From: Sacculina carcini
Taxonomy: Eukaryota > Arthropoda > Thecostraca > Sacculinidae
DNA length: 64,000 nt
NCBI GenBank assembly: GCA_916048095.2
Contig: OU696597.1
Span: 5,306,627-5,370,626 of the forward strand
Reading direction: 5' to 3'
Part shown: positions 1 through 64,000 of the stretch, one piece after another
Layout of the letters: the number at the start of each line of letters is the position of its first letter
Position numbering within the stretch: the first letter of the stretch is position 1
Program-made: the position numbers and the translations under genes
The notes under the pieces: generated by a model
What the model was told of the DNA's origin: nothing
The model's database searches: none
The model's input: only the letters and a program-made list of their open reading frames with translations

Positions 1-2240
1 TCGTGCTATAAATTTTGTTTCCTACAGTACGGTATAATTATTAATTTTCCAAAGTGTATCTGAAGGAAGTTACGCCGGTGTAAAGTCAAAAGGACATATT
101 GCCAATTTGACAGCTATTATGCGCACTTGCGATTACACAGGAATATACTACTGTGTAGAGAATTTTGTGTTCTACAAGATAAGCTATAATTTATACCCAC
201 AAATGATACAAAAAACGTGTAAAATTGGCAAAATTCTCAAATACATCCAAAATTACACTTGAACACCGGGCGACTAAAATTAATTCATTTTTCTACTATT
301 TCTCAGTAACTATTTGTTACACATAAAAATAAATCATACCATCGTTCTAGAAACCTTTTCTTCTACAATACGGTATAATTTGTAATTTTCCAAAGGGTAT
401 CTGAAGGAAGTTACGGCGGTGTAAAGTCAAAAGGACATATTGCCAATTTGACAGCTATTATGCGCACTTGCGATTACACAGGAATATACACCGATTAAAT
501 TTCACTGAAGCCCAATCACAATTAAGAATGCATCATATTATCTCCAAGCATGGATGGTGTGGTTTTATTGCGTACAGTTTAATTAATGCTACACTCTACT
601 GAATATAAAGGCTTTATTGTCCTCAATAACGTTCCGCACGACGGGCGGCTAAAATGCTATTGGGAACAAAGTAAACTACTGAATTTAACTGTGTAATTTA
701 ATTGGTTTAATTTCAAGTTGCATAAGCATAAGTTGCATAAGGATATGGGTTGCAATATCATGTAATGCCAACTTATGCTGTTTTAGCGGAAGCATTAACC
801 TGGAATTATAGAGATGACAGAAGGTTGCATTGTTTTGATAGTGTTGTGGAAAAACATGTTTTCTAAATTGAAACATAAATTTCACATTTAGACTTTTAGA
901 TTAGCTATAACTTTCCTGTAGGTTTGTTTTTCTTTTTCAATTTGCACTAATTTTTTTATGAATTGAATATTAATTATATTTTATGAACTGTTCCGCACGA
1001 CGGGCGAATTAAATGTATCTATAAAGAGTGGGTTCAAATGATAGCGAGGTATATGATATTTTGCTAGCAGTAAATATTCTAGCGATAAAAGTAGAATAGC
1101 TCTTAAGCAAATGATTTTGGAGAATGATGTGAACCTTTAAATATATTTTGCGATCTGATGATATATGTATTAGGAATAATACGTAGCAGAATATAGATTG
1201 CATAATATAATATCGGCTGTAATATCAAGGGCTGCATTATCGATGTAATCCAAAAAATAACAACTGTATGAATATGATGCATTAGTGGAAGCATTAACCG
1301 GGAATTATGAGATAATATGATAATGGTGTAAAATTATATCGCATTATGCAACAAATGTGAATTTAGCTACCTTACAGTTTGGTCCCGATACTATATTGGC
1401 GGGTTGAGAGAAAAGTATTGGTGGGCCGCGTGTTTGGGACCCCTGGGGTAGATAATCTCAGTCTTCTGATTACAAATTATGATCGCATCAGTATATTTTG
1501 TGATCACAAACTAATAAGTTAAATCACCTCAGACTAGGCTGAGAGCGGTCAAGATTGAATGGTTGGGTTGGGTTGGGTAGGTTTGACTCAGGTTATATTG
1601 GGTTTTAATGATAGCGGAAAATATATAAATTTTAACAATAAATATTATAGCGGTAAAAGTGAAATAGTACTTAAGCAAATGATATTGGGGAATGATGTTA
1701 AGTAATAAATATAGTTTGGAAACAGTCTGATGAAAAGATTTCATCATCTTTCATTGTTTGTTTCGTGTTTGTGTTCTGAATTATACCACACGACGGGCAG
1801 ATTTATATATCAGGCGGGTTGAGGGATAATATTTGTCAAAATAAGAACAAAAATATTCACATTTAGACTTTTCTATTGGTTAAGATATTTATAGGTTACA
1901 TTTTTTGCTTTTCAATTTGTATTCATTATATTTTATGGATTTGATATGAATTTTATTGTATGAATTGTTCCGCACGACGGGTGGGTTTAAAAAAGTGTTT
2001 TTAGATCATTTTTTCAAATGGTTCATTTAAAAAAAGGTTTTTTTTATAAATAAAAATGTTCCGCGGGCAGCAACTATAGACAATAGAACGTTCAATTTAC
2101 CCTGTAGAATTAATCCATACACAAAACCAATGGATTTGACTTCAAGATGCAGAACGGATCGTGTTCGAGTTCTGAATTATTCAGCACGACGGGCGGGTTT
2201 AAAAATGACTCAGGCGGACTGAGGGGAAATATGTATGTAT
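1..2240. repeat. Segmental repeat, copy 1 of 3
   Basis: This AT-rich stretch recurs almost base for base at about 3912-6030 (offset 3911) and 11404-13800 (offset 11403, then 11465 after a ~61-bp insertion in copy 3). It opens with ~342-bp units, passes an interval with GC-rich CCGCACGACGGGCGG motifs (near 632, 991, 1970, 2190), and includes a short TTGGG run at 1561-1585. Short open frames inside it are identical between copies only because the DNA is; they show no codon-level conservation or known domain. I read it as noncoding repeat DNA, probably built from nonautonomous Helitron-like elements. Confidence 0.8.
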
Positions 2241-2690
2241 GCTTGAATATGAGGTGACATAATTGCGCTGGCTCATGGTTCGCTGGTTCAATTATCAGGG
2301 GCTTCAAACGCAAACGAAGCGATGGCTCATTTTTATGAAATAAAAATGTCCCGCGGGCAGCAATAAAACGTTCAATTTCACCGTATAGAATGAATTCATA
2401 TACAAAACTAATGGATTTGACTTCAAGAACCAGAACGGATGGTGTTCGAGTTCTGAATTTTTCCTCACGTCGGGCGGGTTTAAATATGAGGCGGGTTGAG
2501 TGAAAATATTTTGTCAAAATAAAATTAAAAATAATGAAATTTAGACTTTTTAATTGATTAAGGTCTTCATGAGTTTGCCTTATTTATTTTTAATTTGCAA
2601 TATTTTTATGAATTGTTCCGCACAACGGGCGGGTTTTAATGCGGTTTTAATGCTATATATATCTATATATATAAAAGAGATCCTCTGTGT
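2240..2690. repeat. Helitron-like repeat units
   Basis: Contains variants of the recurring GC-rich motif near 2463 (CTCACGTCGGGCGGG) and 2617 (CCGCACAACGGGCGGG), each followed by TTTAA and in the second case by a TATATATA run. The sequence around 2290-2520 is a diverged copy of the 461-bp unit arrayed at 6.2-8.2 kb. No coding signal is seen. Confidence 0.6.
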
Positions 2691-2691
2691 G

Positions 2692-2693
2692 TC

Positions 2694-2738
<45 letters not shown>
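2692..2738. repeat. (TG)n microsatellite
   Basis: An uninterrupted TG run follows TCCTCTGTGTGTCTGTCTG. The same TCCTCTGT plus TG/TCTG start recurs at 10178 and 26726, so the microsatellite belongs to the 5' end of a repeat family. Confidence 0.9.
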
Positions 2739-2739
<1 letters not shown>

Positions 2740-2807
2740 CGACCCTCCTTGGTCCATTTTCTATCAGCTATTATTCGGCCACCACTCAGTCTACCCGCTA
2801 ACAATTT

Positions 2808-4400
2808 ATACCATCACGTTGGAAATTTTCTTTTCTACACTTTAGATTAAATTTTAAATTTCAAAAATGAAATCAAAAAAAGTTATAGCGGTGAAAAGAC
2901 AAAATGAACCCTGAAAAATGCGAAAATTGTGGTCAATGCTCTGCCATCTACTCCTCATAAACCAGAAATGGTACAGCCAAACAGATTATACCACTGTGTA
3001 GAGAATTTTCTGTTCTACAAGATAGGCTATAATTAATATCCAAAAATTAAATATAAAATATGTAAAAATGACAAAATTTCAGTCTACATTCAAAATTATA
3101 TTTAAGCTCGACGCGTCCGATTTTCTGTACTTTTTTCTCTATTTCTCAGCAACTAAACATCACACATCTAAATAAATATTACCATCATGCTGGGAATTTT
3201 GTTTTCTACAGCACGGTATAAATTTTAATTTTCCAGAGCGTATTAAGAAAAAGTTACGGCGGTGTGAAGTCAAAATGACAAAGTCAAAAAGGCACTGAAA
3301 AACGCGAATATTTTGGTCAATATTCCGCTATCTATTCCTCTTAAACCAGCAGAGTTACAGTTATAAAAATTATACTATTGTGTAGAAAATTTTGTGTTCT
3401 ACAAGAAACGCTATAATTTATACCCACAAATGATACAAAAAACGTGTAAAATTGGAAAAATTCTCAAATACATCCACAATTACACTTGAATACCGTGCGA
3501 CTAAAATTAATTCATTTTTCTACCTATTTCTCAAGAACTTTTTGTTACACATAAAAATACATTATACCATTGTGCTGGAAAGTTTGTTTTCTACAATACG
3601 GTATAATTCTTAATTTTCCTAAGTGTATCTGAAGGAAGTTACGGCGGTGTAAAGTCAAATGGACATATTGCCAATTTGACAGCTATTATGCGCACTTGCG
3701 ATTACACAGGAATATTCTACTGTGTAGAGAATTTTGTGTTCTACAAGAAAATGTATAATTTATACCCACAAATGATACAAAAAACGTGTAAAATTGGCAA
3801 AATTCTCAAATACATCCAAAATTACACTTGAACACCGGGTGACTACAATTTATTCATTTTTATACCCATTTCTCAGGAACTATTTGTCATACATTAAAAT
3901 TAATTATACCATCGTGCTAGAAATTTTGTTTTCTACAATACGGTATAATTATTCATTTTCCAAAGAGTATCTGAAGGAAGTTACGCCGGTGTAAAGTCAA
4001 AAGGACATATTGCCAATTTGACAGCTATTATGCGCACTTGCGATTACACAGGAATATACTACTGTGTAGAGAATTTTGTGTTCTACAAGAAAAGCTATAA
4101 TTTATACCCACAAATGATACAAAAAACGTGTAAAATTGGCAAAATTCTCAAATACATCCAAAATTACACTTGAACACCGGGCGACTAAAATTAATTCATT
4201 TTTCTACTATTTCTCAGTAACTATTTGTTACACATAAAAATAAATCATACCATCGTTCTAGAAACCTTTTCTTCTACAATACGGTATAATTTGTAATTTT
4301 CCAAAGGGTATCTGAAGGAAGTTACGGCGGTGTAAAGTCAAAAGGACATATTGCCAATTTGACAGCTATTATGCGCACTTGCGATTACACAGGAATATAC
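2808..4400. repeat. Tandem ~340-385 bp units
   Basis: Units each start near ACCATCxTGCTxGAAATTTTG. Starts fall at about 2810, 3181, 3566, 3908 and 4249, giving spacings of 371, 385, 342 and 341 bp. The same units appear at 1-490, 10292-11960 and 26827-27680, always downstream of the TCCTCTGT/TG microsatellite start. They form the body of the dispersed repeat. No coding potential. Confidence 0.8.
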
Positions 4401-6030
4401 ACCGATTAAATTTCACTGAAGCCCAATCACAATTAAGAATGCATCATATTATCTCCAAGCATGGATGGTGTGGTTTTATTGCGTACAGTTTAATTAATGC
4501 TACACTCTACTGAATATAAAGGCTTTATTGTCCTCAATAACGTTCCGCACGACGGGCGGGTAAAATGCTATTGGGAACAAAGTAAACTACTGAATTTAAC
4601 TGTGTAATTTAATTGGTTTAATTTCAAGTTGCATAAGCATAAGTTGCATAAGGATATGGGTTGCAATATCATGTAATGCCAACTTATGCTGTTTTAGCGG
4701 AAGCATTAACCTGGAATTATAGAGATGACAGAAGGTTGCATTGTTTTGATAGTGTTGTGGAAAAACATGTTTTCTAAATTGAAACATAAATTTCACATTT
4801 AGACTTTTAGATTAGCTATAACTTTCCTGTGGGTTTGTTTTTCTTTTTCAATTTGCACTAATTTTTTTATGAATTGAATATTAATTATATTTTATGAACT
4901 GTTCCGCACGACGGGCGAATTAAATGTATCTATAAAGAGTGGGTTTAAATGATAGCGAGGTATATGATATTTTGCTAGCAGTAAATATTCTAGCGATAAA
5001 AGTAGAATAGCTCTTAAGCAAATGATTGTGGAGAATGATGTGAACCTTTAAATATATTTTGCGATCTGATGATATATGTATTAGGAATAATACGTAGCAG
5101 AATATAGATTGCATAATATAATATCGGCTGTAATATCAAGGGCTGCATTATCGATGTAATCCAAAAAATAACAACTGTATGAATATGATGCATTAGTGGA
5201 AGCATTAACCGGGAATTATGAGATAATATGATAATGGTGTAAAATTATATCGCATTATGCAACAAATGTGAATTTAGCTACCTTACAGTTTGGTCCCGAT
5301 ACTATATTGGCGGGTTGAGAGAAAAGTATTGGTGGGCCGCGTGTTTGGGACCCCTGGGGTAGATAATCTCAGTCTTCTGATTACAAATTATGATCGCATC
5401 AGTATATTTTGTGATCACAAACTAATAAGTTAAATCACCTCAGACTAGGCTGAGAGCGGTCAAGATTGAATGGTTGGGTTGGGTTGGGTAGGTTTGACTC
5501 AGGTTATATTGGGTTTTAATGATAGCGGAAAATATATAAATTTTAACAATAAATATTATAGCGGTAAAAGTGAAATAGTACTTAAGCAAATGATATTGGG
5601 AAATGATGTTAAGTAATAAATATAGTTTGGAAACAGTCAAAAATGTTCCGCGGGCAGCAACTATAGACAATAGAACGTTCAATTTCCCCTGTAGAATTAA
5701 TCCATACACAAAACCAATGGATTTGACTTCAAATATGAATTGTATTGTATGAATTGTTCCGCACGGCGGGCGGGTTTGAAAAAAGTGTTTCCATTTTTTA
5801 GTTCATTTTTTCAAATGGTTCATTTAAAAAAGGTATTTTTTTTAAAATAAAAAAAACCGCGGGCAGCAACTATAGACCATAGAACGTTAAATTTACCCTG
5901 TAGAATTAATCCATGCACAAAACCAATGGATTTGACTTCAAGATCCAGAACGGATCGTGTTCGAGTTCTGAATTATTCAGTTATTCGAGTTCTGAATTAT
6001 TATTCAGCACGACGGGCGGGTTTAAAAATG
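3912..6030. repeat. Segmental repeat, copy 2 of 3
   Basis: Nearly identical to 1-2240 until about 5637, where it jumps directly to sequence matching copy 1 near 2055, so this copy lacks ~330 bp present in copies 1 and 3. GC-rich motif copies lie near 4541, 4900, 5758 and 6004. The very low divergence suggests recent duplication or gene conversion, or an assembly artefact. Confidence 0.8.
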
Positions 6031-6189
6031 ACTCAGGCGGACTGAGGGGGAATATTTTGTCGAAATAAAAATAATTAAACTTATAATTTTCAAATGATAA
6101 ATATTTTTATGAGTGTACCCTATTTCATTTTTATTTTTCCATATTTTTTTAGGAATTCAATATGAATTGAATATGAATTGTTATGAATT

Positions 6190-8235
6190 GCTCCGCACAA
6201 CGGGCGGGTTTTAATGCTATATATATACATAAAGAAGAAATTATCTGTCTGTCTGTGTATGTATGCTTGAATATGAGGTGACATAATTGCACTGGTGCAT
6301 GGTTCGCTGGCTCAATGATCAGGGGCTTCAAACGCAAACGAAGCGATGGCTCATTTTTATTAAATAAAAATGTCCCGCGGGCAGCAATAAAACGTTCAAT
6401 TTCACCGTATAGAATGAATTCATATACAAAACTAATGGATTTGACTTCAAGAACCAGAACGGATGGTGTTCGAGTTCTGAATTTTTCCTCACGTCGGGCG
6501 GGTTTAAATATGAGGCGGGTTGAGTGAAAATATTTTGTCAAAATAAAATTAAAAATAATGAAATTTAGACTTTTTAATTGATTAAGGTCTTCATGAGTTT
6601 GCCTTATTTATTTTTAATTTGCAATATTTTTATGAATTGTTCCGCACAACGGGCGGGTTTTAATGCGGTTTTAATGCTATATATATACATAAAGAAGAAA
6701 TTATCTGTCTGTCTGTGTATGTATGCTTGAATATGAGGTGACATAATTGCGCTGGTTCATGGTTCGCTGGTTCAATGATCAGGGGCTTCAAACGCAAACG
6801 AAGCGATGGCTCATATTTATGAAATAAAAATGTCCCGCGGGCAGCAATAAAACGTTCAATTTCACCGTGTAGAATGAATTCATATACAAAACTAATGGAT
6901 TTGACTTCAAGAACCAGAACGGATGGTGTTCGAGTTCTGAATTATTCCGCACGTCGGCCGGGTTTAAATATGAGGCGGGCTGAGTGAAAATATTTTGTCA
7001 AAATGTAAATTAAAAATAATGAAATTTAGACTTTTTAATTGATTAAGGTCTTCATGAGTTTGCCTTATTTATTTTTAATTTGCAATATTTTTATGAATTG
7101 TTCCGCACAACGGGCGGGTTTTAATGCGGTTTTAATGCTATATATATACATAAAGAAGAAATTATCTGTCTGTCTGTGTATGTATGCTTGAATATGAGGT
7201 GACATAATTGCGCTGGTTCATGGTTAGCTGGTTCAATGATCAGGGGCTTCAAACGCAAACGAAGCGATGGCTCATTTTTATTAAATAAAAATGTCCCGCG
7301 GGCAGCAATAAAACGTTCAATTTCACCGTGTAGAATGAATTCATATACAAAACTAATGGATTTGACTTCAAGAACCAGAACGGATGGTGTTCGAGTTCTG
7401 AATTATTCCGCACGTCGGCCGGGTTTAAATATGAGGCGGGCTGAGTGAAAATATTTTGTCAAAATGTAAATTAAAAATAATGAAATTTAGACTTTTTAAT
7501 TGATTAAGGTCTTCATGAGTTTGCCTTATTTATTTTTAATTTGCAATATTTTTATGAATTGTTCCGCACAACGGGCGGGTTTTAATGCGGTTTTAATGCT
7601 ATATATATACATAAAGAAGAAATTATCTGTCTGTCTGTGTATGTATGCTTGAATATGAGGTGACATAATTGCGCTGGTTCATGGTTAGCTGGTTCAATGA
7701 TCAGGGGCTTGAAACGCAAATGAAGCGATGGCTCATTTTTATGAAATAAAAATGTCCCGCGGGCAGCAATAAAACGTTCAATTTCACCGTATAGAATGAA
7801 TTCACATACAAAACTAATGGATTTGACTTCAAGAACCAGAACGGATGGTGTTCGAGTTCTGAATTATTCCTCACGTCGGGCGGGTTTAAATATGAGGCGG
7901 GCTGAGTGAAGATATGTTGTCAAAATAAAATTAAAAATAATGAAATTTAGACTTTTTAATTAATTAAGGTCTTCATGAGTTTGCCTTATTTATTTTTAAT
8001 TTGCAATATTTTTATGAATTGTTCCGCACAACGGGCGGGTTTTAATGCGGTTTTAATGCTATATATATATACATAAAGAAGAAATTATCTGTCTGTATGT
8101 GTATGTATGCTTGAATATGAGGTGACATAATTGCGCTGGTTCATGGTTCGCTGGTTCAATGACCAGGGGCTTCAAACGCAAACGAAGCAATGGCTCATAT
8201 TTATGAAATAAAAATGTCCCGCGGGCATTTAGACT
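6190..8235. repeat. 461-bp tandem array, about 4.4 units
   Basis: The marker ACATAAAGAAGAAA occurs at 6227, 6687, 7148, 7609 and 8071 (spacings 460, 461, 461, 462). Each unit has a TATATATA start, a TCTGTCTGTCTG segment, a half-site CCCGCGGGCAGC, a CTCACGTCGGGCGGG or CGCACGTCGGCCGGG motif, and ends with CCGCACAACGGGCGGGTTTTAATGC. Single units also occur at 9720. The pattern fits head-to-tail copies of a short nonautonomous Helitron-like element that became a satellite. Confidence 0.85.
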
Positions 8236-10170
8236 TTTCTATTGGTCAAGATATTTATAGCTTACATTTTTTGCTTTTCAATTTGTATTCATTATATTTT
8301 ATGGATTTGATATGAATTTTATTGTATGAATTGTTCCGCACGACGGGTGAGTTTAAAAAAAGTGTTTTTAGTTCATTTTTTCAAATGGTTCATGATTTGC
8401 TTGATTGTATGAATTGCTCCGCACAACGGGCGGGTATTAATGCCATATATATACATAAAGAAGAAATTATCTGTCTGTCTGTGTATGTATGCTTGAATAT
8501 GAGGTGACATAATTGCGCAGGTTCAATGGTATATATATATACATAAAGAAGAAATTATCTGTCTGTCTGTGTGTGTATGCTTGAATGAGGTGATATAATT
8601 GCGCGGGTTCAATGGTATAGATCAGGGGCTTAATTGTTCCGCACGACGGGCGGGTAAAATGCTACTGGGAACAAAGTAAACTACTGAATTATTGTACCAT
8701 ATAGAACCATTAAATAAAAAACCATTATTATATAATAAAGAACCATTTGAATATTAGTTAGTTAGTTGTCATTAGTTGGTTTATATATAAAGAACCATTG
8801 GTGTTGGGGCTTAATTGTTCCGCACGACGGGCGGGTTTAAATATGAGGCTGTTCGAGGGAAAATGTTAAATGTTTTGCTTTTTAATTTGTGTTCAGTTTA
8901 TTTTATGGATTGAATATGCATTTTATTTTATGGATTGAATATGCATTTTATTTTATAAATTGTTCAGCACGACGGGCGGGTTTAAATATGAGACGGGCTG
9001 AAGGAAAATATGTTTAAAAAAATATAATTGAATTTAGACTTTTCAATTGAGTAAGATTTTAATGAGTATATCTGTTTTCTTTTTTAATTTGCAATATGTT
9101 TATGAATTAAATATGAATTTCATCTTATGAATTGCTCCGCACAACTGGCGGGTTTCAATGCTAGACGGTGATATTAAGTTATTAAAATATTTTGGAAACA
9201 TTATGATGAAAAAGTGTAGTCATTTTTCATTGTTTCGTGTCTGAGTTCTGAATTATTCAGCACGACGGGCATGTATAATTATGAGGCGGTTTAGGCAAAC
9301 TATTTTGTGAAAATAAATATGAAAATATAGAAATTTAGACTTTTGTATGGGTTTACTCAACTCTTTTTTAATTCATATTCCTTTTCTCTCATGAATTGAA
9401 TACAAATTTAATAGTATGAACTGTTTCGCACGACGGGCGGGTTTACATGCTAGGATTTTCATTGTTTGTTACGTGTTTGTGTTCTGAATTATTCCGCACA
9501 ATGGGTTGGTTTATATATGAGGCGGGTTGAGGGAAAATATTATGTCAAAATAAAAATAAAAATATTCACACTTGGACTTTTCTATTGAGTAAGACACTGA
9601 TGAGTTTTCATTTTCTTTTTTAATTTGGAATATTATTATGAATATGAATTATTATGAATATTAATTCCATTTTTTTGGAATTCCTCCGCACAACGGGCGG
9701 GTTTTAATGCTATATATATACATAAAGAAGAAATTATCTGTCTGTCTGTGTATGTATGCTTGAATATGAGGTGACATAATTGCGCTGGTTCATGGTTCGC
9801 TGGTTCAATGATCAGGGGCTTCAAACGCAAACGAAGCGATGGCTCATTTTTATGAAATAAAAATGTCCCGCGGGCAGCAATAAAACGTTCAATTTCACCG
9901 TGTAGAATGAATTCATATACAAAACTAATGGATTTGACTTCAAGAACCAGAACGGATGGTGTTCGAGTTCTGAATTATTCCGCACGTCGGCCGGGTTTAA
10001 ATATGAGGCGGGCTGAGTGAAAATATTTTGTCAAAATGTAAATTAAAAATAATGAAATTTAGACTTTTTAATTGATTAAGGTTTTTATGAGTTTGCCTTA
10101 TTTATTTTTAATTTGCAATATTTTTATGAATTCTTCCGCACAACGGGCGGGTTTTAATGCTAGTATAAAT
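8236..10170. repeat. Mosaic of GC-motif Helitron-like fragments
   Basis: Motif copies (CCGCACGACGGGCGGG or close variants) lie near 8334, 8418, 8636, 8819, 8965, 9137, 9262, 9420, 9684, 9978 and 10135 in otherwise AT-rich DNA. Intervals are irregular (~85-300 bp). At 10135 the motif is followed by TTTTAATGCTAGT, matching the CTAG|T rule for Helitron 3' ends. No open frame looks coding. Confidence 0.65.
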
Positions 10171-10171
10171 A

Positions 10172-11960
10172 TAAAAGAGATCCTCTGTGTGTCTGTCTGT
10201 GTGTGTGTGTGTGTGTGTGTTCGACCCTCCTTGGTCCATTTTCTATCAGCTATTATTCGGCCACCACTCAGCCTACCCGCTAACAATTTATACCATCACG
10301 TTGGAAATTTTCTTGTCTACACTTTAGATTAAATTTTAAATTTCAAAAATGAAATCAAAAAAAGTTATAGCGGTGAAAAGATAAAATGAACCCTGAAAAA
10401 TGCGAAAATTGTGGTCAATGCTCTGCCATCTACTCCTCATAAACCAGAAATGGTACAGCCAAACAGATTATACCACTGTGTAGAAAATTTTCTGTTCTAC
10501 AAGATAGGTTTTAATTCATATCCAAAAATAGAACATAAAAGATGTAAACATGACAAAATTTCAATCTATATTCAAAATTATATTTATACTCCACGCGTCC
10601 GATTTTCTATACTTTTTTCTCTATGTATCAAAAACTAATTATCACACAACTAAATAAATAATACCATCATGCTGGGAATTTTGTTTGCTACAACACGGTA
10701 TAATTGTTAATTTTCCAAAGTGTATTAAAAAAAAGTTACGGCGGTGTGAAGTCAAAATGACAAAGTCAAAAATGCAAAATTAGCACTGGAAACCGTGAAT
10801 GTTTTGGTAAATATTCCCCTATATATTCCTCATAAACCAGCAATGGTACAGCTATAAAAATTATACTATTGTGTAGATAATTTTGTGTTCTACAAGAAAA
10901 GTTATAATTTATACCCACAAATGATACAAAAAATGTGTAAAATTGGCAAAATTGTCAAATACATCCAAAATTACACTTGATCACCGGGCGCCTAAATTAA
11001 TTCATTTTTCTACCTATTTCTCAGGAACTATTTGTCACACATTAAAATAAATTATATCATCGTGCTGGAAATTGTATTTTTTTTAAATGCGGTATAATTC
11101 TTAATTTACCAAAGTGTATCTGAAGGAAGTGACGGCGGTGTAAAGTCAAAAGGACATATTGCCAATTTGACAGCTATTATGCGCACTTGCGATTACACAG
11201 GAATATACTACTGTGTAGAGAATTTTGTGTTCTACAAGAAAAGGTGTAATTTATACGCACAAATGATACAAAAAACGTGTAAAATTGGCAAAATTCTCAA
11301 ATACATCCAAAATTACACTTGAACACCGGGTGACTACAATTTATTCATTTTTATACCCATTTCTCAGGAACTATTTGTCATACATTAAAATTAATTATAC
11401 CATCGTGCTAGAAATTTTGTTTCCTACAGTACGGTATAATTATTAATTTTCCAAAGTGTATCTGAAGGAAGTTACGCCGGTGTAAAGTCAAAATGTCATG
11501 TTGCCAATTTGACAGCTATTATGCGTACTTGCGATTACACATGAATATACACTGATTAAATTTCACTGAAGTCCAATCACAATTTACGCACTTGCGATTA
11601 CACAGGAATATACTACTGTGTAGAGAATTTTGTGTTCTACAAGATAAGCTATAATTTATACCCACAAATGATACAAAAAACGTGTAAAATTGGCAAAATT
11701 CTCAAATACATCCAAAATTTCACTTGAACACCGGCCGACTAAAATTAATTCATTTTTCTACTATTTCTCAGTAACTATTTGTTACACATAAAAATAAAAT
11801 ATACCATCGTTCTAGAAATCTTTTCTTCTACAATACGGTATAATTTGTAATTTTCCAAAGGGTATCTGAAGGAAGTTACGGCGGTGTAAAGTCAAAAGGA
11901 CATATTGCCAATTTGACAGCTATTATGCGCACTTGCGATTACACAGGAATATACACCGAT
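10172..11960. repeat. Helitron-like 5' end plus ~370-405 bp units
   Basis: Starts with GATCCTCTGTGTGTCTG and a short TG run, then tandem units beginning near 10292, 10663, 11056, 11399 and 11803. This is a second copy of the arrangement at 2672-4400. The first two units are the diverged type and later ones the AAGGACATATTGCC type. Confidence 0.7.
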
Positions 11961-13800
11961 TAAATTTCACTGAAGCCCAATCACAATTAATAATGCATCA
12001 TATTATCTCCAAGCATGGATGGTGTGGTTTTATTGCGTACAGTTTAATTAATGCTACACTCTACTGAATATAAAGGCTTTATTGTCCTCAATAACGTTCC
12101 GCACGACGGGCGGGTAAAATGCTATTGGGAACAAAGTAAACTACTGAATTTAACTGTGTAATTTAATTGGTTTAATTTCAAGTTGCATAAGCATAAGTTG
12201 CATAAGGATATGGGTTGCAATATCATGTAATGCCAACTTATGCTGTTTTAGCGGAAGCATTAACCTGGAATTATAGAGATGACAGAAGGTTGCATTGTTT
12301 TGATAGTGTTGTGGAAAAACATGTTTTCTAAATTGAAACATAAATTTCACATTTAGACTTTTAGATTAGCTATAACTTTCCTGTGGGTTTGTTTTTCTTT
12401 TTCAATTTGCACTAATTTTTTTATGAATTGAATATTAATTATATTTTATGAACTGTTCCGCACGACGGGCGAATTAAATGTATCTATAAAGAGTGGGTTT
12501 AAATGATAGCGAGGTATATGATATTTTGCTAGCAGTAAATATTCTAGCGATAAAAGTAGAATAGCTCTTAAGCAAATGATTTTGGAGAATGATGTGAACC
12601 TTTAAATATATTTTGCGATCTGATGATATATGTATTAGGAATAATACGTAGCAGAATATAGATTGCATAATATAATATCGGCTGTAATATCAAGGGCTGC
12701 ATTATCGATGTAATCCAAAAAATAACAACTGTATGAATATGATGCATTAGTGGAAGCATTAACCGGGAATTATGAGATAATATGATAATGGTGTAAAATT
12801 ATATCGCATTATGCAACAAATGTGAATTTAGCTACCTTACAGTTTGGTCCCGATACTATATTGGCGGGTTGAGAGAAAAGTATTGGTGAGCCGCGTGTTT
12901 GGGACCCCTGGGGTAGATAATCTCAGTCTTCTGATTACAAATTATGATCGCATCAGTATATTTTGTGATCACAAACTAATAAGTTAAATCACCTCAGACT
13001 AGGCTGAGAGCGGTCAAGATTGAATGGTTGGGTTGGGTTGGGTAGGTTTGACTCAGGTTATATTGGGTTTTAATGATAGCGGAAAATATATAAATTTTAA
13101 CAATAAATATTATAGCGGTAAAAGTGAAATAGTACTTAAGCAAATGATATTGGGGAATGATGTTAAGTAATAAATATAGTTTGGAAACAGTCTGATGAAA
13201 AGATTTCATCATCTTTCATTGTTTGTTTCGTGTTTGTGTTCTGAATTATACCACACGACGGGCAGATATATATATCAGGCGGGTTGAGGGATAATATTTG
13301 TCAAAATAAGAACAAAAATATTCACATTTAGACTTTTCTATTGGTTAAGATATTTATAGGTTACATTTTTTGCTTTTCGATTTGTATTCATTATATTTTA
13401 TGGATTTGATATGAATTTTATTGTATGAATTGTTCCGCACGACGGGTGGGTTTAAAAAAGTGTTTTTAGATCATTTTTTCAAATGGTTCATTTAAAAAAA
13501 GGTTTTTTTTTATAAATAAAAATGTTCCGCGGGCAGCAACTATAGACAATAGAACGTTCAATTTACCCTGTAGAATTAATCCATACACAAAACCAATGGA
13601 TTTGACTTCAAGATGCAGAACGGATCGTGTTCGAGTTCTGAATTATTCAGCACGACGGGCGGGTTTAAAAATGACTCAGGCGGACTGAGGGGAAATATTG
13701 TGTCGAAATAAAAATAATTAAACTTATAATTTTCAATTGATTAATATTTTTATGAGTGTACCCTATTTCATTTTTATTTTTCCATATTTTTTATGAATTT
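11404..13800. repeat. Segmental repeat, copy 3 of 3 (cut by gap)
   Basis: Matches 1-2240 nearly base for base, with one ~61-bp insertion near 11545-11605, and runs into the assembly gap. It carries the CCGCACGACGGGCGGG motif near 12098, 12455, 13436 and 13650. Confidence 0.8.
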
Positions 13801-14000
13801 NNNNNNNNNNNNNNNNNNNNNNNNNNNNNNNNNNNNNNNNNNNNNNNNNNNNNNNNNNNNNNNNNNNNNNNNNNNNNNNNNNNNNNNNNNNNNNNNNNNN
13901 NNNNNNNNNNNNNNNNNNNNNNNNNNNNNNNNNNNNNNNNNNNNNNNNNNNNNNNNNNNNNNNNNNNNNNNNNNNNNNNNNNNNNNNNNNNNNNNNNNNN
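13801..14000. other. Assembly gap (200 N)
   Basis: A run of exactly 200 N. The base before 14001 should be the first T of the Gypsy-1 LTR, so the gap hides the left insertion junction of Gypsy-1 and the missing ~132 bp of the Gypsy-2 LTR. The round length suggests a placeholder of unknown true size. Confidence 0.99.
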
Positions 14001-14196
14001 GTAGTGTGTGCCTACACCGCCAGAGGGCGCGAGGGTATTAGGCGTGGGTGACGCTAACGGCCGTCAGCCAGTGTGTGTACAGCAGTGGTGGTGTGTGTGT
14101 CGTGGCGTTGTATCATTCTATTGTTGTTGTATTGTTATTGTTATTGTTGTGTTGAGTGCTCGGTGAGATAGATCCGTTGCTATAATATATCGTACA
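14001..14196 (+). repeat. Gypsy-1 5' LTR (first base in gap)
   Basis: The 196 visible bases match 18606-18801 with no difference that I can see. The LTR is 197 bp, TGTAG...TACA. Its last base is the A of the gag start codon. Identical LTRs indicate a very recent insertion. Confidence 0.95.
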
Positions 14197-17100
14197 TGGC
14201 GCAGCCGCTGCGAGACGAACAACAGCAGAAGCTGGACCAGCTCACAGAGTTGGTGACTCAGCTCGCTCGCCAGCAGCCTGCAATGGCAGCCCCCGCCAGC
14301 TCGTCCGCAGTCGCCCCACACACCATGGCTCATTGTCAGCCACCAGCCCGTCTGGCCTACGCAGCATCGGCAGCCGACTTTACCTCCTGGAAGGAGCGCG
14401 TGCTGGCACACACCACATTGTCAGGCAGTGATAGCCTGAGCCCTGCGCAGCAGCAAGCGCTGCTCACGACACTGCTGGACGACGAGTGGTGCCGCGTCAT
14501 CCGCCACTCACTGATGCTGCCGGCGACGGCTGATTTGCCCGCCTGCATCCGCCTATTGGAGGAGCATCAGCAGTCGCAGCAGAATGTGCTGGTGGAACGC
14601 CGGCGCTTTTTCGCCCGTCGACAGCAGGACGGCGAAAATGTGGGCGAATTCTTGCGCTCGCTGCGAGAAATTGCTGCCAGCTGCGATTTTTGCGCTGCCT
14701 GCCGCGACGAGCGTTTGCGTGACCAGCTTGTTATGGGGACGTCCGACTCTGCCGCTCTGCACCAGCTCCTGCAAGTCGCGCACAGGGACCTGTCGTTGGA
14801 CAAGGCACTCAAAATGTGCCAATCGGCTGAGTCAGCCCGCTTCAACGCTGCAGCTATGCGAAGCGCCTCGGCCGATGTGACTGGTTCCCCGGTTCCCCGC
14901 ACAGAGGTCGCGGCTGTACGCCGTCAGCAGCCGCGCATGCGCAGTCAACTGAGCCGGCAGTCAGATCGCGACGATGGCTCCGCCCCTTGTGTGCGGTGTG
15001 GGCAGCATCACCAGTCGGCCCCGTGCCGCGCCGCGGAGAGCTTGTGTCGTCGGTGCGGAAAGCGCGGGCACTACGCGCGCGTCTGCCGCTCATCACAGTC
15101 CCGTGCTGGCCGTCGTCGGGACAATTTTGTCAGAGACGTCGCCGATGACACTGATGATGATGTTGACGGTGTTGTGAATGTCAATACACCTGCTTTGTGC
15201 TCGTATATCGGCGATGTTTTTGATGACTTTAAACACACGCGCGTAACCGCTATTAGCATCACCGTTTCTGCAGAGGGCCGCGCGCCGCGCGAGGTTAAGT
15301 GGCGATGCGATTCCGGCGCCGATGTGTCGGTAATTGACGCTGGGATTGCGCAGCAACTTGGAGTGGCCAACAATAGTTTGCGCCCACCGCGGTCACGCTT
15401 GCGGGTCGCCAACGGTCAGTTACTGCGGTGTCTGGGCACGTGCGAGGCAGTCTTGCGACTCGGTGATGCCTCCTGCCGCTCCACTCTGTACGTGGTGCCG
15501 TCAGTGCGCTGTGCTCTGCTCTGCTGGCGAGACGCAGTGGAGCTGCGTCTACTGCACCGCGCATTCCCTCGGCAGATGTCTCGCGAACATCACCTGCAGC
15601 AGGTGACCGCTGGACCGGCAGCCACACCTCAGCAATGCCCGCGCTGGACCAACACAGCTCAGCCAACAGCGGCGGATCGTCGTTCGCATAGCGAGCAGCT
15701 TATAGCGGCCTTCCCTCGTGTGTTCTCCACGGACGGTCCTCTCCGGGAGATGAAAGGCGGGGCAATGCGGATCGATCTGCGCGATGAAGCGGTGCCGTAC
15801 AACGTGACGGCTCCCCGCTCCGTGCCGTTCTGTCATCGCGCCCAGGCACAACAGCAGCTGGAGCTGCTTCAGCAGCAGGGCGTCATCGAGCCGGTCTCCC
15901 ACCCGACAGACTGGTGCTCACCGATCGTCGTTGTCGGCAAGCGCAAGGCAGATGGCACGCCAAACGGCTGCCGACTCACGGTGGACTTCACACGCCTCAA
16001 CCGCTTCGTTCGCCGGCCTACGCATCCGGTTCGCTCGCCTGTGGAGGCTGTCAGCAGTATGGGCCTCGGCAATCGGTGGTTCACCCAGGTGGACGCATTA
16101 CAAGGGTACTTTCAGGTGCCCTTGCGGCGCGAGCACCGAGACCTCACCACCTTCATCACCCCGTGGGGCCGATTCAGGTTCTGTCGCGCGCCTATGGGCC
16201 TGGTCTCCAGCGGCGACGAGTTCAACCGACGCGGCGACGTCGCCTTGTCTGGCCTACCCGACTCCTGCAAGATCGTGGACGACGTGCTGGTGTATACCGC
16301 CAGCTACGACGAGCATCTGCAGCGAGTCTGGCAGCTGCTACAACGCTTCGACGACGCCGGCGTTACGTTGAACCTGCAAAAATTTATGTTCGCCGCCACT
16401 TCCGCCAATTTCTGTGGATTCCACATCAACGCCTCTGGATTCACCGTCGACCACAAGAAAATTCGAGCCCTCGCAGAATTTCCCGCGCCGACGGACCTTA
16501 CATCCCTGCGGTCCTTTCTCGGTTTGGCGAACCAGTTCGGTGACTTCTCGGACTCCATCGCCTCCGCTGCTGAGCCCCTGCGCCAGCTGCTCCGCAAAGG
16601 CGTCGAGTGGCAGTGGTCGTCACAACACGACGCTGCTTTCACGGCCGTAAAACGCGCGTTGGCCAGCCCTCCTGTGCTTGGTCACTTCGACCCAACGCGG
16701 CCCACAATGCTGGAGACGGATGCAGCACGTGAGAAAGGTCTCGGATTCGTTCTTCGCCAGCGGGATGATCAAGGCCGTTGGCAGCTGATCCAGTGTGGGT
16801 CGCGATTTGTGTCCGACACCGAAAGCAGGTATGCTGTGTGTGAGTTGGAGATGCTGGCAGTTGTGTGGGCATGTCAGAAATGCCATCAGTATCTGGCTGG
16901 CCTCCCCACGTTCAGTGTGGTCACCGATCACAAGCCTCTCGTTCCGATACTGAACGAGAAGGCACTCGGAGACATCTCCAACCCGCGCCTGCAACGTATG
17001 CGACAGCGTCTGCTGCACTTGACTTTTGTCGCTAGTTGGAGACCGGGTGCAAAGCACAACATCGCCGACGCTCTGTCGCGCGCACCTTCCCAGCCTGCTG

Positions 17101-18596
17101 ATGCTGACGCTGACGTTGACGAGTGCTCGTCTGGATTCTTCGTCCAGACGCTGGACGCGTTCACAGACGCAGACGACCTGGGTCATCGCACGTCACCGAT
17201 TGACACCACCCTGGAGGCGGTGCGAGCTGCGTCTCTGGCCGACGATGAGTGTCGCCAATTGATGACGTACGTGCTGGGCGGTTTCCCTCAGCACAAACAT
17301 CTGCTGCCCGCCAGTCTCCACCCATTCTGGGGCGTGCGCGACCAGCTCACTGCGGACCATGGGCTGATCCTGGTCGGCTGCCGCCTGCTTGTGCCCAGGT
17401 GTTTGCGGAAGGACACCCTCCGTCGGCTCCACGACGGTCACCAGGGGCAGGCCAGGACTGTGCAACGCGCACGGCAAACTGTCTTCTGGCCGGGCCTGAA
17501 CAACGAAATCGCCACTGCCGTAGCATCGTGCCGAAAATGTCTGCAGTACAAAGACAGCCAGCAAAAAGAGCCATACCTGACGGAACCGCACCCGACACGT
17601 CCTTTCGAATCGGTGTCCGCGGATTTTTTCCAACACGCAGGGAAGACCTACCTCGTGTGCGCGGACCGGTTCTCCAACTGGCCACTGGTGTTCGACTGTG
17701 GCCGTGACACCTCGGCTCATCAGCTGGTGAAGATGCTACGACATGTGTTCGCCATGACGGGGGTTCCGACCATACTGTCGTCAGACGGCGGTCCACAGTT
17801 CACGGCGCGCCACACGGCCGAATTTCTGCGACTTTGGCACATACGCCATCGTGTCTCCAGTCCGCACTTCCCGTCTTCCAATGGGCACGCTGAGTCCGCC
17901 GTGAAACGGGTGAAGCGGCTCATTCAGAAGGCGGCGCACGACGGGAACATCGACACAGACGCCTTTGTCGCCGGTCTGTTGGAGCTGTGCAACGCGCCGG
18001 GTGCCGATGGTCGCTCCCCCGCGCAGCTTTTGTACGGCCGCCCCGTGTCGTCCGCCGTTCCCGCGCATCCACGCTCGTTTCTGCCGGAGTGGCAGCCGCC
18101 CACCGCTGAGTGCGACCGGCGAGCGGCGAGCTTACACAACAAGCAGGTCGCCCAATACAACCGGTCGGCTAAGGTGTTGCCGCCGTTGCGGCCCGGCACT
18201 ACGGTGGCTCTCCAGGACCCGACATCCGGTCGCTGGGACCGGACTGGCGTGGTCGCCATGACTGGCCGTCGCCGCCAGTACGCTGTGCGCCTGCCTCACG
18301 GCGGTCTCTACTGGCGCAACCGTAGACACCTGCGACCAGCAGCCAACACACCCTCGCCCGTGGTACAGCCGCCGCTCGAAGTGCAGCCGCCGCCATCTGT
18401 TGGCACGGCGCCGCTAACGTCGCAGGAGACCAGAAGCAGACCCGCATCACCGCCGCCGCCGCCGGGGGAGAATGTGGGCGGTACATCGGAAGCCTCACGA
18501 ACCCCGCAATTCCGCCGGAGCGCCCGAACACGCAGACCACCGTCGCATCTGAGCGATTACGTCTGCAGAGCCGACAGCGCCCCCTCCACCACTTGA
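14196..18596 (+). CDS. Ty3/Gypsy Gag-Pol polyprotein, intact (Gypsy-1)
   Basis: One 1466-residue frame encodes the whole retrotransposon. In order: a Gln-rich, probably coiled N-terminus and Gag; two CCHC-type knuckles near 265-277 (CVRCGQHHQSAPC) and 283-297 (CRRCGKRGHYARVC); aspartic protease with DSGADVSVI near 371; reverse transcriptase with VDALQGYF near 628 and IVDDVLVY near 693 (I in place of the usual Y/F before x-D-D); RNase H with LETDAA near 838; integrase with an HHCC zinc domain at ~1078-1120 and a DD35E core (ADFF near 1141, SSDGG near 1195, GHAES near 1231); and a Pro-rich tail. Gag and Pol share one frame with no shift or stop. The coding region is clearly GC-rich, unlike the AT-rich flank. 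Clade not assigned. With intact LTRs this copy looks potentially mobile. Confidence 0.95.
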   Translation: MAQPLRDEQQQKLDQLTELVTQLARQQPAMAAPASSSAVAPHTMAHCQPPARLAYAASAADFTSWKERVLAHTTLSGSDSLSPAQQQALLTTLLDDEWCRVIRHSLMLPATADLPACIRLLEEHQQSQQNVLVERRRFFARRQQDGENVGEFLRSLREIAASCDFCAACRDERLRDQLVMGTSDSAALHQLLQVAHRDLSLDKALKMCQSAESARFNAAAMRSASADVTGSPVPRTEVAAVRRQQPRMRSQLSRQSDRDDGSAPCVRCGQHHQSAPCRAAESLCRRCGKRGHYARVCRSSQSRAGRRRDNFVRDVADDTDDDVDGVVNVNTPALCSYIGDVFDDFKHTRVTAISITVSAEGRAPREVKWRCDSGADVSVIDAGIAQQLGVANNSLRPPRSRLRVANGQLLRCLGTCEAVLRLGDASCRSTLYVVPSVRCALLCWRDAVELRLLHRAFPRQMSREHHLQQVTAGPAATPQQCPRWTNTAQPTAADRRSHSEQLIAAFPRVFSTDGPLREMKGGAMRIDLRDEAVPYNVTAPRSVPFCHRAQAQQQLELLQQQGVIEPVSHPTDWCSPIVVVGKRKADGTPNGCRLTVDFTRLNRFVRRPTHPVRSPVEAVSSMGLGNRWFTQVDALQGYFQVPLRREHRDLTTFITPWGRFRFCRAPMGLVSSGDEFNRRGDVALSGLPDSCKIVDDVLVYTASYDEHLQRVWQLLQRFDDAGVTLNLQKFMFAATSANFCGFHINASGFTVDHKKIRALAEFPAPTDLTSLRSFLGLANQFGDFSDSIASAAEPLRQLLRKGVEWQWSSQHDAAFTAVKRALASPPVLGHFDPTRPTMLETDAAREKGLGFVLRQRDDQGRWQLIQCGSRFVSDTESRYAVCELEMLAVVWACQKCHQYLAGLPTFSVVTDHKPLVPILNEKALGDISNPRLQRMRQRLLHLTFVASWRPGAKHNIADALSRAPSQPADADADVDECSSGFFVQTLDAFTDADDLGHRTSPIDTTLEAVRAASLADDECRQLMTYVLGGFPQHKHLLPASLHPFWGVRDQLTADHGLILVGCRLLVPRCLRKDTLRRLHDGHQGQARTVQRARQTVFWPGLNNEIATAVASCRKCLQYKDSQQKEPYLTEPHPTRPFESVSADFFQHAGKTYLVCADRFSNWPLVFDCGRDTSAHQLVKMLRHVFAMTGVPTILSSDGGPQFTARHTAEFLRLWHIRHRVSSPHFPSSNGHAESAVKRVKRLIQKAAHDGNIDTDAFVAGLLELCNAPGADGRSPAQLLYGRPVSSAVPAHPRSFLPEWQPPTAECDRRAASLHNKQVAQYNRSAKVLPPLRPGTTVALQDPTSGRWDRTGVVAMTGRRRQYAVRLPHGGLYWRNRRHLRPAANTPSPVVQPPLEVQPPPSVGTAPLTSQETRSRPASPPPPPGENVGGTSEASRTPQFRRSARTRRPPSHLSDYVCRADSAPSTT
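14197..14208 (+). promoter_or_regulatory. Primer binding site, tRNA-Ser-like (Gypsy-1)
   Basis: TGGCGCAGCCG starts directly after the LTR and differs by one base from the complement of an arthropod tRNA-Ser 3' end (TGGCGCAGTCGG). It overlaps gag codons 1-5, so there is no untranslated leader between LTR and gag. Confidence 0.6.
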
Positions 18597-18604
18597 AGGG
18601 GAGA
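18595..18604 (+). promoter_or_regulatory. Polypurine tract of Gypsy-1
   Basis: GAAGGGGAGA lies directly before the 3' LTR and overlaps the gag-pol stop codon (TGA at 18594-18596). It is the expected plus-strand primer for reverse transcription. Confidence 0.85.
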
Positions 18605-18801
18605 TGTAGTGTGTGCCTACACCGCCAGAGGGCGCGAGGGTATTAGGCGTGGGTGACGCTAACGGCCGTCAGCCAGTGTGTGTACAGCAGTGGTGGTGTG
18701 TGTGTCGTGGCGTTGTATCATTCTATTGTTGTTGTATTGTTATTGTTATTGTTGTGTTGAGTGCTCGGTGAGATAGATCCGTTGCTATAATATATCGTAC
18801 A
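18605..18801 (+). repeat. Gypsy-1 3' LTR
   Basis: 197 bp, TGTAG...TACA, with no visible difference from the 5' LTR. It abuts the interior of the Gypsy-2 LTR at 18802. Confidence 0.95.
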
Positions 18802-19242
18802 CATACAACAATTATTTTGCCAATTACACCATGCACTGTGCACACATCACCACACCGTATCACGTCACAAACCAAGGAAGACTGCCTCGCACCGTCCAGT
18901 TATGTTCGCCGTCGTGATACGTGCCAGTGGCCTACCCAAAGGGATTATACGTCGGCTGGCACTAGGCAGAGTGTGAGGGTAGTGCTGCTGTGTGTGAGAC
19001 CGGAATGTGAAAGAGTGTGTTATACGTGTGATACTGTCAGCGGCCTACCCTACGGTTTACCCTTCGGATGAGAGGCAGATCCTGAGGGTGGCGCTGATGT
19101 GTGTGTGGCTGCAGCGATGAAGAGCGTGTCATACTGTCCGCGGCCTACGCTGCCGTTTACCCTTTGGCTGACAAGCAGAGTCTGAGAGTGGCGCTGATGT
19201 GTGTGTGTGGCCGCAGCGGTGAAGAGCGTGTGATACGCTACA
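18802..19242 (-). repeat. Gypsy-2 3' LTR, split by Gypsy-1
   Basis: Matches 23715-24156 of the other Gypsy-2 LTR. The first ~132 bp (plus-strand order) are missing here and should lie left of Gypsy-1, inside or beyond the gap. The LTR holds imperfect ~70-80 bp internal repeats around GGTGGCGCTGATGTGTGTGTG. A C-rich tract at 19243-19256 is the complement of its polypurine tract. Confidence 0.85.
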
Positions 19243-19332
19243 CTGCCCCCCTGTTAGAAAATACTAGAGGAACATCAATAGTATTTGGCAGGAAATATTT
19301 ACACTGTGTACATGAGGCGATGCTTTTCTCAA

Positions 19333-21140
19333 CTATGACGTCAATGCAAACGTCACTCGATATCGACGAGGTGGTTGCTCGAGGCGTCCCGATCGGGTGC
19401 GCAGGATAGACGTAGGAGTTTCTGCTGGTTCCTGAGACGAGGTACTAGGTGTCACAACATTCGTTGGCCGCGGAATTCTTGAGTTTTTCCCGGCAGTGGC
19501 TTGAACGGGTGAGCGTGGCGTATAGACTTTATCGTAGAGTATTGGTTGAGGCCCACGACAACACTGCGCTTGGGATGCTGATGAAGATTGCACCTTGATG
19601 GGTTGGTGTTTTTGGATGGAAGATTCATCTTCAATCGCAGCTGGCTTTACTCGATTGATTGAGACGGTGTCTTCCCCAGACAATCGCTTTATTGTTATGG
19701 TCTTGTCGGTTCGTCGCACAGCTCGAAATGGCCCAGTAAACGGTTGGTCTATTGGTTCCCTGTGTGCTCCACATCGCACAAATACATGCGAACATGTTTG
19801 AAGCGCTGATGGAACATGTGATGATATTTTAGACTGCCCAGGTTGCGATGGACGCAGTCGTCGTATGACTGTTCGCATGACATCGGCGAATGAAGATTGT
19901 CAGCATGGCGTTGAATGTGCGCGCGGCGGTTCTACCATTTCGCATGGGATTCTAAGCGGCTCACCATATACAAGCTCTGCTAACGATGTCTTCCTGTCTA
20001 GTTTGACTGCAGATCTTAGGCCGAGAAGAATGGTACGTAGTGTGTCAGTCAACTTGGTGTTTGGATGACAACGTAGCTCTGATTTTAGAGGACGGTGGAA
20101 TCGTTCAACTAGTCCATTGCTGGCTGGGTGGTAGCTAGTGGTTGTTTTGTGTGTGCAACCCAGGGTAGAGCATAAGCTTTTCCAAGCTGTGCTAGTGAAC
20201 TGAGTGCCCTTGTCAGTGATGATGGCTTCAGGTACTCCAAAGCGCGCTACCCAGCCGGACGCGAATGCTCGGCATACCGTATCAGCGCGAATATCTGGAA
20301 TAGGGATGGCCTCAGCCCACCTGGTGTATCGATCAATACACGTAAAATACGGTATTGACTGCCGTCCGATGGTGGTAGTGGCCTCACAATGTCGGCATGT
20401 AGGTGCCGGAACCGATGGCGTGGCAATTCAAAATTACCAGGAGGTGAGCGAGTGTTCTGATGGATTTTCGCTCGTTGGCATCTCTCGCAGGCACGAGTTC
20501 ACCAGCTGATATCTGTTTTCATGTTGGGCCACACGCACCGAGACGTCACCATGTCTTGTGTTGCTCGTACGCCGGGGTGAGACATGCCATGCCACTTGTT
20601 GAAATATAATCGGCGTAGTGTTGTTGGGATCAATGGCCGTGTTTTTCCTGTTGAGATGTCACATAGTAGTGATGCACCACTTGGAAGTTTCGTATCACGG
20701 ATTCTCAGTGAATGTGGCTTCTTCAAGAATTCCTGTAGAGTTGAATCGCCCGTTTGCTCTTTCGCAAGGAATTCAAAGTCATGGAGCGGCAGCTCAGGTG
20801 ACTCAAGCACGTTGATAGCGCGTGGCAACGTATCAGCGACGACGTTGGTGGATCCCGCCACATACCGGATGTCGGATGTAAATTGTGTCACAAAATCGAA
20901 ATGCCTGGTCTCCCTTGGAGAATATCGGTCTGAGGCAGAGTTCAGAGCGGTGACCAGTGGGCGATGATCAGTGAACACAATTAACGGCCGACCTTCAACA
21001 GAATGTCTGAAACGTTGTATGGCGGCGTAAATAGCCAAAAGCTCGCGGCCAAATGTGCTGTATTTTATTTCGGCAGGACGCAAAGAGTTGGAGAAAAACG
21101 CCAGTGGCTGCCAGCTATTGTTCACAAACTGCTGCAGCAC
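19333..21140 (-). pseudogene. Gypsy-2 RNase H and integrase, broken
   Basis: The minus strand reads RNase H (GRELLAIYAAIQRFRH, FTDHRPLV, then DTLPRA where DALSRA is usual) at 21140-20790. The integrase zinc domain (WHGMSHPGVRAT) is near 20590, and integrase core pieces with frameshifts run from 20498 to 19880. A C-terminal segment (TGPFRAVRRTDKTITI, SINRVKPA) lies at 19878-19333. At least two frames are needed. It is the C-terminal half of the Pol of the element bounded by LTRs at 18802-19242 and 23583-24156. It cannot make an active integrase. Confidence 0.85.
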
Positions 21141-21227
21141 TGCGCCAACGGCGTTTTCAGATGCATCAACCTGTAAGCTAATGGGTGCATTTTTTACAGG
21201 ATACGTCAGGATGACCGATGCAGCCAG

Positions 21228-22717
21228 TTATCCTTTGATGTCACTGAACGCGTTGTCGGCCTCGATGGTCCAGTTGACTGGTCGGTGAGAGCGTTTACCG
21301 GTATGTTCAAGAAGAGCATGCAGTGGCTGAAGTTGCTCGGCAGCAACGCTAAGAAAGCGGTTATAAAAAGCTAGCATTCCCAGGAAACGGCGTAGCTGTG
21401 ACTGCGTTTCCGGCCGAGGGAACGCTGATATTGCTTGCGTTTTCTCCGGCAGTGGTGCTACTCTGCTGGCTGACAAGCGATGACCGAGAAATCGTACAGC
21501 TGATGCTGCAAAAAGGCATTTCTGTGGGTTGATAATTACCCCGTATTCTTGCAAGCGTTTCAGCACAGCGCGCACATGATCCTCGTGCTTAGCGAGTGTT
21601 GTGCTGGCGATGAGTCTATCGTCGATATACGCGTAAACATTTTTGAGTCCGCGCAGCACCTCGTCAATAAATCGTTGCATGGCTTGTGCGGCATTTCTCA
21701 AACCGAACGGTATTCGAGTAGCTTCGTACAAGCCAAACGGTGTCGTAATTGCCGTTTTGTGTACGTCGCACGGCTCCACCGGTATCTGGTTGTACGCCCG
21801 AACCAGATCAAGCGTTGTAAACACTGTACAACCTGCCAATTCACTTGCAAAATCGTGTAGATGCGGGATATTGTAGCGGTCTGGTTTGGTACACGCGTTC
21901 AAGGCTCGGTAATCACCGCATGGTCGCCACTCACCCGTTTCTTTTTTGGTACCATATGCAGGGGCGCCGCCCAGCTGCTCCGGGAAGCTCGGATGAGTCC
22001 CAGCTCGAGCATTTTGTCGAAAGACTTTTTTGCTATGGCTAAGCGGTCTGGAGGTAAGCGACGAGGGCGAGAAAACTTCAGCTGGCCAGTGGTTTCGATG
22101 TGGTGTGTTACGCGATGCTTCAATGGAACTGGCTCCTTTGGACTCCGTAAAATTCCGGGAAATTGAGAGATGAGCTCCTGGAAACTGTCTTGTGGTTGAA
22201 TCAAACATTGCAGGCTAGATGAAGTTTTTGTATAAAAATTGCCACGTGTGCGTACATTTCCTGCGGCATTTCGTAGCTCACGTTTATACACATCAACAGT
22301 GAGTCTGTGGGGTGGCAGCAAATCGGCACCAATAATATTCATAGATATATCGGCGACGATGAATTTCCATTCCAACGAAGTACCTTCGTCGAGCGACAGT
22401 TGAATTATGTGTGTACCGTATACGTCGACGAGAGAACCGTTGGCCGCCAATAGCTTCGAGTGACCTATTTTTGTTGGTGGAGATGAATGAAACGCCGGAG
22501 TGACGACACTGACCTGCGCTCCCGTGTGCACGAGGAACTGCTTTCCTGTGCTTTTGTCTATCACCATGAATAGAGGCACCGATTGTTGCTGTCTGCCTGC
22601 AGGTACTGGTGCACTACTCTGCAGGCATGCTAGTTTTCCGCCGACGATTGCGCAGACCAGCTGCACGGGATAGTGTACTGATCTGCAGAGGCACCCCATC
22701 GGCGGTGATACCAACAA
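21228..22717 (-). pseudogene. Gypsy-2 protease and reverse transcriptase, broken
   Basis: The protease region at 22717-22300 has FLVHTGAQVSVV, where the catalytic Asp of D-T/S-G is His, so the protease should be dead. The RT follows in another frame: [39 protein letters not shown] and YIDDRLIAS (x-D-D intact), ending at a TAA at 21228 just before the RNase H. The frame change near 22100-21950 and that stop show decay. Family: CsRn1-like Gypsy, judged from the tRNA-Trp-type primer site and Gag type. Confidence 0.85.
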
Positions 22718-23568
22718 ATGCGTGCGTCATCAGTCACTGAATGTGATGGAGAAGATTGACGAACAGGACGTCCACGAGAGCGTGATTGGGAGCGGCGTCT
22801 GTTGCAGATATCATTCGTCCTCGTAGGTTGATTTTGACTGCTTGATACTTGCAGCTCTGAGATCAGCCCCGTGAGTGTTGCAATGAGCGAGCTCAGCTCG
22901 TTATGCTCTCTAGAAGGAGCAGGAGAGGCGACAGACGGTGTCTGTGACTGAACCACAGCTGATACCGGTCAGACATTGGCGCGCGACTGCGAAGTGTTGG
23001 CTTTAAAACGATCGGCTGCAAGTGCGAGTGTCTCCAGCACCGTGTCTTCAGGCAACAATGAGAATGCAGCTTTGACATCTTGAGGTATTCTCTGTAAGAA
23101 GAGAGACCTCAAAATGCCGGTGTCGCTGCTGTCTCCTGAAGAATTCAGCTCATTTTTCATGTTGCGCAGGAGCTGAGACGGCTTTTGGTCTCTTAGCTGT
23201 TGATGACGTAACAGGGCCTCTAGTCTGGACGCTCTTGAGTGCGCCAGTCGAGATCGCAAAGCATTGCTCAGGTTAGAGAATGTCGAGGTAGGGCAGTGAA
23301 TAATATCCTTGACGTGTGTGGCGACATCGATAGGCAAGTTGGCGGCAAGTAGCTTTAGTTTGCTGCGGTCGTCTGCGATGCCAGAAACATCCAATGCAAA
23401 CTGCACTTGCGTGAGCCAAAGCTCTGGATCTTCGGCGGCGTATGGTGGCAGGCGAAATGCTGCGAGAGGTCTGGCAAGTGTTGTTCCTGCAGTGGAGGCG
23501 TCACCAGCGTCGGTCGGCAGAGGCGCTGTAGAAGCACTAATTTCGTCGTCTCCAGGCATGGCGATCAC
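22630..23568 (-). pseudogene. Gypsy-2 Gag, broken
   Basis: The start MIAMPGDDE lies at 23568, shortly after the primer site. The Gag core (AEDPELWLTQVQFALD, DVATHVKDII, FLQRIPQDVKAAFSLL) is of the type found in CsRn1-like elements. A TGA at 22969-22971 interrupts it in frame, and the same frame then continues into a Ser/Arg-rich part and a degraded CHCC finger (CWYHRRWG...PCSW, one Cys apparently lost). Confidence 0.85.
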
Positions 23569-23581
23569 GCCGGGGTCACCA
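23565..23581 (-). promoter_or_regulatory. Primer binding site, tRNA-Trp type (Gypsy-2)
   Basis: The minus strand reads TGGTGACCCCGGCGTGA, one base from the complement of the tRNA-Trp 3' end used by CsRn1-like elements (TGGTGACCCCGACGTGA). One base separates it from the LTR. Confidence 0.75.
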
Positions 23582-23582
23582 G

Positions 23583-24156
23583 TGTTGGGTAGGCAGGATC
23601 TATATGCCCGGAGATAATGTACTGAACGAGTACCGCGTAGGAATGGTTATATCGTATATTATATTTGCCGCACGTAATCACTATACATAATGAATCACAA
23701 TCACACTTTATCACACATACAACAATTATTTAGCCAATTACACCATGCACTGTGCACACATCACCGCACCATATCACGTCACAAACCAAGGAAGACTGCC
23801 TCGCACCGTCCCGTTATGTTCGCCGTCGTGATGCGTGCCAGTGGCCTACCCAAAGGGATTATACGTCGGCTGGCACTAGGCAGATTGTGAGGGTAGTATT
23901 ACTGTGTGTGAGACCGGAATGTGAAAGAGTGTGTGATACGTGTGATACTGTCAGCGGCCTACCCTATGTTTTACCCTTCGGTTGAGAGGCAGAGCCTGAG
24001 GGTGGCGCTGATGTGTGTGTGGCTGCAGCGGTGAAGAGCGTGTCATATTGTCCGCGGTCTACGCTGCCGTTTACCCTTCAGCTGACAAGCATAGCCTGAG
24101 AGTGGCGCTGGTGTGTGTGTGTGGCCGCAGCGGTGAAGAGCGTATGATACGCTACA
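23583..24156 (-). repeat. Gypsy-2 5' LTR, complete
   Basis: 574 bp, TGTTGG...GCTACA on the plus strand. The outer 442 bp match 18802-19242 with scattered substitutions, so the element is older than Gypsy-1. The flank at 24157 is TATGT; the partner duplication is hidden by the gap. Confidence 0.85.
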
Positions 24157-24410
24157 TATGTACAGTACAGTTTTGCATCAAATTATTGAGTTAATCATTG
24201 TGTAAGAAAGCAGGATTGAGAACTGTTATTTTTTCTGCTAAAACTGAAACTGTTTGAAAAATACAAGAGGTGGCATACTTTTTCATTTTTTACATATTAC
24301 CTTTTTCCTACCAGAAATGATGTGAGAGTGTTAAGGCAGCAAATGTTTGTCGCGTACATGTGGCTTGATCTTCCCTCAATGCGTCCCGTTAGCGACGGTC
24401 CCGTTTTGCG
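24157..24410. other. AT-rich spacer, nothing recognised
   Basis: About 250 bp between Gypsy-2 and the noncoding LTR element. No repeat, RNA gene or coding signal recognised. Confidence 0.5.
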
Positions 24411-24716
24411 GTGTTTGTATGTTTGTGTGCGAGTTGGCAACGGTGGCGTATGGTAGGGGAATTGGGGTGCGAGAGAGAGGGTTGTTTTGAATAGTGTGCC
24501 TCCCGTGGGGTCGAGCGGAACAGGAGAGGCAGTGCGCATAGTGAGTCGGTGTTAGATGGTATGTTGTGTCGCGTGGGAGTTTTGGTAGTCGTTGTGTGAG
24601 CGTCGTGGAGTGTGTGTCGGTGTGCGGTGTCTTGTGGTTGCGCGTGGGGCTGCAATGCCCCCGCGCGCCCGTCTCCTAATACACCTTTTGTTTTACACTT
24701 CATGTTTGCTTTTACA
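24411..24716 (+). repeat. LTR-hairpin element A, 5' LTR (start approximate)
   Basis: The distal ~130 bp (24587-24716) match 25565-25696. The upstream part matches the second family member (GTATGTTTGTGTGCGAG at 24416 and, reversed, near 55240). It holds a GC-rich hairpin at 24640-24668 (arms GCGCGTGGGGC and GCCCCCGCGCGC around TGCAAT). I could not fix the exact 5' end or a target duplication. Confidence 0.6.
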
Positions 24717-25416
24717 AGCTAACCGGCCTCAACAAGCTATTTCGGCTATTTTATTTCGGTTTGTATGAAGATTCGTTGAAAATTTTGTTCCGGCTTCAGC
24801 AGCAGTGGTGATGCTTTCAGCACCAGGGGAGGACAGCAGTAGTGAAGGTTCTCAGTGGCGTGTCAGGAGCGTGTTGTAGGGACGCTGGTGAGGCATGGTG
24901 CCGGCTGGAGGCAGCGTGGAAGCTGTGGCGGATCATGCTCACTCCGTCCGTATTGGAGCTGGGCACGTCGCTGAGCTGGCGGTGGAAGCTGCTGGTGCTG
25001 GATGGCTGGTGGAGTGAGGGCTGCCGAAGCCGGAGGATCGGAGCGGAGGACGGGATGACGAGGCTTGTGTGGACGGTGGATCACGGCCGGCTGCGACAGG
25101 GTGCTGAAGAGCACAGGTGGCGGCGGGAGCACGGAGGGTGCTGGGGCCGAGGTGTTGTGCCCTGTCGCGGCAGCCGGTGATGAAGAAGACGGCAGGCTGC
25201 GGCGGAGCACTGAAGAGCACGGGCGGAAGCGGGAACGTGGTGGACGCTGGGGCTAGCCGTGTTGTGCTTCGCCGCAGTCATGGTGTGCGCCTGATGGAGG
25301 TCGTGGAGTCGTAACCTTTCGTCCTGTTTATTACTTGTTTAATTTTATTCCGCGTTTATTTTTGGCTTGTATTTTCAGTTGAACTTTCAGTTTTTTTCTT
25401 GAGAAACAAGGGGAGA
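24717..25416 (+). mobile_element. LTR-hairpin element A, noncoding interior
   Basis: About 700 bp between direct repeats. It ends with a polypurine tract (AAGGGGAGA, 25408-25416) directly before TGTAATAG, the expected 3' LTR start. The interior is GC-rich and homologous to 54222-54976 on the other strand (shared GCATGGTGCCGGCTG). No Gag or Pol motif is present in any frame, so this is a TRIM/LARD-like nonautonomous LTR element. Open frames here reflect composition only. Confidence 0.7.
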
Positions 25417-25696
25417 TGTAATAGATTAGTGCTGGATATTGTGTATGAATGACTATTTTGTATGAGCGCGAGTGAAGGTGCTGTATGTGTATATGAGCGT
25501 GCGTTTGAATGGTGGATTGCCCGGTTTGCTGACTGCGCGTGCCACGTGGTGGCGGCATGTTTCGGGAGTCGTTGTGTGAGCGTCGTGGAGTGTGTGTCGG
25601 TGTGCGGTGTCTTGTGGGCGCGCGTGGGGCTGCAATGCCCCGCGCGTTCGTCTTCTAATACATCTTTTGTTTTTACACTTTATGTTTGCTTTTACA
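25417..25696 (+). repeat. LTR-hairpin element A, 3' LTR
   Basis: 280 bp, TGTAATAG...GCTTTTACA, with the hairpin at 25620-25646. The end matches the 5' LTR end at 24716 exactly. Confidence 0.75.
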
Positions 25697-26326
25697 TATA
25701 TTCTGAAATTTCCTCATTTTGCATAGTTTATTATGTTTTATATTTTTGATTTTTTGCGTTTATATTTATGGACGCTATATAAGGAAACATATAAATGAAT
25801 GAATGGAAAAAGATACTTTCAATCAAACTGAACTCATACCCGGCTTTCTCTTATATCCGGGGTACACTGAATATTTGCGGTACATCACGTGTTTCAGCGT
25901 CACACACCACTTCGTAGAACCTGCCAGAAGCACACACGCAGTGTTCTCTGCCCTGCCGACATTGTGGGTCACTGCTGGTCACTCTTTTCGGCAGCTTATG
26001 GTGCGGTGGCGAGGCATAGACGGCTGCTGACAGAGAGGCGTGGCGCAAGTAGATGACGCGTATGTAGAACAGTTGTTGAAGAACAATTAACTAAGCGCGA
26101 TTCCAACGCGCACAACAAAAACAAGAAGCGTCAATTGAAATGAGAAAGCACTGCTGTAGGATTCCATCTCAATATCAGAGTCAGCACCTCGACGGTGGCA
26201 GAAGTGTACGCCGACCGTTTCGGTTTTAGAGAAGTGCAAGACATTGCGCGTTGCCCAAGTTCAACGTATGTTGCATCTAGCGGTGCACAGCGACAGTGCT
26301 GCGCGAGACGGCACGGAAATAACGTC
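25697..26326. other. Unassigned sequence
   Basis: About 630 bp. A short TGAATGAATG run near 25795-25803 could be the 3' tail of an unidentified non-LTR element. The rest has no recognisable domain, RNA gene or repeat. Confidence 0.4.
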
Positions 26327-26620
26327 AAAACGCGACAACAACAACAACAACCGTGTATTTGATATAGCGCACTAATCAACAAAGGCGCGATAAACATGAG
26401 ATATAGGGATACAAGAGCAATAATTACATCAAAACGGGAGCTCAAAAAGAAGAAAACTAGAGCTAGTAAGGACAAAAATATAACAGGGAAGATTAACACC
26501 GAATCATCTTATGCTGAAAAAAACAACCACAAAGACATGAACTGACAAATACGAACACTGGCGCACGTCACATTCAAGCACGATTAGCACAAACATAAGA
26601 TCAGGGGCTGTGAGCGGAAT
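26327..26620 (-). mobile_element. CR1/L2-like 3' end fragment
   Basis: On the minus strand the sequence ends GCGCTATATCAAATACACGG followed by a GTTGTTGTTGTTG tail, like the ends at 29496 and 27683. Only a 3'-UTR-like ~290 bp piece is present, as expected for a 5'-truncated retrotransposed copy. Confidence 0.6.
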
Positions 26621-26699
26621 CAAAAGCACAAAAGGAAAACAAAGCACAAAGCTCAGAATTATTAGTATATACATGGCGAGAATATGGAGATACGAAAAT

Positions 26700-27682
26700 A
26701 TGGAGATATATATATATAACAGATCCTCTGTCTGTCTGTCTGTGTGTTTGTCTGTCCCACCCTCCTTGGTCCATTTTCTGCAAACTGCTACTCGGTAACC
26801 ACTTGATGTACCCGCTAACAATTTATACCATTACGTTGGAAATTCTAGTGTCATAAATTTTGGTCAATATTCCGCCATCTACTTTTCATAAACCGTAAAT
26901 GGTACAGCTATACGAATTACATCACTGTGTAGAGAATTTCCAGTTCTACAAGATAGGTTATAATTCAAGTTCTAAAATTAATTATAAACTATGTTAAAAT
27001 GACAAAATTACAATCTACATTCATAATTTCATTTTAACTTAAGGCGACCGATTTTATTTACTTTTTTCTCTCTTTCTCAACAAATAAATGTCACACATCT
27101 AAATAAATTACACCATCATGCTGGGAATTTTCTTTTCTACAACTCGGTATAATTTTTAATTTTTCAAAGTGGATTAAAAAAAGTTACGGTGGTGTGAAGT
27201 CAAAATGACAAAGTCAAAAAGGCAAAATTAGCACAAAAAACGTGAATATTTTGGTCAATATTCCGCTATCTATTCCTCATAAACCAGCAAAGGTACAGCT
27301 ATAAATTTTATACTATTGTGTAGAAAATTTTGTTTTCTACACAATAAGTTATAATTTATACCCACAAATGGTACAAAAAACGTGTAAATTTTGCAAAATT
27401 ATCAAATACATCCAAAATTACAGTTGAACACCGGGCGACTAAAATTAATTCATTTTTCTACTATTTCTCAGTAACAATTTGTTACACATAAAAATATATT
27501 ATACCATCGTGCTAGAAATTTTGTTTTCTACAATACCGTATAATTTGTAATTTTCCAAAGTATATCTGAAGGAAGTTACGACGGTGTAAAGTCAAAAGGA
27601 CATATTGCCAATTTGACAGCTATTATGCGCACTTGCGATTACACAGGAATATGCACTGATTAAATTTCACTGAAGCCCAATC
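26700..27682 (+). repeat. Helitron-like repeat, left part (split by CR1/L2)
   Basis: Starts at TATATATATAACAGATCCTCTGTCTGTC, then ~285-390 bp units at 26827, 27112 and 27503 homologous to those at 2810-4249. It stops at CCCAATCACAA, where the CR1/L2-like tail begins. The continuation of the same repeat reappears at 32193. Confidence 0.7.
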
Positions 27683-28085
27683 ACAAACAAACAAACAAAC
27701 AAACAAACATGTATTCAATATAGCGCACACAATTATTACAAGCGCGCGACACGCAAAATACGACTGGAGCAAGTGAGAAATTGGGTCAACTGCGCAGGCT
27801 GAATAAAGTGTAATCATGCAGTGCAGAACAAAAACACGTAGCAATTACAAAAATATGTAGCAATTATGAGTCCGGAATATGTGAATAAATGTGCAAAAGC
27901 GAGATAAATAATTAAATAAAAGGAAAAACGGATTAAATCAATATCAATAGGAAGAATCAATCAATTATAACATTGCAAACAAGTATACTTAAGAAGACTC
28001 TGAGGCCAAAGATAGGAAATGTTTGTGCAGTTCAGAGGAGAAAGATGAGTAGGATTTCATTCGGAGGAGGCGAGGAGGAAGTTAA
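27683..28085 (-). mobile_element. 3' UTR and (TTTG)n tail of CR1/L2-like element
   Basis: A GTTT-type tail (plus-strand CAAACAAACAAA at 27686-27709) is followed by GCGCTATATTGAATACATG on the minus strand and ~375 bp of untranslated sequence up to the RT stop. The simple-repeat tail is typical of CR1/L2 elements and fixes the 3' end. Confidence 0.75.
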
Positions 28086-28751
28086 TTATAATTGCGGGGT
28101 GCAGAAAAAAGAATGATTTCGCAGACAAAGTGGATTGGTCCAACGCAGTGGACAGATTAGAGGAGTAGGTTGGCGACGTGAACCAGAAGTACTCTCTTGA
28201 ACCAGAAGTAGTGAGCGTAGATAGGACGGGGGTGAAGGGCAGTGAAGGATTTTGTACACCAGACAGCAAATTTTGTAGCGAATTCGGAAATGAACAGTGA
28301 GCCAACCAAGGCGGTGAAGGTGAGCTGAAGTTGGCGTTTTGAGAGAAAGTTTATGAACGAAGCGACAGGCAAGGTTGATAATGGATTGTAGATGGCGGAT
28401 ACTTTTGAGGGGAAGGTGAAAAAACAAGGAGTTACAGTAATCTAGGCGAGTGAAAATGTAATAATTGACGAGAAGACCAGTCGAAGATTCGTCCAAAAGA
28501 GAACGTATGGGATACAATTTTCTCAGAATGAAGCGGCAAGAGCGAGTGAGTTGAAAAAAGTGTTGAGAAAATGACATTGCCCGATGAAATGTGATGCCAA
28601 GGATGCAAATTTGAGAAGCTAGAGGCAAGGAGACAGTGGTAGGAGTTATCCTTGGAGGATGAAAAGCTAAGTAGACTGTTTTGTCGTGATTAAGAAGGAG
28701 GTATATGGAGTCAGCCCATGACGAAATATGGGAAAGAAGTTTAGATATCAA
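28086..28751 (-). pseudogene. CR1/L2-like RT, C-terminal part
   Basis: Thumb and connection of the reverse transcriptase: LLLNHDKTVYLAFHP, LGITF, RLDYCNSLFF, LACRFVHKL, LGWLTVHFRIRYKICCLVYK and FCTPQL at the end, the signature of the L2/CR1/Rex group C-terminus. It follows the RT core at 28779-29490 but sits in another frame, so a frameshift lies near 28760. Confidence 0.85.
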
Positions 28752-28778
28752 AGTAGATTTATGTAAAGATAGGGGAAA

Positions 28779-29490
28779 TCAATTTTGTACATCGTCAGCA
28801 TAGACGTGAAAGGAAATAGGGTATTCTCTGAGGACAGAACAAATGGACGAGACGTAGAGGTTGAAAAGGAGTGGTCCCAGGAGAGAACCCTGTGGGACGC
28901 CAGAAGTCAACGGAACATTGGCAGACATCCGGGAATTACAGCGGACAGAAAAGGAACGTTTATGAAGGTAGGAAGAGACAAGAGAAAGAGCTGAGGATGA
29001 AAGGCTAATATGGGCGAGATCTTCACAAAGAATGGAATGATTGACGAGATCAAAGGCAGATGAAAAATCTAAAGATATTAGCAGAAAAGATTTGCCGAAG
29101 GAAAAGTTGGAAAAAATGTCATTAGTGAGGCGAATAAGAAGATTTTCAGTTGAATGATTTGACATAAAGCTTGATTGACAAGGATCAAGGACCGGAGTAA
29201 TGATCGGATGAATTTGTTCAAGGATAGCGTGTTCAAGAAGTTTAGAAGGAAGCGTAAGGATAGATAATGGACGATAGTTGGAGGGGATCGCAGGATCAAC
29301 ATTAGGCTTCTTGAGGATGGGTGTGATTATAGCATGCTTAGAAGCTAGAAATTGACCATGAAGAAAGGAGGAATTAACCATATGGGTGATAATAGGAGCA
29401 AGGAGGAGGATCGAATCAGAGAGAGCGGAAACATTAATAAGATCCGAGGGGCTTATTTTGTTGCGGAGTTTGAGGAGAAAACGAGATGCT
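28779..29490 (-). pseudogene. CR1/L2-like RT core
   Basis: Palm and fingers of the RT: NYRPLSIL, SSFMSNHSTENLL, LLISLDFSSAFDLVNH (motif A), SGVPQGSLLGPLLF (motif B) and FHVYADDVQ (motif C, x-A-D-D). It copies the element's RNA at a nicked target. The 5' (high-coordinate) end is cut at ~29495 by the tail of another inserted copy. The upstream half of the same element resumes at ~30345. Confidence 0.9.
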
Positions 29491-29495
29491 TTATA

Positions 29496-30345
29496 ACAAC
29501 AACGACAACAACGTGTATTTGCTATAGCGCCGGTAAAACACAAGCGCGAAAAACGGAAAACATCAATTGAGATATAACGACAATTGTAAAGAATATGGGA
29601 GAAAAGAGCAGGTGAAAGAGAGAGAAGTCACAAAACAACCAAAATGGGTAAATAGCAAGCACAAGCACAAAGGGTACAGTTCCAAAAAATCAAGTGGTAT
29701 GTTCGAACAATAAAATCGACAGAGAATCATTACAGAGAACATTCACAATAGAATAAATAAAACAGCAAGGAAGGAAAGGAAGCAGTAACTGTGCTCAAGA
29801 CAGGGAAAAATAAGTCAACAAGGAGAATTGAAACAATCATGAAACGGAGAAATAGTTGAAACAATATCACAGAGAGGCGAAAGGAGAGAGAGTGAGAGAC
29901 GGGATCAAATGAAATGTCAAAAAGGTACAGGCGAAGCCGACGGCGGAATGACCAAAATGTAGAGGCGCGGGTGATATGAGAGGGAAGAGAATTATACAAG
30001 CGAGGGGCGTAAAAGAAGAGCGATTTAGAGGACCAGGAAGATTCGTTAGATGCACGAGGACAAGCGAGAGGAAGAGGGCGACGAGAAGAGTGTGAGTCAA
30101 TGGGAGACAAAAGATTAGCAAGATAAGAAGGTTGGTGAGGATCATGCAGAAGCTTGTAAATGAGACAGCAAAGGCGAAAATGAATTCGTGGGATGATAGG
30201 AAGCCAGTGGAGTTGAAAAAGTAGGTGAGACGTGTGGCGAGAAAAGGTAGGATGAAAGACAAATCGACAAGATTGGTTGATCACACGCTGAAGGATTAAG
30301 AGATGAGAGCGAGGAGCACTAAAGTAAAGCGAGTTGCAGGAGAAA
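29496..30345 (-). mobile_element. 5'-truncated CR1/L2 copy nested in its relative
   Basis: Carries the RT C-terminus (INQSCRFVFHPTF, LLFQLHWLPIIPRIHF, APRLYNSLPSHI) at 30284-29880, a 3' UTR, and a GTTGTTGTCGTTGTTG tail at 29496-29515. It interrupts the longer CR1/L2 element between the endonuclease-RT linker and the RT core. The 5' boundary is placed near 30345, where the linker sequence turns into RT C-terminal sequence; the exact base is uncertain. The two copies differ, so they are related subfamilies, not a duplication. Confidence 0.75.
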
Positions 30346-30636
30346 TTGGTACGAAGGCCGAAATTGAATTTGAGTAGGTAGGAAATGATAGAGGAAAATG
30401 GCTTTTTGGAATATTTGAGAGTATTGTATCAATTTTTTGAGTGATAAAAGAGGAGAATTGATTAACTGAAATCATAATTGGACTCCGGGAGGCACTAACA
30501 GTTATTGATTTCAGAGTGGACTACCGAGAGTGCGAACCCTTTCCCAGTGAGGATAGGTGAGAGGTGAAATACATGGATTTGGCGGAAGCAAGAGAGGTGA
30601 GGAAGGAATTTCGAGCCGAGCAAAATATTGACCAGG
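30346..30636 (-). pseudogene. CR1/L2-like endonuclease-RT linker
   Basis: Reads through at least two frames with SVNQFSSFITQKIDTILSNI near the end, the usual linker before the RT in this clade. A frameshift separates it from the endonuclease domain at 30640-30720. Confidence 0.6.
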
Positions 30637-31626
30637 TCAAAGGAGAGCGAAAGCGCCTCCAGAGACGCTCCGTACGGCGATATTTGGAGCGCAGGAGGCG
30701 CAGATCTGAGGACCACCAAGGAGGGGTGGAGATTCGCAGAGAACTTTGATTTCACGAAGTGGAAAGATAAAATCATTTATATTTGAGAGGCTATCTGAGA
30801 TGAAGTTTGGGAGTGACAGAGGACTGAGGGGAACATAACTAAGAGGAGATAGGAAGCGTTCGACAAGACGGGAGAAGTGAGAAGAATTGAAATTCTTGTA
30901 GTTGCGTGAAAGAATAACCCTAAAGGAAGATTTGGGAGAACCAGGGGAAGAAAGTTGGAATGCGATAAGGCTATGGTCAGAAAAGAGAGGATCTGGGGGG
31001 TGGGTTAGTATGTCTGGGGAAATGGGTTTCGAAGAAGTCGGATTGGAAATAATGAGATCCAGCGTGTGACCAGAAGTATGGGTAGCACCTGAGTTTAAGA
31101 CGAGAAGATCCCAAGAGTCGAGCAGAGAAATAAAATCACGTATGAGAGTTTGAGACGAAAGGCGATCAACCCAGATATTGAAGTCGCCTAGCAGAATATA
31201 GTTATCAGAGGAATGTTGGGAAAGTAGTGAGATGAATTCGTCAAAGTCAGACAGGAAGAGTGAGGCGGTACCATAATTATTATGACGGTATACCACTATA
31301 ATACCCAGGGTGGGAAGTGCTGGTAGAGACAGACAGAGTACTAAAAATTCGAAAGCATGGGATGTAAAATTGAATTCTGTGAGGGTGGAGAGCGAAAGGG
31401 AGTCATTGAAAATGACGCCAACTCCACCGCCCGAAGGTTTCAATGATGAAGAAAGATATCGACAGGCATGGAAGAAATTAAAAGACGGGAGAAGATGAGC
31501 TCTAAACGTGGGAACGTCGGTCTCCAGGAGCCATGTCTCGGTTAAGAACAAGAGAGAATGCTTATTGGGGAGTAGTGTATCAGATATATACAAGGATTTG
31601 TTACGGGCCGATCTGGTATTGAACAA
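30637..31626 (-). pseudogene. CR1/L2-like APE endonuclease domain
   Basis: Apurinic-type endonuclease that nicks the target DNA. Motifs in order: FNTRSARNK, FLTETWL, GGGVGVIF, VVYRHNNYG, YILLGDFNIWVD, GATHTSGHTLDLII and FSDHSLIAF. Essential residues (E of TETW, D/N of GDFN, D/H of SDHS) are present. It is in the same frame as the upstream PHD segment but separated from it by a TGA at 31753-31755, and it runs into a frameshift at its C-terminus. Confidence 0.9.
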
Positions 31627-31752
31627 ACCAAGAGAAATGTGCTTACTAAAAGGAAGAGAGGTATGAGAGGGAAGACGTTGAGAAAAGTCGTGATGAGGAA
31701 ATGAGCAATTCGGGTGCTTGAAGGATGAGGAGGAATAATGGGTTGTAAGGAG

Positions 31753-32127
31753 TCACGCAGAAGAACAATGGAAAAGAGAAGGAGAGTCGTTCACTTGAGA
31801 GACCGACAAGGAAGCACACACAGAAGCGTGCACAGGTCTGAGATCGTCGGTGAGTTCCTCCTTCATTTTGGCGAGGCGAGAGTCGATAACTTCGGCAATT
31901 TTCTCAACCGCTAGCGGCGTGCAGCGCGACGAAACGTAGTCAGACTTGCAAGTCACGCAAATCCAAAACAGCTTGTGTTTTCGTATTGCGTTATACGCCG
32001 GAGTGGACAAGGCAGCGCATGTGAGGTGGAAGTAGCTCCCGCATCCTTCACAGTGAATGTGCGGGGCAGAGTTGAGGAGCTCGCCACATGTACAGGTACG
32101 GTCAGTCGGTGGAGACAGAGTGGCCAT
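31753..32127 (-). pseudogene. CR1/L2-like N-terminal PHD-finger segment
   Basis: 124 residues. Cys/His pattern CTCGELL...HCEGCGSYFHLTC...WICVTC fits a PHD (C4HC3) finger at residues ~11-60, followed by a charged, helix-prone stretch (EKIAEVIDSRLAKMKEEL). PHD fingers are known in the N-terminal proteins of CR1-type elements. The frame stops at a TGA (31753) and then continues open in the same frame into the endonuclease, so the element may have had a single long ORF. Confidence 0.85.
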
Positions 32128-32192
32128 GATGAGTGCGGGCGAGTCCGTGTGTCGAAGCGATGTGTAAGGATGCGATGTGTTTCATTATACTG

Positions 32193-33175
32193 AATAGAAA
32201 GGCATTATTGTCCTCAATATTTACACATGAATGGTTCCGCACGACGGGTGGGTAAAATGCTAGTGGGAACAAAGTAAACTACTGAATTTTACTGTGTAAT
32301 TTTATTGGTTTAATTTCAATTTGCATACGCTTAAGTTGCATAAGGATATGGGTTGTAATATCATGCAATGCCAACTATATGCATATGCTGTTTTAGCGGA
32401 AGCATTAATCTGGAATTATAGAGATGACAGACAGTTTCATTGTTTTGAAAGTGTTACACTTCTGAATTACTACACACGAAGGACGGGTGCGAATTTGAGC
32501 AGTGTTGAGGGAAAAACTTCGTCAATAATTAAAACAAGAACTTACAAATCTAGATTTATATATTGGATAAGCTTTTTGCTTTTTGATTCAATATATTTTA
32601 TTAATAGTTCCGTCCGACGGGCGGGTTTAGATACGAGGCTGTGATGAAATGATGAAAAAGTTTTCATTATGATGAAAAAGTTTAGTCATTTTTCATTGTT
32701 TCCTGTCTGAGTTTTGAATTATTCAGCACGACGGGCAGGTTTAAATATGAGGCGGTTAGGCAAACTATTTTGGCAAAAAATATAAATATATATATTTTTT
32801 GATTCTTTATGGGTTTATTTTTTTCTTTTTTAATTCATATTCATTTTCTTTTATGAATTGAATGAAAATTTAATAGTATGAACTGTTTCGCTCGAAGGCG
32901 GGTTTACATGCTAGAATTTCCATTGTTTGTTATGTGTTTGTGTTCTGAATTATTCCGCACAACGGGCGCGAATATGATGCGAATCAAATATGATGCGGAT
33001 TGAGGGATAATATTTTGTCAAAATAAAAAAAATATAATGAAATTTAGACTTTTCAATTGATTAGGATTTCTATGGATTTACTATAATATCTTTTAATTTG
33101 CAATATGTTTACTAATTAAATATGAATTTCATTTTATGAATTGTTCCGCACGACGGGCGGGTTTAAATGCTAGTA
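32193..33175 (+). repeat. Helitron-like repeat, right part
   Basis: Continues the repeat broken at 27682 (ATTGTCCTCAATA, then CCGCACGACGGGTGGG near 32235). Further motif copies are near 32608, 32725, 32955 and 33147. It ends CCGCACGACGGGCGGGTTTAAATGCTAG followed by T and a TATATA run. CTAG|T plus a small CCGC/GCGG hairpin ~10 bases upstream fits a Helitron 3' terminus. About 80 bp present in the 0.5-kb copy is missing at the junction. Confidence 0.65.
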
Positions 33176-33199
33176 TATATATATATATATACAAACGTA

Positions 33200-33740
33200 G
33201 TGTCAATGCAATCTATAAGGAGGTGTAAGCGGCGACTGAAGAGAAATCAGGTACTTATGCAGCAAAGAGGTAAAGGAAGAATATGATTTATGATGAAGGA
33301 TATGAGGAGGAAGAGAGTTGTGTAGTCGGGGGGCAGAAAAATAGAAAGACTTCGCGGACCAATTTGATATGTAGTCGGGGGGAAGGCAAACAAGAGGTGC
33401 TGGACGGCGGTTGAAAGGACGATCAGAGAAGGTAAGAAGTGAGAGCAAGTACGAGGGAGGAGAAGATGTGTGGAGGAGTTTAAATACAATGCAGCACAGC
33501 TTATGTTGTATCCTTGAGAGAGCTGGCAGCCAGCCGAGTTCTCGGATATGAGCGGAGGTGGGTGTCTTAGGAGGAAGGCTAAGAACGAAACGACAAGAAA
33601 GATTGATGATAGTTTGAAGAGAGCGAATAGACTTCTTAGGAAGATGAAAGAATAAGTAATTACATTAGTCGAGACGAGAAGAAATAATCGAGTTCACTAA
33701 GAGCAGAGCAGACGCAATATCAATATGAGAGCGGATCGGG
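33200..33740 (-). pseudogene. CR1/L2-like RT C-terminal fragment
   Basis: Minus-strand pieces in two or three frames include SALLLVNSIISSRLD (33665-33710) and FYFSAPRLHNSLPPHILHH (33260-33330), the same C-terminal signature as at 28086-28751. It is a 5'-truncated, frameshifted copy ending beside the TATATA run at 33176. Confidence 0.7.
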
Positions 33741-33859
33741 TAGAACTCCGTATATTGTCGGTGCAAACACACACAAATTAAGACAGCACACAAAAAGAAA
33801 AATAAGTAAAAGCTACAGATACAAAACGTGCACACAAACGTATACAATTGCACATTACT

Positions 33860-33970
33860 TGTACATCAACCTATGTGTTTTCATGTGTATTGCAAGACAT
33901 GATAGACGTATAAATATCTGATCACACAATTCACACTTGAATGACTTCATATCACTGTGTGTTCTAATGT
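33860..33970 (-). pseudogene. C2H2 zinc-finger relic, distal part
   Basis: The minus strand encodes one finger (FKCELCDQIF...LAIHMKTH) with a linker (IRTHSDMKSFKC), then a stop. It continues the zinc-finger relic at 34974-35300 across the hAT-like insertion. Confidence 0.7.
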
Positions 33971-33978
33971 GTGATGAC

Positions 33979-34965
33979 TAGAGTTGGGAATTTTATGTGA
34001 TAATTTTCCGGTTTTTATGTTTTTATTTTGTGACGAAAAATGCCAAAATATGTTGTCAAAAGCCCCAAAATGTTATATAATTTTCATATATTGTTTGAAT
34101 TTTCCACCGTTTCGTAAATTATTTGCTCTTTAAGCATGCATCTGATGGATTGGAGCCTTCCGATAAGGTAGGGTGCAGTGGCGGCGCCAGAGATTTTCGG
34201 GTGGGGCTGAGGGGGCTAAGGAAAAATATGTGGAGCTCTGCGAAACATGGGGAACTACACCCGAAATGTTAATGGTAGAGGTGTCATTTTGGAATGCTGC
34301 TTCGAGGGGCAATACTCCCAATGATTCGATTATACATGGACATTATTATTCAATGATTTTCGAGTGAGCAGCCGATTTGTTATGTTGCCCGAGCTGTGCG
34401 ACTTGTGACCAGCGGACACGTCCTTGTCACATGCAACGCAACACATACTGCTCCCATCAGACATGTGTAGCTAGGAAAATTTGATTTCACATTGAATTCC
34501 TTCAAACTTTTTGAAGGTGACAATACAAACACCATTTGAGAAATTTGTGTTGAATATTCCCCGAAGGAGTTCGTAATCCTTGATTCTCACAAAGCCAATG
34601 TCACGTACACTCAGCTTGGAGTGATTTGATCTGCATAGCGACTTATTGTAGACCATCTGGAACCCGTTGCCACGTTGTCGGACTTATGAATCTATCAGCA
34701 ACGTTGTTATATGTTGGAAACGTTGCTGGTGTTACTATTGTAACTAAATGCAGTGTTCGAGTGTATCATAACATGTTGAATCCGTGATCTGTGTAATTAC
34801 AATGATTAACATAATCAGCAATTATTTATTCCAGGCGCAACCTATATAATTATATATTTGGGCAATATTTTTCAATGGAAAATGTCATTTTATGTGTTTT
34901 CGCTTAAAATGGCATTTTATGTGAAAACATATTTTTTATGTGATCACATAAAATTCCCAGCTCTA
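33979..34965. mobile_element. Nonautonomous hAT-like element in zinc-finger relic
   Basis: Terminal inverted repeats begin TAGAGTTGGGAATTT on the left and TAGAGCTGGGAATTT (reverse complement) on the right, matching over ~22 bp. The flanks are GTGATGAC (33971-33978) and CTGATGAC (34966-34973), an 8-bp target duplication with one change, as hAT transposons make. The 987-bp interior has no transposase motif I recognise. A sequence at 34171 (GTGGCGGCGCCAG) may be the end of a further nested element, unconfirmed. Confidence 0.75.
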
Positions 34966-34973
34966 CTGATGAC

Positions 34974-35300
34974 ACAATTCACACAACTCACACTTGAACG
35001 GCCTCACACCACAGTGTGTTCTCATGTGTATATAGTTAGAGTATCACTTTGCGTGAATCTCCGTCTGCACAGTACACACTTGTACGGCTTGACACCATTG
35101 TGTTCTCATGTGTACTGTGAGATTGCTTCTATCTGCGAGTCTCTTATTGCAGAACTGACATTCGTGCCGCTTCTCTCCTGTCAGTAACTTCTTGTGTCTG
35201 GAAAGGACATCCCTTCTATTGAACGTCTTGCCATACAAATCACATTCGTGAGGTCGAGGTCTGGTCTCGGACGAACCAGAAGTGACAACTTCAGGCGAAG
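34974..35300 (-). pseudogene. C2H2 zinc-finger relic, proximal part
   Basis: Minus-strand fingers: HECDLYGKTFNRRDVLSRH (a Cys replaced by Tyr), a linker LLTGEKRHEC, CQFCNKRLADRSNLTVHM, then after a one-base frame change KCVLC...HMRTH and RPFKCELC. A C2H2 protein would bind DNA. Here the lost ligand, the frame change and the hAT insertion show a dead copy, perhaps a retropseudogene or gene remnant. No further exons recognised upstream. Confidence 0.8.
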
Positions 35301-35755
35301 CATCGCAGTCTACACATACACATTGCACGAGAAACACGTGAGATTCTATCATTAACAAGTGGCAATCATATCGTATGCATGCGGACAGTAGCGGATACAG
35401 AGTGCAATTTGGGGGACTGAACAATTGTTTCAATGATATATACGCACATTTACAAACGCATTATGCGCGAATTTTTGGGATAATGCATATATCTACAAAC
35501 TACAAAAAGATACATTTCCTTGACCACTTTTAGTGGTCCTTGTTGGGGCTGATGAGGCTCTGCTGGCGCTCAGTCGTCAAGAGCTGGTTAAAGGTTAAAT
35601 GCCTAAGTGGCAGCTGCTACACGGAAGAAGCCGAAACTTATGAACACACATGCGTGCCCCGTGCAGCTCGCTGCCACCGCAGAACCGACCCTCTCCACGC
35701 TATGGCGCCACAAGGACGTAAGACGTATTAGAGAGGGCCACCTCCCCAGAATGCA
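35301..35755. other. Unassigned sequence
   Basis: About 450 bp between the zinc-finger relic and the SINE. No domain, RNA gene or repeat recognised. Confidence 0.4.
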
Positions 35756-35756
35756 T

Positions 35757-35913
35757 GGCACAACTCATGACTGATATCTGGTACCATTTACTGCTGGGTT
35801 GACAGGGGCTGTGGGATTGTAGAATTCGCCCAATGAAATTCTGCTCCGCCGGGTTTCGAACCACGGACCTCCCGCTTGTGAGGCGGGTGTGCTAACAACT
35901 GCACCACAGAGTC
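35757..35913 (-). repeat. tRNA-Val-derived SINE
   Basis: The minus strand opens with a tRNA-like head: box A TGGTGCAGTTGTTAGC (35891-35906), an anticodon arm reading CCTCACAAGC (CAC, valine type, 35874-35883) and box B GGTTCGAAACC (35852-35862). The next ~90 bp is a tRNA-unrelated body (CCCAGCAGTAAATGGTACC). An internal Pol III promoter plus a body fits a SINE. The start is near 35913; the 3' end is approximate. Confidence 0.75.
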
Positions 35914-35969
35914 CACATGCGTGCGCATGTGGACATGCGTAACGCAGTGGGCATGCGTTATTCTTGCAA

Positions 35970-36852
35970 GCGGGCAAGCACCCATGAATACCCCGCGTAT
36001 GACGTGGTATTTTCCCAGCATGTGCCTGAACAGCAGCACCTTCCAGGACCTCAGTGTTCTGTGCTGTTTTGCAACAAAATGAAGGCCCTGCTGGAGTCAT
36101 GCGGGATGGGTGCTAACGACGTCCTCAGACAAGAATACACGGCGGAGTCACCCTGGGAATTGGTCACACCCGAGGTTGGCGTCTCGCTAGCAGATCTGCC
36201 GAAGCACTGTGCAGTACCCAGTGTGCTTCGCTCAAACACACTGGAGCGAATTCATTCTTACGGACGGTATACTGCCGTGTACAATGATGAATCTAAGTCG
36301 GCCAGTGGTGTGGGTTGTGCGTTTGTAAGTGGAGGTACGTGCCGGTCGAGCACGCTGCCACCGAGCGCCTCCATTTACACGGCTGAGCTTTGCGCTATCC
36401 TGCTGGCCCTGGTTTATATTCGCTCAGCTTCATTTTCATTCTTTATAGTTTTATCCGATTCTCTTAGTGCTTTAAATTCATTATCGTCGTTATCGCTCCA
36501 TCATCTTGTACAGATGATTTTTATCTCTCTTAACAACATCCACCACCAGGGCAAGCGTGTGATGTTCTGCTGGATTCCGGCCCATATTGGTATTCTGGGC
36601 AACAAGCGAGCTGACAGAGCCACAAAAAGAGCTGCGGAACTTTTATTTATTTTATTTTAACTTTACCATTCCGTATTCGGACTTTTATTCTATCATCCAT
36701 CGCTTTATCCGTTCTCGTTGGCAGCTCTCCTGGGACGAATGTGGTGCTAATAAACTGGAAGCGGTGAAGCCCGAAATCGGACATTGGATGTGATCTTATC
36801 GCCGGAAGAGGTCCGATGAGGTGGCGCTCTGTCGTCTGCGTGTGGGTCACAC
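35970..36852 (+). pseudogene. Non-LTR retrotransposon (R1/I group) RNase H region
   Basis: Plus-strand remains of the RT-RNase H connection (PAYDVVFSQ...) and an RNase H domain: YNDESKSASGVGCAF (first Asp kept, TDGS changed to NDES), IYTAELCAI, IVLSDSLSAL, FCWIPAHIGILGNKRADRA. After a frameshift near 36640 it reads DFYSIIHRFIRSRWQ and LCRLRVGHT, then is cut by the long-TIR transposon at 36852/36853. The RT and endonuclease are absent (5' truncation). The C-terminus resumes at 47816. Confidence 0.85.
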
Positions 36853-37285
36853 TAGACCTATTCAAATTTGAATTTTTTCATCAAACTTATGCAAACTGAT
36901 ATCATTCCCATTCTCCAAGGTCTAAATGAACTAAATATGCCAGTTACTTGTTAGTTACAGTTACTTGTCTACTAGTTACAGTTATGCCAGTTAAATATGC
37001 CAGTATCTTGGACCTTGGCTATGCCTGCCTCAAGAGCCATGTAGCTTTATTGTTGACGTTCTTCAGAAACGGTGGAAAATTCGGGATATCATGCCATTTT
37101 TCATTGTAGCTTCCCAGCGGTTGATGCTATAGCACTGAAAGTGGTACCAAATGAAAGCTAATAAAATTTTCTTGTATATGGTGCCAAACACATTAACAGC
37201 TGTATACATTTTAACTAGTTTTAATGCGCAAATATGCATATTTTTGATGTTTGGGAAAGATGACATTATATTATACATAACTTTA
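36853..37285. repeat. Long terminal inverted repeat, left arm
   Basis: Begins TAGACC and matches the reverse complement of 47431-47815 over ~380 bp, with a ~50-bp extra tandem stretch near 36950-37005. It is flanked on the left by GGGTCACAC (36844-36852), repeated exactly at 47816-47824. Confidence 0.9.
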
Positions 37286-37657
37286 TCTTGTGGCCTCCGC
37301 GCTTCCATTGTATTTTATATTCATTTGTATATGCGTTGTTTCATTTGTGGTTTCCGAGATACGTTATCTAGTCAGTCGATCAATACACAGTTACGTGTTA
37401 TTCTAGTTGTGTTATTCAAAATGTTACTCTAGTTTATACAGCTTAAATACAATTACAAAATGTGACCATAAAGATTATTACACAATGTGATTGCAAGTTA
37501 TGAGAGTACAATGATATGCAAATTTATCTTACTACAGGTAAATACAACCAGAGCCGTAGCAACCGCCCCCCGTACCCCCCGGCCGTGGGCACGAATGTTG
37601 AGGGGCCCCGTTGCTTCACGTATGATATTAAAATGTATCATATTTATTATATGTAGC

Positions 37658-37828
37658 TGTTGACATCTTTATTCTAGGTGATCAACGAGGAATCCACCTC
37701 AAAACAATACCATATATTCTCTCACGCAATATACACCGAACGACACACGATGCGCCAAAAACACAATCATACACTATACATAAAGTTGCCAATTCACGAT
37801 GGATTTCGCCAAATGTTTTCACACAACA
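37658..37828 (-). repeat. Copia 3' LTR
   Basis: 171 bp, TGTTG...CAACA, matching 45167-45337 with a few substitutions. The 5-bp duplication GTAGC occurs at 37653-37657 and 45338-45342. Confidence 0.95.
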
Positions 37829-39511
37829 CTCCCACTAAAACATGTTACGAAATCCACACGCATAAACGAGAACCTGTAACGCAATGAACAACAGCCGAAC
37901 CAAGAAACACGAAAGAACACTTTGATACACAACATTCCTATCAGGCTGCTCCATGTTTACCAGTGAAGTGTCAATTGTTCATCATCTGGCTTTATATTTG
38001 TTATTGTCTCCTTGTTTCAGTGTAAATACCCATCGTCCTCCCACTGAATGTTTATCTTCGGGTAAAGGCACAAGGCTATACGTGTCATTTTCCTTGAAAG
38101 CGTTCATCTCCTTTTGCATGGCATTCTCCCAGTCACGTGCATTCAGTTGATAGCAGAAGTGAACCAACGCGTTCACTCCATCTGAATCGGAGTCAGCTTC
38201 ACAAATGTAGTCGTCTAGGTAGTTTGGTTTGCACGTAGTTCGCTTAGGATACCGTTGGCGACTTTCCCTTAAGTCCCCTGTTGATTCATTTGTGTTCTCT
38301 ACCCCTGGACCACCGCTCATAGTATCACGTACTCTTTCCTCCACTTCTACCAGACTTCTTTCTTTAGCGGACACTGTCTCTGCTCCCACTGAATCTAGAG
38401 CTACACTCGGTGCAAGTACATCACAAACATCCTCACCTACGTCTGGTTGTACATATTCTCTGCAATCCTCATTTGCTAGTGTATCATTCTCACTGAATTT
38501 TACCAATCGCACCTTTCTCACATTTCCATGTGCTTGGAAATACACAAAATATGCGGGACTACTCCGTTCATATCCAATAAACACACCCCTTTTGCTCCGT
38601 GCATCTAGTTTACTTTCGTCATGAACATAAGCATGACACGTTACTCCAAACGGTCTCATATTACTTACGTCAGGTTTGCTTCCTGTGAATGCTTCGTATG
38701 GTGTTCTCTTCAACCTGTTTACGTAGCATCTATTACGAATATGAGCCGATGTCATCACGGCATACACCCACAATTCCTTAGGTAACTTAGCCTCGATAAG
38801 CAAACACCTGGCCATTTCGAAAAGTGTTCGCCATGACCTTTCCGCGGTTCCATTTTGGTGAGGTGAATGCGGCGCAGACATTTCATGTTTAATACTATGT
38901 CTGATCAGGATTTTCTGGAAATCATGAGCAGTATACTCAGTTCCTTGATCTGTTCTCAGTCTCTTTACGCAGCCATACATGTTGACATCCGCCAAGAACC
39001 TTTCAAAAGCCTGTGTGGCATCAAATTTGCGTCTCAGAAAATACACATACGTCATACCTGAATAATCATCTACAAAGTTCATTGCATACCTGTAACCTTC
39101 TTTCGATACAGGATCAATAGCGCCGGTTAAATCGCTATGCACGAGTTCAAGAATGTTACTTGCACGAGCATCTGGTTTCTTGTTACGATATTGAGTCATT
39201 TTACCCTCAATACAAACATCACAATCGAAACAATTTCTGTTAGTTATTGTCATTCCATTTACTACCTTTTCCAATTTAAATATATCATTCACATTACAAT
39301 GACCAAAAGCACTATGCCACGATTTTAGTGATCGCCGGGCATCATTATCATGTACAACACTATACAGATAATAAAGATTACACTTTTTCTTTATATGAAA
39401 CTTTGTTCCATCAGGTGTGATCAAATATCCGTGATTACCAATAAAAGACACTTCACTTCCCTTTTCTGCAGCAGCCTGTACAGAAAGAAAGTTCTGAGAA
39501 AATGATGGCAC
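37829..39511 (-). pseudogene. Copia integrase; RT and RNase H deleted
   Basis: An open frame to 37982 begins with the region after the protease (PSFSQNFLSVQ), then the GAG-pre-integrase zinc region (SWHSAFGHCN, CDVCIEGKM). The integrase core follows with D (LVHSDLTGAI), D (RTDQGTEY) and E (NGTAERSWRTL), then GVFIGYE and an acidic spacer. It ends in the first residues of the RT (GGRWVFTLKQGDNNKYKAR) and stops. Only ~150 bp separate that from the LTR, so the RT/RNase H coding sequence is missing. LTRs and target duplication are intact. Confidence 0.9.
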
Positions 39512-40286
39512 AAGTAGAGAATTTCTAGCAAAACATGTCTAGATTCACCGCCTGAATCATACAGTGAAACACAAGCTGTTCCCTTTTGTTCGACAACACC
39601 CTTAACTCGACTACCATCCGCCAACTCAATACAATGACGGGAACCATCAAACTTTTCATCAAAAGACACAAAATTATCACGATCTCTCACAATATGCACT
39701 GTAGCTCCGCAATCAACAAGAAAACTATTAACCACTTCCACATGACCAAAACCACCTCTTTCAACATTCACATCATCAATATCTACGTTAATAACAATAC
39801 TACTGACCTTGAATACAAAATCGTCGTTCTCGTTGCTCACAGTTTTCACATGAATTTTCCTCCTGCAGAATTTGGTATCATGAGTGTGACTGTTACACAC
39901 TTCACACCATCTGCGCGGTTTCTGAGTGCAGTTTCGCAGTATATGCCCCTTTTTACCACAACCATAACATGTTACCAGAGGCCGCCGATCAGCAACAGTC
40001 GCTCCCTCACTGACTGCCATAGTTTTTGTTTTCAGAATAGTGTCGCCATCCAATTCCTTGATTTGGACATTTTCTTCAAAGCTTCGCAATGCCACTTTGA
40101 AATCGGAGAAAGTCGTCGGTTTTTCCTTCTGCGTTATCACTGCTGTGAACGTTTGATATTCAGCAGGGAGATTTGAGAACCATCGCCGTCAAAAGATTAT
40201 CACTCACCGATTCACCCGCATTTTTCAGACCAGTTGCAGCATTTTCCGCTCGGATGACGTAATCTGTCATATCCTCATTTGCTGAT
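39421..40286 (-). pseudogene. Copia Gag C-terminus and protease
   Basis: Contains a CCHC knuckle (CYGCGKKGHILRNC), a second Cys/His cluster (CEVCNSHTHDTKFC) and a protease site VDCGATVHIV. A frame change near 40165 joins it to Gag sequence (EDMTDYVIRAENAATGL) up to the Gypsy-3 junction at 40291. Another frame change near 39500 separates it from the integrase. Gag packages the RNA and the protease matures the polyprotein. Confidence 0.85.
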
Positions 40287-40291
40287 TTCTT

Positions 40292-40542
40292 TGTAGCAGC
40301 AATAACACGCAGCTGAATTGTCACGATTTACTGCGATGAAACGACACGAGCAAGTGAATGAGTGACTATAAAGTAACACAAGAACAGTACACACGTAACA
40401 CACACACATACATACAAACATACATGCACACTTCCACACACGCACCAACTGGTACACTGACTCTCTCTTGCGCACGCACAAACACAACCAGTCGAACTGA
40501 CCAGTGGTCTTCAACCCAGAGTTGTATCACAGTGGGGCCACA
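40292..40542 (-). repeat. Gypsy-3 3' LTR
   Basis: 251 bp, TGTAGCAGC...GGCCACA (plus strand), differing from 44597-44847 at roughly six sites. It is followed by CCCCCC (polypurine tract complement, 40545-40551). A 4-bp duplication TCTT occurs at 40288-40291 and 44848-44851. Confidence 0.9.
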
Positions 40543-40557
40543 GTCCCCCCTCAGGAG

Positions 40558-42806
40558 CTATGCTCCGATGTAGCGCTGTGGTGGCCGTACTGGTCTGGAA
40601 CGCCGTGACCAAACTATCCTAGGAGCGACGTGACGTGATGCAGCGGAAGGAGGTCGAGGATACGAAGGAGGAATGCCGTCTCCCGCTCGCGGAGGCGCTG
40701 TCGATGTCGGTGCGGTGGTTGTGGCCGACTGATCTACTCGCTCCAGATGTGCCGGCTTCAGCCTGTCCACTGCAACCACATCAGGCTTGCCGCGATTGTC
40801 GATGGTGAATGATTTGTCGCTTCGCTGCAATACGGCGTACGGTCCCTGGTAAGGAGGTGTTAGCGGTGAACGATGACCATCAACTCGCACAAAGACATGA
40901 CTCGCCGTCTCCAGGGAGGGCGATACAAACGATTTCTCTGAGTTAGGTTGACGGTGCTAGCAAGTTGGAACAGGCCTCAAGTTTGCGAACGACTGCACCA
41001 AGTGGCGAGCGGTCTCGCTGGCCGGAAACGTGGAATTTTCGGTGAAAAATTGCCCTGGCAATCGCATTTTCTCTCCCAGTGAAGTTCAGCGGGGGACGCA
41101 CAAATATCCGGCTTCAATGAAGAACGCATACCCATAAGCACGACAGGGAGCGCAGCAGGCCAATTCACCTGATCTTGAATGGCGGCAGTTAGTGATGCTT
41201 TAAGCTGTCTATGCACGCGCTCGACCAAGCCGTTTTGTTGAGGCATATAGGCACTTGATGTGTTCAATTTAACACCAAGCAACGTCCATAACTCGCTCTA
41301 AAGGTCCGATACAAACTGACGGCCCCGATCCGATGTGATCGTGCGGCACATGCCGAATCGGGACACCCAATCCAGTAGCACTTTGGCGCATGTGGCCGAT
41401 GTGGCGTCGGTCAGCGGTACAGCTTCGGGATATCGAGTGAATCGGTCAATGATGGTAAATATGAAGCGATACCCGTTGACCTCTGGCAGCGGACCAACAA
41501 TATCAACATGCAGGCACTCAAATCTGCAAGTTGGTAGTGCAGGGCGTTTGAGCGGTGTCCGTTGATGACGCGTCACTTTACATTGCTGACACTGCAGACA
41601 TGTTTTTGCCCAGGTAGAAACTTTGGACCCGATTCTGGCAAACACGAAACGTTCCGAAATCAGACGGCGCGTGGCTCGAGCGCTGGGATGATTCATGCAG
41701 TGGAACCGTGTGTATATCTCTTTCTGCATGGTTTGTGGCACCAAAGGTCTGTCCACGCCTGTGGAGATGTCAACAAGTAATCCAGTTGGACATCCTGCTA
41801 TTTCGCGCCGCTCCACGTTCAGCGAAGTTGATGACACCATAGTAGTCACCTCAGGACATTTTGCCTGTTCGTTGACCATTCGCGCCAGATCAAGGCACTG
41901 CTGTGTGTCGACATATGAAGCGGAAGTTGATAAATGTGAGAAGGTGCAGCGGTTCTGAGTTAATGGACGGCTGAGACAATCAGGAACAATGTTGTCCGGG
42001 CCGCTGACGTGCCTAATATCGGTGGAGAATTCACTTAAGAAGGCTAACTGGCGTTGGACTCTCGGAGACCGTTCGCTGGTACTGGTCAAAGCGTGTACCA
42101 AAGGCTTGTGGTCGGTCGGCAACTGTAGCTGAGGACGACTTTCTAGGAGATGGCGGAAGCGCTTCACTGCGCTAAAGAGAGCATACAACTCCTTATCGCC
42201 GGTACTCCAGCGCAACTGTGCACCCTATAGCGCTCGAGAGTGAAACGCCAGAGGCACCCACATTACTAGTTGCCATTGCAAGATGACTGCGCCGACTGCA
42301 GTGTCGGATGCATCTGCCGCCACCTTTGTCGGCGCATTGTCACACGGAAATGCGAGTCTAGAGGCGTCGGCGAGTGCTCTTTTGCTGGCTTCAAAGGCAG
42401 AAGCCTGGGAATTCGTCCACGTCAGCGTGCACTGCTTGTTTTTGCACACAACATGCAACGGCTGGAGAAGTTTCGCCAATTGAGGTACAAATCGGTGGAA
42501 ATGATTTATCATTCCCAAGTATCGTCTGCATCCGGCCACATCACGGGGCGGAGGCATGTTGATAAGGTCAGCTACTTTTTCAGGTAGTGGTTCTATGCCT
42601 TGTGCTGACACGACTAAGCCGAGAAATTTCACTCGTGGCTGACCAAAAACACATTTGTCAGGTTTAATGACGAGTCCTGCAGAGCTGAGACGACGGAATA
42701 ATCCGCAGATATCCTTTCGATGTTGCTCTGCATCTGGTGAAAATACTAATATGTCGTCTATATTTACGTAGACATTCTTCATCCCACGAAGCACACAGTC
42801 CATCAA
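40558..42806 (-). pseudogene. Gypsy-3 RT (second half), RNase H, integrase
   Basis: From high to low coordinates: RT with VNIDDILVFS, FGQPRVKFLGLVVS and RRYLGMINHFHRF; RNase H with ADASDTAVGAVI, TGDKELYALF, TDHKPLVHAL and PDCLSRP; integrase with HCMNHPSARATRRLI, CLQCQQCK, VDIVGPLP, SDRGRQFV and PQQNGLVERVHRQLK; a tail with YQGPYAVLQRSDKSFTI and VDRLKPAHL. The frame is broken by TGA at 42807, TAG at 42225 and TAG at 41298, and by a frameshift between 40977 and 40890. The domain set is complete, so decay came after insertion. Confidence 0.9.
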
Positions 42807-43864
42807 TCATTGAAAAGACTGTGCTGCATTTGATAATCCGAATGGCATTCGGCGATATTCAAACAATCCGAACGGCGTTGTTATAGCGGTTTTAGGTTGG
42901 TCCGGTCCAAATACTGGGATTTGAGCGAATACACGAGCAAGATCAACGGTGCTGAACATGGTGGCACCATTCAGTCGATCTGCGAATGTCTGCAGATGTT
43001 GCACAGGATATCGATCAGGAACCGTGATCGCATTCAAACGCTCATAACATCCTACCATCCGGTAGGACCGTCCTCCATCTTTTTCCACCAAGTGTATTGG
43101 ACTTGACCATGCTGAGGAAGATGGTACCAGGATTCCCTGTTCAAGCAAGTATTCCAGTTCACGTTTAGCTGCTGTCAATTTGGCTGGCATGAGGCGCCTT
43201 GGTCTAGCGAACACAGGATTCCCACGTGTAATGATGCGGTGTTCAACACTCGGGACGCTGACGGCCGGAAAACCAGAAGGCGGTGCACAGAGCGCTCTGA
43301 ATGGCGCTGATTCACGAATTTCAGCGAACCCTGGACCGTCGCGCTGTGGCGGGTCAACTCGGCAAACATGAATGGATGTCGGTCAAATTTTTTCGCTGCT
43401 GGGTTGGTACGCAAGTAAGTGGTGCTATCCACCAGAGTCCTCTTCTTCAGGTCTATTATTAGCCCGAATTCGCGAAGAAAGTCCGTTCCCAAAATCGGGG
43501 ATGAAACAGCTGCTACCACGAATTTGAACTTGTATGTTCGGCCTAGTCCGAGATCGAGCAATGTGTCTCGGCCTGCATCAAACACCGATATGATGGAACC
43601 ATTGGCTGCTCGCAGTGTTGGAGATTGAAGTGGCGGAGGAAGATTTGGCCCTGCTGACAACAAAAACACCTCTGAACCGCTATGGACGAGGAAGTTGCGA
43701 CCTTGACTGTCAGTTACGTAGATCAGCTGACAGCCATTTTTGCAGCCGTACAGGGTCGTCACTGTCGGCTGCCCGAGGCGTTTCCCGACATATCCGCTGC
43801 AAACGTGCATCGGCCTAGGCATCGCCTTGCAGCCGGTCCGAATTTTTGATGAAATCGGCACCAT
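42807..43864 (-). pseudogene. Gypsy-3 protease and RT (first half)
   Basis: The protease region reads NFLVHSGSEVF, with His at the catalytic Asp position, as in Gypsy-2. It continues with ILGTDFLREFGLIIDL. After a frame change near 43200-43300 the RT reads LTAAKRELEYLLEQGI, SSAWSSPIHLVEK, FSTVDLARVFAQIPV and ITTPFGLFEYRRMPFGL, and ends at TGA 42807-42809, with the same frame open beyond it. Confidence 0.88.
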
Positions 43865-44559
43865 CGATCTACAAAATCAACTGTTGCAGTAGATCGTTGT
43901 GTGGGCCGCTGTGTGACCGACTGACGACTGTGTGACCGACTGCTGGCCCGAGTGGCAGCCACCAGATTCTCTTTGTTTTCTGTTGTGCTGACTTCTGTAA
44001 CTGTGCAGCTCGTCTTGAACAGGAGGTGATGCTGATCCGCGTGAAGAGCTACTTCACTGAGCTGTTTTGTCGCAAGCGGCTCTCTGCACATGTGCTGTAG
44101 TATCACCGGCAGACGACACAAAAATGCTTCTCTGATTATCTCGTGGTCTGTATCTTCTGGGTACAGTAGAGCTAGATCGGCGTACAACTCTGTCGGCTTC
44201 CGTGAACCTAATTCACGAGGTAAATTCTCGAACCGCTGAAATCGCTCCGAGGAAGTAAGATTCAGCTGTGAACGCAGTTTCTCTGTCAGCTTGGTGTAAC
44301 AGTCTGCGTCCAAAAGAGTCTTGACGAGGCCTTTCACCAGTCTGAAGCATTCTGGAGGAAGCTTAGCCAACACTCTTCTGAACATGGTTGACTGCGTTCT
44401 CAAACCTCCGTCGAGCATCAGGTTTTCACACATGAGAGTCCATGTGTCGACGTCATTGCTGTCAAATGTAGGCAGCTCTACTCGCACTACTGCGGTGTTC
44501 AAAGAGCCTTGCATTTCACTAGCAGCTGTGCTGAGCTGATCGGTGGATTTTGTTTCCAT
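43759..44559 (-). pseudogene. Gypsy-3 Gag (266 codons, open)
   Basis: An open Gag frame starting METKSTDQL, with a capsid-like helical core (FRRVLAKLPPECFRLVKGL, FLCRLPVILQHM) and a C-terminal CHCC finger (CRFHQKFG...CLGRC), the pattern of CsRn1-like elements. The pol frame follows with a change near 43800, which may be a natural gag/pol frameshift site or decay. Classed as pseudogene because the rest of the element is dead. Confidence 0.85.
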
Positions 44560-44580
44560 TTTGAAGCTCTGCGAATTCTG

Positions 44581-44595
44581 AACACGGGGTCACCA
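44581..44595 (-). promoter_or_regulatory. Primer binding site, tRNA-Trp type (Gypsy-3)
   Basis: The minus strand reads TGGTGACCCCGTG one base after the LTR end, matching the first 11 bases of the tRNA-Trp-type site. Confidence 0.75.
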
Positions 44596-44596
44596 A

Positions 44597-44847
44597 TGTA
44601 GCAGCAATAACGCGCAGCTGAATTGTCACGATGTACTGCGATGTAACGACACGAGCAAGTGAATGAGTGACGATAAAGTAACACAAGAACAGTACACACG
44701 TAACACACACACATACATACAAACATACATGCACACTTCCACACACGCACCAACTGGTACACTGACTCTCTCTTGCGCACGCACAAACACAACCAGTCGA
44801 ACTGGCCAGTGGTCTTCAACCCAGAGTTGTATCACAGTGGGACCACA
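44597..44847 (-). repeat. Gypsy-3 5' LTR
   Basis: 251 bp, about 97-98 percent identical to 40292-40542 by eye, with an internal CA-rich stretch (ACACACACATACATACAAAC). Confidence 0.9.
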
Positions 44848-45175
44848 TCTTCAAAGATGTGAGTTCTGTGTACAATAAAATTATTCTTGGTGTTCTGCAC
44901 GACCGGTAGTGTTCTCTCAAATTCTTCAGAGCTTTTCCACCATCATCCTTGGCTTCTCTCATTATCAATGAGAGGCTTTTGTCGTCAAGATACTGTATGA
45001 GCTCCGCAAAAACTAATGCATTTTCATCAGTAGAGATTGTCCTTCCTTCTACTGGCACAGCTACATGGTGGAGTTTCTGAATCCTGAGATATCCCAAAAA
45101 CTTAGTCTCCCACAAATCAAAATTTTGAGCATCACCATCAAACAGAAGTCGTCTGGGCCCATAACCTGTTGACAT
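44848..45175 (-). pseudogene. Copia Gag N-terminus (cut by Gypsy-3)
   Basis: Starts MSTGYGPRRLLFDG at 45175. The ATG lies 9 bases inside the LTR end. Copia-type Gag motifs follow (LWETKFLGYLRIQKLH, SLIMREAKDDGGKALKNL, LYTELTSLKM). It is cut at 44848 by Gypsy-3 and resumes at 40291. The N-terminal wording suggests GalEa-like Copia elements, which I know mainly from crustaceans and other marine invertebrates. Confidence 0.85.
45153..45166 (-). promoter_or_regulatory. Primer binding site, half-tRNA-iMet (Copia)
   Basis: The minus strand reads GGTTATGGGCCCAG immediately after the LTR. This equals the complement of the anticodon-stem region of initiator tRNA-Met, the primer known from Drosophila copia. 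It lies within gag codons 4-8. Confidence 0.85.
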
Positions 45176-45337
45176 CTTTATTCTAGGTAATCAACGAGAA
45201 ATCCACCTCAAAACAATACCATATATTCTCTCACGCAATATACACCGAACGACACACGATGCGCCAAAAACACAATCATACAATATACATAAAGTTGCCA
45301 ATTCACGATGGATTTCGCCAAATGTTTTCACACAACA
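45167..45337 (-). repeat. Copia 5' LTR
   Basis: 171 bp, TGTTG...CAACA, flanked by GTAGC at 45338-45342 (duplicate of 37653-37657). Confidence 0.95.
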
Positions 45338-45632
45338 GTAGCCTCCACCTTTTTGCTCAGATGATTTCACCTGAGCTTGTATTATGTGATTATGTATAAT
45401 TAATACATTCAATATTTGGTGATATACTTATAATGGGGGCCACAAGTGTTGCCTTCGGGGGGGCCTTATAATTCCTCGCAACGGCTCTGAATACAACTGT
45501 GATATACGTGTACAATTATCTCTGTCTTGAGATGGGACACTGCAAAATTCAACGTGGTGGTATAATAGCACTGCACGGACACCAATTTTGTGTAATAAAC
45601 TGCCAGATAGTATGTCACTAATACATGTGTTG

Positions 45633-47007
45633 TCACTTGTTCAATGTGGTTTTCTTGAAACTGCCAAATTTGTTCCTGTGGTACTCCACAACTTGTAGTA
45701 GGTAGTTTCTCTGCTCTGCAACAGTTGTGATCTGAGTCGCGAAGTCGCTCATGAGTTTCACGCCTCTCTCAGCCACATCATTGGTCACTTTTACTGACCT
45801 CAAAAACTTATGTGCATTCCTGTAGCTGTCATTGTATTCCCAGGTGTCAGCAGGAGTAGTGAGCCAGTCACATTCCACCCCAAGAGCATCAAACAGAAAG
45901 TGAGACTCTGGCCCAACCAAGTCTGTGAGAACTGTGGCTCCGTTGATAACATGAAACACTGGCTTGCCTTTCCTGTAGCTATCAGGTTTCTCTGTTTCTG
46001 ACAGCTTGACTGCTAGCTTCTCCTTTGCAGACTTGGGCATGCTGTTGTGCGAGCTGAACAATGTGAATGGCACCACTTCCTGGGTCAGATACCAGCGGTG
46101 GTTGTTCATTTTGTTGAGAACAGAGGACGTCAGTTAATAGTCATGCTGCTTGTATTACAGCATGTCCTTCATAAGCTCGAGGTCATGGATAGGTGCGTCA
46201 GCAGCAGATGTCGTGGTCACCCAGTGGCTGGTTAAGAATATGTCCAGGAAATTGTTCATCCTCTCCAGCTAGAAGATAGTGGTATATGAGTTGCCTTTGT
46301 ATTGAGTTGTATTTGAGTTCCTTGGAAAAGATGAGCATCTTCATACAGTAAATGTTCCTGACCATCCAGCGGGCCTGGTGAATGGCACCTGGCTTGGCCC
46401 AGTGGATACCTCGAGGTGGTTTCTCACCCAGGAGGATCAGGCACATCTCTGCCACCTCTCTGTTCTCTGCCCTCGGACTTGCTTCCTCAAGGAAATTGCT
46501 TACGACCGCAATTGCGATCGTCTTCTTCTGTTTCAAGTCTTCTTCAACTAAGTCCAGAACTCTTTGGCAATCCTTATTCAACTTGTCCCACTTATCTTTC
46601 ACATTGAAGAACATTGGATTGTCAGTACTCTTGACCTTGCTGAACACAGCTTCCCATGCACCTCCAATTATTACCTCTGATATGTGATGGCGACAAGCGA
46701 AGTAGAATACCTTTTTGTCTAGTTTTTCTTCAATCAGTTTTGCTTCACCCTTGTTGATGCCACTGTTGCTTGCTGTAGTATCAAATACCAAGCATACAAT
46801 GTTGTCTGTGATACCCCATATTTCTATAAGCTTCAGTATAGCATTGCACTCCTGGATTCCTGTGGAACTTTCTATGAAGAGCACACCAAGCAGCTTCCCT
46901 TCTTCATACTGTGGAGCACCAGAGACCAGCACCAGAGACGATCGTCGTGGGTGTTGTGAACGTACAGTAACACTTCCGCCGGCTTGCGTGGGGAATGGGC
47001 GGCGCAT
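45633..47007 (-). pseudogene. Transposase-like protein of the long-TIR element
   Basis: Minus strand, two pieces in different frames (47007-46198 and 46109-45633) with stops between. Motifs: LLGVLFIESSTGIQECNAIL, CLVFDTTASNSGINKGEA, FYFACRHHISEVIIG, FLEEASPRAENREVAEMCLILLG, ARWMVRNIYCMKMLIF and DVAERGVKLMSDFA. D-T-T-A-S-N plus ACRHHI look like an RNase-H-fold transposase core. I recall similar uncharacterised proteins in arthropod genomes but cannot name the superfamily. Its position between ~400-bp TIRs makes it the likely mobilising enzyme, now dead. Confidence 0.65.
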
Positions 47008-47430
47008 ACAGGCGGCTCAGACGGACAGACGCAAACACACAGGCGGCGCGGATATGCGACACATACAGGTGTAGGCACACGGACATACAAAGGCAACTCA
47101 GACACAAAGGCGGAACAAACAGACGACATAGACAGACGGCGAAGACATGCGACATAAACACAGGGCGCAAATAGGCGACGACAAAAACACATCCGGTCGT
47201 GTGCATGGTGTGAACATACATAAAAAATAATTACAAAGTGAGTAAATTTATAAAATAATAACAACGCTCAATTCGTCGCACTAAAATTTTACAACGAAAA
47301 TCAATACAAAATCAAATCAATACGGAATTAATACAAAAAGAAACATGTGTGATTGAAAAATAAGTGTGTACGCCACAAACCTAATCATCAATGTAATGTG
47401 TGATGTATGTGCAGTAAGAGTAACATTTTT
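47008..47430. other. CA/GA-rich repeat-like spacer inside the long-TIR element
   Basis: Degenerate ACAGGCGG/ACAGACGG/GACAT repeats at 47008-47215, then AT-rich sequence up to the right TIR. No coding signal. Confidence 0.5.
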
Positions 47431-47815
47431 TAGATAGAGTTATGTATAATATCATGTCATCTTTTCCAAACATCAAAAATATGTATATTTGTGCAATAAA
47501 ACTAGTTAAAATATATACAGCTGTTCATGTGTTTGCACCATATACAAGAAAATTTTATTAGCTTTCATTTGTTATCACTTTCAGTGCTATATCATGAACC
47601 GCTGGGAAGCTACAATGAAAACAATGACATGATATCCCGAATTTTCCAGCGTTTTTGAAGAACGTCAACAATAATGCTACATGGCTCTTGAGGCAGGCAT
47701 AGCCAAGGTCCAAGATCAAAGTAACTGGCATATTTAGTTCATTTAGACCTTGGAGAATGGGAATAATATCAGTTTGCATAAGTTTGATGAAAAAAATCAA
47801 ATTTGAAGTGGTCTA
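47431..47815. repeat. Long terminal inverted repeat, right arm
   Basis: Reverse complement of 36853-37285 apart from small indels, ending GGTCTA at 47815. Followed by the duplicated GGGTCACAC. Confidence 0.9.
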
Positions 47816-48240
47816 GGGTCACACGTACGACACGCATCACCATCTTCTACTCGGAGAACCTGAATCCACGTGTATCGCATGTAATGCGCGTCTCTCCGTG
47901 CAAGAAATCCAGGTGGAATGCCCATCATTCTCAGAGGCGCGTCAACGTTGTCTTGGATCTGTTCGGTCTATTGACGAGGTTCTTGGAGAGGAGCAGTCGG
48001 TGGTCATGGATGACCGCCTTTTTGAGTTTGTACGGCATATGCCATATAAAATAATGTATTTATTTTTATTTTTCTGATGTTCATATTTATATCACTCACC
48101 CTCACGCCTATATATTTCATCGCTCCATTAAGTTCATATACATAGTTTTATTTTAGATTAGCTAATAACGGATTGGGGGTGGAGGCCATATGGTCCTAGA
48201 GGCTGGCGCACCCCAAAAATTCAATAAACAAACAAACTCT
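47816..48240 (+). pseudogene. Non-LTR element C-terminus and 3' UTR (right of insertion)
   Basis: Continues the element broken at 36852: HHHLLLGEPESTCIACNARL, VECPSFSEARQRC (the Cys/His-type end found after RNase H in R1/I-group elements), then FEFVRHMPYKI and an AT-rich 3' UTR. It ends ATTCAATAAACAAACAAAC at 48217-48237, a polyadenylation-like signal plus a simple tail. The frame is continuous across one copy of the 9-bp duplication, which independently supports the insertion boundaries. Confidence 0.8.
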
Positions 48241-48850
48241 CTGCTTGCCTTCTTGGCATAGGAGGTGGAGGAGTGTAGGAGGAGGTGGTGCCGTGCGCAC
48301 GGGACAACCGCACTCAGCTAGGGTATGAGACTGAGTCACGGGGAATTGATACGTCTCGTGTTCAGATGCCGCTCCGACATGAGGAAAGTCATTCCCAATC
48401 ACTCCTAATTGTGCCATCGCATCGTATTGCTGACTCTGGCCCATACGCTTAAGTATGTTGAGCCCATCAAACATATCTGAGCAACTGAGTCTGCGAATGT
48501 CATTATGTCGACGCGCTGCACAGACGGTACGTATGGGACCGCCCATTTCTTTCTTGCGTATGACTGCTTGTCGAGGGATATCAGCAAAGCAAGTGTAGGA
48601 TTAGGAAGCGGATCAATTCATTGAATGCTTGCCTCTGCCACAACATTCGATGTGTAAACATGACAGAATGTTGCCTCAACTGCGCTGTGTGTCTCCGGAG
48701 GCGGGAACCTGTGGGACTCTCGTCGGCTCTTCTTCCAGCACGCGAGACATATGGTGAACTACCGCAGTTTTCCTCTTACGATACCGTCTTTTGGTGTCAG
48801 ACCCCCGCTTTGACATCGTATTTTCTCGCTTTTCTGTTCGCCTTGTGACC
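48241..48850. other. Unassigned sequence
   Basis: About 600 bp between the non-LTR tail and a Gag fragment. Antisense frames here have no recognisable domain; part may be the decayed C-terminus of that Gag. Confidence 0.4.
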
Positions 48851-49250
48851 CCGACGTAACTCTTATTTTTGCCGGCCCGAGTTGCTGTTTCACGAACGTT
48901 ATATTTTGACTCACCGCAGTGTTGGGATTGAAAGTGGTCAGGGCGCGACACGCTGTCTCTTTACTGTCGATCAAGGCAACCGTCTCCCTCAATGTTTTTT
49001 CGGTCGACGTCTGCTGTGCCGAGTACTTTTCGCCTGATCTCTTCGTCTAGCAATCCATTGAGAAGCACAAGTTTTACGATATCCTCAGTGTAGTCAAACA
49101 TAACGGTACCATGACATGACTGAACACTACACCTACACAACTTGGACCACTGACTTACATTGGCCTACCCTCGCAGCTTGGCCACATACTGTCTCACCTG
49201 TTCTCCCGCATCTAGCTTCGTTTGAAAGAGTGCCGTACGTCTGACGCTAA
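48851..49250 (-). pseudogene. Retrotransposon Gag fragment (Mag-like)
   Basis: The minus strand reads FQTKLDAGEQVRQYVAKLRG (with a stop just after), VMFDYTEDIVKLVLLNGLLD, EEIRRKVLG and, after a frameshift, LRETVALIDSKETACRAL. The order (multimerisation core, then an E-x-K-E-type helix) is typical of Mag-type Gypsy Gags. No LTR or Pol was found alongside. Confidence 0.6.
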
Positions 49251-49459
49251 GTGTCACACCGACCACCGACAGGCATTTTATGGCGTACATTACTCCCTGT
49301 TCATCACCATTGGCTATGCCCGGATCAGTGCAATGCATGTAGCCATATCATCGGCCACTTTCACCTCGGTGCACCCGTGTGCCTCACAAGCCAACGCCAC
49401 TATCTTGATTCACAAGTGCACTACAGCCAAGTCCAAAATTCAGTTTCTTTTATACTTCT

Positions 49460-49725
49460 TGTAACATAAATTCAAAACTCTAAATTATATTACAGACAGG
49501 CGCGCGTGGGCATCGCCGCCCCATGCGCGCCTACAAGACGTCACATTCCAACAACACCTCGAACACGACTCCTGGCTCACACCGTGACACACGGGAGCAC
49601 ACATATACACACACACACGCACAGGCCCAACGCTCACCAACACAACCAATCAGCGGCGAGCCGGTCACTCGCTCGCCGCCGCGGGCATCCACACTTGACA
49701 AACTCACACACACATACATATATTT
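49460..49725 (-). repeat. Solo LTR-like copy of the hairpin LTR family
   Basis: Starts TGTAACATAAATTC (compare TGTAACATGAAAAA at 53812) and has the hairpin at 49499-49531 (arms GGCGCGCGTGGGC and GCCCCATGCGCGCC), then CA-rich sequence as in the other copies. No internal region or second LTR is present. The right end is approximate. Confidence 0.55.
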
Positions 49726-50251
49726 TTGGAGGTTTTTTGCACCACTTTGGTGGTGGTGTAGTGGTGCGTGGGAGTCCAGTGGATGTTGTGTGATGTGACC
49801 TCGCCGGTGTGCCGGGGCGACGGTTGCATTGAGATTCCATAGAGGCTGCCAAACTTCGATGGTTTTTGAATGGGTTTCCGTTGTATTTGTTGGATTGGTC
49901 AGATTTCCTGCTTCATTAGCTGACATAAATCTGATAGCAGAAACTCGTGCTGTGAATCCTGACGGTGCCTCAATTTTCTGCATGAAATGCAGAAATTTAG
50001 AATAGTTAATATAAACTAAGTGCTTAGTGTTAATATTACCGCATCAGGGTACAGGATCGTAAGTGATTGTAAGTGGTTAGTCTCTGAAGTGTGAGGCCGT
50101 GTTTCTCCTATGCTCCTCCTAGTCTTGTCAGGTACGACAGCCCGCCTCCTGTTGCGTTAGTGTGCTTGTGTCGACTTTGCGTCAGTGTGTCTGCTGTCTG
50201 CCACCCCACCGGTCGCCGTGGACACTCCATATATAATAAACCAGGATCGAC
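49726..50251. other. Unassigned; probable 5' UTR of the next element
   Basis: The last ~250 bp before 50252 may be the 5' UTR of the nuclear-receptor-finger retrotransposon. No promoter motif is convincing. The antisense open frame at 49780-49983 has no recognisable domain. Confidence 0.35.
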
Positions 50252-51574
50252 ATGCCGGATCACAAGCGGCACCCAACCGAGCTTGAATGTGCCGTGTGCA
50301 CAGCCACCGTACAGAGAGCGCAGCAAACCGGCCCTGTGGTCTGCCCGGCCTGCCGCCAATTTTTCCGCCGACAGCAGCACGACATACGACTAAACAGACG
50401 TTGCGCCCGCAATGGTAATTGCCCGACAACGCGGTCGTCCCGCTCATGCGTCCCTTGTCGACTAACCAAATGCCTCGCCGCCGGCCTGCAACCCGCACAA
50501 CCTACAGGTGACGTAACATCCGACACCGGGGAACCACACGAACAGCCTAGTTCCCCGGCCTGCTCTGTCTGCCTGTCCTGCAACAGCAGAAAGAGGACGA
50601 TTATTTGCGCAACTTGCACAAGTCATTTCCACCACTCCTGCGTGGGCGTCACCCGGGCTCAGGCAGAGGCACTACCTGTGTGGAGCTGTAATGATTGTCT
50701 GCGTTATCGCGGCGAGAACTATAACATAGATGCGCCCGACGAGATTGACAGCAATACACCAGCCGACCTCACCGCCGCACTTTCCGAGTTGCGTCTGCGA
50801 TCCAGTGTGCGCCAGCACGTGCCACGCGCTCTGCAACATCGAGTTGCAGCCAAACTCGCGCAGAGAATCACGGCCGCAATGGAGGAGCGCTCTTACAGTG
50901 CTTGGTGGCGTTTGCTGTCATACACAGCTACTGGCCCGTTCAGTAGAACCAACCCAGCCACTGCCGACATACAGCGGCGAACCGCGCTTAGGGCGGAAAG
51001 CAAGGACGAAGCCAGATCGCGCTGCGTTCGAAACAAGTGCGCCGACGGCGACATTGCTGGTGCACTCCGATTGCTCACTTCATGTGACAGTGTGGTTGGA
51101 TGCAGCGAAGAAGTGACCAGGGAGCTGGAGGAAAATCATCCAGCAGCGCTCGATGACGAACAGCCCCCGCCACGTCGCGACTGCCCCGAGCTCCGCGTAG
51201 AGAAGCAGGAGGTCCAGAAAGCCATCAACAGCCTGCCTAAAGGCTCCTCTGGTGGACTCGACGGCCTAAGGCCCCTTCACTTTCGCCAACTTATCTCGCA
51301 ACAAACGGCAGAGGCTGGTCAACAGCTGTTAGCTGCACTCACAGCGCTATCCAATTGCGCCATCGCCGGCCGGATTCCAGACTGCGTCAGACCCGCTTTC
51401 TACAGCGCGCGTCTCATTGCCTTGCGCAAGAACTCGGGGGGATTACGTCCCATTGCCGTTGGCAGTGTTCTCAGACGCCTCGCCAGCAAGATTCTGGCCG
51501 GTAAGATGGCAGCAGCTGTGGCACACGCGCTGCAGCCTATCCAACTGGGCGTGGCCAACCCGCTCGGATGCTAG
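50252..51574 (+). pseudogene. Non-LTR retrotransposon ORF: nuclear-receptor-type zinc fingers, PHD finger, RT N-terminus
   Basis: 440 codons from ATG to a TAG. Residues 13-79 fit a nuclear-receptor DNA-binding domain: C13-x2-C16-x14-C31-x2-C34, then RQFFRR; second module C51-x5-C57-x8-C66-x2-C69, then RLTKC and LAAGL. The FFRR and CRLxKC signatures are hallmarks of that family. Residues 104-149 fit a PHD finger (C104, C107, C119, C122, H127, C130, C146, C149). After a linker, the RT begins (KEVQKAINSLPKGSSGGLDGL, LIALRKNSGGLRPIAVGSVL, QLGVANPLGC). The fingers probably guide target binding, by analogy with zinc fingers in other endonuclease-bearing non-LTR elements. The TAG sits in the RT and the frame stays open beyond it. 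Confidence 0.85.
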
Positions 51575-53361
51575 GCAGCCGTGCACGCCACCCGCGCCTT
51601 CATTGCGAACCACGAGGATTGCAGCGGACACATCTTACTAAAACTCGATATGTCCAACGCATTCAACTGCATAAGTCGCACCCACATACTGGCTGAAATC
51701 TATCGTCGTTTCCCCGCCGCTCTGCCTTTGACCCTGCAGGCTTACGGTGAGCCGACTCCCCTCTACCACGGACCTAACTGCGTCTGGTCGTGCAGTGGCG
51801 TTCAGCAGGGGATCCTCTCGGACCACTGTTATTCGCCCTGGCCGTAGACTCTATCGCACAGTCAAGGGAATCACCTTTAAGCGTGCGGTACCTTGACGAT
51901 GCGACTCTTGCCGGACCAAGACAAATGGTCCTGGTAGATGTTGGCCGCCTTCTGCCAGCTCTCCACAACATTGGCCTAGACATAAACGCCAACAAATGCG
52001 AGGTAACTCTCCTGGGCCCACCTGACGACAAGAACGACGGACAGAACAACGCAGCAGCATTGTTAAATGAGGCGGCGAAGACTCATCTGGAAGTGCTGCA
52101 GCTCCTCGGCGCCCCGGTCAGAAGCGGCGGCATAGGCAGGGCGCAGGACATCATCAGCGACGCCACAGACTTGCTGATTGAGAGAGCAGGCTACATCGGC
52201 TCGCACCCGGTGCTGTTCTTCCTCGGCAAGTACGCGTCGGTGCCGTGAGCCGTGTACTTGATGCGGGCGGCTCCGTGCTACAGAGCAAGGGACCAGCTGA
52301 GGATTATAGACGAACGCCTCCGATCGGCCATCAGCGCGTGCTGCAACGTCCAGCTGAACGATGATCGGTGGATACAAGCGTCGCTCCCAGTTCGAATGGG
52401 AGGCATAGGTGCTAGGCGTCTGGAGGACGTGGCCCTGCCGGCTCACATCGCCTCTCTGGTGTCCGCTGGAGACCTGGTCTGTCAGATTAACCGTCGCAGC
52501 AGCGACGATAGACCCGGTCCTCCGTTGGCTGTCATCGAGGAGTACGTCGGCCGTCAGTGCCCGGACTTCGGTGCGGATGAGCCCCACAATCAACGCCATT
52601 TGGACGAAAGAGCGTCCCGCGCTCGCCTAAACAGCCTGCTGGATCGCGCCGACCAAGTGGACCGTGCACGGCTGAAGGCCGCTGCAGCGCCCCACAGCGG
52701 ATCCTGGCTAGGGGCCGTACCGGTCGCCAACCTCGGTCTGCTCCTGCCGAACGAAGCCGTGCGAATCGGTGTGGCGCTACGCCTAGGAGCGGCTGTACAG
52801 CAGCCACACAGATGCCGCTGCGGCAAGACCTCAGACGGATGGGGGCATCACAGCCTCTCCTGCGACGGCTGCGCCGGTAGGCTGCCACGGCGCAAGGCGC
52901 TAAATGATGTCATCTATCGTAGCCTGGCGTCAGCCGGCGTAGGAGCGGTCCTGGAGCCACGAGGCCTCGACCGAGGAGATGGCTGACGTCCAGATGGCGT
53001 AACAATCTTCCCCTTCCGTATCGACAAGTGGCTGCTTTGGGACGCAACATGTGTCAACACATTCGGCGCCACACACCTTGTGGAATGCGCGGTCGTCCCA
53101 GGAGCAGCAGCAAAGAGCGCAGAGGAGAGGAAGCGGCGGCGCTACGCTGAACTCAGCCAGCGGTACGATTTCGTGCCTCTGGCCGTGGAGACCACCGGCG
53201 TACTAGGCGAGGCTTTCGAAGAGCTGATAAAGTGCCTCGGTCATCGCATGAGTGCAAGGAGTGGAGAGCCCCGCGAAACTGCCTGGTTGAGACAGCGGAT
53301 CGGTCTGGCTGTCGTCCGCGGTAGCACCGCAGACATCTGCCAACTGGGCAACCTTACATAA
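51575..53361 (+). pseudogene. Same element: RT palm and C-terminal restriction-like endonuclease
   Basis: After the TAG the frame continues (AAVHATRAF, LLKLDMSNAFNCI = motif A) to a one-base loss in a G run at 51808-51811. The next frame carries GDPLGPLLFALAVDS, RYLDDATLAG (x-D-D) and LGLDxNxNKC-like sequence, a TGA at 52246, thumb and linker, then a zinc knuckle (CRCGKTSDGWGHHSLSC). The endonuclease core follows, with a TGA at 52984 just before RPDG and with LLWDATC, matching the RPD...D pattern. It ends at TAA 53361. C-terminal restriction-like endonuclease and single-ORF layout place it with the R2/NeSL/CRE-type early-branching elements; exact clade not assigned. Three stops and one frameshift make it inactive. 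Confidence 0.85.
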
Positions 53362-53364
53362 TTA

Positions 53365-53640
53365 TGTGTATGTGTGCGTTTTTAAAGTTGTTGTGTATCA
53401 CACACACACACACACCGACACAGCTATACATACTCGCTCACACGCTCTCGCTCACACACTCGCGCATGCAATACGCAATTGAACTGCACACGATCACACA
53501 TAGAAACACTAACAGGTTCACGCACACACAATCTCAGTCAACGTAGACACAATCTCTCACACACACTCTCTCTCACTGCACACGATCACACCACAATTCT
53601 ACACATCAATTGTTACAAAATTATAAACAGACGTTCGTGT
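53365..53640. repeat. CA-rich low-complexity sequence
   Basis: CACACACA and CTCACACAC stretches directly after the retrotransposon stop codon; possibly its 3' UTR. No gene seen. Confidence 0.5.
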
Positions 53641-53811
53641 CTTTATACCTATGTGTATTTCTGACAACGAATGTTGTAATTTGTAAATAAGAACACATTA
53701 ACACATCAGTTTGACAACACGGCTAAACAGAACAACAACAAAGTCATATCAAAACATATTCCAAATTCATATAACCTGCAAGCAAACTCACAGATGTTTG
53801 ATTTAGCACGG
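53641..53811. other. Spacer ending in target duplication
   Basis: AT-rich spacer. Its last five bases CACGG (53807-53811) are the left target duplication of the element that follows. Confidence 0.6.
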
Positions 53812-54033
53812 TGTAACATGAAAAACACAACTTTAAGTGAATGAAACTATGTATAAAAAGACAGGCGCGTATGGGACAGCGATGTCCCACACGCGCCTAT
53901 AAGAGCACACGACTCAACGACCACGTCCGAACACCCCTTATCGTCTCTCACATACCAACAGGACACCCGATCATCGCCGCGTGATGCCCAGAACGCATCG
54001 TGCAAACGCAGCACTTTGCGACCGCTGCACTTT

Positions 54034-54106
<73 letters not shown>

Positions 54107-54221
54107 TACATACACAATGTGCACAGCACCAAGCCAACAATACAAGAAGCATATGCCCACACACACACCCATACGCACATAACGAAAACCTTTACTGCAC
54201 CTTTACTACACGACAACTACA
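53812..54221 (-). repeat. LTR-hairpin element B, 3' LTR
   Basis: 410 bp, TGTAACATG...GACAACTACA on the plus strand. The hairpin is at 53864-53897 (arms GGCGCGTATGGGACA and TGTCCCACACGCGCC around GCGA), with a long CA run at 54039-54092. The adjacent CCTCCCCCTG (54222-54231) is the complement of a polypurine tract. Confidence 0.85.
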
Positions 54222-54976
54222 CCTCCCCCTGTTTCTTAAGAAACAAAGGAAGGAAAGAAAATAACAAAAGCAATCACGCACTCTATCAACTAGCACTGGC
54301 ACCAAAGTTCACACATGCATCCATGTACAAATTACCGCGCATCTAACTAACAAACTAACCAAGCAATTAAACAGGCAAAAACAGCGCCAACAGCAGCGTC
54401 ACTCGACGGCCTCCACCATGCGCACACAGTGGCTGCGGCGAAGCACAACACGTCCCCCGCGCTCCCGCCTCGCCCGTGCTCTTCAGTGCTCCGCCGCAGC
54501 CTGCCATCTTCATCACCGGCCACCGCGACAAGGTACAACACTCCTCGGCCCCAGCAACCTCCGTGCTCCCGCCGCCACCCGTGCTTTTCAGCACCCTGTC
54601 GCAGCCGGCCGTGATCCACCGTCTACACAGGCCGCGCGGTCCCGTCCTCCGCTCAGATCCTCCCGGCTTCGGCAGCCTTCACTTCACATCAGCGCTCCAG
54701 CACCAGCAGCTTCCTCCGACAGGTCAGCGACGTGTCCAGAGCAAGCGGGCCGACAAGCACCCTCGGACACAGCTTCCCCGCTGTCTTCAGCCGGCACCAC
54801 GCTTCACAGTCGCCCCCTGCAACACTCTCCTGTCACGTCGCTGAACACCGTTCCATGCCTGTCCGCCGCTGATGCTGAAGGCATCGTCACCACTGCTGCC
54901 GAATCCGAGTCAAAACTCCCACCACTCTAAAATTATCCAACAAAAGTTATCCATAATCCAAAAAGACGAAATAGCT
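54222..54976 (-). mobile_element. LTR-hairpin element B, noncoding interior
   Basis: 755 bp, homologous to 24717-25416 in opposite orientation. It is GC-rich in the middle (54400-54900), and open frames there do not resemble Gag or Pol. Bounded by LTRs at 53812-54221 and 54977-55357 with an exact 5-bp duplication CACGG at 53807-53811 and 55358-55362, it is a complete nonautonomous LTR element of 1546 bp. An autonomous partner is not in the window. Confidence 0.8.
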
Positions 54977-55357
54977 TGTAACATGAAAAACACAATTTTA
55001 AGTGAATGAAACTATGTATAAAAAGACAGGCGCGTATGGGACAGCGATGTCCCATAAGCGCCTATAAGAGCACATGACTCAACGACCACGTCCGAACACG
55101 ACTGCCCACATCGTCTCTCACATACCAACAGGACACCCGATCATCGCCGCGTGATGCCCAGAACGCATCGTGCAAACGCAGCACTTTGCAACCGCTGCAC
55201 TTTGCAAACACACACACACACACACACTCGCACACAAACATACATACACGATGTGCAAAGCACCAATCCAGCAATACAATAAGCATAAGCCCACACACAC
55301 ACACCCATACACACATAACGAAAACCTTTACTACACCTCTACTACACGACAACTACA
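54977..55357 (-). repeat. LTR-hairpin element B, 5' LTR
   Basis: 381 bp, about 95 percent identical to 53812-54221 apart from a shorter CA run. Hairpin at 55029-55062. Confidence 0.85.
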
Positions 55358-55362
55358 CACGG

Positions 55363-55477
55363 TTAAACGCATATGTATACTCACAATAAACGAAGCTCAC
55401 ACAACACACGCAGCTACTCATCACATACTGACCACTACGCACTGTGTGACCTTCCTTGACCTCGCGTGCATTTGCAC

Positions 55478-55515
<38 letters not shown>

Positions 55516-55610
55516 ACACACACTGACGTCCCGGTTATTGACCGCTATTGTACACTCTTATAAGATAGGGTAACCTAATCCATGTTGAATCCGCTGTTGA
55601 ACAATTGACC
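55363..55610. repeat. CA-rich spacer
   Basis: A (CA)n run at 55476-55524 within unassigned sequence between element B and the Gypsy-4 leader. No gene seen. Confidence 0.6.
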
Positions 55611-56094
55611 TATGGTTGTGTAGCGCCTGCGTCGCCTTGATTTTAGTATATTTTATTTGGTCTTACTTCGCGCGTTATTCGAAATTGGTTATTATTCATT
55701 TGTTTCCTTTTCCTCGTTTTTCCAGTATTAATTCCTTTCCACCCAAAACATTAATATTCTTGTGGGGCCGAATTTGAATCTCTTGTTATTAATTTAGTTT
55801 TCGCTGCAGGGTTTCCGGGCGTACATTGTTTATATATTGGTTCAGTTTGTGATCTTAATTATCTCTTTAATGTCCTATGGTTTATTCAATTTATCGCTGT
55901 ATTATTTATTTCATGATGTTTTGTTATGTTGTTTTTTGTTCCACTGCCCTGGGTAAAGGACCTGTATGCTGATTGGTCAAAATTCAGCTCCGCCTTGACC
56001 CAGGGTATAAAAAGGATGACAATACAGGAAACGGCCTTAGTCGCAACCGACCACTCACGTGTCTTTTTACTTGTGACAACCAAACCCGCCATAG
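55611..56094 (+). repeat. Probable Gypsy-4 5' LTR
   Basis: About 480 bp upstream of a primer site, with a possible LTR start TGTAGCGCC at ~55618 and a TATA box (GGGTATAAAAAGG at 56003-56015). No matching 3' LTR is visible downstream of 58100, so boundaries are inferred. Confidence 0.5.
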
Positions 56095-56109
56095 TGGTGA
56101 CCCCGACGT
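56095..56109 (+). promoter_or_regulatory. Primer binding site, tRNA-Trp type (Gypsy-4)
   Basis: TGGTGACCCCGACGT matches the complement of the tRNA-Trp 3' end exactly over 15 bases, the primer used by CsRn1-like Gypsy elements. Confidence 0.8.
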
Positions 56110-56326
56110 TCCACGTGAGTCCTTTTCATTTTTCCGTTGTTCTGCCATCTCCTAGTCTGTTCCGTAGCCGTTTTTTCATCGTTAGATTTTCATTTGATCC
56201 TCGGGATATTTTTTTCATTGCCTGTGTTGACAAACTTTCCTTCTCCGTCGTTCTCTTCCGTCATACGTCACTTCCGTTTGTCATTTGTTATATCCTCTTG
56301 TTTTTTCATTCACCTGTTCCATCATT

Positions 56327-58100
56327 ATGAACGAGAACCAACTACCTCATCCGCAGCTGGACTGTGCACATCTCCAATTCGTAACGGACTGCTCTTCGAC
56401 GGCAGCGGGTGCCGCTCTTCACCAGATGGTGGACGGCGCACCACAGCCAATATCTTTTTTTTCTAATGAAGTTGTCCACTGCACAACAGAAATACTCAGT
56501 CTACGACCGAGAGCTGCTGGAGGCGTATTACGCGGCACTTCCGCACTGCTCGGAGGGTCGATCGGTGACTCTGTTGACGGACCACAAGCCACTAGTGTCG
56601 GCTTTCACTAGCCCGAAGCTGGCCAAATCGGATCGTCAGCAGAGACACTGGTCGTACATCACCGAATATGTGTCGGATGTGCAGCACATCAAGGGTGCCG
56701 ACAACATGGTGGCCGACTGTCTCTCGCGCAGCGCTTACGCCGTCCAGGCAGATGTATACGACCTGTCAGGTATAGCTCGAGTACAAGCTGAAGACCCAGA
56801 GACGAAGGCTGCTGCCACCTCATTGACACCATTCAATATGTCTGGAGACAAACCTATTATGTGCGACACGGCAACACCGCACCCCAGGCCGTTTTTGCCC
56901 AAAAAGTGTCGACTACCAGTCTTTGAGCAAATGCACGGTCTGTGCCATCCAGGCACAGCGGTCAGTGTAAACATGCTCAAGTCTCGCTACGTCTGGCCGA
57001 AGATGGAGGCGGATATCAAAACATGGGTGCGCAACTGTGCCGCATGTCAACAGGCAAAAATAACACGTCACACCAAGTCGCCGCTGGCCGACTTCACGGT
57101 GTCAAGTGCGCGCTTTGAATGCGTCCACCTGGACATCGTGGGACCATTACCGCCGGCCACCTCACGCAACCATCCGTTTGCCACGCCATATAGATATATT
57201 CTAACGTGCATTGACCGCGCGAGTCGCTGGCCAGAAGTGGTCCCGTTGACTGATATCACCGCCGCGTCCGTCGCTGAAGCTTTTTTCACTCACTGAGTGT
57301 CGCGGTTCGGAGTCCCACTGCGTGTGGTTACCGACCGCGGGAGCCAGTTCGAATCGGAATTGTTTCGGGAGCTGTCACAGCTAGTGGGATTCCACCGAGT
57401 GAGAACTACTGCATATCACCCTCAATCTAACGGACTCCTGGAACGACTTCATCGCGTGATCAAGAGTGCCATCATGGCCCGTCGTCAGTGCTGGCTCTCG
57501 GCGCTGCCTGTAGTGATGCTGGGCGTCCGACTGCTGCCCACCGAATCCGGCATCTCTCCGTTTACAGCCGTCACCGGGGGCTACCTGCTGTGTCCACGAG
57601 TTCCGACGGGCGATACCGTCTCGATCAAGGCGCAGCACGAGTTCGTGATGGATTTGACCCGAAGGATGCAGGAAGTAGACTTCCACAGCATGTCGGCCGG
57701 CACGGCTCATTGTACACCGTCGACCTACGTGCCGCCGCGATTGATGACTTGCGATCAGGTGTGGGTGCGCGTGGACCGAGTCCGCCAACCACTGGAGGCA
57801 CCGTATCGCGGTCCTTTCCGTGTCATATCCAGATCGCCGAAGGTGTTCCGAATCGAGTTACCTACCGGCACTACCGAAACAATCTCTATTGACCGTCTAA
57901 AGCCGGCGTTCGTCAAGAGTCCGCAGCCGCTGTCGTCAGCACCTGTTCCACGGTCGCCAATGCCGACCGCCAGGCGAGCACCACCACAGTCTCGACCCGC
58001 ACCGGTGCCCGCTCCGCGCACCTCGGCGCCAAGAGCTGTTCGTACCAGAGCGGGCCGCGCCGTCACGTTTAGACAACAACCATATTTTTTCTATTTCTAG
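56327..58100 (+). pseudogene. Gypsy-4 deletion derivative: RNase H and integrase
   Basis: A short Gag-like start (MNENQLPHPQLDC) runs directly into RNase H (VTDCSSTAAGAALHQM), so most of Gag, the protease and the RT are missing. A frame change in the T run near 56456-56463 leads to RNase H (YSVYDRELLEAYYAAL, LLTDHKPLV, MVADCLSRS). Integrase follows: HGLCHPGTAVSVNML, CAACQQAK, HLDIVGPLP, a TGA at 57294 in place of the usual Trp, then TDRGSQF and PQSNGLLERLHR. The tail is VISRSPKVFRIEL and a Pro/Arg-rich end. The coding sequence is otherwise well preserved. Confidence 0.88.
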
Positions 58101-58860
58101 CTGGCAACTAGTGTGCCAGCTGACATATTTTCTTGTGTGTTTTTCTTACTGTTATCATGTATTTAATTGTGGGGTTTATACGTCTCAAGACATTTAGCGT
58201 CCTTGCTTTCCTTGGGCGCTCCCGTTCCTTTTCATTTGAGTGATCAGTGTCCTATGTATACATCTCCTATATGTGTGTGTTGTGTGCATGTGTGCTTGTT
58301 GTGATATGATTGCATATCTACGTATGATTGATTTTTTGTATGCTTGAATTTGATTGGTGAGTGCCTGCGTGCTATTTGTGTGTGCACGTGTCCCTGTGTG
58401 TATGTCTGATATTGTGTGACTGTGTAATATGCGTACTGATCTGTTTGTGACTTTGTTTAGTTATTTTCAGATTATATTTGTACTGCAGGATCATTCATTT
58501 TTCCTGTGGACCGACGTGTTCGTCCTCACCGGCTCACTCCGCTCATGGTGGCGCACTGTGATATTGTATTCTACTTGTGATCTCACATTTTGTCCTTTTC
58601 CGCTGTTATCATTGTAATTATGTCCTGGTCGTGTGATATGTGAGAAACTCCTTTGTGTGAACTCACGTATGTTTATTACTTGAGTTTATTGAGGCGAATG
58701 TCTTTCCGGATGTTCCGCCGTACTTTCGCGCCATTTGTCGTCGTTTGTTGTGAGTGTCTCATGCTTTTGAATGTGTTGAATGGATTAATGATGTACCTTG
58801 TCTGATTGAGTGATTTTATGAATGATGCGTATGTGAGTTAGTAGAAAGCTTCAACACTTT
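58101..58860. other. Unassigned GT/T-rich sequence
   Basis: About 760 bp after the Gypsy-4 stop. No LTR copy, domain or RNA gene recognised. An 8-bp perfect inverted repeat (AGCTGGCA/TGCCAGCT, 58099-58121) spans the stop codon. Confidence 0.4.
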
Positions 58861-58865
58861 GTCAC

Positions 58866-58930
58866 ATATGACGTCACACTCCCCCCTTGCCCCCTCCCCC
58901 CTATGACGTCACCCCCCCTATGACGTCATA
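58866..58930. promoter_or_regulatory. Three TGACGTCA sites in a C-rich tract
   Basis: TATGACGTCA occurs three times within ~65 bp, separated by runs of C. TGACGTCA is the CREB/ATF consensus. It lies ~700 bp beyond the integrase end of the Polinton and could be a terminal control region or simply part of a minisatellite. Confidence 0.5.
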
Positions 58931-59290
58931 CCTAACCTAACTTTTTTAGTTTTTTAACCTAACTTTTTTTAGTTTTTTTTTAACCTAACCTAACTTTTTT
59001 TGGTTTTTTTAACCTAACTTTTTTTTTTAACCTAACCTAACTTTTTTTAGTTTTTTTAACCCAACCCAACCTAACCCAACCTAACCCAACCCAACCTAAC
59101 CCAACCCAACCCAACCTAACCCAACCCAACCTAACCTAACTTCTTTTTTTTTAACCTAACCTAACTTTTTTTCTGTATTATATACCTAACCTAACCCAAC
59201 CAAACCTAACCCAACCTAACCCAACTTTTATTTCTTTATTTCTTCCTTTCTTATTATATTTATTCTTTATTCTATACCCAACCTAACTTT
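58928..59290. repeat. Degenerate telomere-type pentamers (CCTAA/CCCAA)
   Basis: Repeated AACCTAACCTAACTTTTTT blocks and AACCCAACCTAACCC runs, the reverse complements of TTAGG and TTGGG. TTAGG is the usual arthropod telomere repeat. Poly-T interruptions and the interior position suggest an interstitial tract, not a true telomere. Confidence 0.75.
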
Positions 59291-59377
59291 TTTCCATTAT
59301 TTCTATTTTATGCCACGATACTCATTATATAGGGATCGCCAAGTCGATGTTTGGCAGAGACGTGAATATAATAATTT

Positions 59378-59642
59378 TCAATCATACTTGAAATATATAT
59401 AAAAAAACGGTTTGACTAAATCGGTCGCAAAGAAAATGTTCCAATATGACGATGAATCACTCGCCACGTTTATATAAAGTGTCTGGTTTATGTCAAATAC
59501 TGCGGTAAGGATTAAAATGCCAGATGAATTCATTGGCGTCAAGCCAAGGATGAATATTTTGAATATATTTACCTGATACACAGGTGTGGGATTAAAACAT
59601 TTGCCGGTAACAAAGACCAAATTTACACAATGTATGTTGTAT
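59378..59642 (-). other. Small open frame after the integrase (uncertain)
   Basis: About 90 codons open on the minus strand, starting only at a GTG that overlaps the integrase stop. Hydrophobic and Asn-rich, with no recognised motif. It may be a decayed Polinton gene or chance. Confidence 0.2.
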
Positions 59643-60446
59643 TCAAACACGTTGAAGTTCTTGATAGTAAAATGTACCGGTAATCAAATTTCCATCATCA
59701 TCACACAGCTTATACATGGGAATTGATCGACGTTTGTATATGGAAGAAATTGTGAACACCTCGCTGCTAAATGTCTGTCGATATCCTTTTTCAAATATAG
59801 TTTTCGGAATAAACATTCGCACATGATCGCCTACGCGTAACTTTGGTGTTTGTTTTTTACGCGACAATGTGTTGACCAAGTGTTGATTTGATAAAGTTAC
59901 AGCGCGAGGTGCCATACCGATTGATCTGTGTACAGTGTTGTTATACAAATTCACCAATTGAGGTAGATTTTTGACAAAATGTTTTGTGTTGTTTTCGGTC
60001 ATAAACTTGTGTATCAGCGAGAGCAGAGTACGGAAAAATCGTTCAATTATCCACGCCTTCCGTATGATTGTAGATGTCGTATAATGATAGATGTTGTGCT
60101 CTTTCATTACACGTTGAAATTCTCGCCCTGTGAATTCACCACCATGGTCGCTCATTATTTGCATCGGTGTGCAATTGTTGGTGAGAATATGGTTCATTGC
60201 TTTGGCCACGGCAGGTCCCCGTTTACTATGTAATGCACACACATATGCTTGTCTGCTAAACACGTCAATTACACCCAACAAATAACGCACTTGTGTGTTA
60301 TGCCCACGCAGACGTGAAACATCGCACAAATCAACTTGCCATGTATCATTTAGTCCGGTGGAGGTGTATGCATTGTGTACGAAGCGCTTACGTACTTGAC
60401 GATGGAGTTGTTTGGTTCTTTGCGACCAAATCAGCTTACTATCCAT
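59643..60446 (-). CDS. Polinton/Maverick retroviral-like integrase
   Basis: 267 residues. Catalyses insertion of the element's DNA. Core: D in DTWQVDLCDVSR, then YLLGVIDVFSRQAYV, D in IMSDHGGEFTGREFQ, E in IRKAWIIERFFRTLLSL, with NLYNNTVHRSIGMAP and a C-terminal SH3/chromo-like part (LRVGDHVRMFI, FTISSIYKRRSIPMYKL). N-Q-x-E is changed: the catalytic Glu lies in WIIER, where K-x-x-I-V-E-R-F-N-R-T-L is usual. The upstream gene overlaps it by 16 bp. The frame is intact and ends at TGA 59643. Compared with fuller Polinton integrases, an N-terminal zinc domain may be missing. Confidence 0.9.
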   Translation of the reverse strand: MDSKLIWSQRTKQLHRQVRKRFVHNAYTSTGLNDTWQVDLCDVSRLRGHNTQVRYLLGVIDVFSRQAYVCALHSKRGPAVAKAMNHILTNNCTPMQIMSDHGGEFTGREFQRVMKEHNIYHYTTSTIIRKAWIIERFFRTLLSLIHKFMTENNTKHFVKNLPQLVNLYNNTVHRSIGMAPRAVTLSNQHLVNTLSRKKQTPKLRVGDHVRMFIPKTIFEKGYRQTFSSEVFTISSIYKRRSIPMYKLCDDDGNLITGTFYYQELQRV

Positions 60447-60958
60447 TTGCGTGGGATATTTGCCGATTGTTGGCCAACTGTCGAAACTCGCTGCCCGTGA
60501 ATATTCGGGGCAACTTCTCGCGGTAAATTCAACGACTCAATCAATTGTCGCAGCTGTGCCCACCCTGCTGGCTCAGGAACACTTTTACGACGTCGGACAA
60601 TATAGTTTACCAAGTCGACAATATTGCTCCGAGGAATTTGTGCGTGATTGAGATAAATGATACCAGTGTTGTTGTCCCATCTCAGCACAGTACTCAATTG
60701 GGAAAGCACGAATTGTGCGTGTTTTTTATAGCTTGACGGTACAAGCTGGAGCCATTTATCAGACTCTACAGACGGAGCAGGAGCAGCGGACTGTTCAGGA
60801 CGCCAGGCGTTCATGTAATCGATCCGTTTCGCTTCGGCATTCCCTGTAGACTTGTTGAGAATTTGCTCCAGAGCGGATGTGGGTGTGGCCATGTTTCGAC
60901 CTTGCATTTCATCATATGTGGCTTGCGATAGGAGAACCATTCGTTGGAAGGCGCTCAT
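60431..60958 (-). CDS. Conserved Polinton protein, function unknown
   Basis: 175 residues. Start MSAFQRMVLLSQATYDEM; a middle part with VPSSYKKHAQFVLSQL and VLRWDNNTGIIYLNHAQIPRSNIVDLVNYIVRRRK (two motif blocks), then EPAGWAQLRQLIESLNLP. The motif order I-P-x-S-N-I-V-D-L-V-N plus P-x-G-W recurs, as I recall, in a small conserved protein of Polintons and related viruses. No catalytic motif. Its ATG shares one base with the stop of the next gene upstream, and its end overlaps the integrase by 16 bp, so expression is probably coupled. Confidence 0.7.
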   Translation of the reverse strand: MSAFQRMVLLSQATYDEMQGRNMATPTSALEQILNKSTGNAEAKRIDYMNAWRPEQSAAPAPSVESDKWLQLVPSSYKKHAQFVLSQLSTVLRWDNNTGIIYLNHAQIPRSNIVDLVNYIVRRRKSVPEPAGWAQLRQLIESLNLPREVAPNIHGQRVSTVGQQSANIPRKWIVS

Positions 60959-61287
60959 TACTTTGCAGACAGTATACAGCTTATAACCGATGTCACCACA
61001 GGTATAAGGGCGGAGAGAAATTTTCCGCTCTGCACCAGCACTCGTTGTTTTTTCTTCAGTGACGGACGTTTGTCACCCAATTTACGTAGTATTTTCTTGT
61101 ATTTGGATAGGCGACGCTTTTGTTTCTTTTCCAAAGGGACACGGTCTTGCAAAAGGTTATGACAAATTTCACAAATAGACCGTATCAGAGCAGGGTCGTA
61201 CGTGTTGAGAACGGCTTTTTGTTGACGATGTGTGAGACGCGGAAGTGCTTCGATTGTCGGCCAACAGCGTTGCAACGTCGACGACAT
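60958..61287 (-). CDS. Small basic Polinton protein with hydrophobic C-terminus
   Basis: 109 residues. A first half with LPRLTHRQQKAVLNTYDPAL, a very basic centre (PLEKKQKRRLSKYKKILRKL) and a hydrophobic C-terminal helix (GKFLSALIPVVTSVISCIL). Small basic proteins ending this way occur in Polintons and adintovirus-like elements and have been compared with adenovirus core or membrane-active peptides; that comparison is from memory and tentative. It lies 34 bp after the ATPase gene and its TAA shares the A of the next ATG. Confidence 0.65.
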   Translation of the reverse strand: MSSTLQRCWPTIEALPRLTHRQQKAVLNTYDPALIRSICEICHNLLQDRVPLEKKQKRRLSKYKKILRKLGDKRPSLKKKQRVLVQSGKFLSALIPVVTSVISCILSAK

Positions 61288-61321
61288 GCTGACAAATGAT
61301 TCACTTGTTCAACTATGTATG

Positions 61322-61981
61322 CTATTTATACCTCAAAGCGGGAAGATAAACTATTATGGGCTGTTCCAACACATTGCTACGCACACGTAGTCTGTTGTCA
61401 GTTTGTTGACGCAAATCCACAAGCAAATGACCGTACATTTTCTTCATTACGTCTCTATAAACATCCATAATGAACCTGATATTATCTGGCATGTACTGTT
61501 GAGCAAATGCACGCAGAGGTGTTTGATCTCGAAAATTACGGAAAAATACATAATAATTTGTATTCAGGCTGATTGTCCGGTAGTTTGGCGACTTGAGAAA
61601 CGTGTTTTGGGTGACAAATAGTACACTCATGTTGTCGTGACGCGACGTTTTCGTAAACATATCACGTACAACTGGTCCTTCCACAGCATCCAGTAAGTCG
61701 TCGATAATGACCATGCAACCATTACCGTATTTATGTTTGCTTGCCAGTCGTTGAATTTCCTCATGGGATGGCACTCCGTACTGCATCTCATTAACTAAAC
61801 TCTTGTCTATATGATCGGGCGCTGCAGTTCCATGACAATACAGTACATGGTCGGGGCGTTGAGTCAGCACCTGGTCCGCCCGTGTCAGCATGTCAACTAT
61901 AAATTGACTCTTACCGGACCCTGAAGGACCGGACAAGATCATTGTGAACGGTGTAACAAGACGTGCGTCAAATGTTTCCAT
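61322..61981 (-). CDS. Polinton FtsK/HerA-type packaging ATPase
   Basis: 219 residues. Predicted motor that pumps DNA into capsids, A32-like. Walker A GPSGSGKSQFI at ~19-29, Walker B GCMVIIDDLLD near 88-98, sensor-like VLFVTQNTF near 122-130, then TNYYVFFRNFRDQ and LLVDLRQQT. Length fits Polinton ATPases. Intact frame, same strand as all neighbours. Confidence 0.92.
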   Translation of the reverse strand: METFDARLVTPFTMILSGPSGSGKSQFIVDMLTRADQVLTQRPDHVLYCHGTAAPDHIDKSLVNEMQYGVPSHEEIQRLASKHKYGNGCMVIIDDLLDAVEGPVVRDMFTKTSRHDNMSVLFVTQNTFLKSPNYRTISLNTNYYVFFRNFRDQTPLRAFAQQYMPDNIRFIMDVYRDVMKKMYGHLLVDLRQQTDNRLRVRSNVLEQPIIVYLPALRYK

Positions 61982-62015
61982 ATTCGCCGTGCCGATTAAA
62001 CTGATCTTCGTTTAA

Positions 62016-62213
62016 CTATAGGGTTATTATATAAAGTATTTTTGCTAATGTGCGACTGGTTTTGCGCTGAGCATTACTAGCCAAACACCCGCGACGCTTA
62101 ATCGGATCATATAACAATCCCACAATTACCAGCTCAATACCGAGAATTAAACATTCTGTAAAGTTGACTAGGAGTAATAGTGAAAGAAGCAGCATTTTTA
62201 TATACGTCACCAT
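62016..62213 (-). CDS. Possible small membrane protein
   Basis: 65 codons, 34 bp upstream of the ATPase gene on the same strand. An N-terminal hydrophobic segment (MLLLSLLLLVNF...LGIELVIVGLLY) is followed by a basic tail (RRGCLASNAQRKTSRTLAK). Size, spacing and orientation fit the compact Polinton block, but I do not recognise it. Confidence 0.4.
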   Translation of the reverse strand: MVTYIKMLLLSLLLLVNFTECLILGIELVIVGLLYDPIKRRGCLASNAQRKTSRTLAKILYIITL

Positions 62214-62279
62214 CTCGATAATCGCCGATCAAATGACACGTTTACACATCAACACCTGTATATTAAAGCCTGCATAACT

Positions 62280-62282
62280 AAC

Positions 62283-62365
<83 letters not shown>

Positions 62366-62416
62366 GGCGCGTGCCGGGGCTCTCGAAAACCGGTTCAACA
62401 TACGCATACACATACG

Positions 62417-62450
<34 letters not shown>
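62280..62450. repeat. (CA)n microsatellite
   Basis: Two CA runs (62280-62362 and 62418-62448) separated by ~55 bp. It lies between the small membrane frame and the polymerase gene, so the Polinton has been invaded by simple repeats or contains them. Confidence 0.95.
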
Positions 62451-62631
62451 GAAACATGTGTACACACTAACACAGCTAACACACTAGCACAATTAACACA
62501 CTAACACAGCCGACACTTTTATATTATAAACCAATACATCTAGCACAACTAACACACCTAGCACAACTAATACTGGTAACACAACAAATATATAGCAATA
62601 AATAACGATGATGATGATGTCGGTCGGTCGG

Positions 62632-64000
62632 TCAGTCGATGAAGCCATACGGGAAGGTACGATAATCGGGAAGGACCCTGCGTTTACTGGACACTAACCT
62701 ATTAATTTTTTCCCCTCCCACCGTAATTATCTTAAAATCTGCAGTCTTTTTAAATTGTCGAAAGGGGACTTTGATTGTGGACCCAGGCGCTTCTAACAAG
62801 GATCGGAAAGCGTCCAAGGAAATAAGCTGCTGCGTGTCGTGTGTTTGTGTGATGCCGCGCATTTTTACTATAGTCTTGGTGCCCCCGTCTGGTGTGTGTA
62901 CAGTAAAAGCGTAATTTTTGGGAGACAGGCAGACTATATGAGAAATATAGCTGCCTGCCCCGAAACAAGTCAGTTCGTCAGTCATGTCGCCGAGAAAATG
63001 TGATGTGTGTATGCGCGGCATTTCTGGTGATGCTTTGTAAATGACTGAATCTGTGTCACAGTATATTAGCTGAAAAGGATTAAGGCGTTGCAGGAAAGAG
63101 TAAAGATAAAGTCGGGATTGGCAAGTGACAAAGGCAGCAACGATTATGTTAGTTTTAAGCGGACCGGCCACAGTCTTGTCTTGTCGATGGGAATACGTCA
63201 GCCTCCATACATCGTGCATTATGCTGTCCCCCTCACTATCGTCAGCCACCGATATGAGGTCACACGCGGAGACCTCCATGTCGGGATCCTCCAGCAGATC
63301 GTAAACACGACGCATGGAAGTGACGTATTCAGTCTGCCCCAGGTTTGCGCGCTGAGCCAACTTGCCCCACTGGCTGTTGAGGCACAATTTGGCCACAGCT
63401 CTCAGGCCCGGATTCCTCTCAATGGTCGGCAGGGTTATACCCTCACGCGCTTCGAGAGTCTGTCGGTAGTCGTGTCGGTCGTCGTCAGTCTGCACGTGAG
63501 TGGGATAACCCTCGGCGCCGACCTTGAGGGCGTAAAACTTGTTTACATATTCTGCAAACAATCCGCCTGCCTCGCCGTCGTTGAGCTGTGTGGTGTTGGC
63601 AAAGTGCCAGAACTCGTGGATGGAAGTGAGCCGATACCCCAACCCCAAAGCTTTTGCTACTTCCAGCGACACCCAGCTGGAAGTGAGACTGCGCTCCTCG
63701 TCCGAATGGTGACACTGCGGCGACCTCGTGGTGAAATTGCCACCGATACCCTGCTCGGCACATGTTCTACACAGGGTGAACATGAGGCGGTCGTTGATGC
63801 GTGCGGGAAGGACGGGAACGTGAAGATTATGCGGAGGGAGAATTGTGCAATAAATGATGCCGAAATATTTGTGAAAATCTGTGATGGGAGGACGGAAAAT
63901 GTGAGAAGGATGACCGAGGGGAAATTTTCCGTTTTTAAGGATGTAAGGATACAAGGAGCACACATCAACGTACTCGATCCGCTCGTCACCAGCACATTCG
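62632..64000 (-). CDS. Polinton protein-primed DNA polymerase B, C-terminal part
   Basis: Runs off the window, so the exonuclease domain and start are not seen. Visible: motif A (YVDVCSLYPYIL, 63940-63975), motif B (KLCLNSQWGKLAQRA, around 63345-63390; NSQWG in place of NSxYG), motif C (YCDTDSVIY, around 63040-63068) and a K-x-R-G-like KMRGI near 62860. The TPR-type insert region of protein-primed polymerases is represented by the 80-200 residue stretch rich in Cys/His (LCRTCAEQGI, QCHHSDEERSL). It copies the element from a terminal protein primer. The frame is open to the TGA near 62632. Confidence 0.93.
   Translation of the reverse strand, partial: ECAGDERIEYVDVCSLYPYILKNGKFPLGHPSHIFRPPITDFHKYFGIIYCTILPPHNLHVPVLPARINDRLMFTLCRTCAEQGIGGNFTTRSPQCHHSDEERSLTSSWVSLEVAKALGLGYRLTSIHEFWHFANTTQLNDGEAGGLFAEYVNKFYALKVGAEGYPTHVQTDDDRHDYRQTLEAREGITLPTIERNPGLRAVAKLCLNSQWGKLAQRANLGQTEYVTSMRRVYDLLEDPDMEVSACDLISVADDSEGDSIMHDVWRLTYSHRQDKTVAGPLKTNIIVAAFVTCQSRLYLYSFLQRLNPFQLIYCDTDSVIYKASPEMPRIHTSHFLGDMTDELTCFGAGSYISHIVCLSPKNYAFTVHTPDGGTKTIVKMRGITQTHDTQQLISLDAFRSLLEAPGSTIKVPFRQFKKTADFKIITVGGEKINRLVSSKRRVLPDYRTFPYGFID

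Follow-up and report, generated by a model that had tools for sequence, protein, structure and literature searches.

The window, a stretch of 64,000 nucleotides of Sacculina carcini DNA, carries a decayed copy of a non-LTR retrotransposon whose open reading frame (ORF) begins with a DNA-binding domain (DBD) of the nuclear receptor type. On balance we consider it probable that the family to which this copy belongs is an R2-like lineage headed by a captured receptor DBD, that it inserts into (CA)n repeats and that the DBD helps it to dock there.

Results

Element copy in the window

The following features were assigned (coordinates are those of the window):

49722..53400, plus strand: element copy of subfamily W, decayed, 3679 bp; ends common to W copies (blastn)
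49722..50251, plus strand: 5′ untranslated region retained in the window copy, from the shared 5′ boundary to the ATG of the ORF
50252-51574, plus strand: ORF, 440 aa
50285..50491, plus strand: nuclear-receptor-type DBD (zf-C4), aa 12-80; Pfam and PDB matches
50561..50698, plus strand: PHD finger, aa 104-149; Pfam PHD
51425..52032, plus strand: reverse transcriptase (RT) core, interrupted; RVT_1 fragment, 5′ limit inferred from the alignment with P0019
52813..52863, plus strand: CCHC zinc knuckle (CRCG...GHHSLSC) ahead of the endonuclease; read by eye, the motif of the relatives aligns with R2
52890..53343, plus strand: restriction-like endonuclease (RPDG ... WDAT); tblastn and profile alignment, 5′ limit approximate
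53401..53415, plus strand: CA tract abutting the 3′ end of the window copy

The ends at 49722 and 53400 are common to most W copies (blastn); other W copies are longer, by about 55 bp on the 5′ side and by about 28 bp and an A-rich tail on the 3′ side. P0019 is a protein-database row from another record, and L-numbered copies come from the window's own assembly. Residues 503-1023 of P0019 were matched to window 51808-53343 (tblastn), and its RVT_1 domain (aa 375-570) was the basis of the 5′ limit of the RT core. The RVT_1 fragment in the window (aa 7-81 of the ORF at 51790) scored 25.4 bits, below the cut-off of 29.6.

In-frame stops were found at 51572 (TAG, within the RT core), 52246 (TGA) and 52984 (TGA, within the endonuclease), and the frame changes near 51808-51811, inside the RT core. 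A preliminary description of the window had placed everything from DBD to endonuclease in one frame. This applies to intact copies, in which a single ORF of 1023-1065 aa encodes all the domains (L018, 1040; L100, 1030; L098, 1028; L123, 1065; P0019, 1023 aa), but not for the window copy.

Identity of the N-terminal domain

In the whole 440-aa ORF, zf-C4 (PF00105) was matched at aa 12-80 with E 1.5e-8 and 35.4 bits (Pfam gathering cut-off 21.1 bits). The first 90 aa, for which an HMM check had been proposed, gave E 3.6e-10 and 40.6 bits when searched by themselves; with this significant match the preliminary reading, a nuclear-receptor-type DBD at the N-terminus of a non-LTR element with PHD finger, RT and restriction-like endonuclease, is borne out. 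The PHD finger (aa 104-149) scored 26.4 bits against a cut-off of 24. A phmmer search of the ORF against PDB chains returned ROR-gamma (2.2e-9), NR1D1 (4.7e-9) and COUP-TF1 (3.7e-8), and the best 60 of the 94 distinct PDB sequences at E up to 1 were all receptor entries by name.

The eight zinc cysteines are spaced as originally described, C-x2-C-x14-C-x2-C and C-x5-C-x8-C-x2-C, and form part of two Cys4 modules with two core helices; FFRR and CRLTKC...GL are also present. In the proposed structure prediction the fold of the window domain matches the receptor DBD fold, but the best Foldseek E value for a receptor was 2.2e-3 (none below 0.001) and mean pLDDT was 55-61 in four of the five models. 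Pfam gave no match to a ligand-binding domain in P0019 or L123, which points to a receptor-type domain only, not to a whole receptor. The identity of the domain as a nuclear-receptor-type DBD is held to be almost certain.

Nine subfamilies were named, W (window), A, B1, B2, C1, C2, C3, D and E; they are counted as at least eight because B1 and B2 are close. To the question raised beforehand, whether other copies keep the domain, all ten representatives (one row per subfamily and P0019) give a positive answer: zf-C4 (31.3-62.7 bits) and PHD were above their cut-offs in each. The domain of subfamily E is the most receptor-like (62.7 bits; about 68 bits in the genome family search); its second module has the x9 spacing, and its sequence follows the pattern CGDTA...NYG...C..CREFFRR...CRLSKC...GM. 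Module 1 has x12-x15 spacing across the subfamilies, unlike receptors. The P-box, the base-reading part of receptors, is also variable (CPACRQ, CRACDV, CPACKI, CRACQA, CRACLV, CRACSV, CRACNV and CPSCRE). The single copies L023, L026, L033 and L087 have lost either zinc cysteines or a portion of the DBD.

These departures in spacing and P-box, together with the modest score of subfamily A (31.3 bits), would also fit a look-alike double treble-clef zinc domain of independent origin. Such an origin is very unlikely in view of the score, the x9 spacing and the receptor-like residue pattern of subfamily E, and of the fold match of the window domain.

Class of the element

A profile of 30 relatives matched R2 proteins at 1.4e-42 and 2.9e-42 across RT, knuckle and endonuclease. 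In the profile alignment the relatives' endonuclease aligns to that of R2, RPDG...WDAT with PD...D; on account of the profile match and this motif alignment the element was taken to be R2-like and of the restriction-like-endonuclease type. RT, CCHC knuckle and restriction-like endonuclease lie in a single ORF, as in the R2 group, and RVT_1 was above the cut-off in P0019 and L123. The marks of target-primed insertion are present, namely a fixed 3′ end, 5′ truncations and an A-rich tail. Insertion into the 28S rRNA gene, which marks the R2 clade in the narrow sense, was not observed for A and B copies, whose insertions lie in (CA)n. By its sequence the element is classed as an R2-like non-LTR retrotransposon, at the level of the R2 group.

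Other copies and relatives

A search of the window's assembly (264,436,087 bases, 43 contigs) with the 440-aa ORF gave at least 98 matches; this and the derived counts are lower bounds, because 96 of 455 candidates were scored, and some matches are fragments of one copy. The DBD is spanned by 87 of the 98, and 42 of these 87 sit in a frame that stays open for 1000 aa or more and is free of stops across the match. Absence of the segment from other copies, named beforehand as a possible refutation, is countered by this majority. The remaining 11 matches start internally, three at aa 24-29 and eight at aa 91 or later. In the genome family search with zf-C4 (150 of 213 candidates scored), 67 of the 87 DBD-spanning matches had their own zf-C4 row and 20 had none; three of these 20 were read individually (L084, L087 and L088) and the DBD was visible in each, with one cysteine lost in L087. 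Annotators should expect element copies among the genome's 148 zf-C4 matches: at least 67 are such copies, not receptors, and more are so by sequence.

Matches starting at query aa 91, 106 and 121 were considered as DBD-less relatives and were rejected after L027, L028 and L029 had been read. L027 and L029 are 5′-truncated subfamily-A copies fused to CA repeats, and L028 retains the DBD upstream of a frame break; 5′ truncation or a frame break thus accounts for all three, which are not alternative N-termini.

A protein search with residues 1-520 of the read-through query gave 45 matches. P0019 covers 98% of these 520 residues in one ORF with 48% identity and contains zf-C4, PHD and RVT_1; when its aa 1-140 were searched against the protein database for more carriers, P0019 was the sole one recovered from the 36 candidates that fell within its length range. 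The N-termini of subfamilies A, B1, B2, C1, C2 and C3 are 41-44% identical to that of the window copy, and throughout this alignment the eight cysteines and the core residues of receptors do not vary. Many long open copies belong to subfamilies A and B.

A local chimera or gene fusion, that is, a host receptor exon lying by chance upstream of a retrotransposon, would have nothing in its favour besides the single window copy; it is excluded for practical purposes by the genome copies that retain the DBD, by zf-C4 in the ten representatives (at least eight subfamilies, most at the N-terminal identities just given), by its presence in P0019 from another record and by the single long ORFs.

No relative was found in two scans of viral contigs. 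Prokaryote-genome contigs gave nine loci in MAGs with 27-33% identity, none of which shows a CA or TG run that reaches 10 nt after the match (element ends unmapped). At L036 (C22:6176490-6184990), subfamily C2 5′ fragments of about 1.0-1.25 kb lie in a row flanking one longer copy, possibly a tandem array.

Origin and selection

An RT-based tree was calculated from 63 rows (nine genome rows, C3 and E being partial, and 54 protein rows, each 500 aa or longer). The ten DBD carriers fall within one 13-row clade (SH-aLRT 100), in which the other three rows, P0020-P0022, are nested. P0021 starts within the DBD tail (MRRCLDAGM), P0022 starts further in and the N-terminus of P0020 is dissimilar over the DBD-tail stretch; neither P0020 nor P0021 has a complete DBD and neither was counted as a carrier. 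The tree requires two changes of the carrier label, which we read as one gain of the DBD followed by loss or truncation in P0020-P0022, where loss and incomplete contigs look alike. Subfamily E is the deepest carrier; being also the most receptor-like, it fits a single capture followed by divergence, and a single capture is what we infer.

In a tree of nine element DBDs and seven presumed host DBDs (68 columns, one starred branch), the element DBDs stand on one side of a branch and the presumed host DBDs on the other (96/94). Branches are long and columns few, and midpoint rooting puts E on the host side. Pairwise identities between the two groups are 0.29-0.48, and no donor is evident among the seven presumed host receptors.

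Over 62 DBD codons, B1 and B2 differ by dN 0.037 and dS 0.389. A receptor DBD is here retained within a mobile element, and between these two subfamilies dN lies far below dS. For the other 35 pairs silent sites are saturated (dS undefined or >1) and dN is 0.34-0.69. The long independent evolution of the DBD proposed in the preliminary description is supported.

Insertion sites

In A and B copies the 3′ untranslated region is followed by an A-rich tail with scattered C and then by (CA)n on the sense strand. Forty A and B 3′ ends, hand-picked from the 98 matches, were fetched and 36 were scored; L065 was set aside as masked, and L048, L066 and L070 because the 3′ core motif is missing. Within 100 nt, 31/36 had a CA run of 10 nt or more, 1/36 a TG run and 33/36 an A run of at least 6; background rates at 8572 positions of the 64-kb window outside the element were 1.7% for CA and 1.3% for TG. 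The five ends that missed the strict CA rule have short or imperfect CA (L042, L047, L068 and L073) or TG (L062). By eye, the unscored L048 and L070 continue into CA, and L066 has neither tail nor CA. All four 3′ ends from C3, D and E (two from E) have CA runs of 18-30 nt.

Twenty A and B copies were fetched for the 5′ side, and nine had the start motif; in eight of the nine the 60 nt upstream contain a CA run of 10 or more, and the ninth is CATA-rich. Truncation of the 5′ end into CA tracts was also observed. In A and B, one repeat lies far above background and with a strand bias, as in a microsatellite-targeting non-LTR retrotransposon, and the (CA)n junctions of C3, D and E are strand-specific as well. 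In a further sample, of three A copies and mostly older W, C1 and C2 copies (nine, four and two 3′ ends), a CA run of 10 or more was present at 8/18 3′ ends and TG at 1/18, and the 5′ ends gave 9/19 for CA and 0/19 for TG; the weaker rule in W, C1 and C2 may reflect decay of old or broken copies, or looser targeting. A preference of the family for (CA)n at insertion is very probable.

Hormone-response-like insertion sites, as first suggested, did not emerge. In 8500 nt from 34 A and B 3′ flanks, AGGTCA and TGACCT were found 0 times (Markov means 0.82 and 0.43) and AGAACA was not enriched (2 against a Markov mean of 8). Direction of the insertion to such half-sites by the DBD, which the receptor fold might lead one to expect, is therefore scarcely credible, all the more as the A and B insertions sit in (CA)n. 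A search of the genome for a DBD-less relative as a targeting control yielded none (45 of 1705 candidates scored).

Discussion

Proposed mechanism and role of the DBD

In the mechanism that we propose, (CA)n microsatellites are the preferred targets and the element enters them through target-primed reverse transcription. Its endonuclease would nick the TG strand, the TG 3′ end would prime on the A-rich tail of the element RNA and the product would read element, A-rich tail, (CA)n. The TG strand is proposed as the primer because the CA junctions are strand-fixed, and from what is established for target-primed reverse transcription. The receptor-type DBD may help the protein to dock on or beside the repeat DNA, and the PHD finger may read chromatin.

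The head of R2, a zinc finger and a Myb domain at the N-terminus, binds 22-34 bp upstream of the cut (PMC12222951). The 5′ flank of full A and B1 copies carries CA, and their DBD occupies the same place in the protein as the R2 head; docking on or near the repeat would therefore be its simplest role, and by analogy with R2 we somewhat favour docking of the DBD on target DNA. The variable P-box argues against simple base reading. Where subfamilies with different P-boxes share the target, the DBD would read CA otherwise than through the P-box, or would act differently.

RT, endonuclease or tail pairing alone could also set the (CA)n preference. The preference would then arise from endonuclease or RT and from base pairing between the A/C-rich tail and the TG primer, and the DBD would bind RNA or DNA of the element itself or else a protein of the host. 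The variable P-box would be expected in this case, the A-rich tails with interspersed C grade into CA, and receptor DBDs can bind RNA. We regard this explanation as a substantial one but as clearly less probable than docking by the DBD, since the equivalent place in R2 is taken by zinc-finger and Myb domains that bind the target on the upstream side of the cut (PMC12222951).

The docking reading can be extended to its history: a selfish element would have captured a receptor DBD once, in place of an R2-type head, and made it a docking module for CA-repeat chromatin. The case for and against this fuller account is nearly even. If it is true, the receptor fold is used outside transcription factors, and the family is a natural experiment in which a retrotransposon was re-aimed by a domain swap. 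A testable question is whether the N-terminal module of an R2-like element can be exchanged for another DNA-binding fold that thereby sets the target; the family offers differing P-boxes, many long open copies and PHD relatives without a receptor DBD.

Comparison with known systems

Nuclear receptor DBDs are parts of animal transcription factors. The element resembles nuclear receptors in DBD sequence and predicted fold; it differs in that the DBD is fused to RT and endonuclease and that no Pfam ligand-binding domain accompanies it. With R2 (R2Bm, R2Tg; PDB 9nl3, 9dou) it shares RT, CCHC knuckle and restriction-like endonuclease (profile 239-955 aligned) and an N-terminal DNA-binding head ahead of the RT. 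This head consists of zinc fingers and Myb in R2, but of a nuclear receptor DBD and a PHD finger here, and the target is 28S rDNA in R2, whereas (CA)n junctions are found here.

Restriction-like-endonuclease families specific for (TG)n microsatellites are described for fish in the NeSL-related Togen, and microsatellite-specific HERO families exist as well (PMC4640811, available text). Togen, compared by description only, is alike in class and (TG)n specificity; that text mentions neither a receptor DBD nor a PHD finger for it (PHD, 0 occurrences). In the CR1 and L2 LINEs a PHD finger is present in ORF1, as a proposed targeting aid (PMC4120745); these are AP-endonuclease elements, and "nuclear receptor" has 0 occurrences in that paper. 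Microsatellite-specific restriction-like-endonuclease elements and PHD fingers in LINEs are therefore already known, and the receptor DBD in a retrotransposon is apparently new: among the matches listed for titles and abstract openings in open-licence PMC (Repbase lying outside the search) no earlier description was found, nor was an open-licence PMC paper that brings together zf-C4, reverse transcriptase and retrotransposon.

Relatives with a PHD match ahead of an RT of the same protein type are P0001, P0002, P0003 and P0023-P0027 (PHD below cut-off in P0001, P0024, P0025 and P0026). Pfam scans gave no zf-C4 match in any of these eight, and some of these relatives have further peculiarities, such as a second PHD, a 2A-like peptide or a ubiquitin protease at the C-terminus. 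The relatives P0027 (1508 aa), P0028 (1373 aa) and P0035 include a ubiquitin-specific protease (UCH) domain in the same protein; it was matched by 3/30 members of the relatives' alignment A1 and comes after the endonuclease in P0027 (E 2.4e-65). Upstream of the PHD finger, P0002, P0003, P0025 and P0030, all without a receptor DBD, have DVE.NPGP, which we take to be a 2A-like peptide. P0039 has a SUZ12-like zinc domain (precomputed PF23320), also matched by one A1 member with E 3.8e-8.

Other features of the window

Two similar CA-rich stretches at 53826-54230 and 54960-55360, 3′ of the element, form a direct repeat as read by eye. At 14196-18596 an open frame encodes a polyprotein of 1466 aa in which RT, RNase H and integrase domains were matched; it is presumably Gypsy-like. 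At 59643-63963, on the minus strand, are pieces of an integrase core, an A32-like ATPase and a type-B DNA polymerase, which we take to be a Polinton/Maverick-like element at the right end of the window.
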